From positions 342,001 to 406,000 of the forward strand of contig CP018227.1 in NCBI GenBank assembly GCA_016865035.1: 64,000 nt of DNA. Direction: 5' to 3'. The position numbers and the translations under genes were made by a program. The notes under the pieces were generated by a model. It did no database searches. It had not been told where the DNA came from and worked only from the letters and a program-made list of their open reading frames with translations. Of the stretch, positions 1 through 64,000 are shown piece by piece. The stretch's first letter is position 1, and each line of letters opens with the position of its first letter. This DNA is from Kordiimonadales bacterium IMCC3096 (GTDB lineage: Bacteria; Pseudomonadota; Alphaproteobacteria; Minwuiales; Minwuiaceae).

Positions 1-1
1 C

Positions 2-781
2 GTCAACCACCCCGACGTGACGAAACGGGACATCTCCAAGCTGCGGGGCATTCTCTACGGCGCGTCCCCGATGCCGGAGGCGGTGGTGCGCAAGGCGATG
101 GAACTGATGCCCAATGTCGGGTTCTACCATGCCTATGGCCAGACGGAATGCTCCCCCCTGCTGACCCTGCTGAAGCCGCGCTATCACGACTTTGACGGCC
201 CGGATGCTCATCTTGCCAAGTCGGTCGGTCGCGCCACCATCGGTGTCGAACTGATCATTCTGGACGCGGATGGCAACGAGGTGCCGCGCGGCGAGGTCGG
301 CGAGATCTGCGCCAAGGGCCCGAACGTCATGCAGGGTTACTGGAACAAGCCGGACCTGACCGCGCAGACCATCCGCGACGGCTGGATCCATACCGGCGAC
401 GGCGGCACGATGGACGAGGACGGGTTCGTCTTCGTCGTCGACCGGGTGAAGGACATGATCATCTCCGGCGGCGAGAATGTCTATTCGGCCGAGGTGGAGA
501 ACGCGATCTATCAGCACCCGTCCGTGGTCGAATGCGCTGTCATCGGCGTGCCTGACGACAAGTGGGGCGAGCGGGTTCATGCCATCGTCCGCCTGCAGGA
601 GGGTGAAACGGTGGATGAGGCCGGGATCATCGCCCACTGCCACGCCCTGATCGCCAACTACAAGTGCCCGCGCTCCGTCTCCTTCCGCACCGAACCGATG
701 CCGCTTTCCGGTGCCGGCAAGATCCTGAAGACGGACCTGCGCAAGCCTTACTGGGAAGGCAAGACCAAGCAGGTCAACTGA
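2..781 (+). CDS. Acyl-CoA synthetase (AMP-forming), C-terminal part, truncated by window edge
   Basis: Partial gene: the frame is open to the window edge, so the true start lies outside. The last ~260 residues of an AMP-dependent ligase of the ANL superfamily are present. Visible motifs are YGQTE (adenine-binding), TGDGG with the following D-G-F-V-F-V-V-D-R (hinge and ribose-binding Asp) and the C-terminal GAGKILKTDLRK carrying the catalytic Lys of the thioester-forming conformation. The family activates a carboxylic acid as an acyl-adenylate and then transfers it to CoA. The particular substrate cannot be told from this half; long- or medium-chain fatty acid ligases end this way. The stop overlaps the region of the next start (AtuA-like gene), so the two are probably one operon, suggesting CoA activation of an organic acid handled by the AtuA pair. 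Confidence 0.9.
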   Translation, partial: VNHPDVTKRDISKLRGILYGASPMPEAVVRKAMELMPNVGFYHAYGQTECSPLLTLLKPRYHDFDGPDAHLAKSVGRATIGVELIILDADGNEVPRGEVGEICAKGPNVMQGYWNKPDLTAQTIRDGWIHTGDGGTMDEDGFVFVVDRVKDMIISGGENVYSAEVENAIYQHPSVVECAVIGVPDDKWGERVHAIVRLQEGETVDEAGIIAHCHALIANYKCPRSVSFRTEPMPLSGAGKILKTDLRKPYWEGKTKQVN

Positions 782-782
782 T

Positions 783-2123
783 GTGACCTCCACGTTCAGG
801 ATTGGCGGTGGTGCCGGGTTCTCCGCGGACCGGCTCGACCCGGCGGTCGATCTCGCGCGCGACGGTGCACTCGATGCGCTGGTCTTCGAATGCGTGGGGG
901 AACGCACGCTGGCGTTCGGTCATCGCGACCGCCGCGCCGATCCGGCGAAGGGCTACAACAGTCTGCTGGAAACCCGGTTGCGGGCGGTCTGGCCGCTGAC
1001 CGCCGCCAGCGGCTGCCGCATCGTCACCAACATGGGTGCTGCAAACCCGGTGGCTGCCGGACGTGCGGCGCAGGGTGTTGCCCGGAACGCGGGGCTGGAC
1101 GGGCAGATCGTGGCCGTGGTGCTGGGTGACGACGTGACTGATCGCATCACCCCGGATACACCCCTGCCCCACTCCGGCTGTACGGTCGGGGATATTGACC
1201 GGACCCTGATCGGAGCCAATGCCTACATCGGTGCCGACGCGATCCTGCCTGCACTGGAAACCGATGCCAGCCTGGTCATCGGCGGGCGGCTGGCGGATCC
1301 GTCGATGTTCCTGGCGCTGCTGCGCCACCGCTTCGGCTGGTCGGCGGACGACTGGCCGCTGCTGGGGGCAGGCATACTGACCGGGCATCTGATGGAGTGC
1401 GGGGCCCAGATCACCGGCGGCTATTTCGCCGACCCGGGCCACAAGGACGTCCCCGACCTGGCCTTCGTCGGCTATCCCATCGCCGAGGTCACGGCAGACG
1501 GCACAGTCACCATCACCAAGCTGCCGCAGGCAGGCGGCATGGTCACCATGGCCACGGTGAAGGAGCAGTTGCTTTACGAGGTGCATGATCCCGCCCGCTA
1601 CCTCACCCCCGATGTCACCGCGGATTTCAGTGCCGTGCAGGTCATCGATCAGGGCGCAGACCGGGTGGGCCTGCGCGACGCCTCCGGCACCGCACGTCCG
1701 GAGACGCTGAAGGTCACTGTCGCCTTCGATGGCGGCCTGCTGGCGGAGGGCGAGATTTCCTACGCCGGGCGCGGCGCGGTCGACCGGGCGCGGCTGGCGG
1801 CGGAGATCACCGAAACCCGCCTGCGCCGGGTGCATGGGGTGACCGAGGATCTGCGCTGCGACCTGATCGGCGTGCGGTCCCTGCACGCTCACGCGGACTA
1901 TGGCTCAGAGCGCGCGGACACCGATGTGCGGCTGCGGGTGGCGGGCCGCTTCCGCGACCGCGAACGGGCGGAGGCGGTCTTGTGGGAGGTGGAGTCACTG
2001 CTTTGCGCCGGTCCTGCCGGTGGCGGCGGTTTCAGGGGGCGCATCACGCCGTCGATCGTCACCCACGACGCCTTCCTGCCCAGAGCCGACGTGCCGACAC
2101 GGGTGGAGGTGCTGCGGACATGA
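783..2123 (+). CDS. Acyclic terpene utilisation AtuA family protein (DUF1446)
   Basis: 446 residues matching the AtuA/DUF1446 family over its length: N-terminal RIGGGAGFSADRLDPA, then VGERTLAFGHRDR, and the conserved TNMGAANP and GGRLADPSMFLA blocks. AtuA was named from Pseudomonas citronellol/geraniol catabolism, but the reaction of the family is not established. The gene starts at a GTG one base after the upstream ligase stop, so translation is probably coupled. The small downstream gene overlaps its stop by four bases. In many genomes that small domain is fused to the AtuA C terminus; here it is separate. Expected to be cytoplasmic, with no signal peptide or membrane segments. Confidence 0.88.
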   Translation: MTSTFRIGGGAGFSADRLDPAVDLARDGALDALVFECVGERTLAFGHRDRRADPAKGYNSLLETRLRAVWPLTAASGCRIVTNMGAANPVAAGRAAQGVARNAGLDGQIVAVVLGDDVTDRITPDTPLPHSGCTVGDIDRTLIGANAYIGADAILPALETDASLVIGGRLADPSMFLALLRHRFGWSADDWPLLGAGILTGHLMECGAQITGGYFADPGHKDVPDLAFVGYPIAEVTADGTVTITKLPQAGGMVTMATVKEQLLYEVHDPARYLTPDVTADFSAVQVIDQGADRVGLRDASGTARPETLKVTVAFDGGLLAEGEISYAGRGAVDRARLAAEITETRLRRVHGVTEDLRCDLIGVRSLHAHADYGSERADTDVRLRVAGRFRDRERAEAVLWEVESLLCAGPAGGGGFRGRITPSIVTHDAFLPRADVPTRVEVLRT

Positions 2124-2440
2124 GCCGGACAGTCCAACTGCGGGAGATCGCCCACGCCCGTGCCGGCGACAAGGGCGACACCTCCAACATCTCGCTCTGG
2201 GTCAACGACCCAGCAGACTTCGAGACCGTGCGACAGCAGATCACCGCCGAAGCCTTGAAACAGCACTTCGGCTCACAGGTCGATGGCACCGTCACACGTC
2301 ATGAAATGCCTCATCTGCACGGCCTGAACTTCATCCTCACCAGCGCCCTTGATGGCGGAGTGAATGGCTCCCTGAATCTCGACGGGCACGGCAAGAGCTG
2401 GTCCTTCATCCTGCTGGACATGCCGGTGGAGATCGACTGA
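2120..2440 (+). CDS. AtuA-associated small domain protein
   Basis: 106 residues starting MSRTVQLREIAHARAGDKGD, a signature of the ferredoxin-like domain that accompanies AtuA/DUF1446 proteins either fused or as a separate subunit. The ATG overlaps the TGA of the AtuA gene (ATGA), indicating translational coupling and probably a 1:1 complex. Longer in-frame upstream starts would run inside the AtuA gene and have no family similarity, so the overlap start is preferred. The biochemical role is unknown; the context (acyl-CoA ligase, AtuA) suggests catabolism of a CoA-activated compound. Confidence 0.85.
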   Translation: MSRTVQLREIAHARAGDKGDTSNISLWVNDPADFETVRQQITAEALKQHFGSQVDGTVTRHEMPHLHGLNFILTSALDGGVNGSLNLDGHGKSWSFILLDMPVEID

Positions 2441-2446
2441 CGCCGC

Positions 2447-2465
2447 ACCCGTATCTGATACGGGT
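2447..2465. repeat. Perfect 19-bp inverted repeat between convergent genes
   Basis: ACCCGTATC-T-GATACGGGT lies just after the AtuA-associated gene stop and before the convergent DUF6524 gene. The single-base spacer makes it a poor RNA hairpin loop, and no T-run follows on either strand, so it is not a convincing intrinsic terminator. It could still form a shorter-stem hairpin or be a protein site. Confidence 0.35.
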
Positions 2466-2508
2466 ACGCAGCCTTTCAGCACCGGCGCTGCACGATGGGC
2501 TCCCCGGC

Positions 2509-2919
2509 TCAGGCCTCGACGTCGTCCACATCCGCCTGGCCGGAGATACGGCGGCGCACATGGCTCCAGCTGACGCCGATACCCAGGACCGTGGCCGCGA
2601 CCGTCAGGATCAGCCAGGTCACCAGATCCCGGTTCCCCGTGTCCAGCAGCCGCAGGTCGGCAAGCACCCAGAACAGGGCCCCGAACAGCGCCACCACCAG
2701 CATGATGCCGAACCCGCCGATGGAGCGCCAGGTAGCGCGCAGGAAGATGACATAGGCGATGAACAGCACCACCCCGGCCAGTGCCTTGTAGGGCAGCTCT
2801 GCGGTCAGATCGCGCAGAACCCAGGTCACATAGGACCAGGGAGTCGGATTGTAGGTCGCGAAGACCAGAACCAGCGCGATCACCCAGCGCTTGATGAAAT
2901 CTCCGAAATCGAAATGCAT
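2509..2919 (-). CDS. DUF6524 family integral membrane protein
   Basis: 136 residues with four hydrophobic segments (about residues 10-27, 45-62, 70-90 and 99-118) and a charged C-terminal tail. It starts MHFDFGDFIKRWVIALVLVFATYNPT, typical of the small DUF6524 membrane proteins of Alphaproteobacteria; the N-T-P-W-S-Y pattern after the first helix is recognisable. Function unknown. It follows the molybdopterin oxidoreductase by only 8 bases on the same strand and may be co-transcribed with it, but no functional link is evident. Confidence 0.75.
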   Translation of the reverse strand: MHFDFGDFIKRWVIALVLVFATYNPTPWSYVTWVLRDLTAELPYKALAGVVLFIAYVIFLRATWRSIGGFGIMLVVALFGALFWVLADLRLLDTGNRDLVTWLILTVAATVLGIGVSWSHVRRRISGQADVDDVEA

Positions 2920-2927
2920 GGCCGCGC

Positions 2928-5009
2928 CTACGCCTTCTCGATATTGACGGCGGTATCATGGAACAGGCCGCCGCCCACAGGCGCACCGGGATCGGCGCTG
3001 GTCAGGACGTTGATGCCGATGCCGTCGACGAAGGCATCGTTGGGCCAGACGGACTCGACGATGACGATCCCCTGCTGCACACCCTCGAAGGGTTCTGCAT
3101 GTACCCGCGTGGCACCGTTGGCATTGCTCAGGCGCACCAGATCACCGGCCACCACACCCAGTTTCTCCGCGTCCTTCGGGTTGAGCTTCACTGTCGGACG
3201 GACCTCGCGCTTCTTCGAGCCCGGGGTCTCGGTGAAGGAGGAATTGAGGAAGCTGCGCGCCGGGCTGGTGCCCATGCGGAACGGATAGGCATCCGTCGCC
3301 TTGTCTTCCCGTCCCCAGTAGTCCGGGAAGGTCGGCATGCTGTCCGGGGCACCATTCGGGCCAAAGCCCTGCGGCGCATTGCCGGACCAGTTGGCCGAGA
3401 AGTGGAACTTGCCATCCGCATGGCCGAAACCGTCGAGGTAATGGGCCTCCCGGAACTCCGGCTGCACATCGATCCAGCGGCTGTTCTTCAGGGTCTCGAA
3501 GTCAGGCCAGCCGGAGGCCTGCAGCGTCCAGTCGATGATCTCCTCCACCGACATGTCGAAGCCGCGATGCTCGGCCCCCAGCCGCTTCGCCAGATCGCAG
3601 ATCACGTCATGGTTCGACCGGCACTCTCCCGGCACATCGATGGCCTTCGGGCCCAGCAGGATGTGCTGGTGCCCACCGCCCTGATAGAGGTCCGTATGCT
3701 CCAGGAACATGGTGGCGGGCAACACGACATCGGCCATCTTCGCCGTGTCGGTCATGAACTGCTCATGCACCACCGTGAAAAGGTCTTCGCGCGCGAATCC
3801 CGCGTGCACCTTGGCCAGTTCCGGGGCCACCATCATCGGATTGGTGTTCTGGATGAACAGCGCCTTCACCGGCGGACCGTCCCCCAGGTCGCGCTTGTCG
3901 CCCATCAGGATCGGGCCGATACGCGACTGGTCGAGAATGCGGGTGCTGCGCCCGACCACGTCCAGCCCCTCGATCAGTTCCCGGTTCCAGTGATAGATCG
4001 CGCCATTGTTGTGAAACGCGCCGCCGCCCTCATGCTGCCAGGCCCCTGTCACCGCCGGGATGCAGAGTGCCGCATGCATGTTCACCGCGCCGTTGCGCCC
4101 GCGCGTGAAACCATAGCCGAGGCGGAAGAATGTCTTCGGTGTGGTGCCGACCAGCGCGGCAAATGCCTCGATCTCCTCCACGGTCAGACCCGTGATACCG
4201 GCGGCCCATTCCGGCGTCCTGTCCTGCAGATGCGCCTCCAGCCCTGCCGGATCATCGGTGTACTTCGCCATGTAGTCGCGATCGGCATGGCCATCCCTGA
4301 ACAGGACATGCATCACCGCGCAGGCCAGCGCGCCATCGCTGCCCGGGCGCAGCACCAGCCCCATGTCGGCCTGTTCGATGGTCCCGTTGCGGTAGATGTC
4401 GATGGCGACGATCTTCGCACCCCGCTCCTTCCGCGCCTTCATGGCGTGGGTCATGACGTTGACCTGGGTGTTCACCGGGTTGGTGCCCCAGATCACCACG
4501 CAGTCGGACTTCGCCATCTCGCGGGGGTCCGCGCCGGCCAGTTTCCCCGTGCCGGTGATATAGCCCGCGAACGCCATGGTGGTGCAGAAGGTGGCGTGCA
4601 TGCGGCTGTAGCGCTTGGCGTGGCGCAGACGGTTGATGCCGTCCCGCATCACCAGCCCCATGGTTCCCGCATAGAAATATGGCCAGACCGACTCGGCGCC
4701 GAAGTCCCGCTCCGCCGCCTGCAGCCCCTCGACGACCATCGTCATGGCCTCGTCCCACGTCGCCTGGCGGAACTGTCCCGATCCCTTGGGGCCGGTACGG
4801 ATCAAGGGGTGCATCAGCCGGTCGGGATGGTGCACCCGCTCCGCATAGCGCGCGACCTTGGCGCAGATGACGCCATCGGTATAGCTGTTGTCCTTCGCGC
4901 CACGAACCCGGCCGATACGCTCCGGCGTCAGAACCTCGACCTCCAGCGCACAGGTGGAGGGACAGTCATGCGGACAGGCCGAATAGGCCAGTTTCACCGG
5001 AGCATTCAT
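2928..5009 (-). CDS. Molybdopterin-dependent oxidoreductase (DMSO reductase superfamily)
   Basis: 693 residues from the chosen ATG, which has an AAGGAAAC ribosome-binding site 8 bases upstream; an ATG 16 codons earlier lacks one. The N terminus binds a [4Fe-4S] cluster through Cys12, Cys16, Cys20 and Cys49 (C-X3-C-X3-C-X28-C). Bis-MGD-binding blocks include S-D-C-V-V-I-W-G-T-N-P-V-N-T and the late V-V-L-P-A-T-M-F-L-E-H-T-D. The C-terminal domain (about 570-690) is the usual MGD-contacting dinucleotide barrel. No Tat signal is visible, so it is probably cytoplasmic. Electron partner subunits are not adjacent. The substrate is not predictable; relatives are annotated as formate-dehydrogenase-like or biotin-sulfoxide-reductase-like. 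Confidence 0.85.
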   Translation of the reverse strand: MNAPVKLAYSACPHDCPSTCALEVEVLTPERIGRVRGAKDNSYTDGVICAKVARYAERVHHPDRLMHPLIRTGPKGSGQFRQATWDEAMTMVVEGLQAAERDFGAESVWPYFYAGTMGLVMRDGINRLRHAKRYSRMHATFCTTMAFAGYITGTGKLAGADPREMAKSDCVVIWGTNPVNTQVNVMTHAMKARKERGAKIVAIDIYRNGTIEQADMGLVLRPGSDGALACAVMHVLFRDGHADRDYMAKYTDDPAGLEAHLQDRTPEWAAGITGLTVEEIEAFAALVGTTPKTFFRLGYGFTRGRNGAVNMHAALCIPAVTGAWQHEGGGAFHNNGAIYHWNRELIEGLDVVGRSTRILDQSRIGPILMGDKRDLGDGPPVKALFIQNTNPMMVAPELAKVHAGFAREDLFTVVHEQFMTDTAKMADVVLPATMFLEHTDLYQGGGHQHILLGPKAIDVPGECRSNHDVICDLAKRLGAEHRGFDMSVEEIIDWTLQASGWPDFETLKNSRWIDVQPEFREAHYLDGFGHADGKFHFSANWSGNAPQGFGPNGAPDSMPTFPDYWGREDKATDAYPFRMGTSPARSFLNSSFTETPGSKKREVRPTVKLNPKDAEKLGVVAGDLVRLSNANGATRVHAEPFEGVQQGIVIVESVWPNDAFVDGIGINVLTSADPGAPVGGGLFHDTAVNIEKA

Positions 5010-5117
5010 CGGGCGGTTTCCTTCCCCGTGGAGCGGCTTCTCTTCAACATGACGCAAGCATAGTCACGAACCGGACGGGATAGAAGCCGCCGTGCGGCGG
5101 CTCCTTTCCGCTCCGGA

Positions 5118-5822
5118 TCAGTCCGGCTTCCGCTGGGCAAACGTGCGCTCCAGCGTGGTGCGCCAGTCCTCCGCCTTCAGCACGTCGTCCGGGCGATAGT
5201 TCAGCAGACGCAGGTAGCGTCGGCGGATCGCGTGATCGACCACATCGACGTCGAAGATGTTCAGCGCCGCCGTATCCTGTTCATAGGCATACATGGTCGC
5301 CAGCCCGCCCCCGGTCAGCCATGACAGGATGGCCCGGTTCGTGCCGCCATGCGCGACGATCAGCATGGTCTTCCAGCCATCCTGCAGCAGCACTTCCTCG
5401 ATTCCCTTTGTCACGCGGGCGTAGAAATCGGCATAGGCCTCGCCACGCGCGAAACGCGCACCGGGTTTCGCGGCGTGCTCCATCGAATAGACGAACTCGT
5501 CAATGGCCTCCGACCGGGTCATCAGATCGGTGGCGCCCGACTTGATCTCCCGCAGGTCCGGGGCGACCTGCAGGCTCGGATCCGAACGCCCGCCCAGCGC
5601 CCCCTCCGCCGTCTGTCGCGTCCGCAGCAGACCTGTGCAATAGGCTAGGTCGAAATGGGTATCCGCCAGCAGTTCACCCATCATCCGGGCCTGGTCCTGT
5701 CCCCGCTCCGTCAGCGGCACCAGATCCGGGTCCGCGACGCGTTCCCCCCTGTCGTTGTAATAGCGCACATCACCATGACGCATCAGATAGACGCGACGGC
5801 GGTTCCCGGCCGGATTGTCCAT
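5118..5822 (-). CDS. Histidine phosphatase family protein (phosphoglycerate mutase-like)
   Basis: 234 residues. The catalytic R-H-G-D motif is at residues 14-17 (YLMRHGDVRYY) and the second active-site His is in IVAHGGTNRAILSWL, about residue 157. The acid/base region R-E-I-K-S-G-A sits in between. The family transfers phosphate through a phosphohistidine; members act as phosphatases or mutases on sugar phosphates, nucleotides or cofactor precursors, and no specific substrate is indicated. The start has GGGGAGAG about 8 bases upstream. It lies 108 bases upstream of the molybdopterin oxidoreductase on the same strand. Confidence 0.82.
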   Translation of the reverse strand: MDNPAGNRRRVYLMRHGDVRYYNDRGERVADPDLVPLTERGQDQARMMGELLADTHFDLAYCTGLLRTRQTAEGALGGRSDPSLQVAPDLREIKSGATDLMTRSEAIDEFVYSMEHAAKPGARFARGEAYADFYARVTKGIEEVLLQDGWKTMLIVAHGGTNRAILSWLTGGGLATMYAYEQDTAALNIFDVDVVDHAIRRRYLRLLNYRPDDVLKAEDWRTTLERTFAQRKPD

Positions 5823-5907
5823 GTTTCTCGCTCTCCCCTTGATTGGTGCATGCCTTCATAGCACCGCCAGACGCCAATGAAATGACAGCTCCAGCCCGGC
5901 GGGCCGC

Positions 5908-6732
5908 TCAGGATCCGATCTTCAGCGTGCTGACCAGTCCCTCCAGCGCCGCGATGGCCGACAGCGGCGTCAGGCGCCCGGTTGCCGGGTTGCCTTCCGA
6001 GGGGACACCCGCGATCTCCATCCGAAACCGCGTACTGTCCGCCTCCACCTCGATCACATGCGTGTTGCGGCTGACACCGGGATCGGCCCAGATCTCGTAG
6101 CGTGTTCGGTCCAGCCCGATCCCCGCCAGCGCCAGCGCCACCGAGACATTGACGTTGGCCGGGAACTTCTGCGCCGCATCCCGCACCGCGCCCTCATAGA
6201 GTTTCAGTGGCTCCCGCAGATCGGTCAGGTCGATTCCCTGCTCCCGCACATGCGGGGTATTGATCAGGCCCACGGGCGGCTTGCGGGTCATCATGGTGAC
6301 GGAACTCACCTCCCCCTTCGCCGCCGCACGTACCGCATCCAGACCCAGGATTGCCCCGGTCGGGACGATGATCCGCGCGCCGGTGCGCTCGGCCAGGTCA
6401 ACCAGGTCCATGTGCAGGATAAGCTGCGTCACGGTCAGCGGCACCAGGATCAGCCCCTGCCCCAGCACCCGCTCCGCCAGCGGGCGAAACAGTTCCGGCG
6501 GTAGCCCCTCCACCACCACATCCGCGCCATCGCAAAGCGCATCCAGGTCGCGGATCGGCGGCGGCGTCCTGAAACCGGCCATCTTGCGCGCGGCGCCTTC
6601 CTGGTCCCGCGCGCTGACGGCATGGAGCGTCAGGCGGTCCTGTCCGGCATCCAGCCAGCGTGCGAGCGGCAGGCCCACGGCCCCCAGCCCGGCCACGGCA
6701 ACCTTCAGCGGCTTGGTCGGTATGTTCGGCAT
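5908..6732 (-). CDS. Aspartate dehydrogenase-like NAD(P)-binding protein
   Basis: 274 residues. A Rossmann motif near the N terminus reads VAVAGLGAVGLPLARWL. The C-terminal half has the DUF108 signature: G-A-I-L-G-L-D-A-V, F-P-A-N-V-N-V-S-V-A-L-A-L-A-G-I-G-L-D-R-T and D-P-G-V-S-R-N-T-H, which carries the catalytic-region His of L-aspartate dehydrogenase. The enzyme converts L-aspartate to iminoaspartate/oxaloacetate with NAD(P)+ and can feed NAD synthesis; nadA/nadC are not adjacent here, so a catabolic role is equally possible. Start has GGGGGAG upstream; 20 bases separate it from the ruvC stop on the same strand. Confidence 0.8.
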   Translation of the reverse strand: MPNIPTKPLKVAVAGLGAVGLPLARWLDAGQDRLTLHAVSARDQEGAARKMAGFRTPPPIRDLDALCDGADVVVEGLPPELFRPLAERVLGQGLILVPLTVTQLILHMDLVDLAERTGARIIVPTGAILGLDAVRAAAKGEVSSVTMMTRKPPVGLINTPHVREQGIDLTDLREPLKLYEGAVRDAAQKFPANVNVSVALALAGIGLDRTRYEIWADPGVSRNTHVIEVEADSTRFRMEIAGVPSEGNPATGRLTPLSAIAALEGLVSTLKIGS

Positions 6733-6752
6733 ATTCGGCTCTCCCCCTGCGC

Positions 6753-7274
6753 TCAGCGGACCACGGCACCGGCCTGCCGCAGCAGGGCATCCCGTCGCCC
6801 GCCCTGATGGTGGGCCAGACAGATCGCGGCGGCCAGGGCGTCGGCGGCATGTTCGTTGGCAATCACCGCACCGGGCAACAGGGTCTTCACCATCAGGTGA
6901 ATCTGTTCCTTCGCCGCATGACCGGTGCCAACCACCGCCTTCTTGATCGCATTCGGCGCATATTCCGTCACCGGCAGGCCGTTCAGCGCCGCCACCAGCA
7001 ACGACACCCCGCGCGCCTGTCCCAGCTTCAGTGTGGAGACCGGGTTCTTGTTGACGAAGGTCTCCTCCACCGACGCGATGTCGGGCTGCCAGTCGGCGAT
7101 CACCTGCTGGATGCCGTCATGCAGCTGGCGCAGGCGGGTGGCCAGGTCATCCTTCGCGTTGGAGGTCACGGCACCGTCAGCTACCCAGCTCAGGCGGTTG
7201 CCGCGCTGGTCCACGATGCCCCAACCAGTGGCGCGGAGGCCAGGATCAAGGCCGATCAGTCGCGTCGTCTGCAC
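6753..7274 (-). CDS. ruvC: Holliday junction endodeoxyribonuclease RuvC
   Basis: 173 residues from a GTG start with GGAGG 7 bases upstream, the standard RuvC length; an ATG 21 codons earlier lacks both a ribosome site and family similarity. The first acidic residue is in [13 protein letters not shown], the second in [10 protein letters not shown], and the last acidic pair in [16 protein letters not shown]. RuvC cleaves Holliday junctions symmetrically as a dimer, acting with RuvAB. The ruvA and ruvB genes are not beside it here. It is divergent from the DUF2244 gene with a 97-base shared upstream region. Confidence 0.95.
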
Positions 7275-7371
7275 GTGGCACCTCCAGCGTATGCGAATCA
7301 GGCAGACCAGAGTGCCACAGTCCGCTGCAGGTTTCACTTTCGTTCCCTGCGCCGGATGGTACCCTGTCGCA

Positions 7372-7851
7372 ATGCAGCAAGCCGCCCCCGAATTCGATTT
7401 CCGACTGAGTCCCTACCGATCGCTGGGGCCGCGCGGATTCCTGATCGTCATGAGCCTGATCGCGGGCGTGAGCTTCATCACAGGCCTGCTGTTCATGCTG
7501 AAGGGTGCATGGCCGGTCTTCGGCTTCTTCGGCCTGGACGTGGCCCTGATCTGGTTCGCGTTCCGCCAGAACTACCGCGCAGCGCGGACGGAGGAGCGGC
7601 TGTACATTCAGGGCAGTGATCTGGTCGTTTCACGGCACCATGCCAACGGACGACAGCAGATCTGGCGCTTCCCGGCCTACTGGGCGCGCTTCGACCTGAC
7701 CCCCCACCACAGCGGCGACAATGTGCTCAGCGTCGCCAGTCACGGGAACCATCTGGCCATTGGCGGGTTTCTCTCGGCGGAGGAGCGGGTGGAACTGGCC
7801 GACGAGCTGACCGTGGCCATCCGGAACTGGCGCACCCGTCGCCCGGCCTGA
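7372..7851 (+). CDS. DUF2244 domain-containing membrane protein
   Basis: 159 residues, start [22 protein letters not shown]. The family pattern is present: an N-terminal P-(Y/H)-R-S-L, two adjacent transmembrane helices (about 24-41 and 45-62), then F-R-x-N-Y-R-A-A-R and a cytoplasmic beta-rich domain with W-R-F-P-A-Y-W-A-R. Function is unknown; the family is widespread in Alphaproteobacteria. The ATG at this position gives the normal family length; upstream in-frame sequence overlaps ruvC on the other strand. Ends convergently five bases from the next gene. Confidence 0.8.
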
Positions 7852-7856
7852 AACCT

Positions 7857-8210
7857 TCAGTCCTGGCCCGTCAGCGGCCAGACGCCATCGGCGATGATAC
7901 GCAGCGCCAGCAAACCATTGATCCGGTCCATGGACCAGAAGCCGCCCCGGCCCCAGACATCCGGCTCCGCCTGTGCCGCGACGTGGCCGAAGTCGGCCTT
8001 GGCGACCATGGTCAGGCAGAGCATCCGTTCCCCCTTGGACATGGGGAAGTCATTCGCCGCCACTCGTTCGAGAACACCGTTCGCGGCAATCTGTTCGCCG
8101 AACGCGAGCCAGTTGGTGAAGTCTTCCGGGCTGACCTGAAAGAACCGTTCGATGGCTGTGGTCGCGGCGCAGGCCGCCGCGTACAGCGCCTTGCTGTCCT
8201 CGTGAATCAT
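7857..8210 (-). CDS. Conserved-looking hypothetical protein coupled to agmatinase
   Basis: 117 residues, not recognised. It is predicted soluble and mostly helical, acidic, with no signal peptide. Its ATG overlaps the agmatinase stop (ATGA), so the two are translationally coupled. Tryptophan and aromatic residues cluster at the C terminus (W-G-R-G-G-F-W-S-M-D-R-I). The coupling suggests a partner of, or a step next to, the agmatinase-family enzyme, but no function can be assigned from sequence. Confidence 0.7.
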   Translation of the reverse strand: MIHEDSKALYAAACAATTAIERFFQVSPEDFTNWLAFGEQIAANGVLERVAANDFPMSKGERMLCLTMVAKADFGHVAAQAEPDVWGRGGFWSMDRINGLLALRIIADGVWPLTGQD

Positions 8211-9172
8211 GCGCTGCGCCCCTGCGCATGGAAGATGAAGCCGAGCAGGTTCATCAACACCTGTGCCGCCAGGAAAGCCGTGGTGCCGTCGCGGTCATAG
8301 TCGGGCGCGACCTCCACCAGATCGATGCCGACCACCTGCCCCCGCGCCGTCAGTCCCTGCAGGAACTCCAGGATCTCGTAGTACAGGAACCCGCCGTGGC
8401 TCGGCGTGCCGGTGCCCGGGGCGATGGAGGGGTCGAAGCCATCGATGTCGATGGTCAGATAGTACCGCACCCCTTCCGGCACGCGCGCCAGCACACCCGC
8501 CGGTCCCAGCGCCCGGAACTGGCGCACCGAGAGGATGTCGGACCCGGCAGCGCGGGCGGCTGCATAGTCGTCGCGATTGGAGGAGGAGACATTGCGGATG
8601 CCCAACTGGCTGAACCCCGTGACATGCGCCATCTCGGACGCCCGGCGCAGCGGATTGCCATGGCCATAGCGCACGCCATGGCGCTCATCGACGAAATCCA
8701 GATGGGCATCAATATGAATGATATGGACCGGCGGCTGGTCATCGAAGGCGCGGATGCAGGGGATATGCACCGAATGGTCCCCACCCAGCGTCACCGGCAT
8801 CGCCCCGGCGGCCAGGATCGCCCTGACCCCCTTTTCTATGTTGGCATGGCTTGCCATTGTGTCGGTGTGGATGATGTCCGCATCGCCCACATCGACGATC
8901 CGTACCTGGTCCACCGGCAGATAGGTCACGTCATCCTCATGATCATAGGCACCGCCATGACCGAAGGAGAACAGGGTCGAAGCCTCCCGGATCGCGCGCG
9001 GACCGAAGCGTGCGCCCGCCCGATACTGCGTGCCCATGTCGAACGGTGCCCCCAGCACGGCCACATCGGCGTCGATGGCGGACCAGTCCGTGCAGACGGG
9101 CTGCTTGCCGAAGGTGCAGAGGCCGACAAAGGGCAGGTCGAGCCTGCCGCCATCGTAACTGTTGCTGCTCAT
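8207..9172 (-). CDS. speB: Agmatinase / arginase-family ureohydrolase
   Basis: 321 residues. All metal-binding motifs of the binuclear Mn ureohydrolases are present: G-G-D-H-S, H-I-D-A-H-L-D and D-I-D-G-F-D-P, followed by S-I-A-P-G-T-G-T-P-S-H-G-G. The family hydrolyses guanidino compounds to urea; members include agmatinase, guanidinobutyrase and guanidinopropionase, and the substrate is not certain. The start chosen (MSSNSYDGG) gives the normal length; an alternative ATG seven codons earlier would overlap the divergent vWA gene. A GGAG lies 12 bases upstream, rather far. The downstream gene overlaps by four bases. Confidence 0.85.
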   Translation of the reverse strand: MSSNSYDGGRLDLPFVGLCTFGKQPVCTDWSAIDADVAVLGAPFDMGTQYRAGARFGPRAIREASTLFSFGHGGAYDHEDDVTYLPVDQVRIVDVGDADIIHTDTMASHANIEKGVRAILAAGAMPVTLGGDHSVHIPCIRAFDDQPPVHIIHIDAHLDFVDERHGVRYGHGNPLRRASEMAHVTGFSQLGIRNVSSSNRDDYAAARAAGSDILSVRQFRALGPAGVLARVPEGVRYYLTIDIDGFDPSIAPGTGTPSHGGFLYYEILEFLQGLTARGQVVGIDLVEVAPDYDRDGTTAFLAAQVLMNLLGFIFHAQGRSA

Positions 9173-9181
9173 CGTCGTGCC

Positions 9182-9895
9182 ATGCTCCGCCATTTGCTGT
9201 CGATCTGCGCCATCCTCGCGTGCCTCGGCCTCATGCCGCAAGCGGTGAAGGCGCAGTCGGCCGGTACGGTCGATGTGGCGATCGTGCTGGCCGTCGATGC
9301 CTCCGCCAGTGTCGATGGGCAGGAATATCTGCTGCAGATCGGCGGCATCGCCCATGCCATCAGCCATCCGTCGGTGCTGTCGGTGATCGACGGTGGCCGG
9401 AACAAGGCCATCGCCATCAGTGTCGTGACCTGGGCCAGCGTGGGGGAACAGCATGTCCTCCTGCCCTGGACCCGTATCGACGGCCCAGCGGCGGCACAGC
9501 AGGTCTCCGCGCATCTGCTGGATTCGCCACGGCAGAAGTTCCTGCGCGGCGGCACCGCCATCGGCGCGGCACTGAGCTATTCCCTGCTGATGTTCGACCG
9601 GCTGCCCTGGCCGACGGAGCGTCGGGTGATCGATGTCTCAGGGGATGGCCGGAACTCCAAGCCGCCCCTGATCCGCAGCCTGAGACCGGAGATCGCGCGA
9701 CGTGACGTGGTCATCAACGGCCTGCCGGTCACCGACAATGACAGCGGCCTCGCGCGCTATTACCGCGACATCGTCATATCCGGGTACGGGGCCTTTTCGG
9801 TCCCCACCTACAGCTTCGAGACCTTTCCCGACGCCTTCCGCATCAAGCTGATGCGGGAGATCAGGGGCGGCGCCATGGTGTCGATGCAACGCTGA
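9182..9895 (+). CDS. DUF1194 family secreted vWA-domain protein
   Basis: 237 residues with an N-terminal signal peptide (about residues 1-25, cleavage near V-K-A-Q). A von Willebrand A-like fold follows, with a metal-site motif D-A-S-A-S in [10 protein letters not shown] and a later D-V-S-G-D-G-R-N-S. These are the marks of DUF1194, a family of unknown function found in Alphaproteobacteria. Predicted periplasmic or secreted. Its start lies only 9 bases from the start of the divergent agmatinase gene, so their promoters must overlap each other's coding sequence. The 184-base stretch after it, up to the SulP start, shows nothing recognisable. Confidence 0.82.
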
Positions 9896-10079
9896 CGTCT
9901 GCCGCTTCGGGCCTTGCCGAACCGGACCTGAACGCCTATCAAGGGCACATGTTGCAGTGCAGCATGAAGAATTCATCTGCTGCCCGCCGGATGGCAACCC
10001 CGACCCCTGCCCCACGGCCAGAACGATTTCGCCTGACGCGACCCGCTCTTGCGGGCCATGCCTGCTGGAGACGCCCCTC

Positions 10080-11570
10080 TTGAAAACCGACCTGATATCG
10101 CGCCTGCGCAATGAATGGATTGGCAACCTGCGCGGGGATGTCCTTGCCGGACTTGTGGTGGCGCTGGCCCTGATTCCGGAGGCCATTGCCTTCTCCATCA
10201 TCGCCGGTGTCGATCCGAAGGTCGGGCTGTTCGCCTCCTTCTCCATCGCGGTGATCACGGCCATTGCAGGCGGGCGGCCCGGCATGATCTCCGCCGCCAC
10301 GGCGGCCACGGCGGTACTGATGATCACGCTGGTGAAGGACCACGGGCTGCAGTACCTGCTGGCCGCCACCGTGCTGGCGGGGCTTATGCAGATCGCGGCA
10401 GGAATGCTCAGGCTCGGGACCGTCATGCGGTTCGTTTCGAAGTCGGTGATGACCGGCTTCGTCAATGCGCTCGCCATCCTGATCTTCATGGCGCAATTGC
10501 CGGAACTGATCGGCGTGCCCTGGATGACCTATGTCATGGTCGCCTCGGGACTGGCCATCATCTACCTGCTGCCGCGCCTGACGCGGGCCATCCCCTCCCC
10601 GCTTGTCTGCATCGTGGCCCTGACCGCCGTGACGCTGACCTTCGACATGGACCTGCGCACGGTCGGCGACATCGGCGAACTGCCGTCCACCCTGCCGGTC
10701 TTCCTGCTGCCCGACATTCCGCTGACCCTGGAGACCTTGCTGATCATCCTGCCCTATTCGGCGGCAGTGGCGACCGTCGGCCTGCTGGAGTCGCTGATGA
10801 CCGCCTCCATCGTCGACGAACTGACCGACACCAGCAGCGACCGCAACCGCGAATGCGTCGGCCAGGGCCTGGCCAATACCGCCACCGGCTTCATCGGCGG
10901 CATGGCGGGCTGCGCCATGATCGGCCAGTCGATCATCAACGTGAAATCCGGTGGCCGGGGGCGCCTGTCCTGCTTCTGTGCCGGTGTCTTCCTGCTGATC
11001 CTGGTGGTGGTGCTGGGCGACTGGGTCAGCATCATTCCCATGGCGGCGCTGGTCGCCATCATGATCATGGTCTCCATCGGCACCTTCAGCTGGACCTCGC
11101 TGAGGAACCTGCGGGAGCATCCCGGATCCTCCTCCATCGTCATGCTGGCCACCGTCATCACCGTGGTCTTCACCCACAATCTGGCCATCGGCGTGCTGAT
11201 CGGCGTGCTGCTCTCCGGCATCTTCTTCGCCTGGAAGATCGCGCAGATCTTCCGCGTCACCTCCACCCTCTCGGAGGACGAGACCCACCGGACCTATCTG
11301 GTGCAGGGACAGCTCTTCTTCGCCTCAGTCGATGACTTCAGCGCGTCCTTCGATTTCAAGGAGGCGCTGGACAGCGTCACCATCGACGTCAGCCGCGCCC
11401 ACATCTGGGACATCTCGGCCGTTGCCGCGCTGGACATGGCGGTGCTGAAGTTCCGGCGTGAAGGGGCGGAAACGGACCTCATTGGCCTCAACCGGGCCAG
11501 CGAGACCATCGTCGACCGGCTGGGCATCCACGACAAGCCCGACGCCCTGGACCGCCTGATGGGGCACTGA
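10080..11570 (+). CDS. SulP family inorganic anion transporter with STAS domain
   Basis: 496 residues from a TTG preceded by GGAG 9 bases upstream; the frame stays open to an ATG at 9957, so a longer protein is possible. About ten to twelve membrane segments, with the SulP signature near the N terminus ([21 protein letters not shown]) and a short C-terminal STAS domain (about residues 410-496, [20 protein letters not shown]). SulP proteins carry sulfate, bicarbonate or dicarboxylates. The sequence resembles the shorter YchM/BicA-type members; the substrate is undetermined. Converges on the symporter gene 7 bases away. Confidence 0.88.
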
Positions 11571-11577
11571 CGCGCGG

Positions 11578-12954
11578 TCAGCCGACCTCCGGTTCGGCGG
11601 CGGAGTCCATTGTGGCATCTGCCGTCTGCCGGTCCACCACGACGCAGGCCACCATGTCGCCCGTGACGTTGACCACCGTGCGGCACATGTCGAGCAACCG
11701 GTCGACGCCAAGGATGATCGCCACTCCGGCGGCGGGGATACCGACGCTGGAGAGGATGGTGGCCAGGATGACGATGCCCACCCCCGGGGTGCCCGGCGAA
11801 CCGATGGCCGCCCCGGTCGCCATGACGACGACGAGGACAATGCCCCCGATCCCCAGGTCAATGCCGAAGATCTGCGCCAGGAAGATCGTCGCGACCCCCT
11901 GATAGAGCGCCGTGCCGGCCATGTTGATCGTGGTGCCCAGCGGCACGACGAAGCGGGCAACCTCGCTGCGCACCTTCAGACGGTTCTCCACCGTGGTCAG
12001 CGTCAGCGGCATCACGGCGGCGGAACTGGAGGTGGAGAAGGCCAGCAGCATGACGTCCCGGACATCGCGCAGGAAGCCGACCGGGCCACGCCTTGTCTGC
12101 AGCCAGACCACCAGCAGGTAGAGGCACAGCAGCAGGATCAGCCCCAGCAGCACCGTTACCACATACATCCCCGTGCCCAGCAGCGCCGACAGGCCGATGC
12201 GTGACGTGATGTTGGCCAGCAGGCCGAAGACGGCCAGCGGCGCGAACCGCAGCACCCAGCTGACGATCACCATGCAGACCGCCTGGACGGAGGCGAGCAG
12301 TTCCAGCAGCGGCATGCGCTGTTCCTGCGGTGTCATCACCAGCGCGATGCCGAGGATCGCGGAGGCAATGACGATCTGCAGCATGTTGCCGCTGACGAAG
12401 GTGCTGAGCGGATCGGTCGGGAACAGCCCGACGATCATGTCGGGTATCTGATCGACGCTCGGCGGCGCCGGGCTTGCGGTCGTGGCGACATTGCCCGCCG
12501 TCGCCAGCGCCTCCCCCACCGCGCTGCGATCGACGAAGCTGCCCGGCTCGATCAGCAGCGCGACGGCGACGCCGATGGCCACCGCACACAGGGTGGTCAG
12601 GATGAAGAAGCCGACGGCCCGCCCGCCGATGCGGCCCAGACTGGATCCGCCACCGCCCGCCGAAATGCCACGAATGACGGAGGCCACGACCAGCGGCACG
12701 ACGACGAACTGGATCGCCAGCAGGAACAGCCGCCCGGGCAGCGCCACCCAGTTGCCGATCAGCGTCGAGACATCCGCCGACACCAGATCCGCCGTCGGCC
12801 CGATCAGCGTCCCGAAGCCCACCCCCAGGAACATCGCCACGAGCACCTGCAACCAGAGCCGGTCCCGGATCAGCGAAAACAGATGCCGCCGCAGCCCCGG
12901 CAGGGAGCGGGTGGGCGCATCGGTGCTATGGACAGGATCGGATTTGCTGGTCAT
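11578..12954 (-). CDS. Dicarboxylate/amino acid:cation symporter (DAACS family)
   Basis: 458 residues from an ATG with GGAGG 7 bases upstream (twelve further in-frame codons upstream lack a site). The conserved substrate-binding features are clear: the serine-rich loop A-F-S-T-S-S-S-A-A-V-M-P-L-T, then G-T-T-I-N-M-A-G-T-A-L-Y-Q-G and G-S-P-G-T-P-G-V-G, and a late N-V-T-G-D replacing the usual N-x-x-G-D. Eight membrane helices plus two re-entrant loops are expected. Members take up dicarboxylates, glutamate or serine with Na+ or H+. An extended periplasmic loop (about 140-190, rich in P, S, T) is longer than usual. Confidence 0.88.
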   Translation of the reverse strand: MTSKSDPVHSTDAPTRSLPGLRRHLFSLIRDRLWLQVLVAMFLGVGFGTLIGPTADLVSADVSTLIGNWVALPGRLFLLAIQFVVVPLVVASVIRGISAGGGGSSLGRIGGRAVGFFILTTLCAVAIGVAVALLIEPGSFVDRSAVGEALATAGNVATTASPAPPSVDQIPDMIVGLFPTDPLSTFVSGNMLQIVIASAILGIALVMTPQEQRMPLLELLASVQAVCMVIVSWVLRFAPLAVFGLLANITSRIGLSALLGTGMYVVTVLLGLILLLCLYLLVVWLQTRRGPVGFLRDVRDVMLLAFSTSSSAAVMPLTLTTVENRLKVRSEVARFVVPLGTTINMAGTALYQGVATIFLAQIFGIDLGIGGIVLVVVMATGAAIGSPGTPGVGIVILATILSSVGIPAAGVAIILGVDRLLDMCRTVVNVTGDMVACVVVDRQTADATMDSAAEPEVG

Positions 12955-13068
12955 CAATCGCCTCCGGCGTACAAGGCGTGTTCCTTTCATGACGCGCGCA
13001 AGGCCGCCATGATCCAGATCAAGTGCTCACGGCATCTGCCTTGCCAATGCCCAACAAGGCCACCGACA

Positions 13069-13176
13069 CTACAGCACCATCCGCAACACCAGCGCCACGA
13101 CCCCCAGCGCCGCGACGCCAGCGATCCAGTAGGCGATGAACCAGAGCCAGCGCCTGCCCGTGCCGCTCTCTGCCAT
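13069..13176 (-). CDS. cydX: Small single-helix protein after cydB (CydX/DUF2474-like)
   Basis: 35 residues: MAESGTGRRWLWFIAYWIAG followed by a hydrophobic helix and a short R-M-V-L tail. The ATG shares one base with the cydB stop (TGATG), so it is translated with the oxidase. Tiny one-helix proteins at this position (CydX, CydS or DUF2474) stabilise the haem site of cytochrome bd oxidases in the species where they have been tested. Assignment rests on position, size and the W-x-x-x-Y-W aromatic pattern, not on strong sequence identity. Confidence 0.7.
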   Translation of the reverse strand: MAESGTGRRWLWFIAYWIAGVAALGVVALVLRMVL

Positions 13177-14180
13177 CAGTGGTAGCCGTCGCCGACCCGC
13201 ACCTTGCCACGGAACACCCAGTAGGCGTAGGCGGTATAGGCGAGGATGATCGGTATCAGGATCAGGGCGCCGACCAGGGCGAAGCCGAGGCTCTCGTCCG
13301 GGGCGGCGGCTTCGGCGATGGTCAGGCCCGGGGGCACCATCATGGGATAGAAGCTGATGCCGATCCCGATGAAGCTGAGCACGAACATGCCCAGCGCCGC
13401 GAGGAATGGCTGCAGGTCGCTCCGACGGCGCAAGCCGCTGTAGAGCAGCCATGTTGCGCCCAGCATCAGCACCGGCACGACAAAGGTGTAGAGGCTGCCC
13501 GGCAGGTTGAACCAGCGCTGGAAGTAGACCGGGTCCTGGAAGGGTGTCAGCAGGCTGACGGCACCGATGAAGGCAAGTGTCACGATGCCGAGGCGGAAGG
13601 CGTAGCCGCGCATCCGGGCCTGCAGCGGTCCCTCCGTCTTCAGCACCAGCCAGGTCGCGCCCAGCAGGGCATATCCGGCGACCAGCGCCACACCGGTGAG
13701 CAGGGAGAATGGCGTCAGCCAGTCCCACCAGCCCCCGGCATAGGCCCGGCCCTGGACCTCGATCCCCTGCACCAGCGCGCCGAGGGCGATTCCCTGACAC
13801 AGGGCGGCGAGCGTGGACCCGCCGAAGAAGGCCACGTCCCAGACCCCCTTCCAGCGTTCGGTGCGCCAGCGGAACTCGAACGCCACGCCCCGGAAGACCA
13901 GGGCCAGCAACATCAGCGTGATGGGCATGTAGAGCGCGGGCATGACAACGGCGTAGGCCAGCGGGAAGACGGCGAACAGGCCGCCGCCACCCAGCACCAG
14001 CCAGGTCTCGTTGCCGTCCCAGACCGGTGCCACGGCATTCATCATGACGTCGCGGTCATCGCGGGAGCGGCCCGTGGGGAACAGGATGCCGATGCCAAGG
14101 TCGAAACCGTCCAGCACGACATAGGTCAGCACCGCAAAGGCGATCAGACCGGCCCAGACAAAGGCGAGATCAAACGGCAT
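13176..14180 (-). CDS. cydB: Cytochrome bd ubiquinol oxidase subunit II
   Basis: 334 residues, with GGGGAGG upstream of the chosen ATG. Eight or nine membrane helices. Typical CydB blocks: V-L-D-G-F-D-L-G-I-G near the N terminus, A-P-V-W-D-G-N-E-T-W-L-V and R-G-V-A-F-E-F-R. With CydA it forms the quinol:O2 oxidoreductase of the cytoplasmic membrane, which does not pump protons but has high O2 affinity and tolerates NO, cyanide and sulfide. The gene overlaps cydA by 11 bases and the small cydX-like gene by one, a compact operon. Confidence 0.95.
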   Translation of the reverse strand: MPFDLAFVWAGLIAFAVLTYVVLDGFDLGIGILFPTGRSRDDRDVMMNAVAPVWDGNETWLVLGGGGLFAVFPLAYAVVMPALYMPITLMLLALVFRGVAFEFRWRTERWKGVWDVAFFGGSTLAALCQGIALGALVQGIEVQGRAYAGGWWDWLTPFSLLTGVALVAGYALLGATWLVLKTEGPLQARMRGYAFRLGIVTLAFIGAVSLLTPFQDPVYFQRWFNLPGSLYTFVVPVLMLGATWLLYSGLRRRSDLQPFLAALGMFVLSFIGIGISFYPMMVPPGLTIAEAAAPDESLGFALVGALILIPIILAYTAYAYWVFRGKVRVGDGYH

Positions 14181-15579
14181 GGTGTGCCTCCCCATCCTTG
14201 TGTGGTCGTGAAACCGGACCGGCGGCGCGCAACGGACCATCGTCGTCGTCGGGCATGGCGGCCAGCGCGGATCGGTTCATCAGGCGCAGGATGTAGAAGA
14301 CGCCCGCACCGAAGACGAAGAAATAGACGATGATGAACATCAGCAGCGATGTCGCCACCGCCGGTGCCGCGACGGGTGCCAGTGAATCCGAGGTTCGCAG
14401 CAATCCGTAGACCGTGAAGGGTTGTCGCCCGACCTCCGTCGTCACCCATCCGGCAAGCACGGCAACGAAACCGCTGGGGCCCATCAGCAGGGCCGCGCGA
14501 TGCAGCCAGGGCGCATCATACAGACGTCCGCGCAGGCGCTGGAACAGGCTGAACAGCCCCACCCCCAGCATGGCGAACCCGAGGCCGACCATGATCCGGA
14601 AGCTCCAGAAGACGATGGCCACCGGCGGCTCGTCCGCATCGGGCACGGTATCAAGGCCGTCCAGCGGTGCGTTCCAGTCGTGTTTCAGGATCAGGCTGGA
14701 GAGGTTCGGGATCTCGACGGCGTAGTCGACCCGCTTCTCCGCCGCGTTCGGCCAGCCGAACAGGATCAGCGGCGCGCCGTCCGGGTGGCTGTCGTAATGC
14801 CCCTCCATCGCCATCACCTTAACCGGCTGGTGTTCCAGCGTGTTCAGCCCGTGCAGGTCCCCGGCGAAGATCTGGACAGGTGTCACCAGGGCAGCCATCC
14901 ACATGGCCATTGAGAACATGCGCCGCGCCGTCGCGTCCCGCCGGTCGCGCAGCAGGTGCAGCGCGCCGACCCCTCCGACGACAAACGCCGTGGTCAGATA
15001 GGCGGCGAGGACCATGTGCAGCAGGCGATAGGGAAAGGACGGGTTGAAGACGATCTCCATCCAGTCGACAGGGATGAACTGCCCCGCCTCATTGATGGCG
15101 AACCCGGCAGGCGTCTGCATCCAGCTGTTGACGCTGAGGATCCAGGTCGCGGAGATCAGCGTGCCGACGGCAACCATGGCTGTGGCGAACATGTGCAGCC
15201 GGTCGCCGACCCTCTTCCGCCCGAACAGCATGATGCCGAGGAAGCCGGCCTCCAGAAAGAACGCCGACAATACCTCGTAGGCCATCAGGGGTCCGACGAC
15301 GGGACCGGCCAGATCGGAGAAGACCGACCAGTTGGTGCCGAACTGGTAGGACATGACGATGCCGGAAACGACCCCCATGCCGAAGGCGACGGCAAAGATC
15401 TTCTTCCAGTAATCGAACAGCGCCAGATAGGTCGCATCGCGGCTGCGGAGCCAGAGCCCGTTCAGGACGGCGAGGAAACTCGCCAGCCCGATGGAGAAGG
15501 CCGGAAACACGATGTGGAAGGAGACCGTGAACGCGAACTGCGCCCGGGCAAGTGTTTCTGCGGAGAGGGAATCCAGCAT
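14170..15579 (-). CDS. cydA: Cytochrome bd ubiquinol oxidase subunit I (CioA type)
   Basis: 469 residues from the ATG with AGGAAAG upstream; the frame continues upstream but without similarity. Recognisable elements: L-A-R-A-Q-F-A-F-T-V-S-F-H-I-V-F-P-A-F-S-I-G with a haem-ligand His, M-S-Y-Q-F-G-T-N-W and G-W-V-T-T-E-V-G-R-Q-P-F-T-V-Y-G-L-L-R-T. The quinol-binding loop is short, as in the cyanide-insensitive CioA subgroup. Carries haems b558, b595 and d. Transcription probably starts in the AT-rich region near 15635. The neighbouring sulfide-oxidation genes would deliver electrons to the same quinone pool. Confidence 0.95.
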   Translation of the reverse strand: MLDSLSAETLARAQFAFTVSFHIVFPAFSIGLASFLAVLNGLWLRSRDATYLALFDYWKKIFAVAFGMGVVSGIVMSYQFGTNWSVFSDLAGPVVGPLMAYEVLSAFFLEAGFLGIMLFGRKRVGDRLHMFATAMVAVGTLISATWILSVNSWMQTPAGFAINEAGQFIPVDWMEIVFNPSFPYRLLHMVLAAYLTTAFVVGGVGALHLLRDRRDATARRMFSMAMWMAALVTPVQIFAGDLHGLNTLEHQPVKVMAMEGHYDSHPDGAPLILFGWPNAAEKRVDYAVEIPNLSSLILKHDWNAPLDGLDTVPDADEPPVAIVFWSFRIMVGLGFAMLGVGLFSLFQRLRGRLYDAPWLHRAALLMGPSGFVAVLAGWVTTEVGRQPFTVYGLLRTSDSLAPVAAPAVATSLLMFIIVYFFVFGAGVFYILRLMNRSALAAMPDDDDGPLRAAGPVSRPHKDGEAHHAV

Positions 15580-15633
15580 GCCACTTTCCTGATTTTGCGA
15601 CCGCAACAGTCTGCACGGCCCATCGATGCCAAA

Positions 15634-15668
15634 TAGAACTATTCTAATTATATATTTTAAGAGGGCAA
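15634..15668 (-). promoter_or_regulatory. Candidate cydA promoter with 13-bp inverted repeat over the -10
   Basis: On the minus strand TTGCCC (15668-15663), a 16-base spacer and TAGAAT (15646-15641) form a plausible promoter 55-60 bases upstream of cydA; a second -10-like TATAAT lies at 15652-15647. The inverted repeat TAGAA-CTA-TTCTA (15634-15646) covers the -10, where a repressor would block it. The divergent Rrf2 gene is the nearest candidate regulator, but the repeat does not match the published NsrR consensus that I know. Confidence 0.45.
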
Positions 15669-15771
15669 AATGGCGCACCGGACCGCAGCATCCCGAGGGC
15701 TCCGTCTGCGGCCTGATTCATCGCGACGTTCAGCAGCTCAGCCAGGTCCCCGGAACGGCCACGGAGCCAAC

Positions 15772-15800
15772 TTGTTCGATAGCAATATCGCGGATATATG
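15772..15800 (+). promoter_or_regulatory. Candidate Rrf2-gene promoter with 13-bp inverted repeat in the spacer
   Basis: TTGTTC (15772-15777), a 17-base spacer and TATATG (15795-15800) make a sigma70-type promoter 19 bases before the Rrf2-family start. The perfect repeat ATATC-GCG-GATAT (15785-15797) overlaps the spacer and -10, a usual place for an autoregulatory operator. The short distance between the -10 and the AGGGAGG ribosome site means a leader of only about a dozen bases, so the promoter call is tentative. Confidence 0.4.
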
Positions 15801-15818
15801 TTTCAACAGGGAGGGGCC

Positions 15819-16289
15819 ATGAAACTCACCGGCTTCACGAACTACGCGCTCAGGTCGCTGCAGCTTGCCGCGTTGCGCGCGCCGGACCTTGTCCGCGTCG
15901 ATGACGTGGTCAAGGTGCATGGTCTGGCGCGCCCGCATATCGTCAAGGTCGTGCATGAGCTTGGCAAGGTCGGCTATCTGGAGACCGTGCGTGGCAGGGG
16001 CGGCGGCTTTCGGCTTGGCCGGCCGGCGGAGAAGATCGTGATCGGGGAAGTTGTCCGGTTGACGGAAGGACCAATGGATGTGGTCGAATGCTTCAACCCG
16101 GAGCGCAACACCTGCCCGCTGGTGGGGATCTGCCGACTGTCCCGCGCCCTGCGGGAAGCCACCGATGCCTTCATGGCCGTGCTGGACGATCTGACCGTCG
16201 CCGACATTGCCGGCAACAGGCGTGAACTGCTGGACCGGATTGCGCCACTGCAGGCCGGGATCGTGCGACCGAAGCGGGCGCTGGGCTGA
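15819..16289 (+). CDS. Rrf2 family transcriptional regulator (NsrR-like, Fe-S)
   Basis: 156 residues; ATG preceded by GGGAGGGG. The N-terminal winged helix (about 1-75) has the Rrf2 pattern T-N-Y-A-L-R and the wing R-G-R-G-G-G-F-R-L. Three cysteines, Cys91, Cys99 and Cys105 (E-C-F-N-P-E-R-N-T-C-P-L-V-G-I-C), match in number and place the [2Fe-2S]/[4Fe-4S] ligands of NsrR-type regulators, although the first spacing is longer than in E. coli NsrR (91, 96, 102). NsrR senses NO and represses detoxification genes. Divergent from cydABX and overlapping the next regulator by one base, it probably controls one or both. Confidence 0.82.
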   Translation: MKLTGFTNYALRSLQLAALRAPDLVRVDDVVKVHGLARPHIVKVVHELGKVGYLETVRGRGGGFRLGRPAEKIVIGEVVRLTEGPMDVVECFNPERNTCPLVGICRLSRALREATDAFMAVLDDLTVADIAGNRRELLDRIAPLQAGIVRPKRALG

Positions 16290-16951
16290 TGGCCGACGCC
16301 TGGATCGAGCGCTTCGCCGGGCTGTCCAGCCTCTCGGACGAGATTCGCCAGAGACTGGTATCCCGCAGCGCCGTGGTCAGGGTTCCTGAGGGACAGGTCA
16401 TCTTCGGCCCTGGCCGGTCACCGGACAATCTGCTGCTGCTGATCGAAGGCACCGTCCGGGTCCACCAGACCTCCGAGTCTGGTCGCGAGATCGTTCTCTA
16501 CAGGGTCGAGGCCGGGCAGAGCTGCGTTCTGACCACGGCCTGCCTGCTGGCGCACGAGGACTATACGGCCGAGGGCGTGGCCGAGACCGATGTGGAGGCC
16601 GTGGCCATTCCCAGAGCGGTCTTCGACGAGCTGATGGCAGGTTCGGGCGCGTTCCGCGCCTTCGTCTTCAACGCCTACTCCCGACGCATCACCGATCTGT
16701 TCCGCGTCATCGACGAAGTCGCCTTCGGCCACATCGATGTCCGCCTGGCCCAGCGGCTGGTCACCCTGGCGAGAGGCACGCGGGAGATCCGGGCAACTCA
16801 CCAGCAACTGGCGTCGGAACTCGGCACCGCGCGGGAAGTGGTTTCACGCCAGTTGCACGAATTTCAGCGGAAGGGATGGGTCGCACAGGCCCGCGGCGTC
16901 ATCAGCCTTCTGGACACGGCAAGCCTGCGTCACATTGCGGAAAGCCACTAA
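16289..16951 (+). CDS. Crp/Fnr family transcriptional regulator
   Basis: 220 residues. An N-terminal cyclic-nucleotide-binding-like barrel (about 10-125) and a C-terminal winged helix with recognition region T-H-Q-Q-L-A-S-E-L-G-T-A-R-E-V-V-S-R-Q-L (about 169-189). It lacks the N-terminal Cys cluster of FNR. Two cysteines sit close together in the barrel, Cys79 and Cys85 (Q-S-C-V-L-T-T-A-C-L-L), a possible thiol sensor. The start overlaps the stop of the Rrf2 gene by one base (TGATG). A palindromic site lies about 85 bases downstream at the correct distance from a -10 element for activation of the sulfide operon, the likely target. Confidence 0.85.
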   Translation: MADAWIERFAGLSSLSDEIRQRLVSRSAVVRVPEGQVIFGPGRSPDNLLLLIEGTVRVHQTSESGREIVLYRVEAGQSCVLTTACLLAHEDYTAEGVAETDVEAVAIPRAVFDELMAGSGAFRAFVFNAYSRRITDLFRVIDEVAFGHIDVRLAQRLVTLARGTREIRATHQQLASELGTAREVVSRQLHEFQRKGWVAQARGVISLLDTASLRHIAESH

Positions 16952-17035
16952 ACTTCATCCGAACTAGATCTTTTACCGGTCTCACTCTCGACCCGATGGC
17001 GGCGTCGCACGCATCACGAGGAAATTTCCCGGTTG

Positions 17036-17077
17036 GGTGACAAAGTCACCGAAGGACCAGCAGCCAAAACATATACT
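17036..17077 (+). promoter_or_regulatory. Class II activator-type promoter of the sulfide-oxidation operon
   Basis: The perfect palindrome GGTGAC-AAA-GTCACC (17036-17050) is followed by TATACT (17072-17077), a 5/6 match to the -10 consensus. No -35 element is found at the expected place (CCGAAG). If transcription starts about 7 bases after the -10 (near 17084), the palindrome is centred at about -41, the exact class II position for Crp/Fnr activators. The half-site TGAC/GTCA resembles Crp-family half-sites but with a short spacer. The nearest candidate activator is the Crp/Fnr protein encoded immediately upstream. Confidence 0.6.
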
Positions 17078-17106
17078 CCTTTTACACCTTAAAAAGGAGA
17101 GGTCTG

Positions 17107-17319
17107 ATGACCGTGAATGTCGGAACCGTTGATCGCATCATCCGCGCGCTGCTCGGCGTTGTGCTGCTGGCCGTGGCCTTCGGCGGCGCTCTGGATGCCA
17201 TGTCCACGCCCTATCCGAAGTACGTCGCGATCGCCATCGGCGTGGTGATGCTGGCGACCGCCACTCTGCGCATGTGCCCGCTCTACCGCATCTTCGGCAT
17301 CCGCACCTGCCGCATCTGA
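17107..17319 (+). CDS. DUF2892 (YgaP-type) small membrane protein
   Basis: 70 residues with two membrane helices (about 11-27 and 35-55) and the family end C-P-L-Y-R-I-F-G-I-R-T-C. The ATG has AAGGAGAG upstream. DUF2892 is the membrane domain fused to a rhodanese in YgaP and is commonly found as a separate gene in sulfide/persulfide operons; it may help export or sense sulfur species, but its activity is not established. First gene of the sulfide-oxidation operon; two Cys in the C-terminal tail (Cys57 and Cys68). Confidence 0.85.
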   Translation: MTVNVGTVDRIIRALLGVVLLAVAFGGALDAMSTPYPKYVAIAIGVVMLATATLRMCPLYRIFGIRTCRI

Positions 17320-17362
17320 CACCGCCACGCCAAACCCGCGACCAGCAGGAGGAGATGGAGCC

Positions 17363-18247
17363 ATGAACAACTATCCCGTCAGCATGGATACCAGGCCGGA
17401 CGTCAAGGCCTTCTTCGACGAGGACACCAATACGTTCAGCTATGTGGTGAGCGATCCGGAAACCGCTGCCTGCGCCGTCATCGACTGTGTCCTCAACCTG
17501 GACTACGCCGCCGGGCGCATCAGTCATGAAGGCGCCGATGCGATCATCGACGACATCCGGGCGCGCGGGCTGAAGCTGGAATGGATCATCGAGACCCATG
17601 TCCATGCGGATCACCTGAGCGCCGCCCCCTACATCCAGGGAGCGCTGGGCGGGCTGATCGGCATCGGCGACAGGATCAGCGATGTGCAGACCACGTTCGG
17701 GGCGTTCTTCCACGAAGGCGACAGCTTTCCGTGCGACGGATCCCAGTTCGACCGCCTGTTCGCCGATGGCGACACCTACATGATCGGCAGCATGCAGGCC
17801 TTCGCCATCCATACGCCGGGTCACACGCCGGCCTGCATGGTGCATGTGATCGGCGATGCCGCCTTCGTCGGCGACACGCTGTTCATGCCTGATGGCGGCT
17901 CGGCCCGCGCCGACTTCCCCGGCGGCGATGCCGGAACGCTGTACGACAGCATCCAGAAGCTGCTGTCCCTGCCGGATGCGATGCGGCTGTTCATGTGCCA
18001 CGACTACGGCCCGGGCGGGCGCGAGATCGCCTTCGAGACCACGGTCGGTGACGAGAAGCGCGCCAACATCCATGTCGGCGGTGGCAGGTCACGGGCGGAG
18101 TTCGTCGCCTTCCGCAGCGAACGCGACCCCCAGCTCGGCATGCCGCGCCTGATCATCCCTTCCCTGCAGGTGAACATGCGCGGTGGCCATATCCCGACGG
18201 ATGACGACGGCAACATGGTGCTGACCGTGCCGATCAACGGCCTCTGA
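17363..18247 (+). CDS. MBL-fold persulfide dioxygenase (Blh/ETHE1-like)
   Basis: 294 residues; GGAGGAG upstream. The metallo-beta-lactamase core shows E-T-H-V-H-A-D-H (metal motif, residues 77-84), H-T-P-G-H-T-P-A-C and F-V-G-D-T-L-F-M-P-D. The length and the C-terminal H-V-G-G-G-R-S-R and N-M-R-G-G-H-I-P match the Blh persulfide dioxygenases. These mononuclear Fe enzymes oxidise glutathione persulfide to sulfite with O2. It lies between the DUF2892 gene and the SQR fusion, whose persulfide product is its expected substrate. Confidence 0.9.
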   Translation: MNNYPVSMDTRPDVKAFFDEDTNTFSYVVSDPETAACAVIDCVLNLDYAAGRISHEGADAIIDDIRARGLKLEWIIETHVHADHLSAAPYIQGALGGLIGIGDRISDVQTTFGAFFHEGDSFPCDGSQFDRLFADGDTYMIGSMQAFAIHTPGHTPACMVHVIGDAAFVGDTLFMPDGGSARADFPGGDAGTLYDSIQKLLSLPDAMRLFMCHDYGPGGREIAFETTVGDEKRANIHVGGGRSRAEFVAFRSERDPQLGMPRLIIPSLQVNMRGGHIPTDDDGNMVLTVPINGL

Positions 18248-18265
18248 GACTGAAGGACCAACAGC

Positions 18266-19945
18266 ATGGACATCAAGCACATCACGGATGGCCTGTCGGT
18301 CAGTCCGCAGATCTCGGCTGACGACATTCCGGCCATCGCCGGCGCCGGTTTCCGCACCATCATCTGCAATCGCCCTGACGGTGAAGGGGCCGACCAGCCA
18401 ACCCACGAGGAGATCGCGGCAGCCGCAAGTGCCAGCGGGCTGGAGATGCACTACCTGCCCGTGGTTCCAGGCGTGGTCTCCGATGAGGATGTGTCCGGCT
18501 TCGGCGATGCACTGCGCGACATGCCCGGCCCGGTCCTGGCCTATTGCCGGACCGGCACCCGCTCCGCAACGCTCTGGTCCCTGAGCGAGGCCGGCAAGCG
18601 CCCCATGGCCAGCATCCTGGCCGCCACCAAGGCCGCCGGGTATGACATGAACGGTGTCGTTCGCCGGATTGCCAACGGTGGCCGGACGCCTACCGACCAG
18701 GGCGATGCATCATTCGATCTGGTCATCGTCGGGGCCGGTGCGGGGGGCATCGCGGTGGCAGCCAGCATCCGGGCCAGGATGCCGTCGCTGGAGGTCGCGA
18801 TCATCGATCCGGCGGATGTGCACTACTACCAGCCCGGCTGGACGATGGTCGGCGGCGGCATCTTCTCCGCCAGCGACACGGCGCGCACCATGGGCAGTCT
18901 GATCCCGCGCGGCGTCCATTGGATCAAGAGCGCCGTCGCCGCGTTCGAACCGCAGAACAATGCCGTCATCCTGGACGGCTGCCGGGTCGTGAAGTACAAC
19001 CGGCTGATCGTCTGCCCGGGCCTGAAACTCGACTGGGAAAAGGTGGAAGGCCTGTCGGAGACGCTGGGCCGGAATGGCGTTACCTCCAACTACCGCTACG
19101 ATCTGGCGCCCTATACCTGGGAACTGGTGCAGGGACTGAAGGCGGGCCGGGCGATATTCACCCAGCCCCCCATGCCGATCAAATGCGCCGGGGCACCGCA
19201 GAAGGCACTCTATCTGTCCGCCGATGCTTGGCGGCGCAACGGGGTGCTGGGTGCCATCGAAATCCGGTTCAACAATGCCGGTGGTGTCCTGTTCGGTGTG
19301 AAGGACTATGTGCCCGCGCTGGAATCCTACATGGATCGCTATGGCGTCACCCGGAACTTCTTCCACAATCTCGTTGCCGTTGACGGTCCGGCGCGCAAGG
19401 CGACCTTCGAGGTTCGGGAGCCGGATGCCGAGCCCCGGCTGATCGAGACCGAATTCGACATGCTGCATGTCTGTCCGCCCCAGACAGCGCCTGACTTCAT
19501 CCGTGTCTCCCCGCTGGCCGACAGCGCCGGCTGGATCGATGTCGACCAGGCAACCCTGCGCCACAGGACCCATGACAACATCTGGTCCCTCGGCGACGTG
19601 ATGAACGCCCCGAATGCGAAGACCGCCGCGGCGGCCCGCAAGCAGGCACCCGTCGTGGCGGAAAACATCGTTGCCGACATCTCCGGGCACTCTCCCGTTG
19701 CCCAGTATGACGGCTACGGCTCATGCCCCCTGACGGTCGAGCGCGGCAAGATCGTGCTGGCCGAGTTCGGCTATGGCGGCACCTTGCTGCCAAGCTTTCC
19801 GAAGGCTCTGATCGATGGAACCCGGCCCAGCCGTCTGGCATGGCTGCTGAAGGAACGCATCTTGCCGCCGATCTACTGGAAGGCGATGCTGCGGGGTCGC
19901 GAATGGCTGGCAAGGCCGGAAAAGCTGACCGCTCACAGCGACTGA
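18266..19945 (+). CDS. DUF442 phosphatase/sulfurtransferase-like domain fused to sulfide:quinone oxidoreductase
   Basis: 559 residues. N-terminal DUF442/TIGR01244 domain (about 1-138) with the catalytic loop Y-C-R-T-G-T-R-S (Cys94), probably handling persulfide. The C-terminal SQR (about 150-559) has the FAD motif V-I-V-G-A-G-A-G-G, Y-Y-Q-P-G-W-T-M-V-G and M-P-I-K-C-A-G-A-P-Q-K, whose Cys307 matches a redox cysteine of SQOR-type enzymes. At the position of the second SQOR cysteine (G-D-C in human SQOR) it has Val445; Cys403 in H-V-C-P-P is nearby in sequence and might substitute. The fusion architecture itself is known. It oxidises sulfide and reduces quinone at the membrane. Confidence 0.9.
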   Translation: MDIKHITDGLSVSPQISADDIPAIAGAGFRTIICNRPDGEGADQPTHEEIAAAASASGLEMHYLPVVPGVVSDEDVSGFGDALRDMPGPVLAYCRTGTRSATLWSLSEAGKRPMASILAATKAAGYDMNGVVRRIANGGRTPTDQGDASFDLVIVGAGAGGIAVAASIRARMPSLEVAIIDPADVHYYQPGWTMVGGGIFSASDTARTMGSLIPRGVHWIKSAVAAFEPQNNAVILDGCRVVKYNRLIVCPGLKLDWEKVEGLSETLGRNGVTSNYRYDLAPYTWELVQGLKAGRAIFTQPPMPIKCAGAPQKALYLSADAWRRNGVLGAIEIRFNNAGGVLFGVKDYVPALESYMDRYGVTRNFFHNLVAVDGPARKATFEVREPDAEPRLIETEFDMLHVCPPQTAPDFIRVSPLADSAGWIDVDQATLRHRTHDNIWSLGDVMNAPNAKTAAAARKQAPVVAENIVADISGHSPVAQYDGYGSCPLTVERGKIVLAEFGYGGTLLPSFPKALIDGTRPSRLAWLLKERILPPIYWKAMLRGREWLARPEKLTAHSD

Positions 19946-20027
19946 CCGGACCTGAACCCGGACCGCTGCGGGGTCATCCGCAACGGCTGACCGCCGCACC
20001 TGCCACCCAACTGCGGGACAACTGACC

Positions 20028-21740
20028 ATGAAGCCATCCATCGCGCGCTACCTGCCGGTCCTGGACTGGGGGCGCACCTATTCGCGCGAGACGCTGGTCA
20101 ACGATCTGGTCGCCGCAGTCATCGTCACGATCATGCTGATCCCGCAGTCGCTGGCCTATGCACTGCTGGCCGGGCTGCCGCCGGAGGCGGGCATCTATGC
20201 CTCCATCGCGCCAATCGTTCTCTATGCGTTGTTCGGCACCAGCCGGGTTCTGGCGGTCGGACCCGTGGCCGTGGTCTCCCTGATGACAGCCACGGCCATC
20301 AGTCAGGTAGCGGATCAGGGCTCTGCGGGATATCTGGCCGCCGCCCTTCTCCTGGCCGCACTCTCCGGCGGCATCCTGCTGATCATGGGCGTGTTCCGGC
20401 TCGGCTTCCTGGCGAACTTTCTCTCACATCCCGTGATCGCCGGCTTCATCACGGCCAGTGGCATCCTGATCGCCGCAAGCCAGCTCGGTCATGTGCTCGG
20501 GATCAATGCCCGTGGCCACACCCTGATCGAGATCGTGCAGTCACTTGTCACCAACCTGAACCAGATCAATCCCGTCACCGTGCTGATCGGTGTCGCCGCG
20601 ACCGGGTTCCTGTTCTGGGTCAGGAAACACCTGAAACGCTCCCTGCTGGCACTCGGTCTCGGGGCGATGCCCGCCGACATCCTGACCAAGGCGGGTCCGG
20701 TTGCGGCTGTCGCCGTCACGACCCTGCTTGTATGGGGCCTCGGTCTCGACTCGGAAGGCGTGAAGATCGTGGGTGCCGTGCCTCAGAGCCTGCCCCCCCT
20801 CACCATGCCGCCCATGGATGTGGAACTGATCCGGCTGCTGCTCGTGCCCGCGCTGCTGATCTCCGTCATCGGGTTCGTGGAATCCGTATCCGTCGCCCAG
20901 ACACTCGCCGCGCGCAAGCGGCAGCGCATCGATCCGAACCAGGAACTGATTGGCCTGGGGGCCGCGAATCTGGGGGCAGCCTTCACGGGCGGTTATCCTG
21001 TGACAGGCGGTTTTGCGCGTTCCGTCGTGAATGCGGATGCGGGTGCGGCAACCCCGGCCGCCGGAGCCTTCACCGCTGTCGGTCTGGCCTTTGCCGCGAT
21101 AGCCCTCACGCCCCTGGTCCATTTCCTGCCGAAGGCCACCCTGGCGGCGACGATCATCGTGGCGGTCCTCAGCCTGGTCGACCTGAGCATCCTGCAGAAG
21201 ACCTGGCGCTATTCGCGGGCGGACTTCAGCGCCGTGCTGGCGACAATCGTCCTGACACTGACGCTGGGCGTGGAGGTCGGCGTATCGACCGGCGTGATCC
21301 TCTCGCTGGCGCTGCACCTCTACAAGAGTTCCCGGCCGCATGTCGCCGAGGTCGGACTGGTGCCCGGCAGCCAGCACTTCCGGAACATCCTGCGCCACAA
21401 GGTCGAGACCGATCCATCGGTGGTCAGCCTTCGGGTCGATGAAAGCCTGTTCTTCGTGAACGCGCGCTTCCTGGAGGATCTGGTGCTCAACCGACTGTCC
21501 GGGAACAAGGATATCCGGCACGTTGTGCTGATGTGCTCGGCGATCAACGAGATCGACTATTCGGCGCTGGAGAGCCTGGAGACGATAAACCAGCGGCTGG
21601 AAAGCATCGACGTCAGGCTGCATCTGTCAGAGGTCAAGGGACCGGTGATGGACCGGCTGCAGACCACCCATTTCCTCGACAGGCTCAGTGGCCAGGTCTT
21701 CCTGTCCCAGTATGACGCCTGGCGCACGCTGAAACCCTGA
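20028..21740 (+). CDS. SulP family sulfate/anion transporter with STAS domain
   Basis: 570 residues. SulP signature I-P-Q-S-L-A-Y-A-L-L-A-G-L-P-P-E-A-G-I-Y-A-S near residue 40, about twelve membrane helices, and a C-terminal STAS domain (about 440-560) with V-V-L-M-C-S-A-I-N-E-I-D-Y-S-A-L-E-S-L. It is the last gene of the sulfide operon, 82 bases after the SQR fusion. In this context it most likely moves sulfate or sulfite, perhaps exporting the end product. Longer than the first SulP protein in the window and only distantly similar to it. Ends 36 bases before a convergent gene; no terminator is obvious there. Confidence 0.9.
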   Translation: MKPSIARYLPVLDWGRTYSRETLVNDLVAAVIVTIMLIPQSLAYALLAGLPPEAGIYASIAPIVLYALFGTSRVLAVGPVAVVSLMTATAISQVADQGSAGYLAAALLLAALSGGILLIMGVFRLGFLANFLSHPVIAGFITASGILIAASQLGHVLGINARGHTLIEIVQSLVTNLNQINPVTVLIGVAATGFLFWVRKHLKRSLLALGLGAMPADILTKAGPVAAVAVTTLLVWGLGLDSEGVKIVGAVPQSLPPLTMPPMDVELIRLLLVPALLISVIGFVESVSVAQTLAARKRQRIDPNQELIGLGAANLGAAFTGGYPVTGGFARSVVNADAGAATPAAGAFTAVGLAFAAIALTPLVHFLPKATLAATIIVAVLSLVDLSILQKTWRYSRADFSAVLATIVLTLTLGVEVGVSTGVILSLALHLYKSSRPHVAEVGLVPGSQHFRNILRHKVETDPSVVSLRVDESLFFVNARFLEDLVLNRLSGNKDIRHVVLMCSAINEIDYSALESLETINQRLESIDVRLHLSEVKGPVMDRLQTTHFLDRLSGQVFLSQYDAWRTLKP

Positions 21741-21776
21741 ACGGAGGGTGGCGCAGGCCGCAGGCGCCGGGGGCAA

Positions 21777-22247
21777 CTATTCCTCGACAGTGAAGTTGAA
21801 GCGGCGTTCGCCCCTGCGGTCCCAGCTGTCATTCACGCGGATCAGGATCTCGTGCTCCCCCGCCGGCAGGTCGGCGTTGCTGGCCATGATCTCGCCGTCC
21901 TTCACCTCGGCACGTTCGAGAATCCGGTCCGTGATGTCGAATGAGAAGATGGAACCGACGTAGCGGATTTCCAGGCTCGACATGTCGAGTGAAGCGCCAA
22001 GGCCGGGGCGCATCCGGACGTGAATGTCCACCGGGGCCTTGAAATGGGTCGTTGCGTTGGGCTGCACCAGTTCGATGACAGGCGCATCCGCGACAACGGC
22101 ACGCGGCGCGGCCTCCAGCGTCGAGCCGGGCAGCGAGCCGTCACGGATCGCCAGAATCTCGCTGCGGCTGATCAGTTCGAAGGCGTTGGCCGAGAAAGCT
22201 ACGGACAGGGCCAGAACGGCGCCTGCAATCGCGGAAATCGGTCTCAT
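21777..22247 (-). CDS. Small secreted protein of unknown function (Ig-like beta-sandwich)
   Basis: 156 residues with a signal peptide (about 1-22, cleavage after A-N-A). The mature part is rich in beta-strand pattern, with A-P-V-I-E-L-V-Q-P and a final H-E-I-L-I-R-V-N-D-S-W-D-R-R-G-E-R-R-F-N-F-T-V, reminiscent of periplasmic Ig-like domains. No Cys in the mature protein. It lies 33 bases downstream of the lipoprotein gene on the same strand and is probably co-transcribed with it, which links it to the divergent protease operon. I recognise no family. Confidence 0.7.
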   Translation of the reverse strand: MRPISAIAGAVLALSVAFSANAFELISRSEILAIRDGSLPGSTLEAAPRAVVADAPVIELVQPNATTHFKAPVDIHVRMRPGLGASLDMSSLEIRYVGSIFSFDITDRILERAEVKDGEIMASNADLPAGEHEILIRVNDSWDRRGERRFNFTVEE

Positions 22248-22280
22248 GACGGAATCCTCCTCTGATCGTCACGGTCGGAA

Positions 22281-23198
22281 TCAGCCTCCGGCAGGGGCAT
22301 GGCGAAATGACAGCTCGGTCTGCAATGGCCGGCGCAGGCGCCGCTCTGCGACCAGGTCGTCCAGCCGTGCGGAGGTGAAATGATTCTTGCCCTTGTCGGC
22401 GATGAACATGTCCCTGGGCGCAGGCAGCCCGGTGCGCGCGGCAAGCTGCACATCACGGCAGGCAGGCAGGCTGGACCGCACATCCGCTGCGACATCCAGA
22501 TTGTCACTGTCAGCGGTCGCCGGATCAGCACAGGGCATGAAGCTGAAGATTACCTGATCGGTGCCTGGCGCGCCCGAGAACTCGAACGGCCCGATATCGT
22601 GCACCTGTCCTGCGGCAGCGGGCCAGTCGCCGATCGGCACCAGCCTGCCGTCCGGTGTCCGGTTCGACAGGCGGTGAATGCCCGGCAGGTTGGCCGTGGT
22701 TCGCAGGACAATCCGGTCCTGGCCGGTGAATGTGGTCTCGTCGGGGGAGACCTGACGCAGGCTTTCGCCACCATCGTCAAGATAGGTCGCCACAACCAGG
22801 GTGGCTGACACAGGTTCCGGCTCGGGCGCCGAGGCCAGTGTCCCGCTATCGGATTGCGCAGGAACGCAATCCATCGTCGCGTTGATCGCCGCAGGCGATC
22901 CCGCACCTGAATCACTCGTCACACTGTCGACCCCGGCCGCGGCAACTTCCGCACCGGTATCGAGGGTGCCGACCAGCAGATCAAAGATCTTCTCCGCCGC
23001 AAACCCGAGTATCGGCGCAGCCAGCGAGGAGAGAAAGCGCGACTCGATCTCATCCGGCTGCACAACCGCGGCGCGCGGACACGGCGTGACACCGGCCGCA
23101 GAAGCGGTCTGCACCGGACCCGGTTCAGCCTGATCCCCCTGGCAGGCGCCCAAGCCGATCATGGCCAGTGCAAGCACTGAAACACTCAAAGGTTTCAT
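22281..23198 (-). CDS. Lipoprotein of unknown function, divergent to the protease operon
   Basis: 305 residues with a lipoprotein signal: lipobox L-G-A-C at residues 16-19, so Cys19 is lipidated and the +2 residue is Gln, favouring the outer membrane. Ser/Pro/Ala-rich stretches follow. The region around residues 145-230 (G-Q-D-R-I-V-L-R-T-T-A-N-L-P-G then D-G-R-L-V-P-I-G and A-G-Q-V) resembles the DUF4384 sandwich at the end of the trypsin-caspase protein, but weakly. Several Cys (40, 122, about 240 and 263) could form disulfides. The longer open frame upstream overlaps the divergent gene and is not used. Function unknown. Confidence 0.7.
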   Translation of the reverse strand: MKPLSVSVLALAMIGLGACQGDQAEPGPVQTASAAGVTPCPRAAVVQPDEIESRFLSSLAAPILGFAAEKIFDLLVGTLDTGAEVAAAGVDSVTSDSGAGSPAAINATMDCVPAQSDSGTLASAPEPEPVSATLVVATYLDDGGESLRQVSPDETTFTGQDRIVLRTTANLPGIHRLSNRTPDGRLVPIGDWPAAAGQVHDIGPFEFSGAPGTDQVIFSFMPCADPATADSDNLDVAADVRSSLPACRDVQLAARTGLPAPRDMFIADKGKNHFTSARLDDLVAERRLRRPLQTELSFRHAPAGG

Positions 23199-23232
23199 CG
23201 CATCCGGTCCCTGTCCCCCTGCACGACACGTC

Positions 23233-23261
23233 ATTGTCGCCGCCGTCACGTGACAAGGCAA
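23233..23261 (-). promoter_or_regulatory. Candidate lipoprotein-gene promoter with GTCACGTGAC palindrome
   Basis: On the minus strand TTGCCT (23261-23256), 17 bases and GACAAT (23238-23233) form a weak sigma70-like promoter upstream of the lipoprotein. The 10-bp palindrome GTCACGTGAC (23245-23254) sits inside the spacer, where a bound protein could control transcription. No equally clear promoter is seen for the divergent OmpA/protease operon in the remaining 114 bases. Confidence 0.35.
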
Positions 23262-23375
23262 CGACAAAGGGGCACAATTCATCAACTGTTCGGTCGGAAC
23301 CGGCGAAAGCATACTCCCCTTCTGGTTGTGCGCCGGTCTGGATCGCGACCGGACCATGTACTGGGAAATGCTGGA

Positions 23376-24344
23376 ATGAGAGCCAGTCGCCATGCCTTCG
23401 GAACCTGCCTGTCCGCACTCGTCGCGGTGCCGGTTCTGCTCGCAGTCGGAACCTCGGCGGCACAGGCCGACGATTGCCCCGACGCCGATGCCGCCACGCA
23501 GGCCTTCACGCGGGGTGACCTGCAATCCCTGAGACAGATGTCCAGAACAGCAACCGTTGCCCCCTGCCCGCCGGGATTCCGGAACTGGATCCGGGTGGCT
23601 GTGGCACGGGTCGCGACCGCAGGAATTGCCGGCAACCCGCCTGCCGACATTCACAAGGCCGCGGCACCACCCGAACTGGCGGCGCTGCAGCTCGACGTGC
23701 CGCAGCCCCTGGTGCTGGAGGCGCTGGGCGACGGCTACCGTGCGGCAGGCCATTACGCGGCGGCGGCCATGGCCTACCAGCGCGCGATGACATTGCTCGC
23801 GGACACCGGCCAGAGCTGGCAGGACTTTGATCCGGGCCCCGGCTTCGTGCGCATGATCCATCAGAAGATGGAGGAAGCGCGCCTGCTCTCCCCCACCCAT
23901 GTCCCCGTCGACCTCGACCCCGCCACGCAGCGAAAGGGCGGGTATGCGCTCGGCTCCGTGCGCGGATTCAATCCGACCGTCCGGCGGGAGCCGATCGCGT
24001 TCGAAACCGACTCGACGGAACTGACGGATGATGGGGAGAAGACCGTCTCGCAACTGGTCGAGCGGCTGCTGAACGAGAATCCGGATATCGTCACGGTCGT
24101 CGGACACGCCGACGAGCGCGGCGAAGAGGGCTACAACGAGGCCCTTTCGGAGCGCAGGGCCGCGGCAATCGCGGAGAAGATCAGGGAGGCCGGATTTTCC
24201 GGCAATGTCACGGCGATCGGACGCGGCGAGAGCCAGCCCTTCCCGATTGACGGCCGGAATGCCCTGCCGCTGGAGGATCAGTGGCGGCTTGATCGACGGG
24301 TGGAGATATGCGTCGGCTTGGCCACGGCCACATGCGGCGGCTGA
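23376..24344 (+). CDS. Exported OmpA-domain protein, first gene of protease/serpin operon
   Basis: 322 residues. Signal peptide about 1-32 (cleavage near A-Q-A-D). The middle (about 110-145) has a TPR-like helical pair, G-D-G-Y-R-A-A-G-H-Y-A-A-A-A-M-A-Y-Q-R-A. The C-terminal 110 residues are an OmpA-like peptidoglycan-binding domain: I-A-F-E-T-D-S-T-E-L-T, V-V-G-H-A-D-E-R-G and L-S-E-R-R-A-A-A-I, with the Asp and Arg that hold diaminopimelate in the family. It should anchor to the cell wall in the periplasm. The next gene begins 37 bases before its stop, so the two are coupled. The ATG at this position places the signal peptide at the N terminus; the ribosome site (CTGGA) is weak. Confidence 0.82.
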   Translation: MRASRHAFGTCLSALVAVPVLLAVGTSAAQADDCPDADAATQAFTRGDLQSLRQMSRTATVAPCPPGFRNWIRVAVARVATAGIAGNPPADIHKAAAPPELAALQLDVPQPLVLEALGDGYRAAGHYAAAAMAYQRAMTLLADTGQSWQDFDPGPGFVRMIHQKMEEARLLSPTHVPVDLDPATQRKGGYALGSVRGFNPTVRREPIAFETDSTELTDDGEKTVSQLVERLLNENPDIVTVVGHADERGEEGYNEALSERRAAAIAEKIREAGFSGNVTAIGRGESQPFPIDGRNALPLEDQWRLDRRVEICVGLATATCGG

Positions 24345-25825
24345 TACTCGTACCCGTTACCCTGCTGGCCTTGCTGATTTCCGCCCCGGGCCAGGCTGAA
24401 CTGCGCGCGCTTGTGGTGGCGGTCGAACTGGACGCGCCGGGCGCGGAACGCGATGCCGCCGAACTCGCAGACGCACTGCGGCATGTACACGGCAGCGACA
24501 TCACGGTCCTGACCGGCCCTGACGCAAGACCAGGTCCCGTGCGCCGGGAACTTGCAATGCTGCAGTCCCGTGCCGCAGCGGGCGACCTGATCTTCTTTTC
24601 CTATGCAGGGGCGGGCGGCCAGCAGCCGGAACAGGCGCTGGGCAGCGAGCCCGACCAGTTGGACGAGGTCCTGCGGATGGGCGATGGCGACCTCACCACC
24701 GGGATCCGGGACGGAGAGCTTGCACTGTGGGCCTCCGACATTGCGGCAAGGGGCGCCCTCGCCATGCTGTTGCTCGACACGGGCTATGTCGATGCGCCCC
24801 GCCGACCGGCGAGCAGTCCAGGCAGCGCGCCGCAAGCGAGAGGACTTCCGGTGCAGGCGGTACGCCGGTGGCCCGAGTCATCCGCCGGATTTGCAGCACT
24901 CGCGGAAGTCTATCGGGCCTCGTCACTGTCGGGACTGGAGCAGATGCCGCCGCGCACCATGGTCCTGCAGGCGACCGCGGAACCGGATCACGCGGCACCG
25001 ACGTTCGAGCTGACGGATGGCACCCACAGTGCGACCACAACGACGCGCGGCGCACTCAGCCATGCCTTCGCCCAGGCAATCCGGGGCGCGGCGGATCGCG
25101 ATGGCAACGCACGCATTACCGCCGGCGAACTGGACCGCCACATCCGCGCGACAATGCGCCAGGTCACGGATGGCGCGGCGCGGCCAGGCATTCACTATCG
25201 CTTCGCACCGAAATCGACCCTCTTCTTCAGCCGGGGCAGCGCAGGCGGAGACCACGTCGCACTCCCGATCCCGCTGAACCGGACGATCTCGATCGAGCCG
25301 ACGCGGCGGCATGCCTTCTCCGCAAGAGGTGATCTGGTTGCAGAACAGGCGACGGTCGGCATGGCCGGACAGATCACGCAGAGCCGACTGGCCATTGACC
25401 GGCTGCATCTGCTGGCCCGACACAGTCCCCTGGATGCCCGGACGGTGCCGGATCACGGTCTGTGGTCCTTTGGACAGCGCTTTTCGATCCGGATCGGAGA
25501 CGCGGAACTGCCCCACCGTCTCATCGCCAACATCACCGGACACGGGACGGTGCAGATGCTTTATCCGGAAGCGCGTGGTCAGTCCGACCGGCCGGGGGGA
25601 TTGCTGGATGACCTCGCGATCCTGGGACCATTCGGAACCGACAGCGTGGTGATCATCGCGACAGCGGAACCGGCGCAGGACCTGTATCAGACCTTCAGGG
25701 ACTGGGACGGGCGGCCCTTTGACCCAGACATGGCGACCCGTGTCAGCGCACTGCTGGAGCGGCGCGACTTCCGGGTGGCCGTCCTGCCAATCGTCTCTGC
25801 CGCCGGTGGGGGAGCAAGCCAATGA
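24308..25825 (+). CDS. Exported caspase-fold (C14-like) protein lacking catalytic His and Cys
   Basis: 505 residues; signal peptide about 1-30 (ATG at 24332 is an alternative start). Residues ~32-270 follow the caspase p20 order seen in the next gene: A-L-V-V-A-V-E near the first strand, D-L-I-F-F-S-Y-A-G-A-G-G where active enzymes have Y-F-A-G-H-G, and L-L-L-D-T-G-Y-V-D where they have F-D-S-C-F-S-G. So the catalytic His is Ala102 and the Cys is Gly159. An EF-hand-like loop D-R-D-G-N-A-R-I-T-A-G-E-L (263-275) follows, then a region resembling DUF4384 (about 360-460, F-S-I-R-I-G-D). Predicted to be an inactive partner or regulator of the active protein encoded next, which overlaps it by four bases. 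Confidence 0.75.
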   Translation: MRRLGHGHMRRLILVPVTLLALLISAPGQAELRALVVAVELDAPGAERDAAELADALRHVHGSDITVLTGPDARPGPVRRELAMLQSRAAAGDLIFFSYAGAGGQQPEQALGSEPDQLDEVLRMGDGDLTTGIRDGELALWASDIAARGALAMLLLDTGYVDAPRRPASSPGSAPQARGLPVQAVRRWPESSAGFAALAEVYRASSLSGLEQMPPRTMVLQATAEPDHAAPTFELTDGTHSATTTTRGALSHAFAQAIRGAADRDGNARITAGELDRHIRATMRQVTDGAARPGIHYRFAPKSTLFFSRGSAGGDHVALPIPLNRTISIEPTRRHAFSARGDLVAEQATVGMAGQITQSRLAIDRLHLLARHSPLDARTVPDHGLWSFGQRFSIRIGDAELPHRLIANITGHGTVQMLYPEARGQSDRPGGLLDDLAILGPFGTDSVVIIATAEPAQDLYQTFRDWDGRPFDPDMATRVSALLERRDFRVAVLPIVSAAGGGASQ

Positions 25826-28515
25826 ACCGACCGAAGACAGCCTTGCCGCCACGAAGGACCCTGGGCCTCGGCCTTGTTCTCGGCTTTCTTGCCATGCTGC
25901 TGTCGCCGCATGTCACCGCCGAAGAGCCCCCCAAACCGGTTGCCCGCATCATCGGCGGCCACGAGGTCCAGTCGGGCGCACGTCCCTGGCAGGTGTTGCT
26001 GAACATCAACCGCGCCGGCCTCCGCTATACCTGCGGTGCCACCATCATCTCGGCCGACTGGATCCTGACTGCCGCCCATTGCACCCATGCCGTCGCCGAC
26101 AGGCCGAACAGCATCCGTGTCCTCGCCGGCACAACGCAGCTGGAGGAGGGACACGGCGTCATCGTCGGCGTCAGGGAGATACACGTTCACCCGGACTACG
26201 ACGGATCAGCCATCAATCACCCGAACGACGTATCCCTGCTCCGGCTGGCGGAGCCGCTGCCGTTCGTGCCGGTGCGCCTGATGGCACCTGCGGACGAAGA
26301 GGTGCTGGGCGTACAGGACACGCCGGGCCTCGTGATCGGATTCGGCGCCGTGGAGGAAGGCGGCGGCGCATCGGGCCGACTGCTGGAAACCAGCGTGCCA
26401 CTGCAGGGCTACGACAAGTGCAAGCAGGTCTACGGCACCTATCTCCAGCCCGGCATGATCTGCGCCGGACTGGACGAAGGCGGGCGCGATACCTGCCAGG
26501 GCGACAGCGGCGGGCCGTTGCTGGTGCGGGACGGGAACGGTGATTTCGTGCAGTTGGGCATCGTCAGCTGGGGCGCGGGCTGCGCCGTTGCCGGACGCTA
26601 TGGCGTCTATACCCGGATCACCAGCTACCTCGACTGGATTGCGGAACGAACGCGCCTCAGCATCGCGACCCTCACCGGTTTCGAGAATGATCCCCAGATG
26701 GTGGCCGCGGCAGCGCCGCCCGTCCTCGAGTCGGCGCTGGTCTCTTCCGATTCAGTCGTTGTGCTGCCTCAGGCTGCTGCCCAGGCGCCGACCGGCGCTG
26801 GTGACACGCCTGACAGCCCGGCCACGGCTCCTACCGGCAGCGCCATGAACATCGGCACGATCCTGGCGCCGGTTTCCCCGCGCCTGCCACCGCCGAATCT
26901 GGCCACCCTCGACATTCCCCAGCGCCCGGCAGGCAATCGCGCCCTGCTGATCGGCATCGACGACTACTGGGATGACGACTTCGACCTGACCGGCAGCGTC
27001 GCCGATGTGGAGCGCATCCGTGCCCTGCTGCTGGCCGATGGCAGCTTCACGGAGGACCAGATCATGGTCCTGACCGATTCCCAGGCGACACGGGCCAACA
27101 TTCATCTGGCTTTCGAGCAGTGGCTGACGGCCCAGACCCGGCCCGATGACCTGGCACTGCTCTATTTCGCCGGACACGGCTTTCACCAGCAGGACCTGAA
27201 CGGCGACGAGGCCGACGCGATCGATGAAGCCATTGTGCCCTACGATGCCAACCGCTTTCGGGCCCGTGACCTGATCCGCCCCGCTGTCATGCGCGTCATC
27301 GTGGACGACGACATCGGCGTCCTGCTGCGTGCGATCGCGGACAGGCGGGTGACGGCGATCTTCGATTCCTGTTTCTCGGGCTCCGTCACCCGGAATCTCG
27401 CCGCGAACGTGCCCGACACGGCCAATGCGCGTTCCCTGGATTTCCGGCTGGGCGGCACCTTCAAGCCGCTGCCGCGCAGTTCCATGCGTACCCGGACCAA
27501 TGCCAACGACCTGATCGATCTGCGCAACGACAATCTGGTTGTCTGGACAGCGGTCTCCGAGCGGGAGCTCGCCCTGGTCGACCGCAGCGCCTCGCCGCCG
27601 GGCGGTGTCTTCACCTCAGCCTTTGTCGAGGGGTTGCGGAACAGGGCGGCTGACGCGGACGGGGACGGGATTGTCTCGCACGCCGAGCTGCTGGATCACC
27701 TGAGGCAGCGCGCGGGCAGCTATTGCAAGCAGAATCCCGGATCATGCGGAATCGGGCTGACCCCCACGCTGGAGGCGGCATCGGAGGCATACCTTACCGA
27801 CGTCATCTCCAGACGCCCGGTCCACCGTGCCATCCTGGAATCGGCCACCGGCACACCATCAGCACCGGTCGGCCAGACGGAACCGGCGCCGGTCGCGTTG
27901 GCCGCCACGGCAGACGCATCGGCACCGCAGCAGGTTGCGGCAGCCGCGGTGCCACCGCCGTCGGCCAGACCTGAACCGAACCCTTCCGTCCGTCCGCCAC
28001 GTCCGGAGGGTGCGCCGGAGGAGACCGTCGTCGATGGCCCGAAGAAGCCGCGGAAGAGTGTCGTCCATCTGGAAGTGACGCCGACCAGCACCGTGAAGGT
28101 TGGCGACCGGATTCGACTGTCGGTGACCGCCCGGCGGGAGGGGCGCCTGTTCGTGATCGACGTCCGCTCCGATGGTCAGATGGTGCAGATCTTCCCGAAC
28201 AGGCTGGCTGTTGCCGCCGGACAGACATCGCGCATCGACGCGGGCGAGACGATGACGTTCCCGAAGCTCGCTGACGGCTATGACTTCGTGGCGGGTCCGC
28301 CGCTGGGTCAGGGTCGACTGGTGGCCATCCTCGCCGATCCGGAATCGGAAGTGGCGAAGGTGCTGGACCGCCATAGCGACCTGGAGACCATCAAGGACCT
28401 GCGCGCCTATCTCTCCGACGTTGCCGCGGGTCTGCGTCAGCCGCAACGGGACGGCTTTGCCATGCGTCTGCCCGACTGGACGATGCATGCGGTTGAATAT
28501 GAGATTGTCCAATGA
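25822..28515 (+). CDS. Exported trypsin-like (S1) / caspase-like (C14) fusion protease with DUF4384 domain
   Basis: 897 residues. Signal peptide about 1-33. Trypsin domain 43-277: activation site Arg42-Ile43 (R-I-I-G-G), catalytic His86 (T-A-A-H-C), Asp136 (N-D-V-S-L-L), Ser229 (G-D-S-G-G-P), Asp223 at the S1 position giving Arg/Lys preference, and the three conserved disulfide pairs (71/87, 200/214, 225/254). A Pro/Ala linker leads to a caspase p20-like domain (about 372-665) with His452 (Y-F-A-G-H-G) and Cys517 (D-S-C-F-S-G) intact, and an EF-hand-like loop at 611-623. A second Pro-rich linker precedes a DUF4384 domain (about 745-845). Both proteases look active. Starts ATGA-coupled to the previous gene and ends ATGA-coupled to the serpin. 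Confidence 0.9.
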   Translation: MNRPKTALPPRRTLGLGLVLGFLAMLLSPHVTAEEPPKPVARIIGGHEVQSGARPWQVLLNINRAGLRYTCGATIISADWILTAAHCTHAVADRPNSIRVLAGTTQLEEGHGVIVGVREIHVHPDYDGSAINHPNDVSLLRLAEPLPFVPVRLMAPADEEVLGVQDTPGLVIGFGAVEEGGGASGRLLETSVPLQGYDKCKQVYGTYLQPGMICAGLDEGGRDTCQGDSGGPLLVRDGNGDFVQLGIVSWGAGCAVAGRYGVYTRITSYLDWIAERTRLSIATLTGFENDPQMVAAAAPPVLESALVSSDSVVVLPQAAAQAPTGAGDTPDSPATAPTGSAMNIGTILAPVSPRLPPPNLATLDIPQRPAGNRALLIGIDDYWDDDFDLTGSVADVERIRALLLADGSFTEDQIMVLTDSQATRANIHLAFEQWLTAQTRPDDLALLYFAGHGFHQQDLNGDEADAIDEAIVPYDANRFRARDLIRPAVMRVIVDDDIGVLLRAIADRRVTAIFDSCFSGSVTRNLAANVPDTANARSLDFRLGGTFKPLPRSSMRTRTNANDLIDLRNDNLVVWTAVSERELALVDRSASPPGGVFTSAFVEGLRNRAADADGDGIVSHAELLDHLRQRAGSYCKQNPGSCGIGLTPTLEAASEAYLTDVISRRPVHRAILESATGTPSAPVGQTEPAPVALAATADASAPQQVAAAAVPPPSARPEPNPSVRPPRPEGAPEETVVDGPKKPRKSVVHLEVTPTSTVKVGDRIRLSVTARREGRLFVIDVRSDGQMVQIFPNRLAVAAGQTSRIDAGETMTFPKLADGYDFVAGPPLGQGRLVAILADPESEVAKVLDRHSDLETIKDLRAYLSDVAAGLRQPQRDGFAMRLPDWTMHAVEYEIVQ

Positions 28516-29777
28516 CCAGGGAACGGGGCGGCAACATGCGCAAGGTTCGGAGGCTCCTTCTCGGACTGGCAACCGCCGGGGTACTTGGCGGCCTGGCGGC
28601 CACCGTCCCCGCAGCGGCCGACAGCAGCTCCGGACAGCTCGACGCCCTGGATCCGGCGCGCCGCGTCGCGGTGGGGCTGGAGCGGCTCGGCTTCTGTCTG
28701 GCCAGCGCAGCACTGCAGACCGCTCCGGACCGGAACGTGCTGATCGCCCCGACCGGAGCGGGCCGGATACTGGCCATGATCGGTGCGGGCAGTCCCCTGC
28801 CCGTCCGCCAGAAGATTGCGGCATTGCTGGCCTGGCCGGAATTCCTGGGCGGGTCGCTGGCATTCGGCGTCAGCCTGGACCGGGCGCGGCTATCTGCGGA
28901 CGCCTCTCCCGATGTGACCCTGCGACTGGCGACCGGAATCTGGCACGACAGGAACCACGAACCCCGCACCTACTTCGCCCTGCATGCCGGGGCCGGCCTG
29001 CAGGCCATGGACCCTGCCGACCCGGCCACCACCGACCGGATCAACGCATGGATCAGTGACCGGACGGACGGCATGATCGCGGAGGCCATCACCGACATCC
29101 CCGCCGAAACGACCATTCTGATGGCCGATGTACTTGCCTTCAGCGGTGCCTGGAGCACGCCCTTCGACCCGGAGGAAACGCGCCGCGCCGCCTTCGCATC
29201 GGGAACACCCCTGGCCACGGAAGTGGCGATGATGCAGTCGCGCCGGCAGGTCCTGCCGCATCGCCGTGACGCCCATGGTGACTGGCTGACCCTGCCCTAT
29301 GGCGACGGGCGCTTCGAGGCGGTGCTGGTGCAGCCGACGGCGTTCGAACTCGGCAGCTTCGGCAGGATGGCCTGCGAGACCGTTGGCGGCCTGACCGTCC
29401 CTGTGGCCGCAACCGACTCCCATTCGCTCACACTGCGACTGCCCCGCATGAAACTGGACGCAACGGCCAGTCTGGATCAGTTGCTTCATCAGGCGCGGCT
29501 GGGCGACGTGCTCGACGATCCCCTGCTGGGTTCATCCATGCTGACACCGGCAACGCGTCCCGGCCCGATACGCCAGCAGGTCGCGCTGACCGTCGACGAG
29601 AAGGGATCGAAAGTGGCGGCAGCGACGATCGCCATCGGCACCCGTGCCGGTGCAGAGCCGGTGGAACTGAACTTCGACCGGCCCTTCGTGCTGATGATCC
29701 GGGAACAGACGACCGGGCTGCCCCTGCTGATCGGCATGATCAACCGGCCGGGCGACGCGTCGGGCACCGACGAATAG
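28512..29777 (+). CDS. Exported serpin (serine protease inhibitor)
   Basis: 421 residues; basic n-region and signal peptide to about residue 36 (ATG at 28536 is an alternative). Serpin fold marks: L-F-A-P-like L-I-A-P-T-G at 77-82, the hinge D-E-K-G-S-K-V-A-A-A-T (362-372), and the C-terminal L-N-F-D-R-P-F-V-L-M-I-R and G-L-P-L-L-I-G-M-I-N-R-P. Counting from hinge Glu363 as P17 puts Arg378 at P2 or, allowing one residue, P1, fitting a trypsin-like target. The small P9-P12 residues indicate an inhibitory serpin. The gene overlaps the trypsin-caspase stop by four bases, so its likely target is that trypsin domain. Serpins are uncommon in Proteobacteria. Confidence 0.85.
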   Translation: MTRERGGNMRKVRRLLLGLATAGVLGGLAATVPAAADSSSGQLDALDPARRVAVGLERLGFCLASAALQTAPDRNVLIAPTGAGRILAMIGAGSPLPVRQKIAALLAWPEFLGGSLAFGVSLDRARLSADASPDVTLRLATGIWHDRNHEPRTYFALHAGAGLQAMDPADPATTDRINAWISDRTDGMIAEAITDIPAETTILMADVLAFSGAWSTPFDPEETRRAAFASGTPLATEVAMMQSRRQVLPHRRDAHGDWLTLPYGDGRFEAVLVQPTAFELGSFGRMACETVGGLTVPVAATDSHSLTLRLPRMKLDATASLDQLLHQARLGDVLDDPLLGSSMLTPATRPGPIRQQVALTVDEKGSKVAAATIAIGTRAGAEPVELNFDRPFVLMIREQTTGLPLLIGMINRPGDASGTDE

Positions 29778-29790
29778 GAAGGCCGACAGG

Positions 29791-30597
29791 CTATCTGCCC
29801 CGGAACACCGCCTCGCGCTTCTCCATGAAGGCGGCCATGCCTTCCTTCTGGTCCTCCGTCTGCATGAGCGGCAGCAGTTGCAGATAGACGTGGTGGACGT
29901 GGTCGCTGAAGCCCTCGTCCAGACCCATGCGCATCATCCGCTTCGACGCCTGCACGGCCAGCGGTGCGTTGGCCGCGATCTCGGCGGCAAGGGCCGCGCC
30001 CGCCTCCGCCACCTTGTCGGCCGGGTGAATGCTGCTAACCAGACCAAGATCCAGACTCTGCTGCGCATCGAGAGTCCGACCGGAGAAGATCAGTTCCGAC
30101 GCCTTCGCCCAGCCGAGCATCCGGGGCAGCAGCCAGGTTCCGCCGGACTCCGGCACGATCCCGCGCTTGGTGAAGGCGGCCGAGAGCTTGGCGCTGTCGG
30201 ACATCACGCGGATATCGCACCCGAGCGCCATGTCGAACCCGTATCCGGCAGCAGACCCGTTCAGCACGCAGATGGTCGGCTTGTCGATTTCATGCAGCAC
30301 GGTGGGCGGCGTATTGCGCAGGTCGATGGTTGTCCTGACCGGTGCATTCGGTTCCAGGATGCCCCAGCTGCCGCCACTCGCGTCCCGGCGCAGGTCCAGC
30401 CCGGCACAGAACGCCCGCCCGGTCCCTGTCAGCACGATCACCCGGACGTCCGTGTCGTCGCGCGCCTGCAGCAGCAGCGCCGAAATACTCTCCAGCATCG
30501 GACGGGAGATGGTGTTCATCCGGTCCGGGCAGTTGAGCGTGATCGTCGCGACATGGTCGGCCACGTCATAGAGCACTTCATCATTGGTCTCGGTCAT
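29791..30597 (-). CDS. Enoyl-CoA hydratase/isomerase family protein
   Basis: 268 residues from an ATG with GGGGAG upstream. Crotonase fold: oxyanion-hole segments G-R-A-F-C-A-G-L-D-L and N-G-S-A-A-G-Y-G-F-D-M-A-L-G-C-D-I-R. The catalytic-Glu region reads R-G-I-V-P-E-S-G-G-T-W-L-L-P-R, which supports a hydratase. Converges with the serpin gene only 13 bases away. Substrate is not predictable; family members act in fatty-acid, branched-chain or aromatic catabolism. Confidence 0.85.
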   Translation of the reverse strand: MTETNDEVLYDVADHVATITLNCPDRMNTISRPMLESISALLLQARDDTDVRVIVLTGTGRAFCAGLDLRRDASGGSWGILEPNAPVRTTIDLRNTPPTVLHEIDKPTICVLNGSAAGYGFDMALGCDIRVMSDSAKLSAAFTKRGIVPESGGTWLLPRMLGWAKASELIFSGRTLDAQQSLDLGLVSSIHPADKVAEAGAALAAEIAANAPLAVQASKRMMRMGLDEGFSDHVHHVYLQLLPLMQTEDQKEGMAAFMEKREAVFRGR

Positions 30598-30765
30598 CGC
30601 TGCGGTCTCCCCTTCCGTCTGTCGCGAAATCACGCCGTTCCAGCGGCCAGTCTAGCCCCCCGCAACGGCAATCATCGAGATGGTAATGCGGTCAGAACCC
30701 TGAATGTCCTGTCGGACGCAAGACAAGCGGTCAGTGCGGCTTGCCGCGCAATGGACCGAACACGA

Positions 30766-30800
30766 AAAAGGCCCGGCGGATTGTCTCCGCCGGGCCTTTT
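30766..30800 (-). terminator. Intrinsic terminator after nrdJ
   Basis: A perfect 15-bp stem (arms 30766-30780 and 30786-30800, GC-rich core G-G-C-C-C-G-G-C-G-G) with a 5-base loop. On the minus strand the stem ends in a run of T followed by C-G-T-G. It lies 25 bases after the nrdJ stop. The T-runs on both arms would let it act in both directions. Confidence 0.85.
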
Positions 30801-30824
30801 CCGTTTCGTCCGGACTGGCTGTTG

Positions 30825-33800
30825 TCAGGAACAGCCGGTCGTCGCGCCGCAGGTGTCGCACTTCATGCAGGTGCCGTTGCGGACCAGGGTGAAGTTGCCG
30901 CAATCGTCGCAGGAGTCGCCTTCGTAGCCCTTCATCCGGGCTTCCGCGACCTGCTTGGCGCGGCCGTTGCCGGCTCCACTGGAGGCGCTGACCGTCTTGG
31001 TCTCGGAATAGGCCACGGTCTGGCTGACGGTTGCCCCGCCCGAAGTCCCCCCGGCGGACCGCATTACGGTCGCGGTTTCCTCCAGCGTCTGGGCCGCAGC
31101 CTGACGCTTCTCCGGGTTCAGGACATAGAGGTTGGAGCGGACGTAACCGGTGGACGCCAGACCCATCGCATGGGTCAGGGCCGCATCGGCGGCGCGGACC
31201 TCTTCCTCGCCCTTGGTCAGGTCAGGCAGATTGCCTTCGTCGGCGCCGTCACCGATGGCATCGGCGCGCAGGTCGCTCGGTTCCACATGCGCCAGGTCGT
31301 TGCGGCCAAGATAGCTGACCGCCAGTTCCCGGAAGATGTAGTCGAGGATCGACGTCGCGTTCTTGATCGCGTCGTTGCCCTGCACGATGCCGTTCGGCTC
31401 GAAGCGGGTGAAGGTGAAGGCCTCCACATATTCCTCCAGCGGCACGCCGTACTGCAGGCCGATGGAGATCGCGATGGCGAAATTGTTCATCAGGCTGCGG
31501 AAGGCGGCGCCTTCCTTGTGCATGTCGATGAAGATCTCGCCGATGCGGCCATCGTCGAACTCGCCGGTCCGCAGGTAGACCTTGTGTCCCCCGACCAGGG
31601 CCTTCTGGGTGTAGCCCTTGCGACGGCTGGGCAGGCGGTCCCGTTCGCGAACGACGATCTTCTCGATGATCCGTTCCGCCACGATCTGCGCCTTTTCGGT
31701 CAGCGAGGCTTCGGCCACGGCCTCTTCCAGCGTCTCGCCTTCCTCGTCCAGTGCCACGGCGTTGAGCGGCTGGGACAGCTTGGACCCATCGCGATAGAGC
31801 GCATTGGCCTTCAGACCCAGACGCCAGGACAGCATGTAGGCCTGCTCGCAGTCCGCCACCTTGGCGCTGTTCGGCATGTTGATCGTCTTGGAGATCGCAC
31901 CCGAGATGAAGGGCTGCGATGCCGCCAGCATCCGGATGTGGCTCTCGGCGGACAGGTAGCGCTTGCCGATACGGCCACAGGGGTTGGCGCAGTCGAAGAC
32001 GATCAGGTGCTCGTCCTTCAGGTGCGGCGCACCCTCCACGGTCATGGCGCCGCAGACGTAGGTATTGGCCGCCTCGATCTCGGACTTGCTGAAACCCATG
32101 CCCGCGAGCATGTCGAAGTTCAGGTCGTCGAGCTGTTCCGGTTCAAAACCCAGTACCCGCAGGCAGAAGTCCTCACCCAGGGTGTAGCGGTTGAAGGCGA
32201 AACGGATGTCGAAGGCGCTCTTGATTCCGTCTTCGAGCTGTTCGAGCTGGAAGTCGGAGAAGCCACGTGCCTTCAGGGTCTCGGTATTGATGAACGGTGC
32301 GCCGTCCAGCGTGGCATGGCCAACGGCATAGTTGATGATCGCATCCCGCTGGCTGTCGGTATAGCCGAGCTTCGTCAGCGCCTCCGGCACCGTGCGGTTG
32401 ATGATCTTGAAGTAGCCGCCGCCGGCCAGCTTCTTGAACTTCACGATGGCGAAATCCGGTTCGATGCCGGTGGTGTCGCAATCCATCACCAGGCCGATGG
32501 TACCCGTCGGGGCAATGACACTGGCCTGCGCGTTGCGGAAGCCATGGTTCTCACCCAGGTCGAGCGCCCGCTGCCAGGACCGCTGTCCGGCCTTGACCAG
32601 CGCCTGATCCGGGCAGGACCGCACATCCAGCGGCACCGGCTTGATCGACAGTTCCTCATAGCCGTCCTGCTTGCCTTCGGCAGCACGGGCATGATTGCGG
32701 ATCACCCGCAGCATGTGCTTCGCGTTCTTCGCATAGCCGGGGAAGGCCCCCAGTTCGCCCGCCATCTCGGCGGACGTCGCATAGGACACACCGGTCATCA
32801 GGGAGGTGATGGCACCGCAAAGCGCCCGCCCCTCGTCCGAGTCATAGCCCAGCCCCTGTGCCATCAGCAGGCCGCCGATGTTGGCAAAGCCGAGACCCAG
32901 CGTGCGGAAGCGATAGCTGAGTTCCGCAATCTCCTTCGACGGGAACTGCGCCATCATGACGGAGACTTCCAGCGTCACCGTCCAGAGCCGCACCGCATGC
33001 TCGAAGGCCTCGATATCGAAGCTGGCGTCGGCCTTGCGGAAGGTCATCAGGTTCAGGGAGGCCAGATTGCAGGCCGTGTCGTCCAGGAACATGTACTCGG
33101 AGCACGGATTGGACGCATTGATGCGGCCATCCTCCGGGCAGGTGTGCCAGTCATTGATGGTGGTGTCGAACTGCACGCCCGGATCGGCGGAGGCCCATGC
33201 GGCGTAGCAGACCTTCTCCCACAGTTCCGCCGCGTTGACGCGCTTGCCCGACTTCTCGTCGGTGCGGAACTTCAGCTCCCAGTCGCCACCGCGCTCCACG
33301 GCATCCAGGAAGGCGTTCGGCACGCGCACGGAATTGTTGGAGTTCTGGCCGGAAACGGTCAGGTAGGCGTCCGAATCCCAGTCCTTGTCGTAGACCGGGA
33401 TATCGATGTGGCGATAGCCCTGCCCGGCGAACTGGATCACACGCTGGATATAGTTCTCCGGGATCACGGCCTTGCGCGCGGCGATGATCTCGGTCTTCAG
33501 GGCGCTGTTCTCCTTCGGATCCAGACGACGGTCGTCGTCGGGCGCAAAGGTATCGACCCAGCAGGCACCGATGATCGCATTCAGGTGGCGGTTGGCCAGG
33601 GTGGAGCCGGAGACGAGGGCCGCGACCTTCTGCTCCTCCACGACCTTCCACATGATGTATTCCTCGATGTCCGGATGGTCGAGGTCGATGGTCACCATCT
33701 TCGCGGCCCGGCGGGTGGTGCCACCGGACTTGATCGCACCTGCGGCACGGTCACCGATCTTCAGGAAGCTCATCAGGCCGGACGAGCGGCCCCCGCCGGA

Positions 33801-34535
33801 CAGCGGCTCGTTCGCGCCACGCAGGGCGGAGAAGTTGGTGCCGGTGCCGGAGCCATACTTGAACAGCCGCGCCTCACGCACCCACAGGTCCATGATCCCG
33901 CCCTCGTTCACCAGGTCATCGCTGACGGACTGGATGAAGCAGGCATGGGGCTGCGGATGTTCGTAGGCAGTCTGCGACTCGGTCAGCTCGCCGGTACGGA
34001 AATCGACATAGTAGTGGCCCTGCGCCGGGCCATCGATGCCATAGGCCCAGTGCAGGCCGGTGTTGAACCACTGCGGGGAGTTCGGGGCCGCCATCTGCTT
34101 CGCGAGCATGTAGCGCATCTCGTCGTAATAGGCGCGGGCGTCCTTTTCCGCATCGAAGTAGCCGCCCTTCCAGCCCCAGTAGGTCCAGGTGCCGGCGAGC
34201 CGGTCGAAAACCTGCCGTGCATCACTTTCGCCGGTGACACGCTCCGACTTCGGCAGTTCGGCCAGCGCCTCCTCATCGGGGACACGGCGCTGCAGCCAGA
34301 CGGGCACATCATCCTCCGCATGCGGCTTCAGTCGCGCGGGGACGCCAGCCTTGCGGAAGTACTTCTGCGCCAGCACGTCAGACGCCACCTGGCTCCATGC
34401 CTTCGGCACATTCATGCGGTCCAGACGGAAGACGACCGAGCCGTCCGGATTCCGGATCTCGCTGGTCGTCGTCCGGAACTCGATGGCGTCGTAGGCATCC
34501 GCCCCGTCCTTCGTGAAACGCCGCTCAATGCGCAT
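30825..34535 (-). CDS. nrdJ: Vitamin B12-dependent ribonucleotide reductase (class II)
   Basis: 1236 residues from an ATG with AGGGGAAG upstream, the usual size of alphaproteobacterial NrdJ. The active-site finger loop N-P-C-S-E is near residue 475, with the radical Cys flanked by the Asn and Glu required for chemistry. [18 protein letters not shown] and [11 protein letters not shown] are also typical. The C terminus has paired C-x-x-C motifs (S-C-D-D-C and C-M-K-C-D-T-C), the redox shuttle and probable zinc ribbon. It makes deoxyribonucleotides using adenosylcobalamin and needs no O2. NrdR-like boxes overlap its promoter. Confidence 0.97.
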
Positions 34536-34905
34536 TGGTCTTCCCCTCTGTTCCCGCAAACCGGAACACTCTCTCCGATTCGCGGGTTGGCGCGTAGCCG
34601 TGTTTTTGAATCATGTACTATCTGTTGCGCCGCAGCCCTGTCCGCGCCCGCAACAACCACAACATATTGCGTTCCATGGCCCATTCCCGTCAATCGGAAA
34701 TCACAATATCTGGTGCCTTTGGGCAGGCCGAAATCTACATGCAGGGGGCGTCAGGTGGCGCGAACGGCGGGTTTCCGGGCTTGGCATATTCCGGCAACAA
34801 TCTTCGCACACCACATATGGCGTCACGTGGTACCAGCAGGACACAGTCACCGAAGGAGATCAGCCGCACAGCCCGGCCCCTCACCCAGCATGGAAGGCCC
34901 AGCAA
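34536..34905. other. 370-bp divergent intergenic region nrdJ / GNAT
   Basis: No gene is supported in this stretch; an in-frame extension of the acetyltransferase across it has no family similarity. It holds the candidate nrdJ promoter and two NrdR-like boxes near 34657-34716 (listed separately). I found no cobalamin riboswitch in it: the conserved B12-box core and the long base-paired leader are not visible on the minus strand upstream of nrdJ. Confidence 0.6.
34657..34716 (-). promoter_or_regulatory. nrdJ promoter with two NrdR-box-like sites
   Basis: Box 1 (34657-34672) matches the 16-base NrdR consensus ACACwAtATaTwGTGT at 13 positions; box 2 (34701-34716) matches at 12. Centres are 44 bases apart, close to four helical turns. 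On the minus strand TTGACG (34693-34688) is a 5/6 match to the -35 consensus, and a -10-like CAATAT (34669-34664) lies inside box 1. So box 1 covers the -10 and box 2 sits just upstream of the -35, the usual layout for NrdR repression of ribonucleotide reductase genes. NrdR itself is not in the window. Confidence 0.6.
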
Positions 34906-35778
34906 GTGTCCCCAGTATTCGCAACCGCCGCGGATCAGCGGCCGGAGGATCTGCATCGGGCCATGCTGGCCGCCTTCGCCGACTATCCGGTCCCCATGAA
35001 GTCCGATCTGGACGGGTTCATGAACATGCTTGACCAGCGATCATTCGACCCCGACCTGTCGCGGGTCGTGCTTGCCGGAGACAAGGTCGCCGCCTTCTGG
35101 TTCGTCGGACGTCGCGACAGGTCGGCTTACCCGATCACCAGCGGCTGCACCCCGGAACACCGGCGTCGGGGCCTGTCGCGCATGCTGGGTGCACGCTGCA
35201 TTGCCGCGATCACCGAAGCCGGCATGACCAGCATGCAGCTCGAGGTGATCAGCGACAACGCGCCCGCACTGTCCCTTTACCGGTCTCTTGGCTTCACCGA
35301 ACGAAGGCGGCTCGGCTGTTTCACCCTGGTCCCCCCTGACGACACCGACGAGGATCCGGCACCAGCCACCGTTGCCGTCGACCGGTCATGGCAGGATGTG
35401 ATGCTGTCAGCCAGACAGGTGCGGGACTGGGAGCCGAGTTGGCAGCACGACGATGAATCCATCCTTGCCGCAGGTGATTCAGCCGTTTGCGCCACACATC
35501 ATGAGCAGGGAGAGCTGTCAGGCTACGCCGTGCTGTTGCGCACACCGGGCGTCATTGCACAGGTCGCGGTGCATCCGGCGTGCCGACGGAACGGCCTGGG
35601 AAAGGCACTGGTTCAGAGCCTGCAAAAATGTGTAACGGGGCGCCCGCTGCGGATCCTGAACGCCGATGCATCGGACAGCGCGTTTACCCGGTTCGTGGCC
35701 CACATGGGCGGAACGCACTTCCTCGACCAGCTCGAGATGGTGAGGGAATTGGATCAGAAAAACACGACAATGCTATGA
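34906..35778 (+). CDS. GNAT family N-acetyltransferase with two acetyltransferase domains
   Basis: 290 residues from a GTG with GGAAGG 8 bases upstream; the frame is open further upstream but without similarity. First GNAT domain (about 1-145): the acetyl-CoA loop T-P-E-H-R-R-R-G-L-S-R-M-L-G and the later A-L-S-L-Y-R-S-L-G-F-T. A shorter second domain (about 160-285) has V-A-V-H-P-A-C-R-R-N-G-L-G-K-A-L and the same order of strands. The substrate is unknown; duplicated GNAT proteins of this kind often have one degenerate half. Confidence 0.8.
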   Translation: MSPVFATAADQRPEDLHRAMLAAFADYPVPMKSDLDGFMNMLDQRSFDPDLSRVVLAGDKVAAFWFVGRRDRSAYPITSGCTPEHRRRGLSRMLGARCIAAITEAGMTSMQLEVISDNAPALSLYRSLGFTERRRLGCFTLVPPDDTDEDPAPATVAVDRSWQDVMLSARQVRDWEPSWQHDDESILAAGDSAVCATHHEQGELSGYAVLLRTPGVIAQVAVHPACRRNGLGKALVQSLQKCVTGRPLRILNADASDSAFTRFVAHMGGTHFLDQLEMVRELDQKNTTML

Positions 35779-35800
35779 AATATCGAAGGAAATTTCCCTC

Positions 35801-35887
35801 TGGTGCCCCAGGCCCGACTCGAACGGGCACTCCGTTACCGGAAGCAGATTTTGAGTCTACCGCGTCTACCGATTCCGCCACTGGGGC
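35801..35887 (-). tRNA. tRNA-Leu (anticodon CAA)
   Basis: 87 bases on the minus strand including the encoded CCA end. The acceptor arms GCCCCAG and CTGGGGC pair, with A as discriminator. The D arm has G-G-T-A-G-A, and the anticodon arm GTAGA-CTCAAAA-TCTGC places CAA at 34-36. A long variable arm (T-T-C-C-G-G-T-A-A-C-G-G-A-G) as in class II tRNAs and a T arm with G-T-T-C-G-A-G-T-C confirm leucine. It reads UUG codons. Confidence 0.97.
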
Positions 35888-35906
35888 ATTTCCAGAAGGC
35901 TGGCGG

Positions 35907-35934
35907 ATCATAGATGCCGCGCCACTTTGATCAA
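35907..35934 (-). promoter_or_regulatory. tRNA-Leu promoter
   Basis: On the minus strand TTGATC (35934-35929), a 16-base spacer and TATGAT (35912-35907) are good -35 and -10 elements. The -10 ends 20 bases before the mature tRNA 5' end, leaving a short leader for RNase P to remove. Confidence 0.65.
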
Positions 35935-35972
35935 GTGACATCGGAGCGGGAGTATCGGTGGTCGCTATAGGC

Positions 35973-36001
35973 TTGCGGGCACGACGCACCTTCGTTATAC
36001 A
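35973..36001 (+). promoter_or_regulatory. rpmE promoter
   Basis: TTGCGG (35973-35978), a 17-base spacer and TATACA (35996-36001) fit a sigma70-type promoter; transcription would begin near 36008, about 70 bases before the rpmE start. In this leader GTCTG (36030-36034) pairs with CAGAC (36057-36061) around a GC-rich inner stem just before the ribosome site, a possible site of autogenous control. Confidence 0.55.
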
Positions 36002-36076
36002 GCTGCCTTCCTGAGACATTCACGGGCCAGTCTGCGCGCTTGCGCGGTGCGGCCCCCAGACGAGCGGACGAGAGCC

Positions 36077-36298
36077 ATGAAAGCGGACATTCATCCCGAC
36101 TATCACGAGATCACGGTGCAGCTGCCCAGTGGCGATACCTACCAGACGCGCTCTACCTGGGGCAGCGCCGGTGACACGCTGGTGCTGGACATCGATCCGT
36201 CCACCCATGCCGCCTGGACCGGCGGCACGCAGCGTCTGATGGACAAGGGCCAGGTCGCCAAGTTCCGCAGCAAGTATGCGGGCTTCGGACTGAAGTGA
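36077..36298 (+). CDS. rpmE: 50S ribosomal protein L31
   Basis: 73 residues starting [20 protein letters not shown], with T-R-S-T-W-G and the late H-A-A-W-T-G-G typical of L31. It lacks the C-x-x-C zinc motif, so it is the zinc-independent (C-minus) type, as usual in Alphaproteobacteria. L31 sits at the subunit interface (bridge B1b). The internal ATG is chosen over one ten codons upstream because it begins the conserved protein and has G-A-G-A-G before it. Followed by a strong terminator, so monocistronic. Confidence 0.96.
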
Positions 36299-36339
36299 TC
36301 TGCCCGGCGGGTTCGACCCGCCGCATGCCGGATACAAGG

Positions 36340-36376
36340 ATGCCTCTGCCGCCCTGCGCGGCGGGGGCATTTTTTT
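36340..36376 (+). terminator. Intrinsic terminator after rpmE
   Basis: A 13-bp stem with two G-T pairs (arms 36340-36352 and 36358-36370), a five-base loop and seven T (36370-36376). It lies about 40 bases after the L31 stop and fits the standard intrinsic terminator. Confidence 0.9.
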
Positions 36377-36389
36377 GGCCATCCTCCCC

Positions 36390-36420
36390 CTTGAACCAGC
36401 CTTGTGGGCACCAAGATATG
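36390..36420 (+). promoter_or_regulatory. Candidate RpoH (sigma32) promoter of the small heat-shock gene
   Basis: CTTGAA (36390-36395) is a perfect heat-shock -35. The downstream C-C-A-A-G-A-T-A-T-G-G (36411-36421) is only a partial match to the C-C-C-C-A-T-A-T type -10 at a suitable distance. Transcription from here would give a leader of about 90 bases ending in the hairpin at 36494-36516. Confidence 0.45.
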
Positions 36421-36493
36421 GACTCGGTCGTCGCCGCCTGGCGGGGCGATCGTGATCGGAAATCGCGTTTGCCCATCCGGGACTCGCGAGACT

Positions 36494-36516
36494 CACATTG
36501 CTTCAAGGAGGATGTG
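36494..36516 (+). promoter_or_regulatory. ROSE-like RNA thermometer hairpin over the ribosome-binding site
   Basis: CACAT (36494-36498) pairs with ATGTG (36512-36516). Inside it T-G-C-T (36499-36502) faces A-G-G-A (36506-36509) with the G-G opposition that is the hallmark of ROSE elements, a three-base loop T-C-A, and two extra G on the 3' side. The AAGGAGG ribosome site is therefore in the stem, two bases from the ATG region. ROSE elements are known to control small heat-shock genes in Alphaproteobacteria. The loop is very short, so the fold needs testing. Confidence 0.5.
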
Positions 36517-36518
36517 CC

Positions 36519-36971
36519 ATGCGTACGTTTGATCTCTCACCCCTGCTTCGCAACACGGTTGGCTTCGACCGTTTCGACCGGCTCTTCGACACGGCCTTCA
36601 ACGCCGCCGACAGCCAGTCCTTCCCCGCATACGACATCGTGCGCCACGCGGAGGACAAGTACCGCATCAGCCTGGCGGTGGCCGGCTACGGCGAGAACGA
36701 GCTCGAAATCAATCAGGAAGGCCGCAGCCTGACCATCTCCGGCAAGGCCGAGGAAGTCGCTGCCGATGAAGGCACCGCGTTCCTGCACCGCGGCATTGCC
36801 CGTCGCGCCTTCACCCGCCGCTTCCATCTGGCGGACACCGTGAAGGTGGTCGGCGCCGACCTGGTGAACGGTCTGCTGCACATCGAGCTGGTGAACGAGA
36901 TCCCGGAGGCCGAGAAGCCCCGCGAGATCGCCATCGGTTCCGGCCAGAAGCAGCTTTCCCAGGCCGCCTGA
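36519..36971 (+). CDS. Small heat-shock protein, Hsp20/IbpA family
   Basis: 150 residues; AAGGAGG lies 8 bases upstream of the ATG. The N terminus F-D-L-S-P-L-L-R-N-T-V-G-F-D-R-F matches IbpA-type proteins; the alpha-crystallin domain (about 35-125) has P-A-Y-D-I-V-R, E-L-E-I-N-Q-E-G-R-S-L-T-I-S-G and L-V-N-G-L-L-H-I-E-L, and ends in an I-A-I-G-like anchor (R-E-I-A-I). It holds unfolded proteins as large oligomers in the cytoplasm. Heat control is suggested by the promoter and leader hairpin. Confidence 0.95.
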   Translation: MRTFDLSPLLRNTVGFDRFDRLFDTAFNAADSQSFPAYDIVRHAEDKYRISLAVAGYGENELEINQEGRSLTISGKAEEVAADEGTAFLHRGIARRAFTRRFHLADTVKVVGADLVNGLLHIELVNEIPEAEKPREIAIGSGQKQLSQAA

Positions 36972-37019
36972 ACCGCAGGTCATCGCTGAGGAAACGGCGA
37001 TAACCAACTGAACAAGAAA

Positions 37020-37052
37020 GAGGCCCGCGTCGGAAACTCCAGCGCGGGCCTC
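37020..37052. terminator. Bidirectional terminator between the Hsp20 and NnrU genes
   Basis: GAGGCCCGCG (37020-37029) pairs perfectly with CGCGGGCCTC (37043-37052) around a 13-base loop. The T-run is poor on the plus side (C-T-C-A-C-T-T-T-C) and better on the minus side (C-T-T-T-C-T-T-G-T-T). It separates two convergent genes. Confidence 0.7.
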
Positions 37053-37081
37053 TCACTTTCCGGATCAGGACAGTGCGTCGC

Positions 37082-37771
37082 TCAGGGCAGCGGATCGACA
37101 CCCATGATGATCGGGTGCAGGTGCAGGAAGCCGATGAAGACGACCACGGCCAGCAGCAGCCGCCACCAGCCGAGCTCCCGGACCACAAGCCGGTTGCGCC
37201 CCTGCAGGATGGCGAGAAACGGGATGATTGAGGTCACGGCGCTGTAGCGGGCCCAGCCTTCGGGGTCGGCCTTGCGCCGCTTTGCATCGATCAGCAACGT
37301 CCCCGCCGCCGCGAGCACCAGAAATCCGCCGAAGAAGATCAGGGCATTGTAGTCCCCGCGCACCAGAATGTGGGCTGTACCCCAGAGCACGACGGAGACC
37401 AGGAACGGATGTCGCGTGATCCGCATGAAACCACGCGCCGGATCATCGTCCGCCGCCACGGACTGGCCGACGGAAGCCGGATTGGGCTGCGTCTGCCCGC
37501 CGATGAACAGGAAGAAACCGAGCAGGATCAGCACTGCGGCCACGTAGTTCATCACATAGGGCAGATACCATAGGTACCCGCTGAACGCCGCGGCGTTGAA
37601 GGCCATCACCACCCAGACGATGCCGGCAAGCGACAGGATGGAATAGAAGGCGAGATAGCCGCCCTGTCCCATGATGGCCACCAGCCGCCCGCGCAGGGCG
37701 CTTGAGGGCACGATGTGGATGATCAGGAAGACGGCCATCGCCAGAATCAGATGGGTCGTGGTTCCGGTCAT
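37082..37771 (-). CDS. NnrU family membrane protein
   Basis: 229 residues with six or seven membrane segments. The NnrU pattern is present: H-I-V-P-S-S-A-L-R-G-R-L near the N terminus and the central G-F-M-R-I-T-R-H-P-F-L-V-S-V-V-L-W-G-T-A-H. NnrU was found next to denitrification genes and is related to isoprenylcysteine-methyltransferase-like membrane proteins; its reaction is unknown. No denitrification genes are near here. The downstream end faces the Hsp20 terminator. Confidence 0.88.
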   Translation of the reverse strand: MTGTTTHLILAMAVFLIIHIVPSSALRGRLVAIMGQGGYLAFYSILSLAGIVWVVMAFNAAAFSGYLWYLPYVMNYVAAVLILLGFFLFIGGQTQPNPASVGQSVAADDDPARGFMRITRHPFLVSVVLWGTAHILVRGDYNALIFFGGFLVLAAAGTLLIDAKRRKADPEGWARYSAVTSIIPFLAILQGRNRLVVRELGWWRLLLAVVVFIGFLHLHPIIMGVDPLP

Positions 37772-37774
37772 GTC

Positions 37775-38068
37775 CTACCCCGCGTCGTTGGCGGCCAGCC
37801 GTGCCTCAGGCAGGTCCGCCGCCGTCTGATATCCGCCCGTGATGCCGGTGAGCCGCCTTCCCTTCTCGGTCAGGCGGCATACGATCCAGTCCGGCTTGAT
37901 GGGATTGTCGAACCAGGGTGCCGCAAGCCCCCGCGCGATGCAGGTGCGCACCACATCGACCGGCACCATCTGCCCGTCCTCGTCGAACAGGGGCAGCTTC
38001 CCGCCGGGCTGGGTCAGCCCACGCGCGAGATACCGCAGTTGCGCCGCAGTCGGCACATTCCTGTCCAT
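37775..38068 (-). CDS. Hypothetical protein upstream of NnrU
   Basis: 97 residues from MDRNVPTAAQLRYLARGLTQ; an ATG ten codons or more upstream has no better ribosome site. Soluble, with a helix-turn pattern (A-A-Q-L-R-Y-L-A-R-G-L) and a C-terminal K-G-R-R-L-T-G-I, which could be a small winged-helix fold, but I recognise no family. It ends four bases before the nnrU start on the same strand, so the two are likely co-transcribed. About 55 bases separate it from the alpha/beta hydrolase stop upstream. Confidence 0.6.
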   Translation of the reverse strand: MDRNVPTAAQLRYLARGLTQPGGKLPLFDEDGQMVPVDVVRTCIARGLAAPWFDNPIKPDWIVCRLTEKGRRLTGITGGYQTAADLPEARLAANDAG

Positions 38069-38123
38069 GATGATCGTTCTTGAAGAATCCCCGGCCATCA
38101 CGGGAGGATAATCGAGAACGCGA

Positions 38124-38939
38124 TCATTCTGGATCACTTTCGTCGGAAATTCCGGCGACAAATGCGCCGATGGCATTCAGCGTGGCCTGCGGCTGGTCCT
38201 GATGCGGTGCGTGGCCGCAATCGGTCAGCATCAGCGCCTCCGCCCTGCCCCCGATACCGGCACCGGAACCGACACCGGCGACGATCCCCTCGACCTGGGC
38301 CGCCGTGCCATAGGCGTCCGTCTCCCCCTGCATCACCAGACAGGGCACACGGATCGTCGGCAGGAATTCTTCCAGATTCCAGTGCAGGAATTCGGGATTG
38401 AGCCAGGAATCCGCCCATCCACGGAAGGCACAGTCCACATTCGTACCGTGGTAACGCTCCAGCGCCTGCCGCAGGCGTCCGGTTGCAAAGGCCTCACTTG
38501 CGGCGGCGATGGAACGGACGCTCACATCCTCGATGAAGATATGCGCCGCCATCGTGACCACGCCGCGCAGGCCCGGTGCGGCGGAGGCCCCGGCGTTGAT
38601 CAGCGCAATGGAGCCACCGTCCGAATGGCCGATCAGGACATGGTCCCCGATGTCCAGGTGCCGCAGCAGTTCCGGCAGCACCGTGCGGGCATCGTCGTGC
38701 ATGTAGCTGATCGGACGCGGCAAGGCGCAGGGTGCCGAACGGCCATAGCCGTAGCGGCTGTAGGCGAGCACACCACAGCCCGTGCGCGCCGCCAGTTCGT
38801 CGGGGAAGGCTCGCCAGAGGTCGACGCAGCCCAGCCCCTCATGCAGCAGCACCAGGGTCGGGGTCCGATCCCGGTGGCCGAACCAGCGATACTCGATCCT
38901 GCCCTGGCTCAACTGTGCATAGGATGGTGCATCCGTCAT
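38124..38939 (-). CDS. Alpha/beta-fold hydrolase
   Basis: 271 residues (the ATG three codons earlier is possible). Oxyanion H-E-G-L-G in L-V-L-L-H-E-G-L-G-C-V-D-L-W; nucleophile elbow G-H-S-D-G-G (Ser about 105); acid in M-Q-G-E-T-D-A-Y-G; catalytic His in D-C-G-H-A-P-H-Q-D. The gene product is cytoplasmic, without a signal. Substrate not predictable; relatives include haloalkane-dehalogenase-like and esterase-like enzymes. Confidence 0.85.
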   Translation of the reverse strand: MTDAPSYAQLSQGRIEYRWFGHRDRTPTLVLLHEGLGCVDLWRAFPDELAARTGCGVLAYSRYGYGRSAPCALPRPISYMHDDARTVLPELLRHLDIGDHVLIGHSDGGSIALINAGASAAPGLRGVVTMAAHIFIEDVSVRSIAAASEAFATGRLRQALERYHGTNVDCAFRGWADSWLNPEFLHWNLEEFLPTIRVPCLVMQGETDAYGTAAQVEGIVAGVGSGAGIGGRAEALMLTDCGHAPHQDQPQATLNAIGAFVAGISDESDPE

Positions 38940-38954
38940 GGTCAGCACCGCCCG

Positions 38955-39431
38955 TCAGGCGGCAACGTCCGTGTCGTCGATCAGGCGGATCCATTCCTGG
39001 ATCCACACCACCCCCGCTTCCTCCGGCAATTCCGCACCATTGGCATTGTGCTGTGACCGTTCACCGATGATACGGGCACCGCACCGGGTCAGCAGATCCT
39101 CGAACAGCTTGCCACCGAAATTGTAGGTCTCGCCGTAGGTGGAATCGCCCAGACCGAAGACGCCGAACCGCACACCCGACAGGTCAGGCGCTGATTCATC
39201 GATGGCTTCGTAGAAATCCAGCGCATTGTCCGGCACCTCGCCCTGTCCGTAGGTGGAGGTGACGATCAGGAACACACCGTCCCGATCGAACACGCTGGCG
39301 TCCAGATCATCCATCAGCATCATCTCGACAGGATGATCACTGACCTCCTCGATCTTTGCCTGCATGTCCTCGGCGACCATCTCGGCTGTACCGGTCATCG
39401 ATCCGACAAGAATATTGATCGATGCGGACAT
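38955..39431 (-). CDS. Flavodoxin domain protein (MioC / sulfite reductase flavoprotein-like)
   Basis: 158 residues from an ATG with GGGGAAG upstream. FMN phosphate loop G-S-M-T-G-T-A-E-M-V-A (about 10-20), then T-S-T-Y-G-Q-G-E-V-P-D-N-A and the third FMN loop F-G-L-G-D-S-T-Y-G-E-T-Y. It is a single-domain flavodoxin of the CysJ/MioC type carrying one FMN for single-electron transfer; its partner is unknown. 15 bases upstream of the hydrolase gene on the same strand. Confidence 0.88.
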   Translation of the reverse strand: MSASINILVGSMTGTAEMVAEDMQAKIEEVSDHPVEMMLMDDLDASVFDRDGVFLIVTSTYGQGEVPDNALDFYEAIDESAPDLSGVRFGVFGLGDSTYGETYNFGGKLFEDLLTRCGARIIGERSQHNANGAELPEEAGVVWIQEWIRLIDDTDVAA

Positions 39432-39760
39432 GGCTTCCCCTCGTTTGACCGACAGCACGCTGAAAGCGGATCGTATAGACCAAACAGGGAGGCTGATCCA
39501 GCCCCCGGCCATGGCCGAAGCGGCGGGAACGCCGCCTCTTCAGGCCCCGCAGCCGGGGCCCCTGACGCAACCGGAACAAGGATCGAAAAGGGATGAAATT
39601 CGCTTCTCCGGCGACTCTAAAGCCTTCATTAACAAAATTGGCCCATTCCTTGCTGCACGGATTGCAACACCCCGCCTGGCGGGGACTTGTGTTGGCCGGG
39701 GGTCAGCGAGACATGGGGCGATAGAATCCCCTAGCGTAAACGAACCGAGGAGTAGACCAG
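39432..39760. other. 329-bp divergent intergenic region, flavodoxin / Sel1-like gene
   Basis: No gene is supported. The only clear structure is CCCCGC-CTG-GCGGGG (39670-39684), a short GC-rich hairpin upstream of the Sel1-like gene. I could not find a convincing -35/-10 pair on either strand. Confidence 0.5.
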
Positions 39761-40255
39761 ATGTTCCGCAAGATTGCTTTTGGCGCGACCTTCGCGACCG
39801 CACTGATGATGGGCAGCATGGCCCATGCCGGCTATGACGAAGGCGAGGCACTCTACGAACAGGGCAAGTTCAACGAGGCGCTGCAGGAATTCGTGAAGGC
39901 TGGCGGCAATGGCGATGTGGAGGCTGTCTATCGTGCCGCCCTGATGTTCGAAGCCGGGGAAGGCACTGCCAAGGAAGACGCGCAGGCCATGGCCAAGGCC
40001 GCTGACTGGTTCCAGACCGCTGCACGCGCGGGCCACAAGGGTGCCATGAAGAAGCTGGCAAAGATGTTCGCCGACGGTCGCGGCAAGCCGCAGGACCCGG
40101 TGCAGGCCTGGGCGATCCTCCAGATTGCGGCCGACCGTGGTGACAAGGAAGCTGCCGCGCAGCGTGACGCCCTGGCCGAAACCATGCGCCCGGGCCAGCT
40201 GCAGGCCGGCAAGCGTCGCCTGGAGAAGATTGTCGACGCCTACGAGGGCTCCTGA
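39761..40255 (+). CDS. Secreted Sel1/TPR-repeat protein
   Basis: 164 residues. Signal peptide about 1-23 (M-A-H-A then G-Y-D-E). Helical repeats of the Sel1/TPR kind follow: E-A-L-Y-E-Q-G-K-F-N-E-A-L-Q-E-F, A-A-D-W-F-Q-T-A-A-R-A-G-H-K-G-A-M-K-K-L-A and V-Q-A-W-A-I-L-Q-I-A-A-D-R-G-D. GAGGAG upstream. Such proteins are periplasmic adaptors for protein contacts; no specific partner is apparent. Followed by a terminator. Confidence 0.85.
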   Translation: MFRKIAFGATFATALMMGSMAHAGYDEGEALYEQGKFNEALQEFVKAGGNGDVEAVYRAALMFEAGEGTAKEDAQAMAKAADWFQTAARAGHKGAMKKLAKMFADGRGKPQDPVQAWAILQIAADRGDKEAAAQRDALAETMRPGQLQAGKRRLEKIVDAYEGS

Positions 40256-40574
40256 CGCCCCTACGCCACTCGGCGGCCAACTGCAATTTGCAACTGGCAA
40301 CCGACTGACCGTCTGGTTTTGAAACGTTTTCGGGAAAACCCGGCATGTCCTCATGGATATGTCGGGTTTTCTTGTTTCGGTCAGGCGCGTTTCTCTGGGA
40401 CCAGTGCGATAATACAACAAGCTGCCATTGCAACGGCGCGCAACAGGCGAGATCGGGGTGGATGAAGCCGCCCTGTCCATCCGTCCCGCCGCTGATTGGA
40501 GCCATGCAACCCGATGGGGTGGAACCGGACCGATTCAGGCCTAAACTCGGGCGACACATCAGGGGGAGGATGCG
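40256..40574. other. 319-bp region between Sel1-like gene and SDR gene
   Basis: No gene is supported. It contains the terminator of the Sel1-like gene (40334-40371). A short inverted repeat C-A-A-C-T-G-C-A-A-T-T-T-G-C-A-A-C-T-G lies at about 40279. The SDR gene's promoter is not clear in the last 200 bases. Confidence 0.5.
40334..40371 (+). terminator. Intrinsic terminator after the Sel1-like gene
   Basis: GAAAACCCGGCAT (40334-40346) pairs with ATGTCGGGTTTTC (40359-40371), 13 bp with one G-T pair and a 12-base loop, followed by T-T-G-T-T-T. It lies about 80 bases past the stop. Confidence 0.75.
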
Positions 40575-41354
40575 ATGGGCAAGCGACTTGAAGGACGCCG
40601 GGCGTTGATCACCGGGGCCAGCCGGGGCATCGGGCGCGCCATTGCCGAAGAATATGCGCGCGAAGGTGCCGACCTGTTCCTTGTCGCCACAGGTCTGAAG
40701 CAACTGGAGGCGACGCGGGATGCCGCGCTCCAGCATGGCGGCAAGGTCGAGATACATGCAGCGGATGTCAGCGACAGGGATGCCGTCGAAGGCATGATCG
40801 CCGCCTGCATCGACCGGATCGGCGGCATGGACGTGCTGGTCAACAATGCCGGGATCTACAAGGCGGCCCGCTTCGTCGATTACACGCCCGAGGATTTCGA
40901 CACGGTCATGCAGGTGAATACCTACAGCGTGTTCCATGCGATGCAGTTCGCCCTGCGCCACATGAAGGCCGCGGGCCGGGGAAAGATCGTCAACGTCGCC
41001 TCCACCGCCGGAAAGTGGGAGTCGATGAACCAGGGCATCTACAACACCTCCAAGCATGCCGTTGTCGGCATGACCCGCTGTGCCGCACTGGAACATGCCC
41101 GGGACCACATCACCATCAATGCCATCTGTCCCGGCTTCGTCGAGACGGACATGATCGACCAGTTCTCCGTCCATGCCGAACTGAACGGCATCACGCCGGA
41201 GGCCATGCAGAAGGCGCTGGTGGACCGGGTGCCGATCGGGCGCATGCTGCAACCGGTGGAGATCGCGCATCTGGCAGTCTACCTCGGCTGCAGTGAATCC
41301 GACGGCATGACGGGGCAGACGATCACTATTTCCGGCGGCATGCGGATGGGCTGA
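40575..41354 (+). CDS. Short-chain dehydrogenase/reductase (SDR)
   Basis: 259 residues; GGGGGAGG upstream. Classical SDR motifs: NAD(P)-binding T-G-A-S-R-G-I-G (14-21), N-N-A-G (about 92-95), catalytic Ser in N-V-A-S-T-A, and Y-N-T-S-K (Tyr about 157, Lys 161). The Arg after the nucleotide motif suggests NADP(H). A C-terminal S-G-G-M-R-M-G is typical. Probable oxidoreductase of hydroxyacyl or keto compounds; adjacent to the LLM gene 52 bases downstream. Confidence 0.9.
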   Translation: MGKRLEGRRALITGASRGIGRAIAEEYAREGADLFLVATGLKQLEATRDAALQHGGKVEIHAADVSDRDAVEGMIAACIDRIGGMDVLVNNAGIYKAARFVDYTPEDFDTVMQVNTYSVFHAMQFALRHMKAAGRGKIVNVASTAGKWESMNQGIYNTSKHAVVGMTRCAALEHARDHITINAICPGFVETDMIDQFSVHAELNGITPEAMQKALVDRVPIGRMLQPVEIAHLAVYLGCSESDGMTGQTITISGGMRMG

Positions 41355-41406
41355 CAACAGCCGTGCACGGCCACGGCGGCACAATGAACTCGGGGGAGGA
41401 AGAACA

Positions 41407-42462
41407 ATGAAACTCGGACTGATGATCGGCTATTCCGGCGGCCAGATGGACTTGCCGGTGGAGCGTGTGCAGCGGGCAGAGAAGCTCGGCTACCACTCGG
41501 TGTGGACGGCGGAAGCCTATGGCTCCGACGCCGTGACCCCCCTCGCCTTCCTCGCCGCGAAGACGGAGCGGATCAAGCTCGGCACCGCCATCATGCAGGT
41601 CTCCGCCCGCACGCCGTCGAACGCGGCCATGTGCGCGGCGACGGTCGATGCCATGGCGGGCGGCGGACGTTTCATCGCCGGACTGGGCGTCTCCGGGCCG
41701 CAGATCGTGGAGGGCTGGTATGGCCGTCCCTGGGGCAGCCCCTATTACTGGCTGAAGGACTATGTCGAGATCATGCGCAAGGTCTTCCGCCGGGAAGAGC
41801 CCGTGACCCATGACGGCAAGCAGATCCAGTTGCCCTACACCGGGGACGGTGCGCTGGGTGTCGGCAAGCCGCTGAAGTCGATCCTGCACATGAACCCCGA
41901 CATTCCGATCTACCTCGGCGCCGGGAATGAGCAGACCGTCCGCCTGTGCGGCGACATCTGCGACGGCTGGCTGCCGCTCGGCTTCACGCCGGGCACGATG
42001 CACGAATATGCGGGATGGATCGAACAGGGCTTCGAGCGGGCGCGCAAGCGCGGTGAGGAGAAGAGCTGGGACAACTTCGAGGTGGAGGCCATGATCCACG
42101 TGGAGATGGATGACGATGTGCAGGCGGCTCTCGACCGCCTGAAACCGGAGGTCGCGCTCTACGTCGGCGGCATGGGCCACAAGAACAAGAACTACCACAA
42201 GGAAATGATGATCCGGCGCGGCTATGGCGACGCTGCCGAACGCATCCAGGAACTCTATCTGGCGGGCCGCAAGGATGAGGCAACCGCCGCGGTGCCGGAC
42301 GAATGGGTGGACGCGAAGAGCCTGGTCGGTCCGGCGAAACGGATCCGGGAGCGGTTCGGTGCCTGGGAGGAATCCGGTGCCACCACCGGCCTGGTCCGCA
42401 CCCAGCAGGATTCGGTCGTCGATCTGATGGCGGAGGTCGCGCGGCTGAACCAGCCGCGCTGA
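41407..42462 (+). CDS. LLM-class flavin/F420-dependent oxidoreductase
   Basis: 351 residues; GGGGGAGG upstream. The luciferase-like monooxygenase TIM barrel is evident: V-E-R-V-Q-R-A-E-K-L-G-Y-H-S-V-W-T-A-E, G-T-A-I-M-Q-V-S-A-R-T-P, G-R-F-I-A-G-L-G-V-S-G-P and I-P-I-Y-L-G-A-G-N-E. The conserved N-terminal pattern resembles the group annotated as F420-dependent, but F420 genes cannot be judged from here; it may use FMN. Probably co-transcribed with the SDR upstream. Confidence 0.87.
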   Translation: MKLGLMIGYSGGQMDLPVERVQRAEKLGYHSVWTAEAYGSDAVTPLAFLAAKTERIKLGTAIMQVSARTPSNAAMCAATVDAMAGGGRFIAGLGVSGPQIVEGWYGRPWGSPYYWLKDYVEIMRKVFRREEPVTHDGKQIQLPYTGDGALGVGKPLKSILHMNPDIPIYLGAGNEQTVRLCGDICDGWLPLGFTPGTMHEYAGWIEQGFERARKRGEEKSWDNFEVEAMIHVEMDDDVQAALDRLKPEVALYVGGMGHKNKNYHKEMMIRRGYGDAAERIQELYLAGRKDEATAAVPDEWVDAKSLVGPAKRIRERFGAWEESGATTGLVRTQQDSVVDLMAEVARLNQPR

Positions 42463-42474
42463 CCGCCCGGTCAG

Positions 42475-45400
42475 TCAGTCGGCGCGGTCCCCGTACAGGT
42501 CCCGGTCGTCGCCAAGCGTGCGCCAGCCCCTCACGATCCGCGTCCTGAACGCGGAGATGTCCTCCAGCATGCCCAGCAGCGCCGGGACCACGAACAGCAC
42601 CAGCACCGAGGCCGTGGCCAGGCCGAAGACGATGGTCACGGCCATGGGGATCAGGAACTGTGCCTGCAGGCTGGTCTCGAACAGCAGCGGGATCAGACCG
42701 ACGATGGTGGTGATGGAGGTGAGTGTCACCGCCCGCAATCGGTCACAGGCGCCGTCGACAATGGCTTCCATGACGGTCTGGCCATCCTTCACCCGCTCAT
42801 CGATCGTGGACACCAGGATGATGGAATTGTTGACCAGGATTCCGGCCAGACCAATCAGGGCGACAAGCGACAGGATCGTGATGTCATAGCCGAGGATCAG
42901 GTGCCCCGTCACGGCACCGATCAGACCGAAGGGTATGATCGACATGACAATGACAGGTCTTGAATAGGACGCGAAGACCCAGGCAAGGATGATGTAGATC
43001 GCGGACAGCCCGACCATGGCGCCGGTCTTCATGTCGCCCAGGGTCTGCGCCTGTTCCTCGGCCTTGCCCGCAAAGCGGAAGGACAGATTGTAGCGCTGCG
43101 CGATGGCCTGTACCCGCCCGTCCGACAGGGCGGTGATGATGGCTCCCGGCTTGGTCACGGTCTCGTCGATCTCCGCGAAGATCGCGACTTCCCGCCGGCC
43201 GTCCTTGCGGCGGATGCGGGCGAAACCGGCGTCCTCCCTGAAGGAGACAACTCCTTCCAGCGGAGTTTCCGCCCCTGAGGGACTGCGCAGATACAGGTTG
43301 CGGACAGCGGCCTCTGTCGCCTCCGCCTCCGGCAACTGCACCCGGATCGTCACTTCCTCATCGTCGCGTGGAAACCGTTTCGCAATCGCACCTTCGAAGG
43401 CATTGCGGACCTGGCGGGCCACACTGTCGGTCGTGAAGCCCAGCGCGCGTCCGCGTGGGGTCAGTTCCAGGATCAGCTCCTGCTTGCCGAAGGGCAGGTC
43501 ATCCTCGATATCCGACAGGCCATCGAAGCGCTGCAGTTCAAGTTTCAGTTCCTCGGCAGCGAGTTTCAGTTCCGCGATATCGTCACCACGGAACCGGATG
43601 TCCAGTTCCCGGCCCGGCGGTCCGCCGGCCCGCTCCTGCAACGTGATCCGCCGTACGCCGGAGATGCGCGGGATCTCCTCGCGCCAGATCTCGATGAACT
43701 CGTTGGTGCGGACATTGCGGTAATCGGACGCCACCAGTTCGACCTGCATCCCGCCCAGATGATCGCCGGAAACACGCTCGAAGGATCGCCCCTGACTCTG
43801 CCCGAGACGCTGGAAACTCATGACCACGATATCGCTGGTCTCCGACGCCACCCGCTTCTCGGCCCGGGCCAGCGCCCGTTCCAGTTCCAGCAGCGCGTCC
43901 TGCAGGTTCTCCCGCGGTGTGCCGGCCGCCATCTCGATATTCGCGTCTATCGTGTCGGACTCGGGATTGGGGAAGAACACGAAACCGACCCGGCCACTGG
44001 CCAGAATGCCCAGGCTGATGATCAGGGCCGCAAGGATGGCGCCGATGGTGACATAGCGGTAGTCCAGCGCCGCGACGACAGCGCGCCGGAACCGACCGTC
44101 GCGAAGCTGGTTGAAGCGGGTATCGAACCAGAGCCGGAAGCTCTCGTAGCGACTGTTTCCGGAACCGGGTTCGGCCCGCATCGCACCACGCAGATGACCG
44201 GGCAGCACGAAGAAACATTCGATCAGACTGGCCACCAGCACCGCCACAACCACAAGCGGGATGGCCACGATGATCTGCCCGATCACGTCGCCGATGGCAA
44301 ACAGGGGCATGAAGGCGGCGATGGTGGTCAGCGCGGCGGCTGTCACGGGCGCAAGCATGCGCAGCGCCCCCGCCTCCGCCGCGTCCACGGCGCTCATGCC
44401 CTGCTGGCGCAGATGCGCGGCATGTTCACCAACGACAATCGCATCATCGACAATGATGCCCAGCGTCATGATCAGGGCGAACAGACTGACCATGTTGATG
44501 CTCTGGCCGCTCCAGAGCATCACTGCCCCGGTGGCAAGGATCGCCACCGGAATGCCCATCGCCACCCAGAAGGCGATGCGCCCCGACAGGAAGACGAAAA
44601 GCACGATCAGCACCAGCACCAGGCCGCTGAGACCGTTGCGCAGCAGCAGGTTGATGCGGTCGGAGATCAGGGACGCCTGTATGTCGTACTGCCTGATCTC
44701 GATGTTGGGTGGCAGGACGCCCCTTATCTCCTCCAGATAGGCGTTGACGATGGCTGCTGCCTCCAGCGCATCCGTGGTCAGCGACCGCTGCACGATCATC
44801 TCGATTGCCGGATTCTCTCCCCGCCCTCCGACCGGCTGGCGGCTGTCAAAGCTCTCGCGCACCTGGGCCACGTCACGCAGGAAGATCTTCTCTCCGTTGG
44901 GAGCAGACGCGACCTCGATCCCCGCCACTTCGTCGGCGCGCTTCAGTTCCCCGAGGGAGCGCAGCTGCTTCTCCGAGGTGCCGCTCAGATCACCGGACGG
45001 CAGGTCGACCGACGTGTCGCTGATCTGCTTGGAGAGATCGCCAAGTGTCAGGTCGAGGCGGCGCAGGGACGACGGCGGGACATCCACATGGATCTCCTCG
45101 TCGCGCTTGCCGAAGAAGTTCACCAGGTCGATGCCGCGGTCCAGCAGCCCGTCCCGGACGTGCTTGGCCAGCGCCTTCAGTGTCGCTTCGGACACCGGAC
45201 CGGAGATCGAGATGCGAGAGATCAGATCGTAGCGGATGGCGCGCTTGATCAGCGGCTCCTCTGCATCCTCGGGCAGGGTGGTGATGCCGGATACCGCCGC
45301 ATCCACGTTCGACAGGGCGGACTGCATGTCCGAACCGGCCTGGAACTCGACAACAACCACCCCGGATCCTTCCTGGGAGTAGCTGTTGACCTCCTTCACG

Positions 45401-45636
45401 CCGTCAATGAAGCGGACCTCCGGCTCGATCGCGGAGACGATGCTGGAATCCGCATCCTCCGCACTCGCACCGGGCCAGGCGACGGTGATGGTGATGAAGT
45501 CGAGGCCGGTATCGGGAAAGAACTGGGTATTGAGCTTCTGCAGGCTGAACAGCCCGGCTATCAGCATCAGGGCCATCAGCAGATTGGCTGCGTTGGGATG
45601 CCGGACGAAGATCCGGACCAGATCGGCGGGGTTCAT
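42475..45636 (-). CDS. RND efflux pump, inner-membrane permease subunit (HAE1 family)
   Basis: 1053 residues, start MNPADLVRIFVRHPNAANLL. Twelve membrane helices and two large periplasmic loops; F-F-P-D-T-G-L-D near the N terminus and the proton-relay pair in T-L-G-I-I-V-D-D-A-I-V-V-G-E-H (TM4) are characteristic. With the adaptor and an outer-membrane channel it exports hydrophobic compounds by proton exchange. An outer-membrane channel gene is not adjacent. The start overlaps the adaptor stop by four bases. Confidence 0.94.
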   Translation of the reverse strand: MNPADLVRIFVRHPNAANLLMALMLIAGLFSLQKLNTQFFPDTGLDFITITVAWPGASAEDADSSIVSAIEPEVRFIDGVKEVNSYSQEGSGVVVVEFQAGSDMQSALSNVDAAVSGITTLPEDAEEPLIKRAIRYDLISRISISGPVSEATLKALAKHVRDGLLDRGIDLVNFFGKRDEEIHVDVPPSSLRRLDLTLGDLSKQISDTSVDLPSGDLSGTSEKQLRSLGELKRADEVAGIEVASAPNGEKIFLRDVAQVRESFDSRQPVGGRGENPAIEMIVQRSLTTDALEAAAIVNAYLEEIRGVLPPNIEIRQYDIQASLISDRINLLLRNGLSGLVLVLIVLFVFLSGRIAFWVAMGIPVAILATGAVMLWSGQSINMVSLFALIMTLGIIVDDAIVVGEHAAHLRQQGMSAVDAAEAGALRMLAPVTAAALTTIAAFMPLFAIGDVIGQIIVAIPLVVVAVLVASLIECFFVLPGHLRGAMRAEPGSGNSRYESFRLWFDTRFNQLRDGRFRRAVVAALDYRYVTIGAILAALIISLGILASGRVGFVFFPNPESDTIDANIEMAAGTPRENLQDALLELERALARAEKRVASETSDIVVMSFQRLGQSQGRSFERVSGDHLGGMQVELVASDYRNVRTNEFIEIWREEIPRISGVRRITLQERAGGPPGRELDIRFRGDDIAELKLAAEELKLELQRFDGLSDIEDDLPFGKQELILELTPRGRALGFTTDSVARQVRNAFEGAIAKRFPRDDEEVTIRVQLPEAEATEAAVRNLYLRSPSGAETPLEGVVSFREDAGFARIRRKDGRREVAIFAEIDETVTKPGAIITALSDGRVQAIAQRYNLSFRFAGKAEEQAQTLGDMKTGAMVGLSAIYIILAWVFASYSRPVIVMSIIPFGLIGAVTGHLILGYDITILSLVALIGLAGILVNNSIILVSTIDERVKDGQTVMEAIVDGACDRLRAVTLTSITTIVGLIPLLFETSLQAQFLIPMAVTIVFGLATASVLVLFVVPALLGMLEDISAFRTRIVRGWRTLGDDRDLYGDRAD

Positions 45637-46955
45637 CGGCTGGAAACCTTTGTCGGCACCGGGTCTGCCTTGTCCGATTCCATGTCCGCGCTCCGGACCA
45701 GGACGCCCGGCCCGATCTCGTTGAACCGTGTCAGGACGATGGTGTCTCCGTCGTTCAGTTCCCCCGTGACGATGACGTCATTGTCGGCACGGGCCAGCGG
45801 TGTCACCGCGCGACGCTCCAGCCGGTCATCAGGCCCGACGACAAAGACATGGTTCTCGTCGTGCAGCGCCACGGAAGGGATGCGGATGGAATCGGGAAAC
45901 CGCCTGTCGGGCAGCTCGATGCTCACGAACGCCCCCGGACGGATCGGCAGGTCCAGCCCGTCAGCCGCTAGCAATGCGTAGAAGGTCACGCCGCCGGTTT
46001 CAGGCCTGATCTCTGCCGTGATGCGGGCGATGACGGCATCATAGGCAAGCTTCCGCTCCCCCACGGTCCAGACGACCTTCGCCAGCCGACCATCCAGACC
46101 GCCGTCCGCAAGCAGGCGGCCATACTGGGCATCCGACAGATGTCCGCGCGCCTCCAGCTGCGCCGCGCCGACCAGCCGCGCGATCCTGTCATTGACGCTC
46201 ACACGCTGTCCCAGCTGGGCATTGACCTCCGACAGGAAGCCATCGAACGGCGCAACCAGGCGGGTCCGCTCCAGGTCCCGCTCCGCCCGCTCCAGTTCGA
46301 TGCCCAGGCGTTGCAGCGCCGCGCGCTGCTGGACGACGCGTGCATCGTTGCTTTTGACTGCTGCCTCCCGCCGCGCCACCGTCTGGCGCTGCCGCGTCAG
46401 CTCGATCTTGGCCTGGTCCAGCGACTTGTCGGAGATGTTGCCGCGACCATGCAGTTCCGTGGTCCGGTCCAGGTCACGCTGCAGCAGGACCAGCATTTCC
46501 TTGTCCTGGGACAGGGAAATTGTTTCCGAGTCCCTATTGGCCTCGGCTTCCGCGATACGGGCCCGCGTTTCGGAAATGGTCGCCTTCAGCTCGGCAATCG
46601 CCGCCTCGTACTCGAAGCGGTCGATCTCGATCAGCAGGTCGCCCTTGGCGACCGCCGCGCCATTGCGGAAATAGTCACCAACTGCGGCGATCTCACCCTG
46701 CACCAGCGCCCGCATCTCGCTGCTGCGCCCTGCGGCCAGTTCACCGAAGACCTTCATGTGCGGCTGGTGATCGTGGCGCGCCACGATCAGCGTCTCAACA
46801 TTCCAGACCCGCTCCACCGGTTCGGTGGGCTCCAGGCGGGTCCGGGTCGCCACGAGAAGCACGGCAATCAGCACCGCAACCACCAGCAGCGCGCCAAAGC
46901 CCGCAAGATTGACGGCGAATTGGCCGCGCGGGCGCCTGATCTTGATGCTTGCCAT
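45633..46955 (-). CDS. RND efflux periplasmic adaptor subunit (membrane fusion protein)
   Basis: 440 residues from MASIKIRRPRGQFAVN with a basic start and a membrane helix about 16-37. Then the hairpin lipoyl/barrel order of AcrA-type proteins: A-L-V-Q-G-E-I-A-A-V-G-D-Y-F-R-N-G-A-A-V-A-K-G-D-L-L, a long coiled coil (about 115-215, E-L-K-A-T-I-S-E-T-R-A-R) and the return strand L-V-A-P-F-D-G-F-L-S. It links the permease to the outer-membrane channel. First gene of the pair. Confidence 0.92.
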   Translation of the reverse strand: MASIKIRRPRGQFAVNLAGFGALLVVAVLIAVLLVATRTRLEPTEPVERVWNVETLIVARHDHQPHMKVFGELAAGRSSEMRALVQGEIAAVGDYFRNGAAVAKGDLLIEIDRFEYEAAIAELKATISETRARIAEAEANRDSETISLSQDKEMLVLLQRDLDRTTELHGRGNISDKSLDQAKIELTRQRQTVARREAAVKSNDARVVQQRAALQRLGIELERAERDLERTRLVAPFDGFLSEVNAQLGQRVSVNDRIARLVGAAQLEARGHLSDAQYGRLLADGGLDGRLAKVVWTVGERKLAYDAVIARITAEIRPETGGVTFYALLAADGLDLPIRPGAFVSIELPDRRFPDSIRIPSVALHDENHVFVVGPDDRLERRAVTPLARADNDVIVTGELNDGDTIVLTRFNEIGPGVLVRSADMESDKADPVPTKVSSR

Positions 46956-47141
46956 GAACTGCCCTGTCCTGCTGACGTTTGCGTCAAGGATATAGAGTGC
47001 CGGGGCCGACGCCACAACGCGACCGGTATGCACGGTTACAACTGGTCACAATACCGTGGCGAGATGACTGCCTTGCATTCGGTACAGCCCAGCCGCCACT
47101 CTGGTACAGGTTCGAAAGCAATCCGGGATCGGGAGAAACAG

Positions 47142-48485
47142 GTGCAGCATCCAGGCATGCAAACCGTGCGACGCATGTCGCAACAGCAGAAGCTGACCGC
47201 CGACCTTTGCGTCATCGGGTCGGGGGCTGCGGGCCTGTCTGCGGCGCTGGAGGCCCGTGCACTGGGTCAGTCGGTCGTCCTTGTAGATGCCGCACCACAG
47301 ATCGGCGGACAGGCCGTGAACTCCGCCATCGGCACCATCTGCGGCCTCTATGCCAACGGACCTGCGCCGGGTCGCGTCACGCATGGCGTGATGGACCCCT
47401 TGCTGGAAGAGATGACAGCCAACGGCCAGGCCACCGCCCGCCGGGCCCGCAATACGCTGATCGTCGACTATGCCATCAACGGTTGGATGCGCTGGGTGGA
47501 GCGGCAGATTCTTGAAACCGACGTCATGCCGGTCACCGGCGCAGTGCTGCGCGGGGTGGAGAAGAACGACCGCCGCATCAGCACCCTGCAGCTCGCGACA
47601 CGCTGGGGCGACATGGTGATCGAGGCCCAGAGCTTCGTCGATGCGTCGGGCGACGCGGTGCTCTCCTGGCTGGCCGGTCTGGACCTGAACCAGTCCGACA
47701 CGGACATTCACGGCACGATCATGGCGGTGTTCGAAGGCGTGGATACCGATATCGTCAACGAGATGCCGCGGGAGACCTATCACGCTGCAATGCGCGCGCG
47801 CGGCGCGGAATTCGGCCTGGTGCGCCATGACGGGTTCCTTTTCCCGCAGGCGGAGCCGGGCAAGGTTCTGGCCAACATGACCCATATCGAGACCCCGCAG
47901 GACCCTGTCGGCCTTGCCCGGGCGGGAATGCAGGGCCGGGCGCAGGTGGACGGCCTGCTTGCCCTGTTCAAGGCGGAGTTTCCGGAAGCCTTCGGCAATG
48001 CCCGTGTCGCGACCTATGGCCAGCCCGGCATTCGCCAGACCCGCACCATTCAGGGCCGCAGCCGCATCACGGTCGATGGTGTGCGCGCCGGGCACCGCCC
48101 CGACGATGCCATCGCCCGCTGCTCCTGGCCCATCGAGCTGCATACGGAAATGGCGGACACGCACTGGGAGGTCTTCGCCGACGACCACATGCACTGGATT
48201 CCCTTCGGCGCCATGGTGCCCGAGGGACTGGACAATGTGGTCACGGCCGGGCGTTGCATCGACGCCGAACCAGCGGCCCTCGCCAGCGTGCGGGTCATGG
48301 GCCCCTGTTTCGCCATGGGACGCGCCGCCGCCAACGCCGCCGCGCTGGTGGGCGCGGGATCATTCCACCAGATCGACGTGGCCGCCCTGCAGACCGCCAT
48401 CGACGACAACCTGTCCCTGACGAAGGATGATCCCTGGACCGCCGGCTTCGTCAGCGAACGCGGGCGCGAAGCAGACGGGGCCTAG
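47142..48485 (+). CDS. FAD-dependent oxidoreductase
   Basis: 447 residues from a GTG with GGGAG 6 bases upstream; ATG at 47157 or 47175 are alternatives. FAD-binding Rossmann motif D-L-C-V-I-G-S-G-A-A-G-L-S-A-A-L-E-A, then the FAD-dependent oxidoreductase (PF12831-type) sequence G-G-Q-A-V-N-S-A-I-G-T-I-C-G-L-Y and the late V-T-A-G-R-C-I-D-A-E-P-A-A-L-A-S-V-R-V-M-G-P-C-F-A-M-G-R-A-A. Substrate unknown. Divergent from the efflux genes. Confidence 0.85.
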   Translation: MQHPGMQTVRRMSQQQKLTADLCVIGSGAAGLSAALEARALGQSVVLVDAAPQIGGQAVNSAIGTICGLYANGPAPGRVTHGVMDPLLEEMTANGQATARRARNTLIVDYAINGWMRWVERQILETDVMPVTGAVLRGVEKNDRRISTLQLATRWGDMVIEAQSFVDASGDAVLSWLAGLDLNQSDTDIHGTIMAVFEGVDTDIVNEMPRETYHAAMRARGAEFGLVRHDGFLFPQAEPGKVLANMTHIETPQDPVGLARAGMQGRAQVDGLLALFKAEFPEAFGNARVATYGQPGIRQTRTIQGRSRITVDGVRAGHRPDDAIARCSWPIELHTEMADTHWEVFADDHMHWIPFGAMVPEGLDNVVTAGRCIDAEPAALASVRVMGPCFAMGRAAANAAALVGAGSFHQIDVAALQTAIDDNLSLTKDDPWTAGFVSERGREADGA

Positions 48486-48501
48486 GCAGATGCCCGGCCG
48501 T

Positions 48502-50007
48502 TCACCAGATCGACTTGCCTGATCCGGGCAGGCCGAGTCGGGACCATTTCTCGTCGATGGTGCGGATGACCTCATCGGTCATGCGGATCTTGGTGCCCCA
48601 TTCCCGTTTCGTCTCCGGCGGCCACTTGTTGGTGGCATCCAGACCGATCTTCGATCCCAGCCCGTCCTCGGGTGAGGCGAAGTCGAGATAGTCGATGGGG
48701 GTATTCTCGATCACCGTGATGTCGCGGGCCGGGTCCATGCGGGTGGAGATGGCCCACATCACATCCTTCCAGTCGCGGGCATTGATGTCGTCGTCCACGA
48801 CGATGACCCACTTGGTGTACATGAACTGCCGCAGATAGGACCAGACACCCAGCATCACGCGCTTGGCGTGGCCCGGATAGGCCTTCTTGATGGAGACGAC
48901 GGCGATGCGGTAGGAACAGCCCTCCGGCGGAAGCCAGAAATCGACGATCTCCGGGAACTGCTGGATCAGCAGCGGCACGAAGACATCGTTCAGCGCCTCC
49001 CCCAGTACCGACGGCTCGTCGGGCGGGCGACCGGTGAAGGTGGACAGGTAGATCGGGTCCTTGCGCCGGGTGATGGCGCTGACCGTGAAGACCGGGAACT
49101 TCTCGACCGCGTTGTAATAGCCGGTGTGATCGCCGTAGGGGCCTTCGTCTTCGTAGTCTTCCAGGCTGACGTGCCCCTCCAGCACGATCTCGGCATGGGC
49201 GGGCACCTTCAGCGGCACTGTCTGGCAGTCCACCAGTTCCACCTTCCGACCGCGCAGCAGCCCGGCGAACTGATATTCGGACAGCGTATCCGGCACCGGC
49301 GTCACGGCGGCCAGGATGGTGCCCGGATCGGCACCGATGACCACGGCAGCAGGCAGCGGCTCCGGCTTCTCCGCCGCCCAGCGCCGATGATGCTGCGCGC
49401 CGCCCCGGTGCTTCAGCCAGCGCATGATCGTCCTGTTCCGCCCCAGCACCTGCATCCGGTAAATGCCGAGGTTGAAGTCATCCTCCTTCGCCTCGGAGGG
49501 GCCCTTCGTCACCACCAGCGGCCAGGTGATCAGCGGCGCAGGCTCCCCCGGCCAGCAGGTCTGGACCGGCAGTTGCGTCAGGTCGATCTGGTCGCCGGTC
49601 TGGATCACGTCATGGACAGGACCGTAGCCGATGGTCTTCGGGCGCATTGCCATCACCGTCTTCACCAGCGGCAGCTTGTCCAGCGCATCGAGGAACCCGG
49701 CAGGCGGTTCGGGCTGACGCAGGAAGGCCAGCATCTCGCCGACACTGCGAAGTTCCTCGGGCCTGCGATCCATTCCCATCGCCACCCGTTCGACCGTACC
49801 GAACAGGTTGACCAGAACCGGCATGGCGGCGGGAGAGCCATCGGCATTCACCGGGTTCTCGAACAGAACCGCCGGACCGCCCTCCGCCAGCAGACGGGTC
49901 TGGATCTCCGTCATCTCGAGCACCGTCGAGACCGGCTCGCTGACGCGCACCAGATCGCCCTTGCGCTCCAGCCTGGTGATGAAATCGCGCAGCGACTGAT
50001 CGGTCAC
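48502..50007 (-). CDS. ubiD: UbiD family (de)carboxylase
   Basis: 501 residues. UbiD blocks: [11 protein letters not shown] with the catalytic-region Glu, [22 protein letters not shown], and [17 protein letters not shown]. UbiD proteins use prenylated FMN, made by UbiX, to decarboxylate unsaturated acids, classically 3-polyprenyl-4-hydroxybenzoate in ubiquinone synthesis. Length and motifs fit the UbiD proper. Its start overlaps the stop of the acetyltransferase upstream by four bases. Confidence 0.92.
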
Positions 50008-50549
50008 GCGGACGCACCCGGCAGGGGCCGCAGGGTCGATTCCTCACGGCTGTAGGGCACGAATCCGATCCGCTGGTACATCGGCAGGGCGGAGGGGTGA
50101 TCCTTCGTGCATGTATTGACGGTGATGCTCTCGGGCCCGCGCGACCAGAGTTCGCTGACAGCCCAGTGCAGGAACCAGCCCCCCAGCTTGCGCCCGATGA
50201 ACTCCGGCATCAGACCGAAGTAGGCCAGATCAGCCTCATCCGGCAGGCCGCGAAAGTCGAGTTCGGCAAATCCCGCAGGCACACCCTTCACATAGAGCAC
50301 CATCAGTTCGACATCGCGGTCCTGGATGATGGCGGCAAGCTCCTCGTCCGGCATGTAGCGCCGGTTGGTCCAGATCCAGCGTTCCCCGACCGTGTTGTAG
50401 AGATAGCGGTAGAAATGAACCGTCGGCTGCTCCGCCCGCATGATGGCATGCGGTGTCGCGGGCGCGGGCGGTGTCGGGCGTGTCGGCTGGGCCGCCATCC
50501 GCAGGTAGGTGATGGTGATCGGAATCAGGTCCTCATCCGCCTGCGCCAT
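50004..50549 (-). CDS. GNAT family N-acetyltransferase
   Basis: 181 residues from [20 protein letters not shown]. The acetyl-CoA-binding loop is [16 protein letters not shown] and the end of the fold is [13 protein letters not shown]. Substrate unknown. Starts five bases after the sulfurtransferase stop and is ATGA-coupled to ubiD, so the three genes are an operon. Confidence 0.85.
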
Positions 50550-50554
50550 GATGC

Positions 50555-51403
50555 CTACCGCTCCACCGGCGTGTCTTCCCGACCGCCCCATTCGGTCCAG
50601 GACCCGTCATAGACCGCGACCTGGCGGTGCCCGACCAGATGCAGGGCAAGGGCCAGAACGCAGGCAGTGACGCCGGAGCCGCAGGTGGTGATCACCGGCT
50701 TCTTCATGTCGAGGCCAGATGCGGCAAAGACCTCTTTCAGGGCCTCCGGCGGCAGGAAGGTTCCGTCTTCCTTCAGCAGGCTCGGATAGGGTGTGTTCAG
50801 GCTGCCGGGGATATGGCCGCCGCGCAGTCCCTGCCGCGGCTCCGCCTCGCTGCCATCGAAACGGCCGGGGGAGCGGGCATCCAGCACCTGTTCGCGCCCG
50901 CTCTTCACGTTCGCCAGCATCTGGTCCACGTCGCGGACCAGGAAGCTGTTGAAACGGGCCGAGAGGTGGCGTTCACGCGGAACGTCGGGCAGATCCGCCA
51001 GCGGACGATTCTCCGCCTTCCACTTCGGCAGCCCCCCGTCCAGCACCGAGACATCGTCATGACCAAAGGCGCGGAACGTCCACCAGACCCTTGACGCCGC
51101 GGTACAGCCGGCACCGTCATAGACGACGATGCGGACACCGTCGCCCAGGCCCAGCCTGCGGCAGCGGGAGGAGAACTTCTCCGACGACGGCAGCATGTGC
51201 GGCAGGTCGCTGTCGGTATCGGCGATCTCGTCGATATCGAAGAAGACGGCACCGGGAATATGTTCCGCCGCGAACTCTGCCTTCGGGTCCCGTCCCAGAT
51301 GGGGCATGTACCAGGATGCATCGACGACGCGCACATCGGGTGCATCGATATGCCGGGCCAGCCACTCCGTGGAGACCAGTGATTGCGGATTGGAATAGCC
51401 CAT
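50555..51403 (-). CDS. sseA: 3-mercaptopyruvate/thiosulfate sulfurtransferase
   Basis: 282 residues from MGYSNPQSLVSTEWLARHID with G-G-G-G upstream. Two rhodanese domains (about 8-130 and 155-275). The active loop in the second is T-C-G-S-G-V-T-A, the C-G-S-G-V-T form typical of mercaptopyruvate sulfurtransferase (C-R-K-G-V-T occurs in thiosulfate enzymes). It transfers sulfane sulfur to thiols or cyanide. First-domain signature Y-D-G-A-G-C-T-A-A-S-R is slightly atypical (Cys). Confidence 0.9.
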   Translation of the reverse strand: MGYSNPQSLVSTEWLARHIDAPDVRVVDASWYMPHLGRDPKAEFAAEHIPGAVFFDIDEIADTDSDLPHMLPSSEKFSSRCRRLGLGDGVRIVVYDGAGCTAASRVWWTFRAFGHDDVSVLDGGLPKWKAENRPLADLPDVPRERHLSARFNSFLVRDVDQMLANVKSGREQVLDARSPGRFDGSEAEPRQGLRGGHIPGSLNTPYPSLLKEDGTFLPPEALKEVFAASGLDMKKPVITTCGSGVTACVLALALHLVGHRQVAVYDGSWTEWGGREDTPVER

Positions 51404-51444
51404 TGTTTGGCCCCTGCTGGATTGTTGCCTGTCGTTGTCGCTGT

Positions 51445-52158
51445 TCAGGACGCGAACTGGATACTGACGCGCCGGTTCTGCCGGCCCTTCTTCTCGATCT
51501 TGCGTACTTCCACGGCACCGATCTCGCCGGTGCGGGCAACATGCGTGCCGCCACACGGCTGAAGATCCATGCCCTCGACCTCGATCAGCCGCACATGCCC
51601 GGCGCCGGTCGGGGGCTGCACGGACATGGTCTTGACCAGGTCCGGCTGCGCCGCCAGTTCCGCGTCCGTGATCCAGCGCATGCTGACCGGCGCGTCGCGC
51701 GCGACCAGTTCGTTCAGTTTCGCGGTGATCTCGTCCTTGTCCAGAACCGCCTCCGGAATGTCGAAGTCCAGACGGCTCTTCTCCGCGCCCACCTGACCAC
51801 CCGTGACGGGATAGGTCAGGACGGCGGAAAGCAGATGCAGGCAGGTATGCATGCGCATGTGCGCGTGGCGGCGGTCCCAGTCGAGTTCCAGCGTCACCGC
51901 CGAACCGACCTCGGGCAATGCTTCCCCTTCCGCCGGAACATGCACGATCCCGTCAGGCGTCTCGCCCTTCACGGTGGTGGCAATGCGGATGGAAGTGCCG
52001 TCGGTGCAGCGCATGGTGCCGCTGTCACCGGGCTGCCCGCCGCCGGTCGGATAGAAGATGGTCCGGTCGAGCACCACGCCGCCCCGCTCCGTCACCGCCA
52101 GCACGGTCGCGTCACACGATTTCATATAGGCATCGTCGCGAAACAGGGCGTCGGTCAT
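51445..52158 (-). CDS. Alanyl-tRNA editing protein AlaX
   Basis: 237 residues; GGGAG upstream. Zinc-site motifs of the AlaRS editing domain: H-M-R-M-H-T-C-L-H-L-L (H-x-x-x-H) and Q-P-C-G-G-T-H-V (C-x-x-x-H), with the second-shell F-Y-P-T-G-G-G-Q-P-G-D. It hydrolyses mischarged Ser- or Gly-tRNA-Ala in trans. Length fits the AlaX-M/L group. It begins 37 bases from the cysteine synthase stop, on the same strand. Confidence 0.92.
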   Translation of the reverse strand: MTDALFRDDAYMKSCDATVLAVTERGGVVLDRTIFYPTGGGQPGDSGTMRCTDGTSIRIATTVKGETPDGIVHVPAEGEALPEVGSAVTLELDWDRRHAHMRMHTCLHLLSAVLTYPVTGGQVGAEKSRLDFDIPEAVLDKDEITAKLNELVARDAPVSMRWITDAELAAQPDLVKTMSVQPPTGAGHVRLIEVEGMDLQPCGGTHVARTGEIGAVEVRKIEKKGRQNRRVSIQFAS

Positions 52159-52195
52159 CAGGGGCTCCCGCACGGAATTGCGTCAGCCCCCGGAA

Positions 52196-53218
52196 TTAGT
52201 CCAACCAGGGCGGGGTCGGCAAGCCTTTCTCCTTCAGGAAGGCCGGATTGTAGAGGCGGCTGAAGTACCGCTGCCCGCCGTCACAGAGGATGGTGACGAT
52301 GGTGTGGCCGGGGCCAAGCTCCCGCGCCAGCCGGATGGCGCCTGCCACATTGATGCCGCTGGACCCGCCGAGGATCAGTCCTTCGTGCTGCGCCAGGTCG
52401 AAGGTTGTCCGCACCACTTCCTCGTCCCCGATGCGGTACGGATGATCGACCGACAGCCCCTCCAGATTGGCGGTGATGCGCCCCTGACCAATGCCTTCGG
52501 TGATCGATCCGCCCTCGGACTTCAGCTCGCCGTGGGCATAATAGTGCCACAGGGCCGCGCCATGCGGATCGGCCAGACCGATCTTCACGTGCCGATTGCG
52601 TTCCTTCAGCGCCATGGCGACACCAGCCAGCGTGCCGCCCGTACCTACGGCACAGATGAAGCCGTCGACCTTGCCGTCCGTCTGTTCCCAGATCTCCGGA
52701 CCCGTGGTGTCGATGTGACCCTGGCGGTTGGCAACATTGTCGAACTGGTTGGCCCAGATGGCCCCGTTGGGGTTGCTGGCCGCGATCTCCTCCGCCAGGC
52801 GCCCGGAATATTTCACGTAGTTGTTCGGGTCACGATAGGGAACGGCGGGAACTTCGCGCAGGTCGGCGCCGCAGATCCGCAGCATGTCCTTCTTCTCGTC
52901 GCTCTGGGTCTCGGGAATGACGATGACACACTTGTAGCCCCGGGCCGCGGCGACCAGTGCCAGGCCAATGCCGGTATTGCCCGCCGTGCCCTCGACAATC
53001 ACGCCGCCCGGCTTCAGCAGGCCACGCTTTTCCGCGTCGTTGATGATCGCCAGCGCCGCCCGGTCCTTCACCGATCCGCCGGGATTGAGGAATTCCGCCT
53101 TGCCCAGGATCTCGCACCCGGTCTCCTCGGATGCCCTGTTGAGACGGATCAGCGGTGTATTTCCAATCGACCCGACGAAGCCTTGTCTGATATCCATTTT
53201 TTTCTCGTACAATTCCAT
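52196..53218 (-). CDS. cysK: Cysteine synthase A
   Basis: 340 residues. PLP Lys in N-P-G-G-S-V-K-D-R-A-A; substrate loop T-A-G-N-T-G-I-G-L; phosphate loop G-T-G-G-T-L-A-G-V; G-S-S-G-I-N. The C terminus (K-G-L-P-T-P-P-W-L-D) fits O-acetylserine sulfhydrylase rather than cystathionine synthase. The start at M-E-L-Y-E-K-K-M-D-I-R-Q has TAGGAG 10 bases upstream; an internal ATG seven codons later (53197) also begins the conserved protein. It consumes sulfide for cysteine, so links to the sulfur genes elsewhere. Confidence 0.92.
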   Translation of the reverse strand: MELYEKKMDIRQGFVGSIGNTPLIRLNRASEETGCEILGKAEFLNPGGSVKDRAALAIINDAEKRGLLKPGGVIVEGTAGNTGIGLALVAAARGYKCVIVIPETQSDEKKDMLRICGADLREVPAVPYRDPNNYVKYSGRLAEEIAASNPNGAIWANQFDNVANRQGHIDTTGPEIWEQTDGKVDGFICAVGTGGTLAGVAMALKERNRHVKIGLADPHGAALWHYYAHGELKSEGGSITEGIGQGRITANLEGLSVDHPYRIGDEEVVRTTFDLAQHEGLILGGSSGINVAGAIRLARELGPGHTIVTILCDGGQRYFSRLYNPAFLKEKGLPTPPWLD

Positions 53219-53294
53219 GAAGCGCGAACTCCTACGGGATTTAGGACAGACTACAGGGAAGGTAAAGCGGACAGGGAACGGTCGGGCGGGAAGT

Positions 53295-53609
53295 TCAGAT
53301 ACTGCCCGCACGCTCCACGACCAGCACCCGCGCGCCCCCCAGCGGATGAGCGACATGCTCGTCCCCGGCCTGGGCGTGGAAAATGTCGCCCGGCTCCAGA
53401 CGATGGACAGTGACCGTGCCGCTTGCGTCGCGCACCTTCATGTCGACCCGGCCATCCACCACCACGAACACTTCCGGCCCGTCGTTGACGTGCCAGATGT
53501 AGGGCTGATCGGTCCAGTGCAGGCGCACGGTTGCGGTGTCGAACTTCTCGATGTCCAGCGCATCCCAGGCACTCTCGCCCGTGTACTCATTCGGTCGGAT
53601 CACTCGCAA
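53295..53609 (-). CDS. Small cupin-domain protein
   Basis: 104 residues from a TTG with GGAG nine bases upstream; a GTG two codons later is an alternative. Single cupin: motif 1 (W-H-V-N-D-G-P-E-V-F-V-V-V-D-G) and motif 2 (P-G-D-I-F-H-A-Q-A-G-D-E-H-V-A-H-P). A metal centre is likely. It follows the sensor-kinase gene by 33 bases on the same strand. Function unknown. Confidence 0.8.
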   Translation of the reverse strand: MRVIRPNEYTGESAWDALDIEKFDTATVRLHWTDQPYIWHVNDGPEVFVVVDGRVDMKVRDASGTVTVHRLEPGDIFHAQAGDEHVAHPLGGARVLVVERAGSI

Positions 53610-53642
53610 CGGACGAAACTCCGGATGGGGGCAACAACGCCT

Positions 53643-55454
53643 TCATGCGCATGCGCGAATGCCGCGCGGCCTTTTCCGGAGCAGACGATGATCGGGAAGC
53701 TGGAGGATGGCAAGTGTGCCCTTGCCCGGCTCGCTCTCCAGCAGCAGTTCGCCATCATGCCGCTCGGCAAGCACGGCGGAGAGCGGCAGGCCGAGACCGG
53801 TCCCCTCGCGTCCTGCGGTGAGCTGGGACTCCACCCGCCCGAAGGGTTCGAACGCCTTCGCGATCTGGGACTTGTCCATGCCAATTCCCGAATCCTGGAC
53901 CCGCAGTTGCGGTCCGGACGGATCAAGGCGCACATCGATCAGGATCGAGCCTCCATCATCCGTGAACTTCATGGCGTTCGAGATCAGGTTCAGCATGATC
54001 TGGCGTATTCTGAGATGGTCCACCCGCAGCATGACCGGTTCCTTCGAGAGGCAGACACGAAACGCCATTCCCCGCTGTTGCGCCCGGGCACTGAAGTACC
54101 TTTCGCATTCCCGCAGTAGTTCATTGGCATCCAGCGTGGTCTCGCGCAGTTCGAACTGGCCCGCTTCGTGCCGCGACAGGTCGAGGATGTCGGAGATCAG
54201 ATCCAGCAGATGAACGGCAGCACCCCGAATGTCGCCGGCATATTCGCGGTACTTCGGCGGATTCAGGGGCCCCAGCGTCTGATGCATCATCATCTCCGAG
54301 AAGCCAATGACCGCGTTCAGCGGTGTCCGGAGTTCATGGCTCATGTTGGCAAGGAAATTGGTTTTCGCCTGACTGCCCTTCTCGGCCTCCTCCTGCGCAC
54401 GACGTATCGTCTGCTCCACCTGCTTGCGTTCGGTGATGTCGAGCAGGATCCCCTCGAAGACAGCCCGCCCGATCCTGTTCAGCCGTGCCCGCATGGTCAG
54501 GGATACCCATGTCGCCGACCGGCGCGCGTGCAGGATCCTGAACTCCATGTTCCAGGAAGCCTGAGACCTGTCACCCAGTTCGAACCGTTGCCTGACCTCC
54601 TCCCTGTCTTCAGGATGAACCTGTCGCAGCAGGTTCGCGAGGTCACCGACGAAATGGTCCGGCTCCAGTCCGGTCAGATCGCGGATGCCGCCGTTCCGGT
54701 AGTCGAAGATGAAGCTGCCGTTCGCCAGTTCCAGCCGGCGCAGGATCGCGCCCGGAAGATGCTCGGCCAGACGCTCGAAGCGCGCCTCACTCTCCTTCAG
54801 CTTCAGACCCCGGTCCACGAACTCGGTCATGTCCGAGAAGACGATCAGGTGGCTGCCATCCTCGGTCTGCCGGGCCGTGACCCGGTACCATTCCGACCCA
54901 CGAATGCTCAGCATCTCTGCCGCCCCCTGCTTGCGCAGCAGATGCAGGACCGACCCGGCCAGATCAAGGCCGATCACACCGCTTTCGCTCCGTCCATTGT
55001 GGGCTGCGACCATGTTTGCCAGATCGCCAAGGTCCATCAGGCCGCCAGATCCCTGTCGTTGTGTCACTTCAGGAAATATCTGGCGGGCAATGTCATTGCA
55101 GGTGATCAGCCGTTCTTCGGCATCAAACAGAAAAAGGCCGTCATCCAGTGATTCCATCACTCTCGAGATGTTCTGCCCGACCGCCTGCTCCCGCAGTCTG
55201 CCCGTTCTGCTGCCAGTGCGCCCGAACGGCGTCGCAGCACCCAGCACCGCGATCGCGGCGGCGGTCCCTGTGGTCGCCATCAGCAGCCAGGCACTGTCAT
55301 GGGAGAGTTCAGTGAAGCTGCTGCTTGCGAACACCAGCATCGAGGTCGCGAGACCGGAGAGAAGGGCATAACTCACGGGGTGGCGACGCACGTAAGCGGA
55401 AAAGGCCGCAGACACGCCCATGAACTGTCGGATCGCAGCAACGAAATTCGGCAC
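53643..55454 (-). CDS. Membrane-bound PAS-domain sensor histidine kinase
   Basis: 603 residues from a GTG with AGGGGAAG upstream. Two membrane helices at about 27-46 and 55-76; PAS domains at about 95-215 and 225-345 (the second with a PAC end, G-I-L-L-D-I-T-E-R); HisKA with the phospho-accepting His373 in N-M-S-H-E-L-R-T-P-L; ATPase domain about 470-590 with Q-I-M-L-N-L-I-S-N-A, D-S-G-I-G-M and G-T-G-L-G-L. No response regulator lies beside it, so it is an orphan. An AT-rich inverted repeat GCAAAA-N6-TTTTGC (55507-55524) lies upstream. Confidence 0.93.
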   Translation of the reverse strand: MPNFVAAIRQFMGVSAAFSAYVRRHPVSYALLSGLATSMLVFASSSFTELSHDSAWLLMATTGTAAAIAVLGAATPFGRTGSRTGRLREQAVGQNISRVMESLDDGLFLFDAEERLITCNDIARQIFPEVTQRQGSGGLMDLGDLANMVAAHNGRSESGVIGLDLAGSVLHLLRKQGAAEMLSIRGSEWYRVTARQTEDGSHLIVFSDMTEFVDRGLKLKESEARFERLAEHLPGAILRRLELANGSFIFDYRNGGIRDLTGLEPDHFVGDLANLLRQVHPEDREEVRQRFELGDRSQASWNMEFRILHARRSATWVSLTMRARLNRIGRAVFEGILLDITERKQVEQTIRRAQEEAEKGSQAKTNFLANMSHELRTPLNAVIGFSEMMMHQTLGPLNPPKYREYAGDIRGAAVHLLDLISDILDLSRHEAGQFELRETTLDANELLRECERYFSARAQQRGMAFRVCLSKEPVMLRVDHLRIRQIMLNLISNAMKFTDDGGSILIDVRLDPSGPQLRVQDSGIGMDKSQIAKAFEPFGRVESQLTAGREGTGLGLPLSAVLAERHDGELLLESEPGKGTLAILQLPDHRLLRKRPRGIRACA

Positions 55455-55538
55455 CGATCTTCCCCTGCTCTCCGGCCTGGAACATAAGCCGGGGCATCGT
55501 GACGGTGCAAAATTAAGCTTTTGCTAATTACGATTTTA

Positions 55539-56975
55539 TTACAGCGCCTTAACTCTCTCGTACCCGGCCAGCGCGCGCGCCCGCGCCTCGGCGTGATCCA
55601 CGACCGGCCTCGGATAGTTCTCACCCAGTTTCACACCCGCGTCCCGGAGCACGGCATCAGGCGCGGTCCAGGGGGCGTGAAGGTACCTGTCGGGCAGATC
55701 CTGCAGTACGGGCAGCCAACGGCGGACATAGGCACCATCGGCATCGAACTGCTGCCCCTGCCGCACGGGATTGAAAATGCGGAAATAGGGGGCGGCATCC
55801 GCGCCGGAACCGGCAACCCATTGCCAGCTCGCCGCATTGTTCGCCAGATCGGCATCGACGAGCGTGTCCCAGAACCAGTCCGCACCATGACGCCAGTGGA
55901 TCGCGAGATGCTTGATCAGGAAGGATGCCACGACCATCCGCACCCGATTGTGCATATAGCCGCTGACCCAGAGTTCGCGCATGCCCGCATCAACCAGCGG
56001 ATAGCCGGTCTGCCCGCTCTGCCAGGCCTTCAGGGCCTCCGGATCATCGACCCAGGGAAAGGCATCGAAGGACTCACGCCAGTTCTTCTCCGGCAGTGTC
56101 GGATAGTGAAACAGCAGGTGATGGGCGAATTCGCGCCATATCAGTTCCGCGCGGAACTTTCCGACGGACCGGGCACCTTCGGCTTCCCGGTGATCGAGGG
56201 TCTGCCATATCGACCGGACACTGATCTCGCCGAAATGCAGGTGCGGGGAAAGCCGCGACGTGGTTTCGCCCGCCATCTGGTCGCGTGCCTTCGCATAGTT
56301 GTCGAGCGCATCATCCAGGAACGCCCCGAAGCGTCTGCGGGCGCCGGTCTCGCCGGGTGTCCAGCGCTCTCTCAGGCCACCCGCCCAGTCCGGTGTCGTC
56401 GGCTGCAGCGCCCACCCTTCCAGCTCATCGCTGGCGGGCCAGTTCTCCGGGGCCGTCAGTGCGTCAGGTGTGGTGAGAGGCTGGTCCGGCGCACCCTTGC
56501 GCAGGCAGGCCTTCATGAAGGGCGAAAACACGCGATAGGGACCATCGTCACCGGTACGGATCGTCCAGGGTTCGAAGGCCAGGTTGCCGGGGAAACTCTC
56601 CACGGCCACACCGGCATCCTTAAGGTCCGACTTGAGTGCCGTGTCGCGGCGGATCGCCAGAGGTTCGTAGAGGCGGTTCCAGAGGACGGTATCCGCGCCG
56701 GTCTCCCGCACCAGGTCCCGGATGGCCTGACCTGACGCGCCGGACCGCAGCACAAGCCGACTGCCCTTCCCCCGCAGACTCTCGTCCAGATCCGCAAGCG
56801 AATGGTGCAGCCACCAGCGGGAGGCACCACCCGGTCGCCAGTCCCCGGCACCACTGTCATCCAGCACGAAGACCGGAATGACAGGCGCGCCGGTGCTGAC
56901 AGCCGCGGTCAGGGCCGGATTGTCAGCCAGCCGAAGATCCTGGCGAAACCACACAAGAACAGGTTTTTCGGACAC
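55539..56975 (-). CDS. phrB: Deoxyribodipyrimidine photolyase / cryptochrome
   Basis: 478 residues from a GTG preceded by G-G-G-G-G-G; a TTG six codons earlier is possible. N-terminal antenna domain P-V-L-V-W-F-R-Q-D-L-R-L-A-D-N-P-A-L; FAD domain with W-R-E-F-A-H-H-L-L, G-Y-M-H-N-R-V-R-M and D-A-D-L-A-N-N-A-A-S-W-Q-W-V-A-G. This fits class I CPD photolyases, which repair cyclobutane dimers with light and FADH-. The N-N-A-A-S motif with the C-terminal tail fits repair enzymes rather than signalling cryptochromes. Confidence 0.93.
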   Translation of the reverse strand: MSEKPVLVWFRQDLRLADNPALTAAVSTGAPVIPVFVLDDSGAGDWRPGGASRWWLHHSLADLDESLRGKGSRLVLRSGASGQAIRDLVRETGADTVLWNRLYEPLAIRRDTALKSDLKDAGVAVESFPGNLAFEPWTIRTGDDGPYRVFSPFMKACLRKGAPDQPLTTPDALTAPENWPASDELEGWALQPTTPDWAGGLRERWTPGETGARRRFGAFLDDALDNYAKARDQMAGETTSRLSPHLHFGEISVRSIWQTLDHREAEGARSVGKFRAELIWREFAHHLLFHYPTLPEKNWRESFDAFPWVDDPEALKAWQSGQTGYPLVDAGMRELWVSGYMHNRVRMVVASFLIKHLAIHWRHGADWFWDTLVDADLANNAASWQWVAGSGADAAPYFRIFNPVRQGQQFDADGAYVRRWLPVLQDLPDRYLHAPWTAPDAVLRDAGVKLGENYPRPVVDHAEARARALAGYERVKAL

Positions 56976-57009
56976 ACGCCCCCCGATGATCAATCAGGCG
57001 GCCAATCGG

Positions 57010-57804
57010 TCAGACGATTTCCGCGCTGACATCCCCCAGCACACTGTGGCTGTAGGTCAGTGATGAACCTACGTCAGGGAACCAGGTGCGGATCACGGTG
57101 CCGGTCAGGACCCAGTCACCGGCCTTCAGGGAACGTCCCTGCGCCGTCAGCTCGTCCGCCAGAACCCGAAGGCTGTTGAACGGATGGCCGAGCGCGTCGG
57201 AGCCCTTGCCCTCACCGACCTTCTCCCCGTTCATGTGCAGTTCCGCCGTGGCATCGGCCAGGGTCGCAGCGTCGAAATCAGTGACCACCGGCCCCAGGAT
57301 GATCCCGGCGTTCCAGGCGTTGTCGGCTATCAGGTTCAGCGCATCCAGCTTCGCGTAATCCGCATTGCGGTCGTCCGCGATTTCGAAGGCTGCGGCGCAG
57401 GCATCGACGGAGTTGTAGATGGTCTCTTCACTGAACGGCGCACCGCCGGCTTCGAGCGTCGATCCCAGACGAACGGCGACCTCACACTCGATGCAGACAC
57501 GGCCGAGCTGGGAAGCGCGGATCCGGGCAGGTGAGTGCAGCAGCTCAGCGCCGACAATCGTTCCTCCGACGGGACGGTCGATACCCACCATCTCCTGCAT
57601 CTGAGGGGAGGACAGCGCAATCTTCGCGCCCAGAGGCTTCAGGCCACGCATCTGCATGCGGCGCACGAAGGCGTCCTGCACGGCATAGGCCGCCTCGATG
57701 CTGGTCGGGGCCAGTTTTTCCGGCAACGCCTCGTATCGCGCCAGTCGGGTGTGCATGTCGTCAAGCCAGAGCGCGGCCTGCTCGCTCGTCATCGCATCGC
57801 TCAT
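57010..57804 (-). CDS. 2-keto-4-pentenoate hydratase / FAH-family protein
   Basis: 264 residues, ATG with CAGGAG upstream. Fumarylacetoacetase-fold features: G-A-K-I-A-L-S-S-P-Q-M-Q, V-C-I-E-C-E-V-A-V (metal-binding Glu residues) and L-K-A-G-D-W-V-L-T-G-T-V. It resembles MhpD/DmpH-type hydratases of meta-cleavage pathways, adding water to 2-hydroxy-penta-2,4-dienoate. The remaining ring-cleavage genes are absent here. Confidence 0.85.
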   Translation of the reverse strand: MSDAMTSEQAALWLDDMHTRLARYEALPEKLAPTSIEAAYAVQDAFVRRMQMRGLKPLGAKIALSSPQMQEMVGIDRPVGGTIVGAELLHSPARIRASQLGRVCIECEVAVRLGSTLEAGGAPFSEETIYNSVDACAAAFEIADDRNADYAKLDALNLIADNAWNAGIILGPVVTDFDAATLADATAELHMNGEKVGEGKGSDALGHPFNSLRVLADELTAQGRSLKAGDWVLTGTVIRTWFPDVGSSLTYSHSVLGDVSAEIV

Positions 57805-57974
57805 GTGGTACTCCTGCACCAGTTCAAGGCAAGCCCGACCGTTCGCAAACGTCGCTGGCGAGTCAGGCTGCTGTATGGGGAAACCTCAACCTAGGCATTG
57901 TGCAGACCACCCGCAATGGGATGTGACAAGACGCCGTTGGCCGCGCTTGCGCCCCCGCGGCGCAGGATTCCGGG

Positions 57975-59024
57975 TCAATCGAACGTCAGGTCGCCGTCCG
58001 GCAGCGGTGCGAAATAGCCTTCGACGGTCGCGGCATCGATCTCGGACAGTGTCGCGGGCTGCCAGGCCGGTGACTGATCCTTGTCGATGACGGTCGCACG
58101 GGTGCCTTCGTAGAAGTCATGTCCGGCGATGACGCGGTTCACCATGCGCCATTCCATCTTCATGCATTCGCGGAAATCCCTGGTCCCGCCATCGCGGACC
58201 TGCCGGAAGGCGATCTTCAGCGACGTCGGCGATTTGGTGCGCATGATCGAAGCCTGCTTCGCGGCCCACTCCCCACCGTCGGCATCAAGCGCGTCGAGGA
58301 TCTCCTCCACACTGTCACCCGCAAACAGACGGTCAAGATCGGCTCGCCGCGCCGCCAGGTCGGAGTCTCCCGGTTCGGAAGCAAATCCGGCGATCACGGT
58401 CGTCGCGTCGTCATGGCTGGCGATTTCAGCGCCCGCCAGCGCATCGATCAGTTCATCCTGACGTTCGGAAGCGACGCAGGCATCGGCGACGCCCGCGTGC
58501 AGGCTGTCGGCAGCCTTCAGCCGCGCGCCGGTCAGTGCCAGCCATGTCCCCACATGCCCGGGCGCACGGGAAAGAAAGAAGGAACCACCGACATCGGGGA
58601 ACAGGCCAATCCCCGTTTCCGGCATGGCGAAGGTCACCCGTTCCGTGGCCACACGATGGCTGCCCGGTATCGACACCCCGCAACCGCCGCCCATCACGAT
58701 CCCGTCCAGCAGGGAAATCCAGGGCTTCGGGAAGTAGTGGATATCGACGTTCAGCCGATACTCATCATGGTAGAAGTCATACGGGTACTGTCCCCCGGCA
58801 CGGCCTTCGTCATACAGCTTGCGAATGTCGCCACCGGCGCAGAACGCCCGGTCCCCTGCCCCCTGAACCACAACGGCCTGAACCGAGTCATCGGTCCGCC
58901 ATTGCTTCAGCCGCGCATGCAGCTCCACGCACATCTCGTGCGTCAGCGCGTTGAGGGCCTTCGGCCGGTTCAACAGGACGGTGGCCAGACCGCCCTTCCT
59001 GCCGAATTCAATTTCCTGGTCCAT
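57975..59024 (-). CDS. 3-hydroxyisobutyryl-CoA hydrolase / enoyl-CoA hydratase family
   Basis: 349 residues, ATG with GGGAGAG upstream. Crotonase core with N-R-P-K-A-L-N-A-L-T, R-A-F-C-A-G-G-D-I-R-K-L-Y and the HIBCH-type G-G-G-C-G-V-S-I-P-G-S-H-R-V and F-P-D-V-G-G-S-F-F-L-S. The length with the C-terminal extension and W-R-M-V-N-R-V-I matches 3-hydroxyisobutyryl-CoA hydrolase of valine breakdown. Confidence 0.88.
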   Translation of the reverse strand: MDQEIEFGRKGGLATVLLNRPKALNALTHEMCVELHARLKQWRTDDSVQAVVVQGAGDRAFCAGGDIRKLYDEGRAGGQYPYDFYHDEYRLNVDIHYFPKPWISLLDGIVMGGGCGVSIPGSHRVATERVTFAMPETGIGLFPDVGGSFFLSRAPGHVGTWLALTGARLKAADSLHAGVADACVASERQDELIDALAGAEIASHDDATTVIAGFASEPGDSDLAARRADLDRLFAGDSVEEILDALDADGGEWAAKQASIMRTKSPTSLKIAFRQVRDGGTRDFRECMKMEWRMVNRVIAGHDFYEGTRATVIDKDQSPAWQPATLSEIDAATVEGYFAPLPDGDLTFD

Positions 59025-59071
59025 TTCCGGTTCTCTCCCCATCCCGGCGCATGGCGCATTTCACGCCCTGC

Positions 59072-59791
59072 TCAATCCATCAGGCCGGCCCATTCGGCTT
59101 CTCCGCAGATGCCCAGATTGGCGCGATAGCTCTGCGGCGAGTCCAGTTCCAGATGCCTGATGCGGTATTCCTCGTCCAGTTCCCTGGCGGTGCGTTCCGC
59201 CACTTCCAGGGACAGGTCCCGGACCAGACTGATCGCATGACGCTTGTCCCGGGCCTTGCGGGTGATCCGCAACTCGCGCTCAAGCTCCAGCGCGCGTTCG
59301 ATCCTGCCCGGCAGTTCCTGCAGCGCGTCCTCGTGAACCTGCAGATGCAGCAGTTCGTGCACCCGCACGGCCCCCGCCGGACAACTGGTCCGCGGGTACT
59401 CGCCCGGCACATACATCACGGGCGCGACCTTGACCGTCACCGTGATCGTCTCCGGCGAGAAGCAGAAGTTCTTGTATTCATCCGTGCCGGAACGAACCTG
59501 CGCCTTGGTCCTGATCTCCCGCGCCATTTCGGTAAATCCGAAATGCCGATAGCCGACCGGCAGCGGATCCTGCCGGTCGGCGTACTGGTGCAGTTCGTCC
59601 GCCGTGAAGCGGGCACTTGTCCGCTCCGTCCGCGCCTCGACCTCCACGATCACCGTTGGCAGTTCACGCGGATTGCGGCAGGGGTCATCATACTGCGCCC
59701 TGGCCGGAGAGACCGTCAGAGGCGAGATCATCAGGAAGGCACCCGTCAGCAGGGAAAGCAGTACCCCGATGATTGGCTTCGCTAGGGTCAC
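59072..59791 (-). CDS. Secreted protein with HExxH motif, unknown function
   Basis: 239 residues, signal peptide about 1-32 (cleavage near A-R-A-Q). Mature part has Cys38, Cys110, Cys137 and a late Cys. The segment V-H-E-L-L-H-L-Q-V-H-E-D (144-155) contains H-E-x-x-H at 145-149 and a further His153, a zinc-binding pattern like the metzincin or DUF922-type sites. The C-terminal part is strongly helical and charged. No family recognised; a zinc peptidase or a zinc-binding non-enzyme are both possible. Confidence 0.75.
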   Translation of the reverse strand: MTLAKPIIGVLLSLLTGAFLMISPLTVSPARAQYDDPCRNPRELPTVIVEVEARTERTSARFTADELHQYADRQDPLPVGYRHFGFTEMAREIRTKAQVRSGTDEYKNFCFSPETITVTVKVAPVMYVPGEYPRTSCPAGAVRVHELLHLQVHEDALQELPGRIERALELERELRITRKARDKRHAISLVRDLSLEVAERTARELDEEYRIRHLELDSPQSYRANLGICGEAEWAGLMD

Positions 59792-59800
59792 TTGTCCGCC

Positions 59801-60652
59801 TCAGCCCTCGTTCACCACAGGATTGACCAGCGTGCCGATGCCGGTGATCTCGACCTCCGTCGTATCGCCATCCTTCATGTAGACAGGCGGATTGCGCCGG
59901 TCGCCGACACCGCCCGGCGTACCGCTGACAATGACATCACCTGCTTCCAGCGCCATGAAGCTGCTGATGTACTCGATCAGGAACGGCACGTTGAAGATCA
60001 TGTGATCCGTGTCGGCATGCTGCATGACCTCGCCATTCAGGCGGGTCGTCAGTGTCAGGGTGGAGGGATCGGTGATCTCGTCCGACGTCACCATCCAGGG
60101 ACCGAACGCGCCGGTAGCCGTGAAGTTCTTGCCCGGCAGGAACTGGTGCGTATGGCCCTGGAAGTCACGGACCGAGCCGTCGTTGTAGCAGGAATAGCCC
60201 GCGACATGGTTCAGCGAGTCGGCCTGCGAAATGTGCCGCCCCGGCGTGCCGATGATGACCGCCATCTCGCCCTCATAGTCGAAACGGTCGGAGTTGCGCG
60301 GCTTCACCATCGCCTGCCCATGCCCGACCTGGCAGTTGGCGTAGCGCGGGAACAGCACCGGGTAACCGGACGGCTGACGCCCGGTCTCGATGCGATGATC
60401 CTCGTAATTCAGGCCGACGCAGATGATCTTGTTGGGACGCGGGATGACCGGCAGGAAGGTCACGTCCGACTGGGCGAAATCATCGCCCTGGCCACTGGCG
60501 GCCTTCTCGGCCGCTGCCTGCCCCTTTCCCTCGATCAGGGACAGCAGGGTCGGATACTCGGCACCGATCCGGCTGCCCAGATCGATCACCCCCTGTTCGG
60601 TGGCAACGCCATAGCTGGTCTTGCCAGCCTGTTCGAAAGTCATCAACCGCAT
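59801..60652 (-). CDS. Fumarylacetoacetate hydrolase family protein
   Basis: 283 residues. FAH core: I-I-C-V-G-L-N-Y-E-D-H, the metal-site F-D-Y-E-G-E-M-A-V-I-I-G and A-L-E-A-G-D-V-I-V-S-G-T-P-G-G-V-G. The G-E-M-A/D/E arrangement suggests a Mg-dependent oxaloacetate decarboxylase, acylpyruvase or 2-hydroxyhepta-2,4-diene-1,7-dioate isomerase. Starts 141 bases from the divergent aminotransferase gene. Confidence 0.9.
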   Translation of the reverse strand: MRLMTFEQAGKTSYGVATEQGVIDLGSRIGAEYPTLLSLIEGKGQAAAEKAASGQGDDFAQSDVTFLPVIPRPNKIICVGLNYEDHRIETGRQPSGYPVLFPRYANCQVGHGQAMVKPRNSDRFDYEGEMAVIIGTPGRHISQADSLNHVAGYSCYNDGSVRDFQGHTHQFLPGKNFTATGAFGPWMVTSDEITDPSTLTLTTRLNGEVMQHADTDHMIFNVPFLIEYISSFMALEAGDVIVSGTPGGVGDRRNPPVYMKDGDTTEVEITGIGTLVNPVVNEG

Positions 60653-60793
60653 GATTGCCCCTCCCAGGAATGTCGTTTCGGTCCCGCCGGAAACCTAGAG
60701 AATGGGTCCGTGTTTCGCCAGTGCCATTTGCGCCCCGGCTTGCTAGCATCTGCGAGACCGAACCATGTACCGACCGCCGGGGGAGCGCCTGCC

Positions 60794-62119
60794 ATGACCT
60801 ATGCCCATCCGATCCCGAATGACCTCGAGTCCTTCTGGCTGCCCTTCACCCCGAATCGCCAGTTCAAGAAGGAACCGCGTCTGCTCGTCTCCGCCAAGGA
60901 CATGCACTACACTTCCGCGGACGGTCGGCAGATTCTCGACGGTTCCGCCGGCCTCTGGTGCGTCAACGCCGGGCACGGTCGGCAGAAGATCGTGGATGCG
61001 ATCACCAACTCGGCCAACACGCTCGATTTCGCGCCCTCGTTCCAGTACGCGAACCCGGCAGCGTTCGATCTGGCGAACCGGATCAGCGCCCTGACGCCAG
61101 ATCCGCTGAACCGGATCTTCTTCACGAACTCGGGGTCGGAGGCGGTCGATACCGCGCTGAAGATCGCCATCGCCTATCACCGCGCCCGCGGGGACGGCAC
61201 CCGGACCCGCCTGATCGGGCGGGAACGCGGCTACCACGGGGTCGGCTTCGGCGGCATTTCCGTTGGCGGCATCGTCAAGAACCGGATGTATTTCGGCTCC
61301 CTGCTGAACGGCGTCGATCACCTGCCGCATACCCACCTGCCGGAGCAGAACAGCTTCGCCAAGGGGCAGCCCGAACATGGCGCGGAACTGGCCGACGATC
61401 TGGAGCGGATCGTGCAGTTGCATGACCCGTCCACCATCGCGGCGGTGATCGTCGAACCCATGTCGGGATCGACCGGCGTTCTGGTCCCGCCGAAGGGCTA
61501 TCTGCAGCGGCTGCGTGCGATCTGCGACAAGTACGGCATCCTGCTGATCTTCGATGAGGTGATCAGCGGTTTCGGGCGTCTCGGCACCAACTTCGCGGCT
61601 GACCGCTTTGGCGTCGTGCCGGACATGATGACCATGGCAAAGGGCCTGACCAACGCCGCCGTGCCCATGGGTGCCGTCGCCGCAAGCGACAGCATCTATG
61701 ACGCCTTCATGACCGGGCCGGAGCACGCCATCGAGCTGTTTCACGGCTACACCTACTCCGCCCACCCGATGGCCTGCGCCGCCGGTATCGCCGCGCTGGA
61801 GATCTATCAGGAGGAGAAGCTGTTCGACCGCGTCGCCGGGCTGGAGAGCTACTGGGAAGAGAAGCTGCACGCCCTCGCCGACGCGAAGAATGTCATCGAC
61901 ATCCGCAACATCGGTCTGGTCGGCGCCATCGAGATCTCCGCACGGGACGGCGAGCCAGGCAAACGCGGCTTCGAGGCGATGATCAAGGCGTTCGAGAAGG
62001 GTGCCATGGTGCGGGTGACCGGCGACATCATTGCCCTTTCACCGCCCTTCATCATCAGCAAGGAACAGATCGACGAACTGATGGATCTGGTCCGCGACGT
62101 GCTGAATGACCTCGACTGA
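60794..62119 (+). CDS. Omega-amino acid:pyruvate aminotransferase (class III)
   Basis: 441 residues; GGGGGAG upstream. Class III PLP fold: T-N-S-G-S-E-A-V-D-T-A-L-K-I-A, G-Y-H-G-V, F-D-E-V-I-S-G-F-G-R-L-G and PLP Lys in M-A-K-G-L-T-N-A-A-V-P-M-G-A-V. The N terminus W-L-P-F-T-P-N-R-Q-F-K and W-C-V-N-A-G-H match beta-alanine/omega-amino acid:pyruvate transaminases. Two bases separate it from the epimerase gene, probably co-transcribed. Confidence 0.92.
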   Translation: MTYAHPIPNDLESFWLPFTPNRQFKKEPRLLVSAKDMHYTSADGRQILDGSAGLWCVNAGHGRQKIVDAITNSANTLDFAPSFQYANPAAFDLANRISALTPDPLNRIFFTNSGSEAVDTALKIAIAYHRARGDGTRTRLIGRERGYHGVGFGGISVGGIVKNRMYFGSLLNGVDHLPHTHLPEQNSFAKGQPEHGAELADDLERIVQLHDPSTIAAVIVEPMSGSTGVLVPPKGYLQRLRAICDKYGILLIFDEVISGFGRLGTNFAADRFGVVPDMMTMAKGLTNAAVPMGAVAASDSIYDAFMTGPEHAIELFHGYTYSAHPMACAAGIAALEIYQEEKLFDRVAGLESYWEEKLHALADAKNVIDIRNIGLVGAIEISARDGEPGKRGFEAMIKAFEKGAMVRVTGDIIALSPPFIISKEQIDELMDLVRDVLNDLD

Positions 62120-62121
62120 CC

Positions 62122-63156
62122 ATGGCTGACGGGTCGCCCCAACGCCGCGCCTTTGTCACCGGCGCGACCGGCTTTCTGGGCCTCAACCTGGTCGAACAGT
62201 TGCTGGCGGCGGACTGGCACGTGACGGCGCTGCGGCGGGAGAAGCTGCGCCACCGCGATCTCGACCGCTATCCGGTAACGCAGGTGACCGGCGACCTGCT
62301 GGATCCGGACAGTCTGGAGGCCGCCGTGCCGAAGGACTGCGATGCCGTGTTTCACACCGCCGCCATGACCTCGGTCTGGCGACGGCAGGCCCCGATGCAG
62401 AACCAGATCAACATCGACGGCACGGAGAATGTGGTCGATGCGGCGCTGAAGAACGGGGCGAAGCGGTTCATCCATACCTCCACCTGGAACGTCTATGACT
62501 GGTCCTCCGGCGAGGTCACGGAGGACACGCCGCAGACCGGCGGCTCGTCGTGGATCAACTACAACCGGTCGAAGTTCGCGGCGGAGGAGGTGATCCGGCG
62601 TGCGGTGGCGGAACGCGGTCTGGATGCCGTGATCCTGAATCCGTCGCACATCGTCGGTCGTTTCGACCGGCAGAACTGGGCGCAGCTGATCATGATGGCG
62701 GCTGTCGGCAAGCTGCCCGGCGTCCCCCCCGGGGCAGGCAGCTTCGCGCACGGGCAGGCTGTCGCCCGCGCCCATATCGCAGCGGTGGACAAGGGCAGGA
62801 CGGGGGCGAACTACCTGCTCGGCGGTCCCGACGCGACGTTCCTCGAATTCGTGCAGACCGTCGCTGACATGGCGCAGCAGAAGAAGCGCCCGAAACGCAC
62901 GGTGCCAGCCTGGATGATGCGCATGATGGGCAAGGTCGAGGGGGTAATCTCCGCCGCCACGGCGAAACCTCCCCAGATCACGCCGGAAGCGGTTGCCATG
63001 GTGACGGCACGCGTCCGCATCACGTCCACCAGGGCCATCGACGAACTGGGCTATGAGCCATCGACCCTGCATACTGCGATCTCTGACGCTTATGACTGGA
63101 TGCTGAGAGAAAAGATGATCTACGCCTATGGCAAGCCGCCGGTGAAGAAGCGGTAG
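62122..63156 (+). CDS. NAD-dependent epimerase/dehydratase family protein
   Basis: 344 residues. Extended SDR: T-G-A-T-G-F-L-G-L-N at 14-23, then A-M-T-S-V-W, and the catalytic Y-N-R-S-K (Tyr and Lys). The N-terminal half is similar to dihydroflavonol-4-reductase-like proteins. Substrate is unknown; it follows the aminotransferase and precedes the PhyH-like dioxygenase. Confidence 0.88.
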   Translation: MADGSPQRRAFVTGATGFLGLNLVEQLLAADWHVTALRREKLRHRDLDRYPVTQVTGDLLDPDSLEAAVPKDCDAVFHTAAMTSVWRRQAPMQNQINIDGTENVVDAALKNGAKRFIHTSTWNVYDWSSGEVTEDTPQTGGSSWINYNRSKFAAEEVIRRAVAERGLDAVILNPSHIVGRFDRQNWAQLIMMAAVGKLPGVPPGAGSFAHGQAVARAHIAAVDKGRTGANYLLGGPDATFLEFVQTVADMAQQKKRPKRTVPAWMMRMMGKVEGVISAATAKPPQITPEAVAMVTARVRITSTRAIDELGYEPSTLHTAISDAYDWMLREKMIYAYGKPPVKKR

Positions 63157-63190
63157 CCTGATCGGCGCAACGGTTTGGGAGGACCGGAAA

Positions 63191-63988
63191 ATGTTGCCAG
63201 CAGAAACCATCGAGACCTTCCGGCGCGACGGTGCCGTGCTGTTGCCCGGCGTCATCTCCAGCGACTGGGTGGCAAGGATCCGGGAGGCGATCGAACGGGA
63301 CATCGCCGAGCCCGGTCCCTTCTGCCACGGCTACACGCTGGACAATGGTCGCCGGTTTCACGGCAACATGCGGATCTGGGAGAATGACCCCGCCTTCCAC
63401 GACTATTGCTTCGACTCGCCCCTGCCCGCACTGGCCGCCGAACTGATGGGGGCGAAGCGCATCACCCTGTTCTATGACCAGCTGTTCGTGAAGGAGGAAG
63501 GCTCCGACCATCCGACGCGCTGGCACAATGACCAGCCCTACTGGCCCGTGCGCGGGCGACAGGTCATGAGCTTCTGGCTGGCGCTGGACGAGGTGACGGC
63601 AGATTCGGGCCGTCTGGAGTTCGTTGCCGGTTCGCACAACTGGGAACGCTGGTTCCAGCCCGAACCCTTCGCCCCCGGCGGAGCCGAATACGAACGCGGC
63701 GAGAACTACGAGGATATTCCCGACATCGACGCCAATCGCGACGCCTACAATCTGATCGGCTGGGACATGCAGCCGGGGGATGTCATCGCCTTTCACGCCA
63801 TGGCGGTGCATGGCGCAGGCGGCAACCACCGTCTCGACCGCCGCCGACGTGGCTATACCGTGCGCTACTGCGGCGATGACGCCACCTACTTCGGCGGCCC
63901 CGGCCCCAACGCGGGCCTGCGCAACCCCACCCTCAAGACCGGCGACGACCTGGCCAGTGACCAGTATCCGGTGGTCTGGACGCGGTGA
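63191..63988 (+). CDS. Phytanoyl-CoA dioxygenase (PhyH) family protein
   Basis: 265 residues; GGGAGG upstream. Fe(II)/2-oxoglutarate dioxygenase fold: metal H-x-D in T-R-W-H-N-D-Q-P-Y-W (first His and Asp) and the distal His in F-H-A-M-A-V-H-G-A-G, followed by an Arg for 2-oxoglutarate (N-H-R-L-D-R-R-R-R). The product oxidises a small or CoA-linked substrate. The last 12 bases of the window hold nothing recognisable. Confidence 0.9.
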   Translation: MLPAETIETFRRDGAVLLPGVISSDWVARIREAIERDIAEPGPFCHGYTLDNGRRFHGNMRIWENDPAFHDYCFDSPLPALAAELMGAKRITLFYDQLFVKEEGSDHPTRWHNDQPYWPVRGRQVMSFWLALDEVTADSGRLEFVAGSHNWERWFQPEPFAPGGAEYERGENYEDIPDIDANRDAYNLIGWDMQPGDVIAFHAMAVHGAGGNHRLDRRRRGYTVRYCGDDATYFGGPGPNAGLRNPTLKTGDDLASDQYPVVWTR

Positions 63989-64000
63989 GCAAGAGCAGGC

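Follow-up and report, generated by a model that had tools for sequence, protein, structure and literature searches.

An alphaproteobacterial operon for an OmpA protein, two caspase homologues, a fused trypsin and a serpin: a candidate guarded protease of the envelope

Described guarded proteases and pseudo-caspases

In the clotting, complement and Toll cascades of animals, trypsin-family zymogens that are activated after arginine are held by serpins with arginine at P1. Bacterial proteases can also adjoin their inhibitors, as in the staphopain–staphostatin and SpeB–Spi pairs, where the inhibitors are small and cytoplasmic; the native targets of bacterial serpins are, to our knowledge, mostly unclear. 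The available text on chloropin describes a bacterial inhibitory serpin with arginine at P1 but no co-encoded protease target (PMC10090351). A trypsin/QC-pseudo-orthocaspase/DUF4384 protein of Rhizobiales was reported in 2019, in a paper whose accessible portion also relates that the Trypanosoma brucei pseudo-metacaspase TbMC4 works with TbMC3, and cFLIP with caspase-8; the words serpin and operon are absent from that portion, and the neighbouring caspase gene is not paired there (PMC6426788). That protein narrows the claim of the sequence-only reading that no system with these parts had been described; our literature search found no paper on the serpin operon or on the caspase swap reported below.

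The gene set analysed here resembles a miniature, bacterial form of the animal guarded cascades. As judged from sequence, it shares with them a trypsin-family zymogen probably activated after arginine and a serpin with a likely arginine P1 (plasma kallikrein/factor XI and PAI-1 are the closest solved structures), whereas the bacterial envelope, the single operon and the fusion to a caspase fold set it apart. As in the staphopain and SpeB pairs, the protease adjoins the inhibitor, but here the inhibitor is a putative suicide-type serpin that is probably exported. This serpin is of predicted inhibitory type, like chloropin and miropin (the latter among its PDB matches), and has the likely P1 arginine in common with chloropin, from which it differs in its co-encoded protease. 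A dead caspase homologue lies beside a live one, as with cFLIP/caspase-8 and TbMC4/TbMC3; unlike in those pairs, the dead member differs by lineage.

The co-encoding of the OmpA protein, two caspase homologues, fused trypsin and serpin, under purifying selection, is read directly from the genomes; that the serpin inhibits the protease, and what the protease's target and trigger would be, we infer. We think it somewhat more probable than otherwise that the operon encodes an Arg-protease zymogen module of the envelope, in which one caspase is live, the other is regulatory and the operon's own serpin restrains the protease. More tentatively, and with less than even confidence, we suggest an extracytoplasmic protease cascade under a cognate serpin with a two-gene caspase, either member of which can be the active one and the other a substrate-binding regulator. 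If true, this cascade would be the first self-contained bacterial zymogen–pseudoenzyme–serpin circuit known to us, and one already present in model Rhizobium strains.

The Minwuia locus

The window is a stretch of 64,000 nucleotides from a Minwuia (Alphaproteobacteria) chromosome, and the four-gene row occupies positions 23376-29777 of its + strand. The proposed order of OmpA, dead caspase, trypsin-caspase (here with DUF4384) and serpin is borne out by Pfam matches for the OmpA, trypsin-caspase and serpin genes and by the caspase-like second gene. Two further genes lie on the − strand. The first encodes a 156-aa protein (21777..22247), probably secreted by the signal-peptide rule and earlier described as Ig-like; it has no Pfam family above the cut-off, adjoins the cluster in the four Minwuia genomes that have the cluster, and shows dN/dS of 0.05-0.12. 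The second encodes a 305-aa lipoprotein-like protein (22281..23198) with a lipobox-like sequence (...IGLGA/C) and no known domain in the Pfam scan; relatedness to DUF4384 found no support, with hhalign probabilities of just 0.8% and 5% in two comparisons. The module is patchy in Minwuia (four of seven genomes), and the same six-gene order is found in three Minwuia genomes besides the window's, which is more than chance. Pairwise dN/dS for the locus genes, between the window and its two closest Minwuia relatives, is 0.05-0.24.

The two 4-base overlaps claimed earlier are genuine and kept in all four Minwuia genomes: that between the second gene and the trypsin-caspase gene is ATGA in all four, and at that between the trypsin-caspase and serpin genes three genomes have ATGA and the fourth GTGA. 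A 37-base overlap between the first two genes was also claimed, but it needs an ATG at 24308, which is CTG in all three Minwuia relatives; the conserved start at 24332 leaves a 13-base overlap. The N-termini of all four products are signal-peptide-like, as had been proposed, by a simple hydropathy and −1/−3 rule that is crude enough for the membrane transporter SulP also to pass, and which the two other neighbours scored, the ECH gene and the 18266-19945 gene, fail. The cluster proteins are thus probably exported.

The OmpA-domain protein (23376..24344, +; PF00691, 9.7e-14) has a signal-like N-terminus and weak TPR matches below the Pfam cut-off. The motif GHAD...N..LS..R, which we take to be the OmpA peptidoglycan-binding motif, is kept in Minwuia, one MAG, R. 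etli and R. lusitanum, and its conserved Asp and Arg predict peptidoglycan binding. In the module we favour, this protein (in Minwuia perhaps also the lipoprotein) would anchor the complex at the cell wall, and anchoring would allow release solely on envelope disturbance; envelope remodelling and lysis are candidate outcomes.

The trypsin-caspase protein and its caspase partner

The third gene (25822..28515, +) encodes an 897-aa protein with matches to PF00089 (8.5e-55), PF00656 (5.9e-18) and PF14326 (5.1e-16). The sequence-only reading was right that it has an intact trypsin and an intact caspase domain, and missed its C-terminal DUF4384 domain (28093..28335). In the trypsin domain (25948..26640; Pfam and residue alignment), the triad H86/D136/S229 and the specificity residue D223, presumably the Asp at the base of the S1 pocket in trypsin numbering, are invariant in 10 of 10 homologues. 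The domain would be made as a zymogen activated by a cut after arginine, the likely site being R42/I43 (PVAR/IIGG, 25945..25950): the arginine of this predicted cleavage site is conserved in 12/12 homologues (R/IIGG, R/IVGG, R/VIGG or R/VVGG) and in 30/30 Rhizobium-genus loci. The cut might be made in the periplasm by the live orthocaspase or by the trypsin itself. The orthocaspase domain (26938..27741; Pfam and alignment) retains H452 and C517, an HC and not a QC dyad as expected of an orthocaspase, together with acidic-pocket residues D395 and D515.

The second gene (24332..25825, +; start placed by conservation) encodes a stand-alone caspase homologue that is dead in the window, as had been claimed: A94 (codon 24611..24613, GHG to GAG) and G151 (24782..24784, DSC to DTG) replace the catalytic His and Cys in the caspase alignment, while pocket residue D149 is retained. 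The window protein has no Pfam match; its R. etli orthologue scores above the Pfam caspase cut-off, and the family profile matches metacaspase sequences (3.9e-14 for a Geobacter protein, 4.8e-14 for a metacaspase-1). A structure model of modest confidence (pLDDT 61; a second model reached 58) has PDB matches to MALT1 (6.8e-10) and metacaspases (1e-7), at whole-chain TM-scores of only about 0.3, so that a caspase fold lacking the His-Cys dyad is the assignment these matches support. On weak evidence, its C-terminus may carry a diverged DUF4384: the MAG orthologue scores 0.022 in Pfam, below the cut-off, and a score of 8.8e-6 came from a model whose seed sequences included a relative of the protein itself. 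Dead as it is, the gene is under purifying selection (dN/dS 0.14-0.16). In a tree, the two caspase groups fall on opposite sides of one branch (support 96/93), and the Minwuia stand-alone protein joins the others of its kind at 87/60 only, on a long branch.

Gene 2 is not, as the term pseudo-caspase had implied, the dead member by fixed role. Minwuia has a dead stand-alone caspase and an intact fused one. Rhizobium has the reverse, an intact stand-alone caspase and a fused one in which Gln replaces His. Both are intact in the MAG, and in Siculibacillus the fused protein has an intact trypsin and has lost both caspase residues. The Rhizobium fusions fit the published QC type as described in the accessible text (SGQG and DACHVG, with trypsin His and Ser motifs, in all 30 loci read, out of 37 genomes), from which the Minwuia and MAG proteins differ in their intact His-Cys dyad (PMC6426788). 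DUF4384 is present in 6/6 Rhizobium fusions scanned with a custom model, and by Pfam in R. etli. Both acidic-pocket Asp residues are kept in 23/23 caspase domains, stand-alone and fused, in agreement with alignment to metacaspases (the count drops a Siculibacillus row that resembles the stand-alone protein and has no caspase part). Since the loss can fall on either member, we regard the two caspases as one functional pair; a two-gene caspase with its dead member as regulator would make the dead partner part of the machine. Keeping its Arg-binding pocket, the dead caspase may regulate the live one, in the manner of cFLIP with caspase-8. The swap, a natural experiment, suggests that the unit is the pair and not the single gene, and could account in part for the retention of pseudo-orthocaspases.

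The serpin, its linkage and its possible targets

The 421-aa serpin (28512..29777, +; PF00079, 7.2e-49, profile positions 4-370 of 370) has a signal-like N-terminus, and its closest solved structure is PAI-1 (4dte, 5.5e-27), presumably a trypsin-type inhibitor. Inhibitory serpin hinges are defined by Gly at P15 and small residues at P12-P9; the window's hinge (DEKGSKVAAAT) and those of its homologues have these residues, which predicts inhibition. By loop alignment, the hinge and reactive loop (G365...GTR/A) span 29604..29660, and R378 (29643-29645), aligned with the Arg of PAI-1, is the likely P1. A loop Arg is present in 11 of 11 operon serpins. It also occurs near the same position in three of five operon-unlinked alphaproteobacterial serpins (G190, G098 and G028), both from G256 being without it, and therefore Arg alone is no proof of protease pairing. 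Arginine is nonetheless what the pocket of the trypsin, the zymogen site and the loop of the serpin all indicate, and the earlier idea of a guarded enzyme fits the predicted Arg-type pocket, the Arg activation site and the conserved loop Arg. The serpin would act as a suicide trap that clears stray active protease and sets a threshold.

The earlier reading would have failed had the genes been scattered elsewhere; instead, Rhizobium shows the four-gene order again (R. etli CFN42 and R. johnstonii 3841 among others), with a plasmid location in that genus, and one MAG of another family has OmpA, trypsin-caspase and serpin together, with the stand-alone caspase ~5 kb off and divergent. Among 120 genomes of the genus Rhizobium, 37 have a full trypsin-caspase, and in all 37, which are related and hence not independent, the serpin lies directly downstream on the same contig and strand, with 107-177 bp between the matched regions. 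Among 385 genomes of the class, four have a full trypsin-caspase and all four have a serpin. The linkage comes from three lineages only: Minwuia, the one MAG and Rhizobium. One serpin is thus tied to a single protease gene in these genomes, and since genetically tractable strains such as R. etli CFN42 and R. johnstonii 3841 are among the carriers, the serpin target question is directly testable there, in what would be a simple bacterial system for a serpin threshold and for control of a caspase by a pseudo-protease.

The same data bear on what the serpin inhibits. That it defends the cell against foreign proteases of predatory bacteria, hosts or neighbours, the operon being merely shared, strikes us as quite improbable. 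Rhizobium is a root-nodule plant symbiont, and variation would be expected of a reactive loop engaged in an arms race, but P2-P1-P1′ is invariant (E-R-S) in 32 of 32 Rhizobium rows, so the loop is not hypervariable, G-T-R-A is found in 4/4 Minwuia serpins, and the serpin is linked to one protease gene in every one of the 37 genomes. Mean entropy in Rhizobium is 0.21 bits for the loop and 0.36 for the body; because 61% of body positions, taken singly, fall below the loop mean, the loop is ordinary, not specially conserved. Protection from environmental proteases is, in the accessible text, one of the functions suggested for bacterial serpins (PMC10090351).

It is also unlikely, in our view, that the serpin traps the live orthocaspase across classes, as CrmA does caspase-1, with the trypsin as downstream effector. 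The caspase pocket appears to be Arg-type, all 11 operon serpins co-occur with at least one caspase having both residues, and no serpin match turned up in the genome of Siculibacillus, which has lost the fused caspase residues and kept the trypsin. Siculibacillus is one case, however, with a separate caspase-domain gene adjoining the fusion gene; in Rhizobium the serpin adjoins a gene for a caspase without His and a trypsin with intact motifs; and the likeness to PAI-1 suggests a trypsin-type target.

In 6/6 Rhizobium examined, a Ser/Thr kinase gene follows the serpin gene, and in the module we favour this kinase may relay the release to the cytoplasm. Less probable is that the module serves as an envelope sensor upstream of a kinase or a secretion machine, with proteolysis processing a signal and not serving killing or remodelling; this reading is similar in weight to a caspase target, and both overlap with our main reading, so the likelihoods we attach do not sum to one. 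In Siculibacillus the protein has type VI secretion genes and a kinase as neighbours, and DUF4384 commonly accompanies kinases according to the accessible text (PMC6426788), but the type VI link was seen once, and the Rhizobium kinase has no match in the window or in the stretches of Minwuia, the MAG and Siculibacillus that were searched.

An anti-phage or abortive-infection system with a caspase effector seems very improbable. The PADLOC caspase model matches the window protein (1e-19), the R. etli kinase matches several defence-kinase models (among them MkoA 7.7e-18, PD-T4-6 2e-13), the R. etli trypsin-caspase weakly matches LmuA (6.6e-6), and patchy distribution and plasmid location would suit defence. 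Against this, the PADLOC kinase and caspase models are general, a ZorB match of OmpA (6.9e-7) covers the OmpA/MotB-like C-terminal domain, the dead caspase, serpin and two divergent proteins have no PADLOC match, and apparent export by the simple rule would place the window proteins away from phage DNA and replication.

No serpin match was found in the genomes of four Rhodobacterales with separate adjoining caspase and trypsin genes, or in those of Siculibacillus (fused trypsin-caspase) and Bradyrhizobium lablabi (trypsin-DUF4384); such proteases can therefore do without a serpin. In G294, a single OmpA-caspase-DUF4384 protein joins the parts.

Layout and conservation of the cluster in Minwuia

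We consider it very likely that the genes described here constitute a conserved, probably exported protease–serpin module. In the window, which comes from a Minwuia chromosome, its four genes lie on the forward strand: OmpA (23376-24344; above the Pfam cut-off), a stand-alone caspase homologue that we call psc (24332-25825; no Pfam match), the trypsin–caspase–DUF4384 protein TC (25822-28515; Trypsin, Peptidase_C14 and DUF4384 all above their Pfam cut-offs), and the serpin (28512-29777; Serpin above the Pfam cut-off). On the reverse strand are a lipoprotein (22281-23198; no Pfam match), for which profile comparison gave no support as a DUF4384 protein, and a small secreted-like protein (21777-22247). 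The order of these six genes is identical in the three other TC-positive Minwuia genomes, whose proteins are 85-94%, 76-89% and 50-72% identical to those of the window. The two 4-base overlaps that the sequence-only reading had pointed out, psc/TC and TC/serpin, are kept in 4/4 Minwuia genomes (the latter as GTGA in one), but the 37-base overlap it placed between OmpA and psc is rejected: the codon at 24308, from which psc would have started, is CTG in three relatives, and the start ATG at 24332 is kept in 4/4. TC and the serpin are both present in four of seven Minwuia-genus genomes and both absent in three, one of which is only 89% complete.

Each of the six proteins encoded by the window's cluster does have a signal-like N-terminus, as had been claimed for the four operon products, although the simple rule used also passes the membrane transporter SulP. 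OmpA keeps its peptidoglycan motif, and the trypsin domain has six cysteines at the positions expected of three disulphides, into which these cysteines pair in trypsin domains. The SulP gene is part of a separate row (window 17363-21740) that also includes a gene we take to be metallo-hydrolase-like, which comes first, and a BLH-phosphatase/flavoprotein fusion; we presume this to be a sulfide-handling cluster.

Linkage of TC and serpin outside the genus

The four-gene order, whose conservation across genera the earlier reading had left to be searched for, was found in at least four Rhizobium species among public genomes (the best 80 of 545 relatives); the original observation is real, and larger than first stated. 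In these species, the OmpA protein has an added N-terminal DUF4384 domain (by Pfam in R. etli, by our own model in the others), and in R. etli and R. johnstonii the TC/serpin junction is a short gap with no overlap. Copies of the operon reside on plasmids p42e of R. etli CFN42 and pRL11 of R. johnstonii 3841, with a Ser/Thr kinase gene next to them; in R. etli CFN42, psc is RS24690, TC is RHE_RS24695 and the serpin is RS24700. Of 160 plasmid records with a match, 88 span 80% or more of TC. In a sample of 120 Rhizobium-genus genomes, serpins and TC matches were each found in 38; 37 had full TC, and in 37/37 the serpin follows TC on the same strand after 107-177 bp, although these genomes are relatives rather than 37 independent events. 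The exceptions are a lone serpin (G512) and a TC match with trypsin only (G496).

Overall, the module is rare yet strongly linked. Among 385 genomes of the class, 12 matched the TC profile at 1e-20, but full-length TC was present in only four (three Minwuia and G294, a MAG from another family), the rest matching partly; a serpin was found in eight, namely all four with full TC and four without. In the MAG, the run consists of a DUF4384 protein, OmpA, TC, the serpin and a second DUF4384 protein, the last three junctions being 4-base overlaps, and psc is divergently oriented about 5 kb away. Among 398 genomes of the phylum, 19 matched the TC profile, with full TC in Minwuia and G553 (apparently a Rhizobium) only and the trypsin part alone in the others. 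The MAG serpin (L047:10521-11756, +) starts like a lipoprotein, with a lipobox-like LAGAC, and may be membrane anchored. On contig 75 of the same MAG, a single OmpA–caspase–DUF4384 protein (L053:2738-4825, −), a natural fusion of operon parts, is encoded beside two DUF4384 proteins.

We found no paper describing the operon in a full-text search of the open-licence literature. A 2019 survey of pseudo-orthocaspases (PMC6426788) had already reported a Rhizobiales QC protein with an N-terminal trypsin and a C-terminal DUF4384 domain, and the words "serpin" and "operon" are absent from its text; "trypsin" and "serpin" are likewise absent from PMC5756287. A bacterial serpin with Arg at P1 has been described (PMC10090351), with no co-encoded target named in the portion of that text consulted.

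Catalytic residues of the two caspases

Which of the two caspases has lost its catalytic residues differs by lineage. In aligned caspase domains from 4/4 Minwuia genomes, the catalytic His and Cys are replaced by Ala and Gly in psc and retained in TC; in 6/6 Rhizobium, psc carries both residues, and in TC a Gln takes the place of the His beside an intact Cys; and in the MAG both caspases are intact. The proposal that gene 2 encodes a dead caspase therefore stands for Minwuia but not for Rhizobium or the MAG. The Rhizobium pattern was uniform in the 30 loci read among the 37 Rhizobium-genus genomes: TC had SGQG/DACHVG, and psc AGHG/ADTCHAGG, in 30/30. The Siculibacillus TC has Gln and Thr at the catalytic positions; its short psc-like neighbor, having no caspase part, was excluded from the counts. 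A tree built from 42 caspase domains separates psc from TC across a branch supported at 96/93 (a test in which 19 other caspases were not counted), and the Minwuia psc, on a long branch, unites with the other psc only at 87/60. The likeliest reading is that the psc and TC caspases are a pair of ancient paralogues whose catalytic activity was lost in separate lineages.

The dead copy is maintained in Minwuia, because its pairwise dN/dS among the window and its two closest relatives is 0.14-0.16 (TC, 0.11-0.12; serpin, 0.16-0.24). In 23/23 caspase domains of psc and TC, whether catalytically dead or not, both of the pocket aspartates to which basic residues bind in metacaspases are conserved; they were mapped by alignment to metacaspase-1 and GSU0716 and from the pocket residues named in PMC6426788. 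Given these aspartates and a predicted psc model of modest quality that matches MALT1 and metacaspases (pLDDT 61, whole-chain TM ~0.3), the dead partner may still be able to bind Arg peptides. An EF-hand-like calcium loop, DADGDGIVSHAEL, lies where the caspase part ends (TC residues 611-623, window 27652-27690; psc residues 255-267). The pattern occurs in all 11 psc that include a caspase part, as well as in all five Minwuia/MAG TC, but its absence from 6/6 Rhizobium TC, whose caspase is dead, and from Siculibacillus led us to reject it as a general calcium switch.

Serpin target and neighboring systems

The trypsin triad and specificity Asp are invariant in 10/10 TC, and 12/12 homologues have Arg at the activation site. 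Among solved structures, the trypsin domain is closest to chains of plasma kallikrein and factor XI, and the serpin is closest to PAI-1, in which the loop Arg aligns with R378, the likely P1 residue of the window serpin. Arg occupies this position in 11/11 operon serpins, and P2-P1-P1′ is E-R-S in 32/32 Rhizobium rows (31 loci plus two plasmid copies minus the lone G512 serpin, with R. johnstonii 3841 probably counted twice); the G512 serpin has no Arg at P1. By the canonical count from the hinge, the Arg comes one residue early in Minwuia and Rhizobium serpins, a placement of P1 also known from alpha-2-antiplasmin and CrmA. As proof of pairing the loop Arg is weakened, since three of five unlinked alphaproteobacterial serpins (from four genomes) also have it. 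Nor is the Rhizobium loop hypervariable or specially conserved: its mean entropy (0.21 bits) is below that of the body (0.36 bits), but 61% of individual body positions fall lower than the mean of the loop.

No serpin match was found in six genomes that have related proteases arranged differently (Siculibacillus, Bradyrhizobium lablabi and four Rhodobacterales), so a serpin is not required wherever such proteases occur; among the loci examined, it accompanies the OmpA/TC/serpin form. Siculibacillus, where the fused caspase is without both catalytic residues and there is no serpin, hints that the serpin may watch a live orthocaspase rather than the trypsin. Overall, we think it probable that the serpin's natural target is a protease of its own operon, and we lean slightly towards the full mechanism as proposed.

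Several other layouts were seen. In the four Rhodobacterales loci (L109, L118, L136 and L140, ~9.7-13.1 kb), caspase and trypsin are encoded separately, with the trypsin gene immediately after the caspase gene; B. lablabi (L117:9785-14521) has consecutive genes for trypsin–DUF4384, DUF4384, OmpA and a weakly caspase-like product; and G190 has two tandem trypsin–DUF4384 genes without a caspase by our own models (L224:7012-10040), with a serpin elsewhere whose loop Arg is present.

The fit to a phage-defence family was not convincing. In a Siculibacillus MAG (L067:3-14864), the dead-caspase TC adjoins type VI secretion genes (DotU-OmpA, IcmF, TagF) and a Ser/Thr kinase, but we discarded a type VI link as a single case; no type VI gene is annotated in the stretches that flank the operon of R. 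etli CFN42, R. etli Mim1 or R. johnstonii 3841. A Ser/Thr kinase was likewise dropped as a core member, there being no match near the Minwuia or MAG copies. The kinase that follows the serpin on R. etli p42e (L161:12785-15187, +) has one membrane-spanning stretch, judged by eye, and a weak, below-cut-off C-terminal match to a sulfatase-modifying factor (0.0017); it is a possible envelope-to-cytoplasm reporter.
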